The position numbers and the translations under genes were made by a program. A stretch of 32,108 nt of DNA. Origin: Bacteroidales bacterium. Its GTDB lineage: Bacteria; Bacteroidota; Bacteroidia; Bacteroidales; DTU049. The stretch spans positions 1 through 32,108 of the forward strand of contig JAFGWG010000222.1 of NCBI GenBank assembly GCA_016937255.1. The letters run 5' to 3'. A model generated the notes under the pieces. The model had not been told where the DNA came from, searched no databases, and saw only the letters and a list, made by a program, of their open reading frames with translations. Positions 1 to 32,108 of the stretch are shown one piece after another; the first letter of the stretch is position 1; each line of letters opens with the position of its first letter.

Positions 1-126
1 CATAAAAGTATCCATAAAGAGCAAAAGACTAATGGCAGCCTGGGATAACGACTATTTATTGTCTATTTTAATGCGTTGACCCTGATAAATACCACCCCAC
101 ATTTCCTAAGTCCCAAATCATTTCCT

Positions 127-134
127 TAACTTTG
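127..134 (+). promoter_or_regulatory. Putative -7 promoter box (TAnnTTTG)
   Basis: The octamer taactttg matches the Bacteroidota sigma-A -7 consensus TAnnTTTG and lies 14 bases before the ATG of the OmpA-like gene. I see no clear -33 TTG box at the usual spacing, so this rests on one element and on position. Confidence 0.4.
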
Positions 135-148
135 TAAAAAATATCAAG

Positions 149-1330
149 ATGAAAAAGCTTTTTATCGTATTAATCTCTTTAGTATTAGTCACTGGGGTTA
201 TGCAGGCTCAAATTTTGGAAAGAGCAAAGGATCATGCCAAAAACAAGGTCAATAATAAGATTGACAACGAAATTGATAATGGCATTGACAAAGGCATTAA
301 TAAAGTGGAAGACGGCATTGAAGGGAATGGTAAGAGAAACAGTGATGATGCCAATGCAGAGGTTTCTGACGTGACTGATATTGGCGAGTGGAGAAATTAT
401 AGCTTCATTCCTTGCTCAGATATTATGTTTTACGATCTACCTGGAGCATGGGAAGAAATAGGGGAGAAACCTTCGCAATGGAAGATAATCAAAGGCAAAG
501 TAGAAGTAAAAGATTTTAACGGTATTAATGTGATTTCTCTCTATGATGAAATGCCGGAGATTGTTCCTGATGTTTCTAGTCCTGAGAAAGACTATTTGCC
601 GGAATCTTTTAGTTTGGAATTCGACTATTATCGTCCGTCTGGTGGACATAACCTTTCAGTTTATTTATTTGATCGTAAACATCAAACTGTCAACGGGCAA
701 GCTGAAATAAAAATTGGATATAATTATGTTTCTGTGGGCTCTGAAAAAGGAAATTACAATGGAACTTCATCTTATAGTAGCGATGCCTGGGCACATGTAG
801 CCATTCATTTCGACGACGGCGAGTTGCGTATTTATATGAATGAAGAACGTGTAATTGATATAAGCGATTATGGTTCAGATCCTACTGGAATTACCCTACA
901 AGCTTATTACGCTACAGATAAAGAAACATATTACCTGAAGAATATTTGTTTGGCTGTAAAAGAAGATGATTTCAGTGATCAACTTGCTCAAAATGATGAG
1001 ATTATTGCCTACGGAATTTCATTTACCAATGGAACAGCCGAGCTTCGTAAAGAAAGCATGGGTAGTATCAATAAGATTTACTCATTGATGATGAAAGACG
1101 AAGATTTGAGCTTCACCATCGAAGGCCATACCGATAATTTTGGTGATGATAAAGACAATAAAAAACTGAGCGAACAAAGAGCCGAAACAGTAATGAATGT
1201 TCTTGTGCAAATGGGTATAGATAGCAAGCGCCTGAAAGCTAAAGGCTATGGCGAAAGCAAGCCTGTTGCTGGAAATTCGACTGAAGAAGACAAAGCTAAG
1301 AATCGTAGGATTGTTTTTGTGAAGAAATAG
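149..1330 (+). CDS. Exported OmpA-family protein with LamG-like middle domain
   Basis: A 393-residue envelope protein that probably links the outer membrane or periplasm to peptidoglycan. Residues 1-20 form a signal peptide ending in MQAQ. Residues about 32-60 are a run of four-residue units of the form x-I-D-N (KVNN, KIDN, EIDN, GIDK, GINK), likely an amphipathic helix. Residues about 90-275 are beta-rich with a concanavalin/LamG-like look (SFSLEFDYY, WAHVAIHFDDGELRIYMN). Residues about 285-393 are an OmpA C-terminal domain with EGHTDNFGD, LSEQRAETV, GYGESKP and the final NRRIVF, the usual peptidoglycan-binding signature. It stands alone, with a probable promoter just upstream and a repeat cluster downstream. 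The specific role is unknown. The OmpA domain is certain, the LamG-like call is by appearance. Confidence 0.9.
   Translation: MKKLFIVLISLVLVTGVMQAQILERAKDHAKNKVNNKIDNEIDNGIDKGINKVEDGIEGNGKRNSDDANAEVSDVTDIGEWRNYSFIPCSDIMFYDLPGAWEEIGEKPSQWKIIKGKVEVKDFNGINVISLYDEMPEIVPDVSSPEKDYLPESFSLEFDYYRPSGGHNLSVYLFDRKHQTVNGQAEIKIGYNYVSVGSEKGNYNGTSSYSSDAWAHVAIHFDDGELRIYMNEERVIDISDYGSDPTGITLQAYYATDKETYYLKNICLAVKEDDFSDQLAQNDEIIAYGISFTNGTAELRKESMGSINKIYSLMMKDEDLSFTIEGHTDNFGDDKDNKKLSEQRAETVMNVLVQMGIDSKRLKAKGYGESKPVAGNSTEEDKAKNRRIVFVKK
245..325 (+). repeat. 12-base in-frame tandem repeat coding x-I-D-N tetrads
   Basis: About six degenerate 12-base units code KVNN-KIDN-EIDN-GIDK-GINK, then VED-GIEG, just after the signal peptide of the OmpA-like protein. 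The hydrophobic residue recurs every fourth position, which fits a helical or coiled linker. Confidence 0.6.
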
Positions 1331-1340
1331 CTTTTTTGCA

Positions 1341-1412
1341 TTGTTGACGGGACTTTAATTTTTTGAGACAAAGCATGCCTTGTCTCAAGATAAGATAACC
1401 CAGTTGCAAAAA
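1341..1412. repeat. REP-like palindromic element, copy upstream of the transposase gene
   Basis: An imperfect 22-base palindrome at 1365-1386 (core gagacaa-agcatgcc-ttgtctc) is flanked on the right by caagataagataaccc and a G/A-rich tail, as in the other copies of this window. It lies between the OmpA-like gene and the RAYT gene, 46 bases before the RAYT start. It may also act as a terminator hairpin for the OmpA-like gene. Confidence 0.75.
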
Positions 1413-1432
1413 AAACTAAAACTCACAAAAAC

Positions 1433-2041
1433 ATGGCAAAATACAAGAACAAATACCGTATTGAATCTGCCAGACACCCACACTGGAACTATGAGTGGAA
1501 TGGTGTGTATTTTGTAACTATTCTTGCCGGGAAACGAAAGCATTTGTTTGGAGAAGTCGTTGAAACGGGTGCAATTGATATTCCATTTGAAACAAAACTG
1601 TCTGAAACAGGCGAAATTGCAAAACACTGCTGGCAAGAAATTCCGGAACATTTCGAAAATGTAGAACTTGGCGAATTTGTCATTATGCCAAATCATATTC
1701 ATGGCTTAATTATAATCACAAAAGATGATCTGGCGGGAGTACAGAACGACATCGTAAAGACAAGGCACGCCTTGTCTCAGGATACAACTAACCAAACTCC
1801 CGCCCAACGGCGTTTCCAAAATCAGGGTAGAGAGTCTTTGTCATCGATAGTTGGCTCTTTCAAATCAGCAGTATCTAAAATTGCACATAGGAAATTTCCA
1901 GATTTCAAATGGCACCCACGATTTCATGATGTGATCATTCATGATGAAGATTCATTTCATAATCATTCTCAATATATCATTGATAACCCGCTAAATTGGT
2001 TCAAGGATGATTATTTTGGAGATGAAAAGACGATGAAATAA
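1433..2041 (+). CDS. REP-associated tyrosine transposase (RAYT, Y1_Tnp family)
   Basis: A 202-residue single-domain HUH endonuclease of the IS200/IS605-like Y1 family. RAYTs are thought to cut and move REP palindromes and are not themselves flanked by classic IS ends. The HUH motif is in MPNHIHGLI at residues about 85-93 and the catalytic tyrosine is likely the Y of HSQYIIDNPLNW near the C-terminus, a typical RAYT ending. LSSIVGSFKSAVSK (about 137-150) is the usual central helix. Palindromes of one sequence family lie on both sides of the gene, and one more is read through in frame at 1758-1777, coding the KTRHALSQ segment. It starts at an ATG 46 bases after the upstream palindrome. Family and context agree well. 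Activity is not shown. Confidence 0.93.
   Translation: MAKYKNKYRIESARHPHWNYEWNGVYFVTILAGKRKHLFGEVVETGAIDIPFETKLSETGEIAKHCWQEIPEHFENVELGEFVIMPNHIHGLIIITKDDLAGVQNDIVKTRHALSQDTTNQTPAQRRFQNQGRESLSSIVGSFKSAVSKIAHRKFPDFKWHPRFHDVIIHDEDSFHNHSQYIIDNPLNWFKDDYFGDEKTMK
1753..1784 (+). repeat. REP-like palindrome inside the RAYT coding sequence
   Basis: The 20 bases at 1758-1777 (agacaaggca/cgccttgtct) match the palindrome at about 6436-6455, including the preceding gtaa and the following ctca. It is read in frame as K-T-R-H-A-L-S and lies in the variable loop between the HUH motif and the LSSIVGSF helix. Confidence 0.8.
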
Positions 2042-2059
2042 TTTTGATATTTATGGATC

Positions 2060-2224
2060 CGTTGTCAAGACTTATCTATTTTGAGACAACGCGTGCGTTG
2101 TCTTTACTGGGACTAGTAGTAAAGACTTAGTTAAGTTCTATTGCGGCTAAAAAGAAACCCCGTAAAGACAAGGCATGCCTTGTCTTGTCTCAAGAAAAGA
2201 TAACCGAGCCGCAAAAAGAACTAG
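2060..2224. repeat. BIME-like pair of inverted REP palindromes
   Basis: Two palindromes, at 2084-2103 (agacaacgcg/tgcgttgtct) and about 2165-2190 (agacaaggca/tgccttgtct plus an extra tgtct), face each other across about 60 bases. The outer flanks ttgtcaagacttatctatttt and caagaaaagataaccgagccgc are approximate reverse complements. It sits between the 3' ends of the RAYT gene and the convergent glycosidase-like gene. The second palindrome carries a 5-base tgtct duplication. Confidence 0.8.
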
Positions 2225-3516
2225 TTTTCCAAAATCTCCAAATGCTCATCCGTCAAGGCATTCATGTCAAATAAAGCTACGCCAGATGCACCACCAGCTT
2301 TGGCTTTTTCTATCGCTTCTTTCAGTTCTTTAGGGTTGAGAGCAGGAATATAGAGACCAGTGTACAGCGGAAATCGTCCATCGAGCTCTGTTACACCTTG
2401 CTGCGTAACAAATTCTATCCAATTCAGATTCTGATCATAGAAATTATGGTAAATCATGGGTAAAACCATGTCCAGCCTCCATCTTGCCCAGTCCTGACGA
2501 ACGGTTTTACGTGCCATTTCAGGATAAGGGAAAACTGCTGCAGAGATTTTACAACCATTGCCATGTGCGATATCTGAAAGTTCATTTACCAGCGAAGTAA
2601 CAGCATCCAGGCGGAATTGCAGCCATTCCATGCTCAGTTCAGGATGCTCCATTTCTGTTGGATCAATACCGAAAATTTCTTCGAACTGCTTTCGTGCTTC
2701 GGGATGATATCCAAAATCGTATTCAGGCAGTTCAGTATTTTGCACAATGCCATATTTCTTTTGCAAGGGTGCTCCCAGAATGACATCGCAAAAACGAACA
2801 TAGTCGAGATGTATTGAGGCCAAACCTTCAATTCTTGTGTATGGTTCAATCACATCTTTAATATGTTGGCGGGCTCCTTCACTAAACGGACTCAGCCATT
2901 GATAATATGATACATAGGCATTGTATTCGAGGCTGTTTTGTCCGTTGCGGTTCACGGCATACCAATCGGGGTGTTGCTGTGCCAGAGTATCTGCCGGACG
3001 ATTCAGAGTCCATACCCATGCATGAATTTTTATGTTATCGCCACTGATATCAACTAAATGCTCAAGTTGGGCAGGGGAGCCTGCCAAAAAGAAATCGGTA
3101 ATGCCGGCATCGGTGTATTTATGCAAGGCTGTAAGCCATTCTTCATCGGTTTTGTATTTGCCGGCATTTCCCCAAACTGCAATTACAAAATTATTGCGTT
3201 CGGTTTTATTCAGAATTCCACTCTCATTGATAGTGTATCTTAGGCTGGTATCGGGGATATCAATATAAATATCGAAACCGAATTCATCGAATTTCATGAC
3301 CGGATACAATTCCTGATCCTTGATATTCAATATTTTACAATTCAATTCTTTCAAATTTTCCGCGTATCCGCCTTCATATCGCTGCTTGTGTTTCTGCTGA
3401 CGATATAATTCATATAAATACTGGATAATAATTTCATGCGGATTGTCCTTATACACAACAGAGCCGGGTTTTTCATCACTGAAAACCACATATCCCCAAT
3501 GCTCTGGCCGGTGCAT
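2221..3516 (-). CDS. Glycosidase-like TIM-barrel part (GHL10/DUF187-like) of a split CBM9 fusion protein
   Basis: The first ATG of the frame after an in-frame amber codon gives 431 residues. The frame is open without a stop right back to 3645, so this is the C-terminal part of the protein begun at 4275. The first 130 or so residues finish the CBM9-like domain (MHRPEHWGYVVFSD is a family hallmark). From VIAVWGN on, the sequence looks like the GHL10 family of glycoside-hydrolase-like TIM barrels: HAWVWTLNRP, IHLDYVRFCD, AAVFPYPEMARKTVRQDW, WRLDMVLPMIYHNFYD, YTGLYIPAL, ASGVALFDMNAL. The aspartates of the LDYVRF and LDMVLPM segments are candidates for catalysis. A ribosome binding site before 3516 is not evident, so independent translation is doubtful. 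The substrate is unknown. Confidence 0.75.
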   Translation of the reverse strand: MHRPEHWGYVVFSDEKPGSVVYKDNPHEIIIQYLYELYRQQKHKQRYEGGYAENLKELNCKILNIKDQELYPVMKFDEFGFDIYIDIPDTSLRYTINESGILNKTERNNFVIAVWGNAGKYKTDEEWLTALHKYTDAGITDFFLAGSPAQLEHLVDISGDNIKIHAWVWTLNRPADTLAQQHPDWYAVNRNGQNSLEYNAYVSYYQWLSPFSEGARQHIKDVIEPYTRIEGLASIHLDYVRFCDVILGAPLQKKYGIVQNTELPEYDFGYHPEARKQFEEIFGIDPTEMEHPELSMEWLQFRLDAVTSLVNELSDIAHGNGCKISAAVFPYPEMARKTVRQDWARWRLDMVLPMIYHNFYDQNLNWIEFVTQQGVTELDGRFPLYTGLYIPALNPKELKEAIEKAKAGGASGVALFDMNALTDEHLEILEN

Positions 3517-3645
3517 GTCTATGGCAGATTGTTGTGACCAAACCCAGTTGTATTCTCGCAGGTATTTCCCTTCAGCATCTTTTTTGCGTTGATACTTCCC
3601 GTCAACGATTTCGTGTTGCCATTGTACACGGGAAAAGTTAATGCG

Positions 3646-3648
3646 CTA
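3646..3648 (-). other. In-frame amber codon splitting a CBM9-glycosidase fusion gene
   Basis: The minus-strand codons run K-V-P-K-P-TAG-R-I-N-F-S-R-V-Q-W. Both sides are in the same frame and the downstream frame stays open to 2221. In CBM9-like proteins as I remember them the RINFSRV motif follows a tryptophan, so a single TGG to TAG change would explain it. TAG ends other genes here (1328-1330 and 17392-17394), so the codon is not reassigned. Confidence 0.85.
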
Positions 3649-4275
3649 GGGTTTGGGAACTTTATCAATGAATTTCTGTCCCGGGTAGAGCTCTAATAAG
3701 ACTTTCCAAGGCATGGCAATTTCTACGGACCAATATTTGTCTGCATCTGAATAATCATTGATGGTGCCTTCGTTATGCACTCCAACCTGCAGTCCATCAA
3801 TATTCCAGTTGAAATTGATGGGGCCGCCTTCGCGATAGGTGTTTAAAAGTAATAAATCCCATGGTGTACCCAGTGCATTGACTTCAAACTCTGCATAGTG
3901 TGCCCATTGGAGGCCGGGCTTCAAAAAGATTTCAAAGTCGTTATTCAGATAGATAATGGCATCGCGTTCGGTTATGTCTCCCCAAATATGCTCTTCTTCA
4001 AGCCGGGCGTAGAAATAGAAGTTCTCATCATCCCAAAGCATTTTTACTTTGGTTTCGAAAAATGGAGCAGGTTTTTTATCGCCTTCAATATCAATAAATG
4101 GATCGGTAAAATCGACTTCAGACCAAATTTTTTCATCAGCTTTTCCGTCGATGATGATAGCTTCATTGGTTTTATAGACGATATAGCCTTTGGGGATAAT
4201 TGGTTGATAAATATCTGATTGTGCAAAGGAAAGAACCGCTGCAAATATGAATAGAAATGAAAGTGTGAACTTCAT
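3646..4275 (-). CDS. Exported CBM9-like carbohydrate-binding protein, cut short by an in-frame stop
   Basis: The N-terminal 209 residues of a split gene. I chose the ATG at 4275 rather than one 26 codons upstream because it begins a clean signal peptide (MKFTLSFLFIFAAVLSFAQS). The mature part is a family 9-like carbohydrate-binding beta-sandwich: IDGKADEKIWSEVDFTDPF, VKMLWDDENFYFYARLEE, NDFEIFLKP, YAEFEVNALGTPWDLLL, YWSVEIAMPWKVL. It stops at TAG just before the RINFSRVQW segment that normally belongs to the domain, so the short product lacks the end of the sandwich. Without the stop the whole reading frame (4275 to 2221) would be 684 codons, joining CBM9-like and GHL10-like parts. Either a recent pseudogene, a sequence error or readthrough. 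Confidence 0.8.
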   Translation of the reverse strand: MKFTLSFLFIFAAVLSFAQSDIYQPIIPKGYIVYKTNEAIIIDGKADEKIWSEVDFTDPFIDIEGDKKPAPFFETKVKMLWDDENFYFYARLEEEHIWGDITERDAIIYLNNDFEIFLKPGLQWAHYAEFEVNALGTPWDLLLLNTYREGGPINFNWNIDGLQVGVHNEGTINDYSDADKYWSVEIAMPWKVLLELYPGQKFIDKVPKP

Positions 4276-4311
4276 GGATTGGCTTTGTGGCGTAAAAATA
4301 CGAAAAACAAA

Positions 4312-4422
4312 AACGATGTCACATTGAGCTTGTCGAAATGCGGCATCGTTCAACTATATCAGAATCAATTGCCAACTTCCCTTAGTCTGCGCTCTGGGCA
4401 AACTGCTCAGCCTGACAATTGA
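4312..4422. repeat. Two small inverted repeats between genes
   Basis: Seven-base arms at 4312-4318/4344-4350 (aacgatg/catcgtt) and 4365-4371/4416-4422 (tcaattg/caattga) frame sequences such as cattgagcttgtcgaaatg and ctcagcctgaca. These resemble dispersed intergenic repeats I recall from other Bacteroidota. Only one copy of each is present here, so the call is weak. Confidence 0.3.
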
Positions 4423-4424
4423 TT

Positions 4425-4991
4425 TTACGTTTTATTCCTCTCATCCAGAACCGGAACACCCATAAATTCGGAGAGAACTTCGAGAATGTATTTCATTTCG
4501 GATTTTAGGATTCGGGATTCTTCATGATGTAGTCTTAAAATGCTATATTTTCGATCATTCTTAACTTTTATTAAAACAAAGCCTTCTGTAAGTTCTACCT
4601 CAGACATCATCTCTTTAGATATGCTCTCAATTACATTTGAAGTAAGTCCTTCAATATTGGCAATCTCTATGCTTAATTGTTTCTTTGCATCTAGTTCTAT
4701 TTTCTCCTTTGAAATAATAAGCTTTTTGAATTTAGTAGATCTGTTTAATAGTATGTATATCAATCCAAAAACAGCAGAAACAGCATAATAAGCCAAAAGT
4801 TTTGAAAATGAATTAGGATTTACAATAATAAGAGTTGTTATTATCGCAAATGTTAGTATTAGAATTACAAGAATTCCTATTACATATGTGCTTGCTTTTC
4901 TTGTGATTACAATCTTATCATTTTCAGCACTAAGGTTATAACCATGTCTCTTCATTTTCCTCCTAAATATCTCCGCTTTACTATATGCCAT
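4425..4991 (-). CDS. Small membrane protein of unknown function, two transmembrane helices
   Basis: 188 residues that I do not recognise. A basic N-terminus (SKAEIFRRKMKRHGYNL) with a short stretch DKIVITRKAS comes first, then two hydrophobic helices at about residues 34-56 (TYVIGILVILILTFAIITTLI) and 64-82 (LLAYYAVSAVFGLIYILL). A cytosolic tail of about 100 residues with alternating beta and helix (KLIISKEKIELDAKKQLSIEIANIEGL, GFVLIKVKNDRKYSILRL) might be a PH-like fold, as in other two-helix proteins of this layout. A good TAnnTTTG box lies 23 bases upstream. It stands alone between repeat elements. Confidence 0.75.
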   Translation of the reverse strand: MAYSKAEIFRRKMKRHGYNLSAENDKIVITRKASTYVIGILVILILTFAIITTLIIVNPNSFSKLLAYYAVSAVFGLIYILLNRSTKFKKLIISKEKIELDAKKQLSIEIANIEGLTSNVIESISKEMMSEVELTEGFVLIKVKNDRKYSILRLHHEESRILKSEMKYILEVLSEFMGVPVLDERNKT

Positions 4992-5013
4992 AGGATTGTA
5001 TTTATTATTGATT

Positions 5014-5021
5014 CAAAAATA
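5014..5021 (-). promoter_or_regulatory. Putative -7 promoter box (TAnnTTTG)
   Basis: On the minus strand the octamer is tatttttg, an exact match to TAnnTTTG, 23 bases before the ATG of the two-helix membrane protein gene. No clear -33 box is seen. Confidence 0.45.
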
Positions 5022-5084
5022 CGATTAAAACTGAATGGGCGATGAATTATTGACGCGGTTTTTTTCAACTGTAGTTTTTTGGGC

Positions 5085-5312
5085 TTGGTTGTTAGGTCTT
5101 TACTGTTTTGAGACAACGCGTGCCGTAGGGAGCATTTGTCAGGTCATTGCTTTTTTGAGACAAGGCATGCCGTAGGGAGCATTTGTCAGGTCATTGCTTT
5201 TTTGAGACAACGCGTGCGTTGTCTTTACGGGGTGAGTTGTTGGGATTTTACTGTTTTGAGATGATACACGCCTTGTCTCAGTATAGAGATCCCAGCCGCA
5301 TAAGAACTACTT
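5085..5312. repeat. Cluster of REP-like palindromes with a 47-base tandem unit
   Basis: This fills most of the gap between two minus-strand genes. It starts with gttaggtctttactgttttgagacaacgcgtg, then gccgtagggagcatttgtca is reached twice with an exact 47-base period (5122 and 5169), each time followed by aggtcattgcttttttgagacaa. Then comes a full palindrome at 5204-5223 (agacaacgcg/tgcgttgtct) and, inverted, a decayed copy with acacgccttgtctca and the tail cccagccgcataagaactac. The half-palindromes joined to gccgtaggg look like recombinant or truncated copies. Confidence 0.75.
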
Positions 5313-5352
5313 TTCCGGAACCTTTACACCCCTTTGATGAGATTGAGGAGGA

Positions 5353-6129
5353 TCAGTTTTTACGTTTTAAGAAAACAATTTTCCCCAAAAATGCGGACAT
5401 ATCTCTGTTCAGGTTATAACCCTCAAAAAGATAGGTATTATTGTCTGTTTTTAGCTTGCGAATTTGAATTTTCTCATCCACCATGGTTTCTTTTAAGAAA
5501 TTGATAGAAAAGGACTTCGGGTAGTTATTTGCATGAAATTCAGCCGAAAAGGTATCCATCATCCAATCTACATATCGACTTGAGGTAACATGTTTGTTCA
5601 AATCAATGTCGAAATAGGTCGTTTTAAGTTCAGAAATCTCGCCTTCATTTACAGGAAAAAGCTTTTCGGGAGGGTTGGGGAGTGCATGCTGATCTTTTAG
5701 CTGTGTAAATACTTCCAGCATATCATTTTTTAGAACTTTTGGGCGTTTAGAATGTTTATCAATGACCAGCCAGCTAGAACTTGATCTGGCTTTTGGGTTA
5801 TTTTCTTCGTTATATAAGATGAAGTCTCTCAAGTACATAATTCTGTGCTGGTCTTTTGGCCAGGTGGTAATCTGTCCATGCTCCTTCCACTTCATGGGCT
5901 CTTCAATTTCTACAGTAAGCTGTCGGAGTACCCAAAAAAGATCCTGCCCTTCCAAATCATCGAAACCGAAATGCAAAGAGTCTGCTGAAAGAAAAGCTGA
6001 ATGAACAAATAAATCTACTATTGATCCTAACCGTAAATTCATATTCATATCTGCCCTTGCTGTATCAACCGTAAAGGGCATCCTGTATTCCAGCGATTCT
6101 GGTTTTATATCGTTTGTACTGTTGGCCAT
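5353..6129 (-). CDS. Acyl-ACP thioesterase (FatA/FatB-like)
   Basis: 258 residues, the normal size for bacterial acyl-ACP thioesterases. It releases fatty acids from acyl carrier protein in the cytosol, so it may set the supply of free fatty acid for lipids. The protein has two hot-dog domains. The first (about residues 12-150) has DLFVHSAFLSADSLHFG and FWVLRQLTVEIEEPMKW. The second begins near 165, with TTYFDIDLNKHVTSSRYVDWMMD as the family signature containing the N-x-H catalytic pair. No signal peptide. It is read alone, with REP clusters on both sides. A TAnnTTCG-like box lies upstream at 6161-6168. Chain-length preference cannot be read from sequence. Confidence 0.9.
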   Translation of the reverse strand: MANSTNDIKPESLEYRMPFTVDTARADMNMNLRLGSIVDLFVHSAFLSADSLHFGFDDLEGQDLFWVLRQLTVEIEEPMKWKEHGQITTWPKDQHRIMYLRDFILYNEENNPKARSSSSWLVIDKHSKRPKVLKNDMLEVFTQLKDQHALPNPPEKLFPVNEGEISELKTTYFDIDLNKHVTSSRYVDWMMDTFSAEFHANNYPKSFSINFLKETMVDEKIQIRKLKTDNNTYLFEGYNLNRDMSAFLGKIVFLKRKN

Positions 6130-6160
6130 ATATCTGTTTTCTTTCTATATATTTTGATGG

Positions 6161-6168
6161 CGAATGTA
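6161..6168 (-). promoter_or_regulatory. Possible -7 promoter box (TAnnTTCG variant)
   Basis: The minus-strand octamer is tacattcg, one base off TAnnTTTG, 32 bases upstream of the thioesterase ATG. A gttcg stretch about 16 bases further upstream might be the -33 region. Weak. Confidence 0.3.
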
Positions 6169-6279
6169 AGAAATTCTAGATAAACGAACTTGAAATATAA
6201 TCGAACTCTTTGGTTTATGCTTAGCTATCTGAACTAGCAAAACATTTCAGGATTGTTTTTTTGGAAAAGTAGTTTTATT

Positions 6280-6490
6280 GGCTTAGTTGCCAAGACTTTA
6301 CTGCTTTGAGACAACGCGTGCCGTAGGGAGCATTTGTCAGGACATTACTTCTTTGAGACAACGCATGCGTTGTCTTTACGGGGACTGGTAGTAAAGAGTT
6401 AACTTAGTTCTTTTGCGGTCTAAAAATAACCCGTAAAGACAAGGCACGCCTTGTCTCAAGAAAAGATATCCCAGCCGCAAAAGAACTACT
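6280..6490. repeat. BIME-like cluster of REP palindromes
   Basis: In order: ttgccaagactttactgctttgagacaacgcgtg joined to gccgtagggagcatttgtca (third copy of that unit), then a full palindrome at about 6356-6375 (agacaacgca/tgcgttgtct), the linker ctttacggggactggtagtaaagagttaacttagttcttttgcgg, and an inverted palindrome at about 6436-6455 (agacaaggca/cgccttgtct) with the tail caagaaaagatatcccagccgc. This is the best preserved complete pair in the window. The rest of the 6130-6561 gap holds no gene that I can see. Confidence 0.8.
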
Positions 6491-6561
6491 TTCTCGTATC
6501 CTCCAAACCCTTCCCTTCGAAACGCTCAGGGAAAAATCAGTTTTTTGGAAAACAGTGAAAT

Positions 6562-6999
6562 TTACTCCCCAATATCCTCATTCCAGAGTTTGGGATTGTT
6601 TGCAATGAAGTTCTGCATCATATCAATACATTCTTTATTATCCAGAACTTTTACATCAACGCCGTTATCAGTTAAAAGCTTTCCAGAACCCATAAATGTC
6701 TGATTTTCACCAATTACGACTCTTGGAATTCCATACAACAAAACGACTCCCGAGCACATTGAACAAGGTGATAGTGTAGTATATAGAACACATTCTTTGT
6801 ACACAAAAGCAGGCTGCCTACCGGCATTTTCCAGCGCATCCATTTCTCCGTGCAGAATTACGCTACCATTCTGAATTCGTTTATTATGGCCTCTGCCAAT
6901 GATTTTGCCTTTATGAACCAATACAGAACCGATAGGAATGCCACCTTCTGCTAAACCTATTTTTGCTTCTTTTATGGCTTCTTCAAAAAATATATCCAT
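6562..6999 (-). CDS. Cytosine deaminase, yeast Fcy1-like
   Basis: 145 residues of the zinc-dependent cytidine/deoxycytidylate deaminase fold. Zinc ligands and catalytic glutamate are H50, E52 (LHGEMDALENAG) and C79, C82 (SPCSMCSG). The sequence is strikingly close to yeast cytosine deaminase from memory: GHNKR, YTTLSPC, YGIPRVVIGEN, and the shared C-terminal EDIGE. Residues matching the yeast base-binding set are all in place: N39, F102, W139 and D142 for yeast N51, F114, W152 and D155. It therefore probably turns cytosine into uracil for pyrimidine salvage, unlike the amidohydrolase CodA used by enterobacteria. It lies 17 bases after the secreted hydrolase gene and may be cotranscribed with it. 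A guanine or tRNA-adenosine deaminase is less likely. Confidence 0.85.
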   Translation of the reverse strand: MDIFFEEAIKEAKIGLAEGGIPIGSVLVHKGKIIGRGHNKRIQNGSVILHGEMDALENAGRQPAFVYKECVLYTTLSPCSMCSGVVLLYGIPRVVIGENQTFMGSGKLLTDNGVDVKVLDNKECIDMMQNFIANNPKLWNEDIGE

Positions 7000-7016
7000 A
7001 AAAAAATGTTTAAAAG

Positions 7017-8468
7017 CTATTCAATTACAAGTTTTTTAAGAACTTTAGTATTATCAAGGGTAATTTCAAGAATGTAGATTCCTTTAGGAATTGCATTGAG
7101 ATTTATATCTCTTGATGTGGCATTTGTTTTCTCAGCATAAACAATACGACCGGAAATATCGATGATTTCTATCGCTTGCATTTGTTGATTACCCTGAATT
7201 ACATCAATATGGATAAAATTGGATGCAGGATTGGGGAATACCGATATTATTTTCTCATTGGATAATTCATCAAAACCAGCCTGAGAGATAAGTCCATTGG
7301 ACATGGCCATTCTAGGAGTCAGGTACCAAATAATGGTATCAATATAAGCCAGGGCTTTGGTTTTAGACATATCAGGGTTTGTTATGATAGAGTTGCTATT
7401 ATTGATGCAAGTTGTATCCCACCATTGCCATGGAGCAAATTCAACACCTGATCGTGGCATGGGAAATAAACCATCCCTGCCATTGTTTCTTGAGTTCGCA
7501 ATTTGCGTTATCGGATCATTGAACCCGGCATTAATATACACATCGTTGTTCCCAAGGGTATTAGAAATTCTTTGAATATCGTAAGAACCGCTTACGTTGA
7601 TTAGAAAATCACCGGTAACCTGCACAATCACAGCTCCGAATGAATATGGACGAAAAGGATCATAAGGGCAATGAATGGATGCCATAGGAGGTTCACCTGC
7701 TTCAATCCACGTACTGTCGCCGGCTACGCCACCAAGATTGCCGATGAAACTAAGATCTGATGAATAGGTTGGATAATTGGCTATATTCAACGGACGAGCC
7801 TGAGTGCCATAACTATTTCCTGACAGAGAAGTATCAATATACGACTGAGTGGTTGAAGGGTTGATGAATTTTGCAAGCGATATTTCATCATAACTGTCTA
7901 AACAACCTGCTGCAACTGCACAAAATGCCCCGCTTCCTTCTCCAATCACGGAGAATTTATCATTTGCAATTGAATACGGATTTCCATTGTCGTAACTCCA
8001 TTTGAAGAAGCGAACAGCGTTTCTGATATCCTGCACAACACGATAGAAAGCGTTTAGATAGGTTCCTGTTCTAGTGTTTTGATCACCCGACACCGGATTC
8101 CAGCCCATTCTGTAATCAATAGCAGCCACCACATAGCCATATTTTGCCAACTCTGTGCACAACACTACAATTTGAGAATCGGTTTTGGTTCCTGTACAGT
8201 ATCCATTTATCGGAACAGGCAGAAATGACCCCCCATGCACAACAATGACAACAGGTCTTTCAGCAGCAGTGTCTCCTGCAGGTTCATACAAATCAAGTTT
8301 CAAATTCAGGTTGGTCGGCATGCCTGTTATAACATCAATATTGGCTCCGTAAGTGATGTCGGCTGTAGTATCAACAGTACTGAAAACCTCGTCGATATAG
8401 CGCGTTTGAGCCTGAAGGTTTGTTAGGAAAAAGGCAAGTAAAGAGAAAAAAGCAATTATTATTTTCAT
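7017..8468 (-). CDS. Secreted alpha/beta-hydrolase (esterase-like) with T9SS type A sorting domain
   Basis: 483 residues. Signal peptide 1-20 (ending LQAQ). The core is an alpha/beta hydrolase of carboxylesterase type: LKLDLYEPAGD, the oxyanion motif VIVVHGGSF, YGYVVAAIDYRMGW, DIRNAVRFFK. The nucleophile elbow reads IGEGSGAF (residues about 175-182). Lined up with the usual G-E-S-A-G, the serine position is glycine and S179 is one residue later, so the active serine is shifted or absent. Residues about 405-483 are a type A T9SS tail (VFPNPASNFIHIDV, IIDISGRIVY, IPKGIYILEI, KKLVIE). The product should thus be exported by the SEC then T9SS route and stay on the surface or be released. Its substrate is unknown. 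Confidence 0.87.
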   Translation of the reverse strand: MKIIIAFFSLLAFFLTNLQAQTRYIDEVFSTVDTTADITYGANIDVITGMPTNLNLKLDLYEPAGDTAAERPVVIVVHGGSFLPVPINGYCTGTKTDSQIVVLCTELAKYGYVVAAIDYRMGWNPVSGDQNTRTGTYLNAFYRVVQDIRNAVRFFKWSYDNGNPYSIANDKFSVIGEGSGAFCAVAAGCLDSYDEISLAKFINPSTTQSYIDTSLSGNSYGTQARPLNIANYPTYSSDLSFIGNLGGVAGDSTWIEAGEPPMASIHCPYDPFRPYSFGAVIVQVTGDFLINVSGSYDIQRISNTLGNNDVYINAGFNDPITQIANSRNNGRDGLFPMPRSGVEFAPWQWWDTTCINNSNSIITNPDMSKTKALAYIDTIIWYLTPRMAMSNGLISQAGFDELSNEKIISVFPNPASNFIHIDVIQGNQQMQAIEIIDISGRIVYAEKTNATSRDINLNAIPKGIYILEITLDNTKVLKKLVIE

Positions 8469-8649
8469 ATTAGTAAGATTTGGAATTGATAGGATAAAAA
8501 TACAATAATAATTGAAAACAGAACTAAATCATGTATTGACTAGCTTGGCAAAACATCTATTTATATGTTTCTTGCAGAAGAATTACTCATTTTAAGGCTT
8601 GTTGTATAAATTTCACCACGATAATCAGCGTCTTTTAATCAATTTTCAC

Positions 8650-8657
8650 TATTTTCG
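8650..8657 (+). promoter_or_regulatory. Possible -7 promoter box for the phosphofructokinase gene
   Basis: The octamer tattttcg is one base off TAnnTTTG and lies 19 bases before the ATG, inside a divergent 207-base gap shared with the hydrolase gene. No convincing -33 box was found. Confidence 0.35.
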
Positions 8658-8675
8658 CATAAGAAAATAACTACT

Positions 8676-9908
8676 ATGAGAGAGCATAAACTTTATCAAG
8701 GAAAAACACTGGCAATTCTTACCGGAGGCGGCGATACACCCGCGTTGAATTCAAGTATTGAAAGTATTCGTAATCGTGCGCAACTATTAGGATATAATGT
8801 ATATGGCGTTCGCCACGGTTGGCGAGGTCTTCTGGGCGATGGAGATGTGGTAGATCTTACCAACCAGCCTTATGATGGTTATTATGGCGGAACTGCACTG
8901 CGCTCCAGCCGTACAAACCCATTCCCTTCAAAAAAGAATCCTGAAAATCGTGTGCCTCAGATTTTGAAGAATTTTGAGCGCTATAAAATAGATGTTTTGG
9001 TAAGCATTGGTGGCGATGATACCAATGGTGCTGCAAAACGGTTATACGAAACGGAAGGAATTCCTGTAATTGGATTCCCAAAAACCATTGATAATGACCT
9101 GCGTACACGTACCATTCACCATTACGGAAATTTAGAAATTGAAGCGGTAATGTGTCCTGGTTATCCATCTGCACTTAAAGGTGTAATGGAAATGACTCAG
9201 CGCATTAAAACCACTGCAGAATCTCATTCACGCGTTATGGTACTTGAAGTTATGGGCCGCGATGCCGGTTGGCTCGTTGGTGGTTCTGCGTATGGACAAG
9301 CTGATTTAATTTTAATACCTGAGTATGAGATGGATAAAAGCCGTAAGTCATTTTTCTTGGAGCAAGTGAAGGAAAAATACCTGCGCAGTAAAAATAAATC
9401 GTTGATTATTGCAGTTTCTGAAGGTGTAAAATGGTATATGGATGACACAGAAAAGACCGATGTAGTATATGCCAGTACAGAATTAGATGAATATGGTCAT
9501 CCTCGATTAGGAGGAATTAGTGGCGTTATTGCATCCGAAATTTCAAATAAACTTGGCATTGAAGCTCGTGCACAATCTATTGGATATTTTGCACGCTCCG
9601 GCGAGTGTCGTTTATATGATCGTAAACTCACTTCTACATTGGCCGATAAGGTTGTTGACCTCCTTCTTCGTGAAGATTACGGTAAAATGCCTGTTTTGAA
9701 AAATATGGTTCGTTATCCCGAATTGGAAGAATTCAATACTGATTCCATTGATATGGGTAATATTGGCAACCAGCCATTACCAGAGGTATATTATGATATA
9801 GATGAATTCCGTTTCAATGATGCCTATTACGATTTTATGCATCATATTTTGGGTGATCGCAGTTTTAGAGATTTCAATGTAGATTTTCCAACTGTTTTGG
9901 CTCAGTAA
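8676..9908 (+). CDS. Phosphofructokinase, probably pyrophosphate-dependent
   Basis: 410 residues of the PfkA superfamily, phosphorylating fructose 6-phosphate to the 1,6-bisphosphate in glycolysis. TGGGDTPALN near the start is the phosphate-binding loop. GGDDTN at 112-117 has Asp where ATP enzymes have Gly (GGDGS), and PKTIDND at 135-141 has Lys where they have Gly (PGTIDND). Both changes are the recorded marks of pyrophosphate-dependent enzymes, in which they block ATP and bind pyrophosphate. D139 in TIDND is the catalytic base, and MGRDAGWLVGG (193-203) binds the sugar phosphate. The 410-residue length is over the 320 of short ATP enzymes. The enzyme would be reversible. It is followed after 19 bases by the peptidase gene. 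No allosteric site call is possible. Confidence 0.92.
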   Translation: MREHKLYQGKTLAILTGGGDTPALNSSIESIRNRAQLLGYNVYGVRHGWRGLLGDGDVVDLTNQPYDGYYGGTALRSSRTNPFPSKKNPENRVPQILKNFERYKIDVLVSIGGDDTNGAAKRLYETEGIPVIGFPKTIDNDLRTRTIHHYGNLEIEAVMCPGYPSALKGVMEMTQRIKTTAESHSRVMVLEVMGRDAGWLVGGSAYGQADLILIPEYEMDKSRKSFFLEQVKEKYLRSKNKSLIIAVSEGVKWYMDDTEKTDVVYASTELDEYGHPRLGGISGVIASEISNKLGIEARAQSIGYFARSGECRLYDRKLTSTLADKVVDLLLREDYGKMPVLKNMVRYPELEEFNTDSIDMGNIGNQPLPEVYYDIDEFRFNDAYYDFMHHILGDRSFRDFNVDFPTVLAQ

Positions 9909-9927
9909 TTTTCTTAAAAATCTGGTT

Positions 9928-11364
9928 ATGAGAACTCTAATATTTATATTCGCTATATTTTCTATGTCAATTTTGAATGCTCAACCCGAAGCAGTAGATT
10001 CAAATTTGATGATGGAACATGTGGAATATTTTGCATCTCCTGAACTAGACGGACGCTTGCCCGGCACAGTTGGGTACGAGAAGGCTGTATCATATTCAAT
10101 AGATTATCTTGAAAGTCTTGGTGTAGAATCTTTAGCACCCGGTTACTGGCCTCAGCGCTTTTCTATGGAAACCAATATTATTACAGATGCGAATATGTAT
10201 ATTGGTGATCCGGGTAATGAAGAAGAACTTAAAACCGGTGTCGATTTTTCTGTTCGCGGATACTCAGGTGCAGGTACCCGGCAGTCGGATGTGATTTTTT
10301 GCGGCTATGGATTTGATAATGGCAAATACAACGACTATAAAGATATTGATGTACATGGTAAAATTGTAATGGTCTTCAAAAGCAATCCTCCATTTATTGA
10401 GGATTGTCCAAGAATGTCAATTCGTGAAAAAGCTGATATGGCTTATCAGAAAGGAGCTACAGCCATTATTTTTGTAAGCCAGCCCAATCAGGAAAATCCA
10501 CAGAAACCTATTGGTAGTGTAATGCATGGCGATGGGCCAATGCACGAGGATATGCCACAAGTACAGGTAAGTGTTGAAATTGCAAATCGAATTCTAAAGG
10601 GGAATGGCGAAGATTTATCGAATGTACAAACACAGATTGATGAATCGAAGCAGCCATACAGTTTCAATACAAAAACCAATGCTACTGTTAAGGTTTTTAC
10701 CAAATACAATATGGATGGTAATTGCATGAATATTGCAGGGGTTCTCAGGGGTTCAGATCCTAATTTGAGGGATGAATATATTGTGGTAAGTGCCCATCTC
10801 GATCATGTTGGAAGCATTGGCGATCAGGTATATTATCCCGGTGCCAACGACAATGCCTCCGGAAGTGCGGCGGTACTTGAATTGGCCAGAATTTTTTCAA
10901 CCAAGAAAATGAATTTGAAGCGATCTATTATCTTCATTCTATTTGGAAGTGAAGAAAAAGGACTTGTTGGCTCCGGGTATCTTGCTGATAATTTCCCCAT
11001 TGCAACAGATCAAATTGTGGCTATGTTTAATATGGATTGTATCGGATATGGCGACAGTATAAAAGTAGGCAATGGAAAATCAAATCCCGGACTATGGAAA
11101 ATGGCCATGGAAAATGATTCTTTATACATAAATCGCACTGTGCATAGCACTTGGGGTGGGGGCGGAGCAGACTTAACCCCGTTTCATGATAAAGGAGTAC
11201 CGGGATTGTATTTTGTGACGACAAACTCATATAAATATCTTCATTTACCTGGAGATTTTCCTGAAACGCTGAATGTAGGATTGTATACTGATCTTGTAAG
11301 ATTAGTATCATTACTCTGCTATGATTTGGTGATTGAAGGAGCTGAAGTGCCAAAGGAAGAGTAA
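9928..11364 (+). CDS. Exported M28-family zinc aminopeptidase with PA domain
   Basis: 478 residues with a signal peptide at 1-19 (ending LNAQ). The family cleaves N-terminal residues of peptides using two zinc ions. The ligand set is complete: H290 and the nearby D in SAHLDHVG, D308 in GANDNASG, the pair E342-E343 in GSEEKGLVGS, D370 in NMDCIGYG and H420 in FHDKGVPGLYF. Residues about 110-250 look like an inserted PA (protease-associated) domain (DVIFCGYGFDNG, KGATAIIFVSQ). There is no T9SS tail, so it is probably periplasmic or outer-membrane bound. Close behind the phosphofructokinase gene, so possibly cotranscribed, but there is no functional link I can argue. Confidence 0.9.
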   Translation: MRTLIFIFAIFSMSILNAQPEAVDSNLMMEHVEYFASPELDGRLPGTVGYEKAVSYSIDYLESLGVESLAPGYWPQRFSMETNIITDANMYIGDPGNEEELKTGVDFSVRGYSGAGTRQSDVIFCGYGFDNGKYNDYKDIDVHGKIVMVFKSNPPFIEDCPRMSIREKADMAYQKGATAIIFVSQPNQENPQKPIGSVMHGDGPMHEDMPQVQVSVEIANRILKGNGEDLSNVQTQIDESKQPYSFNTKTNATVKVFTKYNMDGNCMNIAGVLRGSDPNLRDEYIVVSAHLDHVGSIGDQVYYPGANDNASGSAAVLELARIFSTKKMNLKRSIIFILFGSEEKGLVGSGYLADNFPIATDQIVAMFNMDCIGYGDSIKVGNGKSNPGLWKMAMENDSLYINRTVHSTWGGGGADLTPFHDKGVPGLYFVTTNSYKYLHLPGDFPETLNVGLYTDLVRLVSLLCYDLVIEGAEVPKEE

Positions 11365-11431
11365 AAGTGCTGCTTACCGGAATATAGCGTCGCTTTACCG
11401 AATAATGCTTTTAAGAGGCTGATAGTGAATG

Positions 11432-11439
11432 TAATTTTG
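11432..11439 (+). promoter_or_regulatory. Putative -7 promoter box (TAnnTTTG) of the LiaF-LytS-LytTR unit
   Basis: The octamer taattttg matches TAnnTTTG exactly and lies 31 bases before the first gene of the three-gene unit. No clear -33 element is seen. Confidence 0.5.
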
Positions 11440-11470
11440 CTTCAGTAATAAACCTCAAAAAAGCAAAAAA

Positions 11471-12190
11471 ATGGAACGAAAATGCTCACATAGTGACTCA
11501 AAAATGAAAAGAATAGTATTTGGACTTGTTGTAATAACAGCCGGAGTTTTGTGGCTCCTGAGAAATAGTGGTATGCTCGATGATAGTGTATCGCAAATTA
11601 TTTTCTCATGGCCTATGATACTTATTGCATTTGGTTTTATTGGTCTATTCAGTAAACAAAAAGAATTTCCGGTTATTATGCTGCTCGTTGGTGGATTTTT
11701 TCTCTATTCAAATATTTACGATATACCTTTTGAATTCAGAAAAATGTTTTGGCCGGCTTTAATTATTCTTATAGGTATAATGATTACCCTGAAAGCAACA
11801 AAAATTATAGGACCTAAGAAAAAAATTAAAGGCGGTGAGAGAAGCAACGACAGACTTGATGAAACCCATGTATTTGGCGGAAGCGAATTTACCTTACATT
11901 CTAAAAATTTTCAGGGTGGAGAAATCACTGCGGTTTTTGGTGGAGCAAAAATTAATCTCCTCGAATGTGAGCTGGCGGAAGGAGAACACGAAATTGACTT
12001 GACAGCAGTTTTTGGTGGTTTCTCCCTAATTGTACCCAGCACATGGCAAATAAAAGTAGATATTACCAATATTTTTGGCGGTGTTGCTGATAAAAGGATT
12101 TCTTCTGGCGCTATTGATGAAAGTAGAACTTTAGTCATTAAAGGAACTGCCGTATTTGGTGGTGGTGAAATTAAAAGCTCACTCGATTAA
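11471..12190 (+). CDS. LiaF-like membrane protein (DUF5668 plus LiaF C-terminal domain)
   Basis: 239 residues. Four membrane helices fill residues about 13-30, 43-61, 65-83 and 93-111 (DUF5668-like). The tail after residue 125 is a small right-handed beta-structure of the LiaF/cell-wall-active-antibiotic-response kind, with five F-G-G turns (HVFGGSEF, AVFGGAKI, AVFGGFSL, NIFGGVAD, AVFGGGEI). In Bacillus, LiaF holds back the LiaS/LiaR kinase pair until the envelope is stressed. Here it is 2 bases from a kinase gene of another family (LytS), so a similar damping role is an inference. The first ATG gives a cysteine-containing extension, MERKCSHSDSK. The start at the second Met (residue 12) is also possible. 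Confidence 0.85.
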   Translation: MERKCSHSDSKMKRIVFGLVVITAGVLWLLRNSGMLDDSVSQIIFSWPMILIAFGFIGLFSKQKEFPVIMLLVGGFFLYSNIYDIPFEFRKMFWPALIILIGIMITLKATKIIGPKKKIKGGERSNDRLDETHVFGGSEFTLHSKNFQGGEITAVFGGAKINLLECELAEGEHEIDLTAVFGGFSLIVPSTWQIKVDITNIFGGVADKRISSGAIDESRTLVIKGTAVFGGGEIKSSLD

Positions 12191-12192
12191 AC

Positions 12193-13224
12193 ATGAGTCG
12201 CCGCTCATTAATTATAGGATCTTTACTTGTATGGTTGCTTCTTTGTAGCAGCCATACAATTTTGTTTGTATTCGCCTATAATATTCCTCTTAATCTTGCC
12301 ATTGGCGATAGCCTTATAACCAATACGTTCTTGTTTCTCAGCGGATTAGGACTGTTTTTAATGATTCAGTTTGAAGGTAGAAAAACCTCTGGTATTTCAC
12401 ATTTTCTACGTTTAATATTTGGTTATTTTGTGGCTATATCATTGTTTTATATCACCAGTGATCCTATTTTAAGTACTATTGCAGATGGGAAAGGAGAATA
12501 CTCAGTATTATTTGCAGATTCAAGAATTCCAAGGCTTATTATTGCATCGATTTTACTTTTATTGGTGCTTATTATGCTAAGATTGTATCACAATATGCAA
12601 AGTCTTCGTGAAAAGACCGAACAAAGTCTTCGATTGCAATCAATGTTGAAAGAGAGTGAGTTACAGGCTTTGCGCTGGCAAATTAATCCGCATTTTCTTT
12701 TTAATAGTCTGAATTCGATTAGTTCATTAACCATGAGCGATGCTGAAAAAGCACGAAATATGATTATCAAATTGAGTGAGTTACTCAGATATTCATTGAA
12801 AAAAGATATGGATGCAATGACTACTTTACAGTCTGAATTACAGCATCTTAAGCTATATACCGATATTGAAAAAATTCGTTTTGGCGAACGTTTACATTTT
12901 GAAAGCATAACTCCTGATGAATGTATGGATGCAAAACTGCCGTTTCTTATTCTGCAACCTTTAATTGAAAATGCAATTAAACATGGCGTGTATAGTACAG
13001 AACAGATTTGCACAGTGAAACTTAAAACTCAATGTTCGTCGAAATTACTAGAGGTTTTTGTAGAGAATTCATACGATGCAGAAGGGAGAAATACTTCGGG
13101 TACGAATACCGGTATTACCAATACAAAAGAGCGAATGAAGCTTATTTACAACGACGAAAGTTTGTGTAAATTCAGAGATAACGGCGAAAATTATCTTGTA
13201 CACTTAAAATTTCCGCAATTATGA
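12193..13224 (+). CDS. LytS-type sensor histidine kinase
   Basis: 343 residues. Four membrane helices at about 5-30, 39-58, 71-88 and 113-131 form the sensor part, with no large outside loop, so it likely senses a membrane-embedded signal or a partner protein. The cytosolic part starts with a coiled coil (TEQSLRLQSMLKESELQAL) and then the His_kinase (PF06580) box WQINPHFLFNSLN with the phosphorylated H167. The N box ILQPLIENAIKHG lies at about 252-264 and the G box GTNTGITNTKERM near 302-314. It starts 2 bases after the LiaF-like gene and overlaps the regulator gene by 4 bases (ATGA), so the three are surely translated together. Confidence 0.93.
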   Translation: MSRRSLIIGSLLVWLLLCSSHTILFVFAYNIPLNLAIGDSLITNTFLFLSGLGLFLMIQFEGRKTSGISHFLRLIFGYFVAISLFYITSDPILSTIADGKGEYSVLFADSRIPRLIIASILLLLVLIMLRLYHNMQSLREKTEQSLRLQSMLKESELQALRWQINPHFLFNSLNSISSLTMSDAEKARNMIIKLSELLRYSLKKDMDAMTTLQSELQHLKLYTDIEKIRFGERLHFESITPDECMDAKLPFLILQPLIENAIKHGVYSTEQICTVKLKTQCSSKLLEVFVENSYDAEGRNTSGTNTGITNTKERMKLIYNDESLCKFRDNGENYLVHLKFPQL

Positions 13225-13961
13225 AAAAACTAAAAGCCATTATTGTTGACGATGAGAAACCCGCAAGGGATATTGTTTTGAATTATCTTGAAAAGAATGA
13301 TAATATAGAGGTAATTGCCACTTGTGAAAATGGTTTTGAAGCATTGAAAGAATTGCAAGAAAATGAAGTTGATTTGATGTTTCTTGATATTCAGATGCCA
13401 AAAATTAGTGGTTTTGAATTGCTCGATGTTTTGGGCGAAAACAAACCAATGGTGGTTTTTTGCACTGCTTATGACGAATATGCTGTGAAAGCCTTTGAAA
13501 AATCGGCTATTGATTATCTGCTTAAACCTTTTTCAAAAGAACGCTTCGACGAGGCTTTAAATAAGGCTTTACAAAACACATCTGGTAAAAAAGATGGAGT
13601 AGAGAAACTTGTATCGCTTAAAAATGAAGATAACCAGGAAATTGAACGCATTATTATTCGCCAAGGCTCAAAAATACATGTGGTTCCCATTACAGAAATC
13701 AGATATATTGAAGCACAAGACGATTACGTAAAAATTTATAGTGAAAAAGGTGATTTTCTGAAAGATAGAACCATGAAGTATTACGAAACAGTCTTAGATG
13801 CAAAAGGTTTTATTAGAATACATCGCAGCCATATTGTGAATATAAACTATATGGACAAAGTAGAATTGTATGAAAAAGACACTCATCTTCTGGTTCTCAA
13901 AAGCGGCGAAAAGCTTAAAGTGAGTAGGGAAGGGTATAAGCGGTTGCGGGAAAGGTTGTAA
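13221..13961 (+). CDS. LytTR-family response regulator
   Basis: 246 residues. The receiver domain (1-120) has the acidic pair D10-D11, phosphoacceptor D56 (LMFLDIQMP), the switch T in FCTAYDEY and K in YLLKPF. A LytTR DNA-binding domain follows from about 140 (IIRQGSKIHVVPITEIRYIEAQDDYVKIY, GFIRIHRSHIVNINYMDKVE, LKVSREGYKRLRERL). LytTR proteins bind direct repeats with a 10-strand beta fold. It is the partner of the overlapping LytS kinase. I do not see a clear pair of LytTR sites in the promoter upstream of the LiaF-like gene by eye. An inverted repeat at 13988-14059 may end its transcript. Confidence 0.95.
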   Translation: MKKLKAIIVDDEKPARDIVLNYLEKNDNIEVIATCENGFEALKELQENEVDLMFLDIQMPKISGFELLDVLGENKPMVVFCTAYDEYAVKAFEKSAIDYLLKPFSKERFDEALNKALQNTSGKKDGVEKLVSLKNEDNQEIERIIIRQGSKIHVVPITEIRYIEAQDDYVKIYSEKGDFLKDRTMKYYETVLDAKGFIRIHRSHIVNINYMDKVELYEKDTHLLVLKSGEKLKVSREGYKRLRERL

Positions 13962-13987
13962 ACTTTGAACTTGAGTTTTGATTAGCT

Positions 13988-14059
13988 GATTAGCAAATGA
14001 GCAGATTATCGGTAACTGAACATTCTGCTAATATTTTCGAATCAGCTGATTTGCTAATC
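13988..14059. repeat. Inverted repeat, possible terminator
   Basis: Two 15-base arms (gattagcaaatgagc at 13988-14002 and gctgatttgctaatc at 14045-14059) pair at 14 of 15 positions around a 42-base loop. It starts 26 bases after the response regulator stop. The core gattagctgattag is repetitive, resembling intergenic AT-rich repeats of other Bacteroidota. Confidence 0.5.
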
Positions 14060-14125
14060 AAAGTTGTGGCTTTTAAGTTTCGGTTTCTCATTTCTAAGTA
14101 CGTTATGTGTTCGCCTTCAACGATT

Positions 14126-14584
14126 TCATGTTAGTTTTTCACCAATCTTTTCATTATTATATCCAGTAAATTTTACAGCTGTTTTAAAATACCCATCATT
14201 TAAATTACCATCATCGTCATATGCATTATCTGGATCCCATTCAAAATCAGAATAATTACCTTCCTTATCCTTGGTTGCTTTCCATTCCAGACCTTCTAAT
14301 TCTATCCCATCAATCACCCTATTCTCACTAAAAGCATACGGGCTATTCCAAGGGAATTTGTTGGAAAGCGGATCAATACTCAAAAAACGACCAAGTCTAG
14401 GATCATGTACACGATAAGCATAGTTGATGCTGTTGCCAGTACCTTTAATCTCATTATCCATTTCCTGCCCCTGGAAGCCAAACCTATACATACTATCATA
14501 TAAGCTGTGATCTTGGTTTATGAAGATTGTATTGGTGAGGAGGTAGCCATATTTTTCTGTGATATACGGTTGAGAGGTCTTCAC
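14126..14584 (-). pseudogene. RHS core-domain remnant (C-terminal fragment)
   Basis: A 152-residue piece starting at GTG (14584), with a stop codon three codons upstream, so there is no room for the RHS repeats themselves. Residues about 30-100 hold the RHS-associated core: FGFQGQEMDNEIKGTGNSINYAYRVHDPRLGRFLSIDPLSNKFP, then SPYAFSENRVIDGIELEGLE. The tail of about 50 residues after the core, rich in Asp and Lys, is short for a toxin domain and I do not recognise it. It follows 10 bases after the OmpA-like gene stop with no visible ribosome binding site. Full RHS proteins run above 1000 residues, so this is a leftover of a larger gene or a transferred cassette end. Confidence 0.7.
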
Positions 14585-14594
14585 GGCTACTCAA

Positions 14595-16436
14595 TTAATT
14601 ACTCAGTCTAAACTCAGCCCTTCTGTTTGGTGCATACCAAGTGTCTTCCAATAAAACTCCGCGATAGGTAACAATAAGAAATGCGCCCATACTATATTTT
14701 GCATTAATTTCACCTTGAAGTTTTTTCATTTCTTCTAAACTTCCGTTGCCTACATAATATGCATAACCATTCTTTTTGGCAGTATTTTGCACTGTGTATG
14801 CATTTCCAAGCGTTTTTGCATACCATTCATTGGCATCGGCAGTTTGTACATAACCAATTTGAACATGATATTCCAGTCCTTCAAGTTCTCTGGTTTCAGA
14901 AATACTTCCGCCACCAAGCTGTATTTGGCTGGCAGAAACGCCTTTGTTTTGCATGTATTGCGAAACAGAAGTTTCACGACATTCAATAAGTTCATCATTC
15001 AATGTCTCGGGTCCGCGAATATCGGCATTTGCAGTAATACTAATGCTTAAATAATTGTATTTCTTAAGCAAATCAGCAATACTATCGAGCATCATTATAT
15101 GCGATTCACTAATTTTGCTTGATTCTGTTTCGTAAAACACATAAAGAGGATGATTATCAGCTTTATATACAAAAGGTTTGGTGGTATCCGGAGGAATGAT
15201 GGTGTCTTGAGGAATTCTGAAACTAAAAATATCGTAAGTGCCTTTTGATTCTGGCCAGCGATTTGAAACCAAATATCCTTTGTAAAAATCGCTAAATACC
15301 AAATTAAAATCATTGCCAATTGAGTTAAAAGGCTTTTTCATATTGGCCGGTTTTAGCCATTGCCCACCTTTATACATGCTGCAGAAAATATCAAGATTCC
15401 CATATCCGGGGTGTCCATCAGAGGCAAAATACAGAAAATCATCATTATCAGATACATAAGGAAACATTTCGTTTCCTGAAGTATTGATATTATCGCCTAA
15501 AGAAACCGCTTCTGTCCAACTACCACTTTTGTAATCTGAATAATAAAGATCGGTTCCGCCTTTTCCACCTGGCATATCACTTACAAAATACATTCTTGTT
15601 CCGTTATTGGCAAGGCATGGATGAGAAATTGTAGAAAAAGGATCAACGCCTTTGGGACGAAAAATTTCCCAATCTGAGTTCATTTTAATTTCAATTCTCG
15701 ATGCATCCATTTCTTCGCCAGCCGGAGTCACCTTGATTTTCTTTACAATGCGAACTTCTATACCGTAACGAGGAACGTAAGCAGTTGTGCTTATAGAATC
15801 TTTAGATTTCATAGGAATATAAGTGATATTGCCACCATTATTCTTATACACAAAAGACAATTGAGGATCTAAAAAAGTCGTTGTACCGTCACATTTTTCA
15901 AGCAATTGTTTATTTGTGCTTGTAAAATAATAAGCATTGCCAGCAGGCCAAGGCCATAATTCTTCTGAGCTGCTATTAACTTCAGGAAAATCATTAATTA
16001 TAGCATTGCTTTTATTATTTTCCCAAACGGGAATACTGTCGCATGATCTTAAACGTTGCTCAGTTTTATAATCGGCAGGGAATGCCTTTGCATACATACG
16101 ATATTGTTCCTTAGCTTCTTCATATTTGCCATTAATTCTGAGTACTTCACCATAATAGAAATGTTGAACTTCTTCAGCTTTACTATGGTCTAATATTCTG
16201 ACATACGTTGATTCAGCTTTCTGATATTCATGCACCATGATATAGCAATATCCGAGATTGGTTAAATCATCGTATATAGGGTTACTTTTATCACAGACTT
16301 TTTCCAAAATGGCAATAGCTTCAGCAAATTGACCATTCTTAATATACTCATTGGCTTTAACCGACTGAGCGTTGGCAGATGAGAAAAGCAACAGAAAGAG
16401 CAGGGTAGAAACTATGCTCCGAAGAAAATACTTCAT
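14595..16436 (-). CDS. PorE-like OmpA protein: TPR, PD40 propeller, OmpA domain with an inserted SPOR-like domain
   Basis: 613 residues with a signal peptide at 1-23 (ending SANAQ). Residues about 25-125 are TPR-like helices (FAEAIAILEKVC, YQKAESTYVRIL, YEEAKEQYRMYAKAFP). About 145-415 is a WD40-like PD40 propeller (ISHPCLANNGTRMYFVSDMPGGKGGTDLY, MFPYVSDNDDFLYFASDGHPGYGNLDIF). An OmpA domain begins near 428 (LYVFYETESSKI, ISITANADIRG, RETSVSQYMQNKGVSASQI) but is broken after GGGSISET. Residues 521-593 (YHVQIGYVQ, YTVQNTAKKNGYAYYVGN, AFLIVTYRG) look like a SPOR-type domain, and the missing OmpA end NRRAEF appears at 604-609. The layout resembles PorE, the peptidoglycan-bound T9SS partner. It sits 6 bases after the PorP/SprF gene, as such partners often do. 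Confidence 0.85.
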   Translation of the reverse strand: MKYFLRSIVSTLLFLLLFSSANAQSVKANEYIKNGQFAEAIAILEKVCDKSNPIYDDLTNLGYCYIMVHEYQKAESTYVRILDHSKAEEVQHFYYGEVLRINGKYEEAKEQYRMYAKAFPADYKTEQRLRSCDSIPVWENNKSNAIINDFPEVNSSSEELWPWPAGNAYYFTSTNKQLLEKCDGTTTFLDPQLSFVYKNNGGNITYIPMKSKDSISTTAYVPRYGIEVRIVKKIKVTPAGEEMDASRIEIKMNSDWEIFRPKGVDPFSTISHPCLANNGTRMYFVSDMPGGKGGTDLYYSDYKSGSWTEAVSLGDNINTSGNEMFPYVSDNDDFLYFASDGHPGYGNLDIFCSMYKGGQWLKPANMKKPFNSIGNDFNLVFSDFYKGYLVSNRWPESKGTYDIFSFRIPQDTIIPPDTTKPFVYKADNHPLYVFYETESSKISESHIMMLDSIADLLKKYNYLSISITANADIRGPETLNDELIECRETSVSQYMQNKGVSASQIQLGGGSISETRELEGLEYHVQIGYVQTADANEWYAKTLGNAYTVQNTAKKNGYAYYVGNGSLEEMKKLQGEINAKYSMGAFLIVTYRGVLLEDTWYAPNRRAEFRLSN

Positions 16437-16442
16437 AAGAGA

Positions 16443-17378
16443 TTAGTTGAATAGTGGAATATTGGTACTGTTTTGTTGGAATCCATTTTTCGGAAAAATT
16501 CGGTATGTCAAATTGATTTCATGAGTTCCAGTAGAGTAATTTTTGATATCGCTTTGAGTAATATCATAGCTATATCCGAAGCAGAACTCGCGAAAGTTCA
16601 GCGCAAACATTGCAACAATAGCATCATTCATGCGATAAGAGCCACCTAGCCAAAATTTATCTTTGTATCCAAAACGTGCATTAAAATCCATTTGGAATGG
16701 GGTACTTTCCTGCATTTGAAATAGAACAGAAGGTTCCACTTTGAAATCTTCGCTCAAATTAATGATATAACCAGCGTTAGCGTAGTATGTTCTTTCGATT
16801 GGGTTGTCAATTTCAGTATCTGAATTCAGCAAATCTGAGCGTATTTCTAAAAGATTATGAACAGAAGCACCAACATAATACTTTTCTGAAGAGGACAGAA
16901 CTACGCTAAAGATAGCATCGGGGCAAAACTCGTTGTTAAACCCACGAATTATAGCCTGATCATCTGGCTCTGCAGTGGTAAGTTGAGATTCATCAACAAA
17001 GTGTTGAAAAAACACACCTGATAAACCAAAGCTTAGTTTATTGCTAAAATCTTCATTCAATTTTAGATGATAAGCGAAGGAGACGTTCATTCCTGTTCTC
17101 CTAGTTGGGCCAGTAACATCATTAAAAAATGATCCACCAATACCAACATTATTCCCAATATAGCCATGGGCTGAAAGGGTTTGAGTTACAGGAGCACCAT
17201 CTATTCCTTCCCATTGTTTCCGGATATTCAAATTTACTGGAATAAAACTTTGCGAACCAGCAATAGCAGGGAATAGTGTGAAGCGGTTCATCATATATTG
17301 GCTATGCAGCGAAATCTGCTGTGATTTGGCAAAGCCAAAGGCGCTTACTAACAAAAGGGCTAAAAATATCTTTTTCAT
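16443..17378 (-). CDS. PorP/SprF-family T9SS outer-membrane protein
   Basis: 311 residues. I chose the ATG at 17378, which begins a signal peptide (MKKIFLALLLVSAFGFAKSQ). A start eight codons upstream would overlap the previous gene by 11 bases. After cleavage the sequence is a beta-barrel of the PorP/SprF family: QISLHSQYMMNRFTLFPAIAGSQSFIPVNLNIRKQW is the hallmark N-terminus, followed by GNNVGIGGSFFNDVTGPT and alternating strands up to FCFGYSYDIT and HEINLTYRIF. Such proteins help a cognate type B substrate pass or stay at the surface (SprF for SprB). It is directly downstream of two type B substrates, so it is probably their partner. Confident of the family, inferred for the pairing. Confidence 0.93.
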   Translation of the reverse strand: MKKIFLALLLVSAFGFAKSQQISLHSQYMMNRFTLFPAIAGSQSFIPVNLNIRKQWEGIDGAPVTQTLSAHGYIGNNVGIGGSFFNDVTGPTRRTGMNVSFAYHLKLNEDFSNKLSFGLSGVFFQHFVDESQLTTAEPDDQAIIRGFNNEFCPDAIFSVVLSSSEKYYVGASVHNLLEIRSDLLNSDTEIDNPIERTYYANAGYIINLSEDFKVEPSVLFQMQESTPFQMDFNARFGYKDKFWLGGSYRMNDAIVAMFALNFREFCFGYSYDITQSDIKNYSTGTHEINLTYRIFPKNGFQQNSTNIPLFN

Positions 17379-17391
17379 TTTTGTAATTTTT

Positions 17392-19830
17392 CTATCTGAC
17401 AATGGTCACTGTTCCTTGCATCATCGGACTATCGGCCGATATGCGGATGAAATAATAATATGTGGTTGCAGGCATATCTTGACCGTTATAGGTTCCATCC
17501 CAGCTTTCGTAAGGACCAATACTTGAAAATACTGACTGTCCCCAACGATTGAAAATATTAACCTCAAAACCATCATATATTTGAGAATTATCAATTACCC
17601 AAGCATCGTTTACGCCGTCTCCATTCGGAGTAAAAGAACTTGGAATGCTAATACAATCTATATCAAGAACCTCAACGGTAATGGTTTCGACTCCTAAGCA
17701 GCCCATCATGTCGGTAACAGTAATGGTATAATCTCCTCCCAATAAATCATCAATATTGGGAGTAGTTTCACCATTATCCCAGCTATACATATAATTTCCG
17801 TTTCCACCATTAGGATAAACTGTAATTATTCCATCACTTTGGTCTTTACACGAAACCGGGATTGTACTATATTCAATTTCAATACTATCGGGCTGAGAAA
17901 CTACAGCGCTGTCAATAACAAAGCAATTGTGATTGTCGGTTACAGTAAGATAGTAAGTACCGGCAGCGATATTGGAAATATCAGCAACTGCGTCGGTGGT
18001 TGACCATAAATATGAATAATTTAGTGTGCCACCATTCACAGTACTTGAAATAGCACCTGTAGATGAATTGTAACAATAAGCATCTGTAACTTGTAACTCC
18101 AATTCAAGTTCATCAGGCTGTGTAATTTCAAAACTATGTGTTGCAGTACACCCTAAAGTATCTGTTATTAGAAGAGTGTATATATCTGCAGGCATATTAC
18201 TGATATCTTCTGTTAGTGCTGCAAGTACATACGATGAGTTCAACCACTCGAATTCATACGGAGCAGTACCTCCGGTAATAGTAACATCAATTTCACCATT
18301 ACTAAGTCCAAAGCAAGAAATATCAATAGTTGTATCGGTAAACACAAATGCATCTGGCTGTAATATTTCAATGGTATCAGAAACTGTATTGGCATAATAG
18401 TCTGTTACCGTAATAGAATAGAAACCTGCAGGCAAGCTGTCAATATCGGTTTCAGTATTTCCATTTGACCATAAATAGGAGTAAGGTCCAGTTCCACCAG
18501 AGGCTTCTGCAGTTAATGTTCCATCTGATCCACCAAAACAGGTGACTCTTGTTGTAGATAAAGATACCAATAGTGGATCACTGGGTTCACTAATATAAAC
18601 ACTATCAACAATTGTACAGGAATGATCATCGGTAATGGTCAAAATATACCAACCAGCTGGAATATTACTCAGATTCTGAGTTGTTGCTCCGTTACTCCAG
18701 CTAAATAAATATGGAGTAACACCTCCAGTTACATTGGTATTGATAGAACCATTGCTACCTCCATTTGTTGTAACATCGTTAGAGGTAAATGAAACAGTTA
18801 GCTCAGGAGGAGAAGTAACGCTAGCCGAAGCATTAAGACTACATCCATGATCATCTGTTACAGTAACATAGTAAGTATTATTTTCTAGCGAATCCTGATC
18901 TTCTTCTGTCCAAGATAGAATATAATCCGAATTTGCCCATGAGTAATGGTACGGAGTAGTTCCACCACCAACGGTCACGTCAACCATGCCAAGAATTTCT
19001 CCGAAACAATTATTATCGGTACTTACAACGTTTAATGTAAGTTGTGGGGGATCACTTAAGGTAACAGAAATCGTAGATTTACATCCATTATCGTCGGTTA
19101 TGGTTACGGTATAAGCACCTGAAGGTAAATCATCAATATCCTGAGAAAACGCTCCGTTACTCCAACTGTAGTAATAAGGTGTTGTGCCACCCCAAACCGT
19201 AATGTCTGCCCAACCATCTGAATAACCAAAACAAGATGGATTGAGAAAATCAGCAGTTCTACTTAGCGCTTCTGCCGGTTCATGGAGCACTACACTATCG
19301 GTTGCCGTACAGCTATGATTATCAGTAACGGTAACATAGTATGTGCCTGCACCAATATTGCTGCGATCCTGAGTGGTTGGTCCATCAGCCCATGAATAAA
19401 GATACCCCGGAGTTCCGCCATCAATACTCAGATCAATAGAACCTGTATTTTGGCTATTGCAGAGAATATCGACATGGCTGTGATCTGTTGTTAACTCGTC
19501 TGGCTCTGTTACATTAAATATATCGAATGCAACACAACCTGTAACAAGATCAATAACCTGAACATCGTAATACCCAGCAGGGAGATTGGTTAATGAGTAC
19601 ACATTTGTGGCTCCCGTTGACCAATTAATTTGAAAGGGTCCAGGTGCATTGGCAATAACTAGACTCACCGAGCCATTTGAGCCTCCATAGCAACTTACAT
19701 GAGTTCCGCTCAGCGTTGCTGTATGACAAGGAGGGGGAGTTTTGCCGGGTTCATCTGGATCCCCATTATCTGCAAACACAAATCCTGCAGAAATAAAACT
19801 CAAAACAAGTAGAAATCGTAGTATTTTCAT
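17392..19830 (-). CDS. SprB-repeat surface protein with T9SS type B sorting domain (812 aa)
   Basis: Signal peptide 1-20 (ending VFADN). Nine SprB repeats of about 75 residues fill 37-725, each with a strand pattern C-x-G-x-x-x-G-x-x-x-x, then GGTxPYxYSWSNG, a xLxAGxYxVTVTDxxGC strand pair, and EP. Each usually carries two cysteines, SCFG and GC, likely a disulfide. The last 85 residues are the gliding-motility-associated type B domain (IPSSFTPNGDGVNDAWVI, VNIFNRWGQSVF, WDGTYNGQDMPATTYYYFI). SprB is the cell-surface adhesin of gliding Flavobacterium. Whether this species glides is not shown. The repeats have diverged from one another, so the array looks old. Its gene is between a longer relative and the PorP/SprF gene. 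Confidence 0.94.
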   Translation of the reverse strand: MKILRFLLVLSFISAGFVFADNGDPDEPGKTPPPCHTATLSGTHVSCYGGSNGSVSLVIANAPGPFQINWSTGATNVYSLTNLPAGYYDVQVIDLVTGCVAFDIFNVTEPDELTTDHSHVDILCNSQNTGSIDLSIDGGTPGYLYSWADGPTTQDRSNIGAGTYYVTVTDNHSCTATDSVVLHEPAEALSRTADFLNPSCFGYSDGWADITVWGGTTPYYYSWSNGAFSQDIDDLPSGAYTVTITDDNGCKSTISVTLSDPPQLTLNVVSTDNNCFGEILGMVDVTVGGGTTPYHYSWANSDYILSWTEEDQDSLENNTYYVTVTDDHGCSLNASASVTSPPELTVSFTSNDVTTNGGSNGSINTNVTGGVTPYLFSWSNGATTQNLSNIPAGWYILTITDDHSCTIVDSVYISEPSDPLLVSLSTTRVTCFGGSDGTLTAEASGGTGPYSYLWSNGNTETDIDSLPAGFYSITVTDYYANTVSDTIEILQPDAFVFTDTTIDISCFGLSNGEIDVTITGGTAPYEFEWLNSSYVLAALTEDISNMPADIYTLLITDTLGCTATHSFEITQPDELELELQVTDAYCYNSSTGAISSTVNGGTLNYSYLWSTTDAVADISNIAAGTYYLTVTDNHNCFVIDSAVVSQPDSIEIEYSTIPVSCKDQSDGIITVYPNGGNGNYMYSWDNGETTPNIDDLLGGDYTITVTDMMGCLGVETITVEVLDIDCISIPSSFTPNGDGVNDAWVIDNSQIYDGFEVNIFNRWGQSVFSSIGPYESWDGTYNGQDMPATTYYYFIRISADSPMMQGTVTIVR

Positions 19831-19839
19831 CTCTTAACT

Positions 19840-22800
19840 TTAACGAATTATTGTTACTGTGCCTGTAAATGCTTCCTGTCCATTGTTCAAATCAACAACG
19901 TAATAATACGTTTCAGATGGAACTTGGCTACCTTTATAAGATCCATCCCATGGATCTGTATATGGATTTCCTTCATAAAGAAGTGTACCCCAACGGTTAA
20001 ATATTTTCACCATATTCCCAGGATACAGATCAATATTATTGATCACCCAAGTATCGTTGGTTCCGTCACCGTTAGGAGTAAAGCTTGAAGGAATAAAAAT
20101 ACAGTCATTCAAACTTTCAGGAAGGATATAATCATTGGTAAGTTGACAGCCATTGTTGTCAGTCACCGTAAGTATGTATGTACCCGGTTCGAGATCTCCA
20201 ACAAAACTACTGTCGCTACCATTAGACCAATTGTAATTATAATTGCCTGCACCTCCGGTAATGATGACATAAATGCTTCCATCACTATTATCAGAACATG
20301 AAACTGGTATTACATTGGAATTAATTTCAATTTGAGGCATACTACCTACATAGTAGTGTTCAACAGTTTCACAACCATGGTCATCTGTAACACTTACAAA
20401 ATAATCTCCGGAATTTAATCCATTCACATCTTCTGTATTATCACCTGAGGACCAGTTGTATATATAAGGTGATGTACCACCACCTACAAACAGTTCTATG
20501 CTACCATCATTTCCACCATAGCAAGAAGTGATAGTGATATCACCAACAACAGAAATACTATCTGGTTGATCAATAAAGATATTCCTAATGTTTTCGCAGG
20601 AATTTGCATCTGTTACTATCAATTGGTAATTGCCTGATTCAAGCTGATCTACCTCATGCCCATTGTTTTGCATCAGATAATCTGTATCATCCCACCTTAT
20701 ATAATAAGGAGTGGTTCCGCCATTGGCCTGAACATTGAGTATTGCATCACTGTAGCCATAGCAGGATGGATCCGTTACTGTTAATATTAGAGAAAGTGAA
20801 TCTGCAGGCTGATTAATTACAGTACCGCTATATGCTTCACATCCATTATTATCTGTAATGGTAACAGTATAAGTTCCGGCTACCACATAACTGAGGTTTT
20901 CAGTAGTGGCACCGTTTGACCAAAGATAAGTATAGGTTGGTGTTCCGCCATTAGTATTCATCCATGCCATACCTGTGCTATCTCCGAAACATTTAATATG
21001 ATCGGGCTCTATAGATGCAGTGAGAGGAGCACCGGGTTCATAAATATCAACGCTTCCAATTTGCTGACAACCATTATTATCAGTAATGGTAACAGTATAA
21101 TTTCCAGCAGGAAGGGTATTGATATCTTGTGTTACAGCACCATTAGACCAATTGAAAATATAAGGTCCAGTTCCGCCATTTACAGTTAAAGAAATGGAAC
21201 CGAGACTTTGTCCATAACAAAGATTATCAATGGTAGAAGCCGACCAAATTAATGAGGCTGGCTCATCAATTAGTATCGTAGTATCGTGTGTACATCCATG
21301 ATCATCGCTAACCAAAACAATATATGTTCCGGCTTGAATTGAATCGAGTTGAGATGAATGTTCATTAATGCTTTGTGAGTTATAAAGCCATGTAAATTCG
21401 TAAGGCGATGTTCCACCACTGGCACCAATTTGAATAGAGCCGGATGCTTCACCATTACAATAAGCATCAATACTTGTAGCCGTTAATGCAAGTGGCGCCA
21501 AAGGTTGTAAAATATTATAATTAAGAATATCCTGACAACCATGGGCATCTTCAACGGTAACTGTATATGCTCCTGAACTTAATGAATCTATGATAGCATT
21601 AGTTCCTCCATTTGACCATAAATAGGAGTAGGGAAGTGTGCCACCGCTAACAGAAACCTCAGCAAAACCAGTATTTTCACCAAAGCAGTCAACATCTCCC
21701 TGACTTGCAACAGATACAAGATCGAAAGGCTCATTTATGGTAAAGCTTTCTATATATGTACAAAGATTATGATCTGTAACAGTTAATGTATAAGATCCTT
21801 GCGGAATATTGCTAAGACTTTCGCTTGATGCACCATTACTCCATGACCAAGAATAAGGTGTTGTGCCACCTTCAGTACTTACCGATATTGCTCCAGTGGA
21901 ATTTCCATTGCAGTCAACATCTGTAGTAGATGCATTAATAGCTAATGCAGCAGCAGGTTCTGTAATAATAGCTTCACTAAAAGTAACACAGCCATTGGCA
22001 TCGGTTACAATAACATAATGCGTGCCTGCGGAAAGACCATTAATTACATCTGTATGGGAGCTTGTATTGTGTACAACCCCATTAGACCATTCATATCGAT
22101 AAGGAGGAGTACCATGAGATACAGTAGCAGTAATAGATCCACCATTGGCACCATAACACGGACTTGCCGTTGGAACTGTCGTTACAAAATATTTTGCAGG
22201 TCTAATACGAAAAGATGGAGGGTTAATATTATTAAAATTCTTCATTTCCCAGGTTTTATTTACCCAATTGTATTTAATATTTGCAATATTAGGTTGTAGC
22301 TGAACCAAAGGACCATAAGAGTAATCAAAACCATGAAATACTACAGCGGGTGTACAAAAATCACTGCCTCGACACCAATCGCATACCACGCAATACCATG
22401 GGCCACAAGGGTAATACGTTGGGATACATATTCTTGGAATTACCTCTACATCATCCATTGAAATATTGAACTCTAGCATTTCAAATACAAAATCGAAAGC
22501 AATGGAATCGTAAGTATGATTATTAAAGGTATTTCTCATATAGTAAAATGGGTCAATATCCATGAACTCATAGTTGCAAGGATAATCGAAACGAAGTTTA
22601 TTACCCACACTAAAAGTTACTGTTGAATCGGATCCTTGTGCAAGAACGGCATTCGACGGAGATAGTACCTTATAATCTATAATGCCGGGAAAATCCATTG
22701 TGGTTTTTATATCCGGTTTAAATGTTAGTTTTTGATTATGATATAAACCAATTTCAAAACCAGTATGCATGAGTGAATAACCTAATGTAATAGGCCCAAA

Positions 22801-23646
22801 CTCCCATTCATTCTCAAGATTTGCAAAGAATGCACTTACATAAGGAATTCCAAGAGCACCAATAAATTTAGCAATATTGAAAAATACTTCAGCATACTCA
22901 AAAGGAGGTGTTCGGGAGACAAGATTGTCGCCAACTAAGTAACTTGTTGCATTTGAATTGTTTGGCAGAGTTATCATAAGAGTTATAATCTCATCCGCAT
23001 CTGACCATGTAAATGGGAAATAATCACCTACAGGCCATTCATACATGCCATTGAGCAATGATAAACCTGTTGTATTGCTTAGATAAACAATATCGAAAGT
23101 ATCTACAGGCATATCGATGTCGATTATAGTCGCATCTGTACAGCCAAAAAAGCAAAATTCTCCGCCAATTTCAAATCCAAACCCCATTGCTGCCCAAATC
23201 TGAAACACTATATTATAAGTATCGACCACCATTTGGCAATTAGCCGGATCTGGAGTAAAATCGGTTATAATTGTAATTTCTTCACCTTTTTCAAATTGAC
23301 CTGTAGCAGGCATTTCAAGATCAATATCTACAGTGTAATCCAGATCAACCTTTTCTGATCCGAATCTAATACGCAAACCACTTCCCATTGCACCCCATGT
23401 AGATGCTTCGAATTCTGCTCCAAAATCAAATCCGGCAACGGTAGTGATACTTCCGAAAGAAGTGCTTTCATCCCAACTAATATCAAAAAATGGGTAATCT
23501 ATTGCGAATACACTTCCTGTATCGGCTTGCCAAAGGCTTTGTCCATGAGAAAAGAAGGGCGCATGATGTGTTACCGTGGTATCTGATTGTGCCATGGATG
23601 ATGAAACCACAACAATACTAATAAGAATAGTTAATAATATTTTCAT
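19840..23646 (-). CDS. Large SprB-repeat surface protein with unique N-terminal domain and type B sorting domain (1268 aa)
   Basis: Signal peptide 1-19 (ending SMAQS). Residues about 20-480 are a region I do not recognise, beta-rich and aromatic, with a cluster of seven cysteines in about 30 residues (ICIPTYYPCGPWYCVVCDWC, then GSDFC) near 403-433. Nine SprB repeats follow from about 482 to 1178, with the usual CxG, GGTxPY, SWSNG and VTDxxGC pattern, and a type B sorting domain closes the protein (IPSSFTPNGDGTNDTWVI, VKIFNRWGTLLYEG, WDGSYKGSQVPSETYYYV). It is the second gene of the operon, 8 bases after a small exported protein and 9 before the 812-residue relative. Probably a surface adhesin or filament. 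The N-terminal domain is the likely distinctive, perhaps ligand-binding, part. Confidence 0.93.
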   Translation of the reverse strand: MKILLTILISIVVVSSSMAQSDTTVTHHAPFFSHGQSLWQADTGSVFAIDYPFFDISWDESTSFGSITTVAGFDFGAEFEASTWGAMGSGLRIRFGSEKVDLDYTVDIDLEMPATGQFEKGEEITIITDFTPDPANCQMVVDTYNIVFQIWAAMGFGFEIGGEFCFFGCTDATIIDIDMPVDTFDIVYLSNTTGLSLLNGMYEWPVGDYFPFTWSDADEIITLMITLPNNSNATSYLVGDNLVSRTPPFEYAEVFFNIAKFIGALGIPYVSAFFANLENEWEFGPITLGYSLMHTGFEIGLYHNQKLTFKPDIKTTMDFPGIIDYKVLSPSNAVLAQGSDSTVTFSVGNKLRFDYPCNYEFMDIDPFYYMRNTFNNHTYDSIAFDFVFEMLEFNISMDDVEVIPRICIPTYYPCGPWYCVVCDWCRGSDFCTPAVVFHGFDYSYGPLVQLQPNIANIKYNWVNKTWEMKNFNNINPPSFRIRPAKYFVTTVPTASPCYGANGGSITATVSHGTPPYRYEWSNGVVHNTSSHTDVINGLSAGTHYVIVTDANGCVTFSEAIITEPAAALAINASTTDVDCNGNSTGAISVSTEGGTTPYSWSWSNGASSESLSNIPQGSYTLTVTDHNLCTYIESFTINEPFDLVSVASQGDVDCFGENTGFAEVSVSGGTLPYSYLWSNGGTNAIIDSLSSGAYTVTVEDAHGCQDILNYNILQPLAPLALTATSIDAYCNGEASGSIQIGASGGTSPYEFTWLYNSQSINEHSSQLDSIQAGTYIVLVSDDHGCTHDTTILIDEPASLIWSASTIDNLCYGQSLGSISLTVNGGTGPYIFNWSNGAVTQDINTLPAGNYTVTITDNNGCQQIGSVDIYEPGAPLTASIEPDHIKCFGDSTGMAWMNTNGGTPTYTYLWSNGATTENLSYVVAGTYTVTITDNNGCEAYSGTVINQPADSLSLILTVTDPSCYGYSDAILNVQANGGTTPYYIRWDDTDYLMQNNGHEVDQLESGNYQLIVTDANSCENIRNIFIDQPDSISVVGDITITSCYGGNDGSIELFVGGGTSPYIYNWSSGDNTEDVNGLNSGDYFVSVTDDHGCETVEHYYVGSMPQIEINSNVIPVSCSDNSDGSIYVIITGGAGNYNYNWSNGSDSSFVGDLEPGTYILTVTDNNGCQLTNDYILPESLNDCIFIPSSFTPNGDGTNDTWVINNIDLYPGNMVKIFNRWGTLLYEGNPYTDPWDGSYKGSQVPSETYYYVVDLNNGQEAFTGTVTIIR

Positions 23647-23654
23647 GGCATTAA

Positions 23655-24185
23655 TTATTTAAATTGTACAGTTAGGAAACTAGCCAGAAAGACATTTTTT
23701 AGTAAACCCGCAAATAATTCAGGATAATTTGCAGTTAATAATAAGGTAGATTCGTAGTCGCCCGTAAAAAACATAATACGGTTAATTGGGACATCATTTA
23801 CGACAAATCGAAGAATATAGGCCTTAGCGGGCCGACCTTCCTCGGTTTTTAGATCTATTTCAGTTATTAATTCTGCACCTTGCTTTAGAAAAACTTCTTT
23901 AGTCATATTGGCAGTTACAGAAATGAAAGAAGTACTATCGATCATCTGCGCCATAATTGAGCTTGCCGTTCCAACATGAATAAACCCATTGTGTTCATTC
24001 TGTGTAAAGGGTTCAAAATGCATAGGAAGTCTTATGGATGCACCAGAATTAATAAACTCAGTATACGTCGAGTCAAGATCCTTCAAAATATATGCATCCA
24101 GATCAGGTTTACCATTGTCTTGCCCATATAGAGCTGTGCAGAAAACAATTTGAGAAAAAATTAACAAGAATAAAAATCTTTTCAT
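23655..24185 (-). CDS. Small exported protein of unknown function
   Basis: 176 residues with a signal peptide at 1-21 (MKRFLFLLIFSQIVFCTALYGQ). The mature part has a run of strands and helices: ASIRLPMHFEPF, GFIHVGTASSIMAQMIDSTSFISVTANMTKEVFLKQGAELITEIDLKTEEGRPAKAYILRF, NRIMFFTGDYESTLLLTANYPELFAGLLKNVFLASF. The pattern of a short beta-sheet followed by a final helix with TANYPE and L-x-x-L-x-x-V-F recalls DcrB/PsbP-like folds, but that is only a guess. It is the first gene of the type B surface operon, 8 bases before the large SprB-repeat protein, so it may help export or assembly. Confidence 0.65.
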   Translation of the reverse strand: MKRFLFLLIFSQIVFCTALYGQDNGKPDLDAYILKDLDSTYTEFINSGASIRLPMHFEPFTQNEHNGFIHVGTASSIMAQMIDSTSFISVTANMTKEVFLKQGAELITEIDLKTEEGRPAKAYILRFVVNDVPINRIMFFTGDYESTLLLTANYPELFAGLLKNVFLASFLTVQFK

Positions 24186-24311
24186 ATAAGTGTATTTGGG
24201 TGCAAATTACGAAAAAAATTATTGATTAGCGATATAAATATTCACTATGTTTTAATTTTTTTTCTTTTGGTTTTTTGTTTTACCTTAGTAGCCAATTTTT
24301 AATTAGCAGTT
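24186..24311. other. Divergent intergenic region between the two surface-protein units
   Basis: 126 bases separate the start of the minus-strand type B operon from the start of the plus-strand giant gene. The plus side has a strongly T-rich run (24248-24280). No complete TAnnTTTG box with a -33 partner was seen for either strand; gtaatttgc on the minus strand near 24207-24215 is the nearest. Confidence 0.4.
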
Positions 24312-27300
24312 ATGAGGTTAACATTTCTACTCTTATTATCTTTATTTATTGTTCAAGGCAGCTATGCCGATAAATACTATTGGGTAAACGATGGTGGCGA
24401 TTGGTCAGATACCAGTCATTGGGCTACAAGTTCAGGTGGCTCTACACACTATGCTGTGTTGCCGGGAATGAACGATACAGTATATTTTGATGCCAATTCT
24501 TTCAGTGTTAGTGGTGAGTTGATAAATGTTGATACCAATAAGATCTATTGCAAGATGATGGATTGGACAGGAATTATTCCAGATTCTACTGTTGAGTTTC
24601 TGTCTTCTTCAAATGATACCTTATATATGTATGGGAGTTTATTGTTGTCAGACGATGTCACTTTTAATTTTAAGGGTAAAATTCATTTCATGGGGTCTTT
24701 ACCTACAATTACTGAAATTGATTTTAAGGGAAAATCTTTGCAATGCAATATAGAACTGGCAGCCGATACCATGTTCCTTTCTTCTGCTTTGCGATTACCC
24801 CAAAAATATTTGCTTCATACCGATGGTAAATTCAGCACCAATAATTATAATGTAAGTTGCCGACATTTTAATGTTGACACTACATGGCAGAATACAGCTC
24901 CAATTGTATCGCCTCAATGGTTTGGATCTGATACATTAACTGTTAATGGCTCTATGGCGATAGGAATGGGAATGCTTTTTGCTCAAAGTGGTCCTGTGTA
25001 CTTAAATTTCTCAACATTGGACAGTAATTATTTTAATGCGTATAATAATGCTTTTAATACCGATTTTCATTTTAAGGGTAGTAAAAAAATGTATTTGCTT
25101 AGCAATTTGCAAACCAATGGTGATGTTATATTTGAATCGGGTTGTACTTTTAAGTCTAATGACAATGATATTACTGTTAATGCATTAAAAATAACTTCTT
25201 CTCTAAATAAATCAATTGATCTGGGTACTTCATTAATAAATATTACCGGATCTGGAATAGCATTGAGTATTGTTGATGCTCAAACTCAATTAAACTCTGT
25301 CAATTCTGACTTGCTCTTTTCTTATTCAGGCTCTGATACTGTTCAAATATATGTTGGACGTGATTCTTTATATCACTTTAATTCTGTTGAATTACCAGTG
25401 ACTGTGTCGAAAGTATACTCATCTTTTAGTACTGATACATTGAAAATTGCTGCGGCTTCTGAAGTTTATTTGGCTCATGGAATAGAAATTACAGTTTATA
25501 CCATAGATGCTGCGGGAGATTGTGGACATTATATTTTCATCAGATCATTCTGTATGGAAGCAGTGGTTGATAACCCAGCTATTGATTGCCCATCAAATAC
25601 TCCGGTATTTACTTCAACTGGCGCAAACATTACCTTAGATTATGTCAAAATAACTGATAATGAAGCTCAGGGAGCTACATTTACCGCAAATAATTCTTTT
25701 GATCAAGAATACTTAACAGGTTGGACCATCAATGAACCTACTGATACAAGAACTCTTTATTGGGTAGGTGGTAGTGGAGATTGGGATGATTTTACCCATT
25801 GGTCTGAAAATTCTGGTGATGTATCTTATGGGTGTATTCCGGTTCGTGGAAATTCTGTGGTTTTCGATGCCGCATCTTTCTCAAGCGATGATACAGTGAA
25901 TATTGTTGATATTGGATATTGTGCAAATATGTCTTGGCCAAATATTGATCAGATTGGAACCTTGAGTGGTATGGGGAGTGTTATTGTTACCGATACATTG
26001 CTTCTGCATGATAGTACTATGGTGAATCTCGATAATGGACTTCATCTCATAAACAACGATGCTGCGACATATTCTATCACCAGTCGTCATGCAGATATTT
26101 ACTCCGATATTTATATTAATGGAACTTCAAACAGAGTTCTTTCAGATACATTATACACCAACGGAACCATTCACCATATTAAAGGTGGATTTAATTTAAA
26201 TCGTTTGGGTGTTTTTGCCAGTGCAATCAATACGTCAGGTTTAGAAACTAGAGATTTGAATTATAAGAACTCAGTTATTACTTTATTTGGAGAAGATACC
26301 GTTTGGAATTCTGCTGGCTCAAATTTGACAATCAATCACGATTCAGCAACGGTAATACTTGCAAATAGCAGTAGTTCTTATTCGCTTATGAATGCTGCAG
26401 GTCGTAGTTTTGACACCATAAAGGTAGTAAATGAGAGTAGTAGAATTGCAGGAGGAGGAAGCAGCGCTTTATTAGCTTTGATGCCAGGAATCAGCATCGA
26501 ATTTGAACCAAATTCTACATGGACAAGCGATAGTATTACAGCTGCTGCAACATGTAGCAATCCAATATACTTTGGTGCATACAAAAATGGAACTGATACA
26601 GCCACTTTTATTAAAGGTGGTTATGATACCCTTTATGTCTCTGATTTTATTATTCAAAATCTAGTAACAGATACCACAGGTTTGAAATATTGTGAAGCTG
26701 CTGGTTCTACAAGTTTAGGAAATACAAATGGTTGGACTTTCAGTGCCAGCCCAACTGGGAAAACCTATTATTGGTCAGGCTTAGTTAATCAAAATTGGAG
26801 CAATGTAGGGAACTGGGAGCAAAATCTGCTTCCGGCATCTTGTCTTCCCGGACCCATGGATACCGTTATTTTCGATCAGGCTCATCTCAATCTTGCGCTT
26901 TCTGATAGCGTTATGGTAGATAAAAACTCTTTTTGCCGTGTTATGGATTGGTCTGGTGCAATGACTTCAGGGCCATCGTTAGTATTTAAATCAAATCTTC
27001 AAATATATGATGATGTTATTCTTAATGATTCACTTAGCTTAGTTTATTCCGCTGAATTTTCTGCTTATGATGAAAATTCACCATCGTTAATATTATCACC
27101 CTTTTCCCAACAGGCGAATTTCATGCCGCTCAGCAAGAAATATGATATTAATACATTCGTAGCTGCTGCCTCTATTGCTGATACATTGTTTTTAATGGAT
27201 AGTTTGGTCATGGATAGTATTGCAACCTTAGGTTTTATTAGTGGGGCATTCGATGCTGGAGAGAATTCTATCTATTGTGGTATTCTTAAGTCATTGCAAA

Positions 27301-30300
27301 ATTCAGATAAAATTCTTAATTTGAATAAAACCTATTTGGAAGTAAAATATCGTGTTGATTTTCAAGATAATAGCATTTTGTCCTTATCTGCAGATTCTTC
27401 TTTATTGATCATGCCAGGTAATCAGTCTTTTAAGAGTGCTTTCTATGGAGGAGGTCAAGATTATTTTAATGTACATTTAGCTGTACTATATACAGATTCA
27501 GCCGATTTATTTTATACTTCAGAAATTACTGGGTCTAACCATTTCAATATTTTAGCAACGGAACCGGGTATGTATATGTCTTTTGAAGATGGAAGCATAC
27601 AAACTTTTGACAGTTTGTTTTATGCTATTGGTACTTGTCAGGATTCAATTTATTTGCATTCTTCCAACTCTGGTGTACAAGCGACCCTTACAAAGCTTTC
27701 TGCCGATTCTATACGTCCACAATGCGTGGTAGTTGAAGATCTTATCGCTACCAATGGTGCTTCACCTGTATTTAGTCGTAGTGAGGGAAACAATACCGGT
27801 TGGTATTTTGATCCAACTCCTGCAACAACTGCAAACTTCTCACTTCCTGCACTTACTTGTTATGGTGATTCAATTCATTTCACCAATACATCTGAAGCAT
27901 ATAGTGGCAATTTCTTAGATATGAATTTCGACTGGGAATTTGGTGACGATTCAACATCTGTGCTAACAGACCCAACACATTTCTATAGTAATAATCGTCA
28001 ATATGTGGTAACGCTTACTTCTACATATATTAATGGTTGTTCAGATACTTTTATAGATACTATTCAGATTCACAAGCCTTTTGTTAATCTAAGTTGTAGC
28101 GAGGCTGATACTGCCATTTGTTTTGGCGATCAGATTACTTTTAGTTCATCTACAAGTAACCCGGATACTTCTTTTGCATATTATGTCAATGGTGCTTTGA
28201 TTCCTTTGGGAACAACAGAATATCAATATCCAACAGACAGTCTTAGCAATGGCGATATTGTATATGTGGTGCAGACTTACGAAGGGTGTATCGATACCAG
28301 TAATCAATTTACGGTTGAAGTATTTGCACTACCAACACCAACACTTTCAAGCAGTGATTTTGATATGATGATTTGTGATGGTGATAGCGTAACATTAACC
28401 GCTGCAATGGCCGATCGCTATAAACTCTTTCTGAATGGAGTGGAATATGCACCCATTGATACTACAGATGAGTGGACTCTAAATACATTAATCGATGGTG
28501 ACGAGTTTACTTTGTATGGTATTAATGATGTAACTGGTTGCGAAAACATGAGTACCGATACACTTACTTTTATAGTGGATCCACTACCGGTAGTATTATT
28601 AACATCATCAGATGCAGATACTACAATTTGTAATGGCGACACCGTAACAGTTTATGCTTCAGGGGCTAACGAATATCTATTCTATTTAAACAGTGTCCCC
28701 ATAGGCGTAGAATCTACTGTTGATACACTTAATATTGTTGGTTTGACCAATAATGATATCATTACAGTAGAAGGAATTTCATCGGCCGGTTGCCGTGATT
28801 TCAGTAGTGGTTATCTTGAATTTACTGTAAATCCCAGACCAATTCTGAGTTTTATTAGTGATGATTTCGACAATATTGTCTGCTCTGGTGAGGATATTGC
28901 ATTTCAGGCAGGTGGTGCAGATGAATATCTCTTCTATTTAGATGGTGCTCCACAAGGAGGATTTGGTTTTGGTAATTCTCTGAATCAGACATTTACAAGT
29001 AGCCAAGATGTTTCTGTTGAAGGTAAACTTGGCGATTGTTATGCATTTGCCGATACCGTTTTTCATATTGACGTACGTCCAACAATTACATGGACATATT
29101 CTGCTGATGAAATCTGTTCAAGCGATACCATTACTCTTGAATCGCATGGTGATAGCATTTATCAATATTTGATTGATGGAAGTGCGGTAACACCGGTTCA
29201 GAATGATTCCGTTTATCAAGCATTTGGCCTTGCCGACGGGCAAGTTATAACAGTGCAGGGCACTGCAGGAGCTTGTACTCCAACTGCGCTTACAGTTATG
29301 GTTCACCCAAATCCAACAGTTAGTGTAAGTTGTTCAGATCCGGATACTGCTATTTGTAATGGCGACAATATTATATTTACAGCCAGTGGTTCTGATCAGT
29401 ATGCATTCTTTGTGGATGGTGTTCAGGATGGAGCATATTCAACAGTAGCAATATACAATACGAGTACATTAACCGATGGTCAAGAAATTACAGTTCAGGC
29501 CAATACTGGTTTTGGATGTCATTCTATTGCTGTTGACAGTTTTACCGTTCAAGTTGCTCCGTATCCTACGGTTTCTATGATGCAGGATGATCCGGATTTA
29601 ACTATTTGCGATGGTGATACGGTTATATTCACTGCTGGTGGTGCAGACTATTACGAATTCTATGTTGCGGGTAATTCACAAGGTTATGGTGCATCAAATA
29701 CTTTGGTTTTCGATCAACTTGCAAATGGAAATCAGGTTGTTGTTGAAGGAACAACGGGTTATTGTACAGCAACATCTTTAAATGTTTATACCTATACAGT
29801 AAACGGTATTCCTAATATTAGTTTTAGCCCGTCCACACCATTGTCAACATGTTCGGGAGATACTATTAAATTGCTCGCCGGTGGAGCAAGTACATATCAG
29901 TTTTATATAGATGGCGTACCTGCTGGTCCATTATCGGGAAATAACTTATTCAGTACCGATACTTTGCAAAATGGCGAAACGGTTTCAGTAGAAGGATATA
30001 TGAATGGTTGTCTAGGTTTTGCAGATACTGCATATTCCGTTATTGTGAATGATTATCCGGTTCTCTTATTTACCAATAATCAGCCTACAGGAAGTATTTG
30101 TTTTGGCGATACTGTAAATTTCCTTGGAAATGGAGCTCAAAACTACTCCTTCTATCTGGATGGAATTCCTGTAAGCAATGATTCAGTCTGGTCAATCACA
30201 AATCTGCAGGATAACCAAAGTGTTACTCTTTGGGGAATAAATGGGGTTTGCGGCCTTTGGGCAGATTCTGTATATACTCTCGATGTAAATTATGTTGATA

Positions 30301-32108
30301 TTTCCCTCGATTTGAGTCCTTCTACAGCATTTTGTAATGGCTCACAAATTACATTTAGTGCTAATGGCGCCGATTTATATGAGTTCTATGTAGATGGAAT
30401 TTCTCAGGGAAGTCCTTCAGCTACGAATATCTATCAGAATAGTTCATTAACCAACGGTCAAATTGTTTCTGTTGCAGGTTCAAGCACTTCAAACGGATGT
30501 ACCCAGCTTGCTCTCGCCGATTACTATATTCACATTTTCGATATTCCAACCATTTCGGTGAGTCCTTCGGCAACATTCTGCGAAGGTGACTCTGCAGAGT
30601 TAAGCAGTAGTAATTCTATTGGAAACCAGTGGTTTGATGATGCAGGAATGATAGCTGGAGCTACTTTGCCGGATTTATGGGTATATGAAAGTGGAAATTA
30701 TTATGTTTCTTCAGCCTATGGAGGCAATCAAAATGTGCTTTCTTGTGGAAATAATGGTTACGGTCAGTTTGGAGACGGTTCAACAGCCAATTCATTGTAT
30801 CTTACAGCGGCAGATTTAAGTTCAACCATGGTTCAAGTAGCTTGCGGTGCAGAATTCACATTGGCATTATCTGAAACTGGTGAAATCCATGCTTGGGGAC
30901 ATAATGAATTTGGCGCTTTAGGAAGTGGAAACTTCACAAATTATAACACTCCAATTCAGTCTGGTAGTATCAATAATGCGGTTCAGATCTCTGCTGGAGA
31001 AAGATTCTCTGTTGCATTGCTCGAAGACAGTACATTAATGTCGTGGGGTGAAAATACTTATGGTCAACTTGGATACGGTAACCTAAGTACCAGCAATTTC
31101 CCATTTGCTGTTATAGGATTGGATAGTGTTGTGGATATCGCTGCCGGTGCCAACCATTGTCTTGCACTCACTTCCGATGGAACAGTTTGGGCCTGGGGAC
31201 GTAACCAAAGTGGTCAATTAGGGGATAGTACACTGATTCAAAAAACATCTCCGGTTCAGGTGAAAAACCTGAATAATATCGTTAAGGTCGGTGCAGGTGG
31301 AAATCATAGTCTTGCTCTTGCAAATGATGGAACACTATACGCCTGGGGCAATAATTCAAGTGGGCAGCTTGGAATTGGCAACTACAATGCCAGCTCTATC
31401 CCGCAAGAAGTAAAATTGTTTAGCAAAATTGCTTCTTTCGATGCTGGGCATGCGCATACTATTGCCTGTGATAGTAGTGGTTACGTACTTTGCTGGGGAG
31501 ATAATGCTTTTGGACAACTTGGAGTGCAAAGTATTTCAGAATCTTTATACCCTATTACAGTAGATAGTACTGGTTATGCCATTGATGTTGTTGCTGGACA
31601 GTATTCCTCTTATGCATTAAGAAATGACAGTAATTTGGTAGCATGGGGATTCAATACCAGCGGACAGCTTGGAATTGAAACCAATGCAAATACAGATAAA
31701 GCTACTATTGTAGATCAGGCTTTTGAGGTGCTTTCTTTCGATGCCGGAAACGATCATATGGCTATTATTCCTTCTGCATCTCACAGCTGTAGCTCTAATA
31801 ATCAGGTAATTGCGGTGGATACCATTCCTGACATAGATATCATTGCCAATGGTTACGTGCTTTCAACGACAACAGTTGGCGTTTCCTATCAGTGGTATTA
31901 TAATGGTAGTCCTATTCCAGGTGCCACCAACAATAATATTACTGTTTCAGCTTGGGGCAATTATTATGTAGAAGTTACTTTTGCCAATGGCTGTAGCGGA
32001 AATTCTCCAATATACACGTTGGGTGTTGGTGTAGATGAATATGACCTCGATGAAGTGATTGTGCTTTATCCAAACCCGAATAATGGAACATTCAGTTTTG
32101 GAATTCAA
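24312..32108 (+). CDS. Giant multi-domain surface protein with Ig-like repeats, RCC1 propeller and type A T9SS domain (3'-partial)
   Basis: An open frame of 2599 codons that runs off the window. Signal peptide 1-19 (ending GSYA). Three beta-rich modules begin with YYWVNDGGDWSDTSHW (about 22), LYWVGGSGDWDDFTHW (about 482) and YYWSGLVNQNWSNVGNW (about 818), each several hundred residues. A PKD domain (FDWEFGDDSTSVLTDPTHFY) lies at about 1190-1257. Ten Ig-like repeats of about 80 residues follow (1258-2079), an Ig-like half (2080-2138), then a seven-blade RCC1 propeller (2139-2485; AWGRNQSGQLGD, AWGNNSSGQLGIGN) and another Ig-like segment (YQWYYNGSPIPGAT). The end VIVLYPNPNNGTFSF is the start of a type A sorting domain, so only some 60-70 residues should be missing. 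A cell-surface adhesin or cell-contact protein is likely. Confidence 0.93.
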   Translation, partial: MRLTFLLLLSLFIVQGSYADKYYWVNDGGDWSDTSHWATSSGGSTHYAVLPGMNDTVYFDANSFSVSGELINVDTNKIYCKMMDWTGIIPDSTVEFLSSSNDTLYMYGSLLLSDDVTFNFKGKIHFMGSLPTITEIDFKGKSLQCNIELAADTMFLSSALRLPQKYLLHTDGKFSTNNYNVSCRHFNVDTTWQNTAPIVSPQWFGSDTLTVNGSMAIGMGMLFAQSGPVYLNFSTLDSNYFNAYNNAFNTDFHFKGSKKMYLLSNLQTNGDVIFESGCTFKSNDNDITVNALKITSSLNKSIDLGTSLINITGSGIALSIVDAQTQLNSVNSDLLFSYSGSDTVQIYVGRDSLYHFNSVELPVTVSKVYSSFSTDTLKIAAASEVYLAHGIEITVYTIDAAGDCGHYIFIRSFCMEAVVDNPAIDCPSNTPVFTSTGANITLDYVKITDNEAQGATFTANNSFDQEYLTGWTINEPTDTRTLYWVGGSGDWDDFTHWSENSGDVSYGCIPVRGNSVVFDAASFSSDDTVNIVDIGYCANMSWPNIDQIGTLSGMGSVIVTDTLLLHDSTMVNLDNGLHLINNDAATYSITSRHADIYSDIYINGTSNRVLSDTLYTNGTIHHIKGGFNLNRLGVFASAINTSGLETRDLNYKNSVITLFGEDTVWNSAGSNLTINHDSATVILANSSSSYSLMNAAGRSFDTIKVVNESSRIAGGGSSALLALMPGISIEFEPNSTWTSDSITAAATCSNPIYFGAYKNGTDTATFIKGGYDTLYVSDFIIQNLVTDTTGLKYCEAAGSTSLGNTNGWTFSASPTGKTYYWSGLVNQNWSNVGNWEQNLLPASCLPGPMDTVIFDQAHLNLALSDSVMVDKNSFCRVMDWSGAMTSGPSLVFKSNLQIYDDVILNDSLSLVYSAEFSAYDENSPSLILSPFSQQANFMPLSKKYDINTFVAAASIADTLFLMDSLVMDSIATLGFISGAFDAGENSIYCGILKSLQNSDKILNLNKTYLEVKYRVDFQDNSILSLSADSSLLIMPGNQSFKSAFYGGGQDYFNVHLAVLYTDSADLFYTSEITGSNHFNILATEPGMYMSFEDGSIQTFDSLFYAIGTCQDSIYLHSSNSGVQATLTKLSADSIRPQCVVVEDLIATNGASPVFSRSEGNNTGWYFDPTPATTANFSLPALTCYGDSIHFTNTSEAYSGNFLDMNFDWEFGDDSTSVLTDPTHFYSNNRQYVVTLTSTYINGCSDTFIDTIQIHKPFVNLSCSEADTAICFGDQITFSSSTSNPDTSFAYYVNGALIPLGTTEYQYPTDSLSNGDIVYVVQTYEGCIDTSNQFTVEVFALPTPTLSSSDFDMMICDGDSVTLTAAMADRYKLFLNGVEYAPIDTTDEWTLNTLIDGDEFTLYGINDVTGCENMSTDTLTFIVDPLPVVLLTSSDADTTICNGDTVTVYASGANEYLFYLNSVPIGVESTVDTLNIVGLTNNDIITVEGISSAGCRDFSSGYLEFTVNPRPILSFISDDFDNIVCSGEDIAFQAGGADEYLFYLDGAPQGGFGFGNSLNQTFTSSQDVSVEGKLGDCYAFADTVFHIDVRPTITWTYSADEICSSDTITLESHGDSIYQYLIDGSAVTPVQNDSVYQAFGLADGQVITVQGTAGACTPTALTVMVHPNPTVSVSCSDPDTAICNGDNIIFTASGSDQYAFFVDGVQDGAYSTVAIYNTSTLTDGQEITVQANTGFGCHSIAVDSFTVQVAPYPTVSMMQDDPDLTICDGDTVIFTAGGADYYEFYVAGNSQGYGASNTLVFDQLANGNQVVVEGTTGYCTATSLNVYTYTVNGIPNISFSPSTPLSTCSGDTIKLLAGGASTYQFYIDGVPAGPLSGNNLFSTDTLQNGETVSVEGYMNGCLGFADTAYSVIVNDYPVLLFTNNQPTGSICFGDTVNFLGNGAQNYSFYLDGIPVSNDSVWSITNLQDNQSVTLWGINGVCGLWADSVYTLDVNYVDISLDLSPSTAFCNGSQITFSANGADLYEFYVDGISQGSPSATNIYQNSSLTNGQIVSVAGSSTSNGCTQLALADYYIHIFDIPTISVSPSATFCEGDSAELSSSNSIGNQWFDDAGMIAGATLPDLWVYESGNYYVSSAYGGNQNVLSCGNNGYGQFGDGSTANSLYLTAADLSSTMVQVACGAEFTLALSETGEIHAWGHNEFGALGSGNFTNYNTPIQSGSINNAVQISAGERFSVALLEDSTLMSWGENTYGQLGYGNLSTSNFPFAVIGLDSVVDIAAGANHCLALTSDGTVWAWGRNQSGQLGDSTLIQKTSPVQVKNLNNIVKVGAGGNHSLALANDGTLYAWGNNSSGQLGIGNYNASSIPQEVKLFSKIASFDAGHAHTIACDSSGYVLCWGDNAFGQLGVQSISESLYPITVDSTGYAIDVVAGQYSSYALRNDSNLVAWGFNTSGQLGIETNANTDKATIVDQAFEVLSFDAGNDHMAIIPSASHSCSSNNQVIAVDTIPDIDIIANGYVLSTTTVGVSYQWYYNGSPIPGATNNNITVSAWGNYYVEVTFANGCSGNSPIYTLGVGVDEYDLDEVIVLYPNPNNGTFSFGIQ
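28083..30548 (+). repeat. Ten Ig-like coding repeats in the giant protein
   Basis: Ten units of about 82 residues (about 246 bases). Each opens near I-C-x-G-D-x-V/I-x-F, has a strand YxFYxDGxP near the middle, then a LxNGxxVxVxG strand and a second cysteine (GC or AC), and closes with V-x-P-x-P. The protein pattern is clear but the DNA is diverged between units, so they have not been freshly duplicated. Confidence 0.8.
30729..31765 (+). repeat. Seven RCC1 repeats (beta-propeller blades)
   Basis: Blade motifs of the form W-G-x-N-x-x-G-Q-L-G occur seven times: SCGNNGYGQFGDG, AWGHNEFGALGSG, SWGENTYGQLGYG, AWGRNQSGQLGD, AWGNNSSGQLGIG, CWGDNAFGQLGV, AWGFNTSGQLGIE. Seven blades make one closed propeller, as in eukaryotic RCC1. 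Confidence 0.85.

Follow-up and report, generated by a model that had tools for sequence, protein, structure and literature searches.

An in-frame REP-like palindrome, CGTAAAGACAAGGCACGCCTTGTCTCA, lies at 1753–1779 (+ strand) inside a RAYT-like transposase gene (1433–2041, +, 202 aa). It can form a hairpin and is identical over 27 bases to an intergenic sequence at 6432–6458 of the window, the whole stretch of 32,108 bases that was analysed. Across 186 RAYT genes, the corresponding loop contains an inverted repeat with a stem score of at least 9 in 144 cases, which suggests that an in-gene REP is the usual state in this branch of the RAYTs. Comparison with REPs in the flanking DNA further suggests that inner and adjacent REPs are often alike.

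The gene and its in-frame palindrome

The gene was assigned as a RAYT/TnpA_REP-like Y1 HUH transposase from its open reading frame, profile matches and fold. The protein matches NCBIfam profile NF047646 (REP_Tyr_transpos) with an E-value of 7.5e-14 and 51.8 bits, under the curated cut-off of 80, and Pfam Y1_Tnp with an E-value of 7.9e-4 and 20 bits, under the cut-off of 23. Since it scores under the curated NF047646 cut-off, we file it as RAYT-like on the basis of motif, fold and REPs. NF047646 is matched at E 0.001 or better by all 31 proteins of alignment A2. The best solved fold for the protein model is 4er8 (E 1.2e-6), a complex of TnpA_REP with a REP hairpin, followed by the ISDra2 and IS608 transposases, and no PDB entry other than 4er8 matches the sequence at E 0.001.

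The HUH motif, P-N-H-I-H-G, occupies residues 86–91 (1688–1705, +), and both of its histidines, H88 and H90, are invariant in alignments of 13 and 31 sequences. Y181 of the segment Y-I-I-D-N-P (1973–1975, +) lies in a column that is invariant in the same two alignments and is presumably the catalytic tyrosine, a role that we assign from knowledge of the RAYT family. The protein thus combines HUH histidines with one tyrosine, the arrangement of a Y1 fold, with all three residues invariant, and the REPs on either side of its gene have further copies in the genome. The strand after the HUH motif is joined to the next helix by a variable loop of approximately residues 97–122 (1721–1798, +), which has low pLDDT in the AlphaFold2 model. 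The mean pLDDT of the model is 82, with values of 48 for residues 101–110, 51 for residues 111–120 and 61 for residues 121–130, which include the short helix; the blocks on either side are at 87 or above. The loop with the in-gene REP is therefore disordered in the model.

The palindrome codes for V-K-T-R-H-A-L-S, preceded by an isoleucine and followed by a glutamine, and the reading across it in the gene frame is Q-N-D-I-V-K-T-R-H-A-L-S-Q-D. An earlier note on this DNA had described 1758–1777 (AGACAAGGCACGCCTTGTCT) as a near-exact repeat of an intergenic palindrome at 6436–6455. The in-gene position holds and the partner is one base off, at 6437–6456; with 27 identical bases, the repeat is even longer than was claimed. 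Translation bears out the in-frame reading and the peptide K-T-R-H-A-L-S-Q that had been proposed, and both the alignment and the AlphaFold2 model agree with the placement of the segment in a loop after the HUH motif and before the next helices. The RNA of 1745–1792 folds better than all 200 of its 200 shuffles (z −3.6). Within positions 1–9000 of the window, no known RNA family was matched at Rfam gathering scores. Scans of 1300–2300 yielded no excess over shuffles, with two promoter hits, compared to 2.6 expected, and one terminator hit, compared to 0.8 expected.

REPs surround the gene on both sides. The copy immediately upstream (1364–1385, −) forms an inverted pair with the in-gene copy at 91% (pair I12). 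Downstream of the gene, a REPIN-like inverted pair consists of a left arm at 2081–2107 (−; pairs I2, I3 and I10) and a right arm at 2157–2187 (+; pairs I5, I10 and I14). Further REP clusters are located at 5.1–5.3 and 6.3–6.5 kb. The former includes a REP at 5198–5231 (−; pairs I1 and I7) and, at 5110–5180 (−), two truncated copies joined to CCGTAGGGAGC (families D1 and D2). The latter contains a second REPIN-like pair (I4), whose left arm (6353–6382, −) and right arm (6430–6459, +) are 47 nt apart; the right arm includes the 27-base twin of the in-gene copy, which lies between ORFs 5353–6129 and 6562–6999.

In the 3.85 Mb genome (254 contigs), the 24-mer core of the palindrome has two exact matches, both inside the window. 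Allowing up to three mismatches gave 19 match rows, corresponding to 15 distinct places, compared to none for the reversed 24-mer used as a control. The double-foot form GTAGAGACAAGGCATGCCTTGTCTCTAC is present at four of these 15 places (L011, L012, L015 and L016). The foot of the in-gene and 6432–6458 copies is GTAA, rather than the canonical GT[AG]G.

Two other features of the window are noted. At 5059–5217 and 6257–6368, three truncated REPs are joined to CCGTAGGGAGCATTTGTCAGG (families D1 and D2), forming a composite repeat that is unlike a simple inverted pair. On the minus strand, ORFs 3646–4353 and 2221–3516 are separated by a single in-frame TAG (3646–3648) in a frame that is otherwise open; we read them as one gene, with a DUF4015 match in its downstream part, and the TAG as either a break in the gene or a sequence error.

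Loop palindromes across RAYT genes

The search for RAYT genes covered 395 genomes from across the phylum and 59 more closely related ones; matches were obtained in 118 of the former (E 1e-15) and in 22 of the latter (E 1e-10). For the first survey, 183 regions were drawn up from all but a few of the matches listed, and 140 of them, of at most 20 kb each, yielded 162 RAYT ORFs together with the window. Removal of 33 ORFs that lacked the HUH motif or the helix motif, or were duplicates, left 129; a further 11 were set aside, and the remaining 118 genes were divided into an N part, the loop and a C part. A second, independent set was built from 80 named loci (the best 80 of 442), in which 16 of 84 were dropped, three of them already present in the first survey, leaving 68 usable genes. 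The two sets together make up the combined survey.

A loop stem score of at least 9 was found in 92 of the 118 genes of the first survey (mean loop length 135 bp), compared to six for the N part and none for a 180-bp C part. Shuffling of the loop codons gave 0.55 such genes and synonymous recoding gave 2.5, so that codon usage or peptide selection is rejected as the source of the palindrome. At a more stringent score of at least 12, stems are present in 57 of the 118 RAYT loops, compared to 11 of 1242 other ORFs of at least 150 residues in the same regions. The second set behaves similarly, with a stem of at least 9 in 52 of 68 loops, in six N parts and in no C part, and with 0.5 expected from shuffling. 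In 131 of the 144 stem-bearing genes of the two sets, the stem is free of mismatches. These genes include those of Flavobacterium defluvii, Algoriphagus iocasae and Massilibacteroides vaginae, as well as genes of a Kuenenia draft genome and of Adonisia turfae, a cyanobacterium.

Relatives that lack the segment, whose existence had been raised in the earlier note, were indeed found. A stem of at least 9 is missing from 42 of the 186 loops, as in Mucilaginibacter corticis (L274) and Brumimicrobium glaciale (L268), and degenerate REP-like peptides persist in a few of the 42. The length of the loop is also variable among RAYTs. On the tree, presence of the stem requires 34 changes, compared to 38.0 when shuffled (11 of 300 shuffles as low), so that clustering is weak.

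When a foot is required in addition to the stem, a REP is present in 135 of 186 loops, compared to 40 of 182 windows of 150 bp before the gene and 42 of 183 after it, the upstream window running from an estimated gene start and the windows on both sides being able to overlap neighbouring genes. The frequency in the loop is thus about three times that of the adjoining windows, and at 1 kb from the gene it falls to 0–1%.

Several further arrangements were observed in the surveyed regions. A second RAYT loop, 36–58 residues before the HUH motif, holds in-frame REPs in nine genes (L087, L139, L142, L152, L241, L256, L270, L279 and L285); in L279, the main loop has no stem of at least 9. The loops of L159, L162, L089, L110 and L085 contain tandem repeats of partly REP-coded peptides, such as the repeated VETGHA of L159, and extend to as many as 145 residues, with rough boundaries. 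Other long ORFs near RAYT genes also carry REP-like palindromes, in L172 (− strand, ORF at 4016) and L112 (+, 861).

Origin and possible role of the in-gene REP

Both an in-gene REP and a REP within 400 bp are present in 56 of the 186 genes, and at least one six-base core is common to the two in 39 of these, compared to 3.1 on average and never more than 8 when the flanks are shuffled; a few of the 400-bp flanks contain a neighbouring RAYT gene (L166 and L189). The remaining 17 pairs have no common core. Thus, the co-occurrence of the segment with a matching palindrome, which had been put forward as a check, is seen for the larger part of these genes and fails for the others. In a wider flank, masked for RAYT ORFs although some degenerate RAYT fragments may stay unmasked, a copy with at most one mismatch was identified for 23 of the 144 in-gene palindromes, compared to five of 1144 comparisons with other loci, and no copy was identified for 111 of the 144 at up to three mismatches. 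At L166 and L189, RAYT genes stand side by side in tandem and differ in their in-gene REP cores.

Canonical copies with two feet were counted in 38 genomes that had been chosen for their in-gene copy; G465, where the counting pattern missed the 13-base centre of the in-gene copy, was left out. The number of two-footed copies per genome ranges from 1 to 105; many of the surveyed genomes are drafts, and low counts may be underestimates because draft assemblies lose repeats. The in-gene copy is the only two-footed one in five of 37 genomes, with exact feet in G025 and G445 and with at most one mismatch in G455, G470 and G472. For G470 and G472, the copy was placed in the gene because the pattern fits the REPs inside the genes at L288 and L294. 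When two mismatches are allowed, G445 has two copies, both within RAYT genes, G131 has two copies, one in the gene and one adjoining it, and G025 has four further, weaker sites whose cores differ. At L083 (G445) and L294 (G472), a REP that is less perfect but identical in its core is found no more than 400 bp from the gene. An in-gene segment in a genome without the palindrome, an outcome that had been named as counting against the link between the two, is therefore partly seen, in the form of these five genomes.

The 135 footed copies contain 61 distinct six-base cores and are read in more than one frame: V-E-T in 102, R-D in 30 and a third frame in three. Pairs of genes that carry both stem and foot were compared by identity; the pairs are not independent of one another. 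Above 90% identity, the core is common to all 13 of 13 pairs. At 70–90% identity (37 pairs) the frame is shared by a fraction of 0.95 and the core by 0.46, and at 60–70% identity (320 pairs) by 0.84 and 0.18, respectively. Below 60% identity, frame agreement is 0.57–0.62, compared to 0.62 expected by chance from the frame frequencies, so that the stability of the frame is limited to short times. The tree requires 20 changes of frame, compared to 27.4 when shuffled (none of 300 shuffles reached so low a number), and 81 changes of the core, compared to 113.

A chance resemblance is ruled out by the 27 identical bases, the lack of matches to the reversed control and the survey of loops, and its probability is practically nil. 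The palindrome might also be a by-product of codons for a functional protein motif, V-E-T-x-H-A-x-S-L, and V-E-T is indeed the commonest frame. However, a different frame is used by 30 of the 135 footed copies, whose peptides are R-D-like, and the third frame by three; synonymous recoding retains a stem in very few of the genes that have one; 42 of the 186 loops have no stem; and model confidence is low in the segment. We consider such a motif very improbable, and as the main cause of the palindrome it is refuted by the other frames and the recoding control. Conservation of the peptide, or its being part of the normal fold, would have spoken against an inserted REP; neither is seen, since there are two main frames and many cores, and since the segment has a pLDDT of about 50. 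Given that neither the peptide nor its frame is constant, that the segment is missing from some relatives and that model confidence is low there, we conclude that the peptide is not in the fold. The match to the intergenic copy and the survey support the earlier proposal of a nuclease gene that carries a palindrome of its own target type in a tolerant loop; autoregulation through binding to that gene's DNA or mRNA, also suggested in the earlier note, is a conjecture.

How the REP came to be there, and why it stays, can be explained in several ways. REPs often land near a RAYT gene, and those that happen to enter a disordered loop may be harmless and remain without a role, an explanation close to that of Quentin et al. 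(2018, PMC6006769). The low confidence and variable length of the loop are consistent with such passive insertion, as are the REPs in the second loop of nine genes, the footed REPs in 22–23% of the 150-bp windows on either side of the gene, and the use of two frames with agreement no better than chance below 60% identity. On the other hand, 131 of 144 stems are free of mismatches, REPs are about three times as frequent in the loop as in adjacent windows, which can overlap coding DNA, and the in-gene copy is the sole two-footed one in five of 37 genomes, with degenerate copies possibly nearby. Because of this enrichment and these genomes, passive insertion appears incomplete as an account, and we regard it as a serious contender that is nevertheless somewhat more apt to be wrong than right. 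The inner REP could also persist chiefly through transfer of the gene from one genome to another, with its copy on board, so that genomes with a single copy would be recent arrivals. The common core of all 13 closest pairs fits this idea, as does the patchwork distribution of subclass 2.4 over phyla (PMC6006769). Travel of the gene alone, however, leaves unexplained the agreement of inner and flanking cores in 39 of 56 genes, and we consider it unlikely as the main reason.

We give about an even chance to the reading that the in-gene REP is a standing, useful part of a REP-transposase unit, rewritten together with the flanking REPs. Under this reading of a useful unit part, the segment would be a REP of this transposase's own family, held in frame in the disordered loop, and the unit would have the arrangement REP, gene with REP, REP. 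The inner and flanking REPs would be rewritten together through REP copying or gene conversion. With less confidence, we propose that the hairpin is kept in the gene since it is useful to the unit, perhaps by providing the enzyme with a binding site within the single-stranded DNA or mRNA of the unit itself, perhaps by ensuring that a REP accompanies the gene whenever it enters a new genome.

A more specific form, in which selection maintains the in-gene REP as a cis-acting target through which the enzyme binds the gene or mRNA that encodes it, and this target is re-copied with the flanking REPs, is possible but doubtful. If it were true, gene and target would be inseparable, and the REP would belong to the interior of the transposase gene rather than being a stray repeat. 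Self-recognition is directly testable, since the hairpin can be abolished by synonymous recoding that leaves the protein unchanged. An in-gene REP whose core is usually that of nearby REPs also constitutes a natural record of the REP on which each enzyme acts. The spread of REPs has been described as poorly understood (PMC8266576).

Comparison with known systems

The closest structural match, E. coli TnpA_REP (4er8), lacks a loop of this kind; where the HUH part leads into the helix part, the profile alignment runs from residue 71 of its chain to residue 82. In-gene REPs are not mentioned in the available text of a 2021 paper on recognition by TnpA_REP (PMC8266576). Within the literature on REPs, RAYTs and in-frame palindromes, as far as the text of those papers was available, PMC6006769 is the only one found to state that REPs occur inside RAYT genes, and we found no report in that text of core matching, flank comparison or single-copy genomes.

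Palindromic repeats that are read inside genes are known from other settings. Intragenic GTAG and CGTC REPs were described by Di Nocera et al. (2013, PMC3733652), with stress on genes for replication and repair and on other genes. The likeness to our case is that short palindromic repeats are read inside genes; the difference is that the available text places REPs on the flanks of RAYT genes, not in their interior. Rickettsia palindromic elements are in-frame insertions in coding genes (PMC10969869, PMC3733652) and resemble the present case in that palindromic DNA is translated within proteins. They belong to another family and host, however, and the available text does not place them in a gene whose product acts on the repeat itself.

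The general phenomenon of a REP inside a RAYT gene is already in print: REPs within tnpA_REP genes were described for subclass 2.4 by Quentin et al. (2018, PMC6006769), who considered that an inserted REP may have little impact on the protein. In the available text of that paper, we found no shuffle control, comparison of in-gene and flanking cores, or genome-wide copy counts. The gene described here shares the trait of subclass 2.4, an in-frame REP between HuH and Y (1753–1779). Its motifs agree in part with those given for the subclass, NH[IFV]H, WQ and YIxNNP (PMC6006769): NHIH is present, but the other two are represented by W-H and Y-I-I-D-N-P. The consensus of our 31-protein alignment is NHIH, WQ and YIxNNP. 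The foot also differs, with GTAA in the in-gene copy compared to GT[AG]G for subclass 2.4 (PMC6006769).
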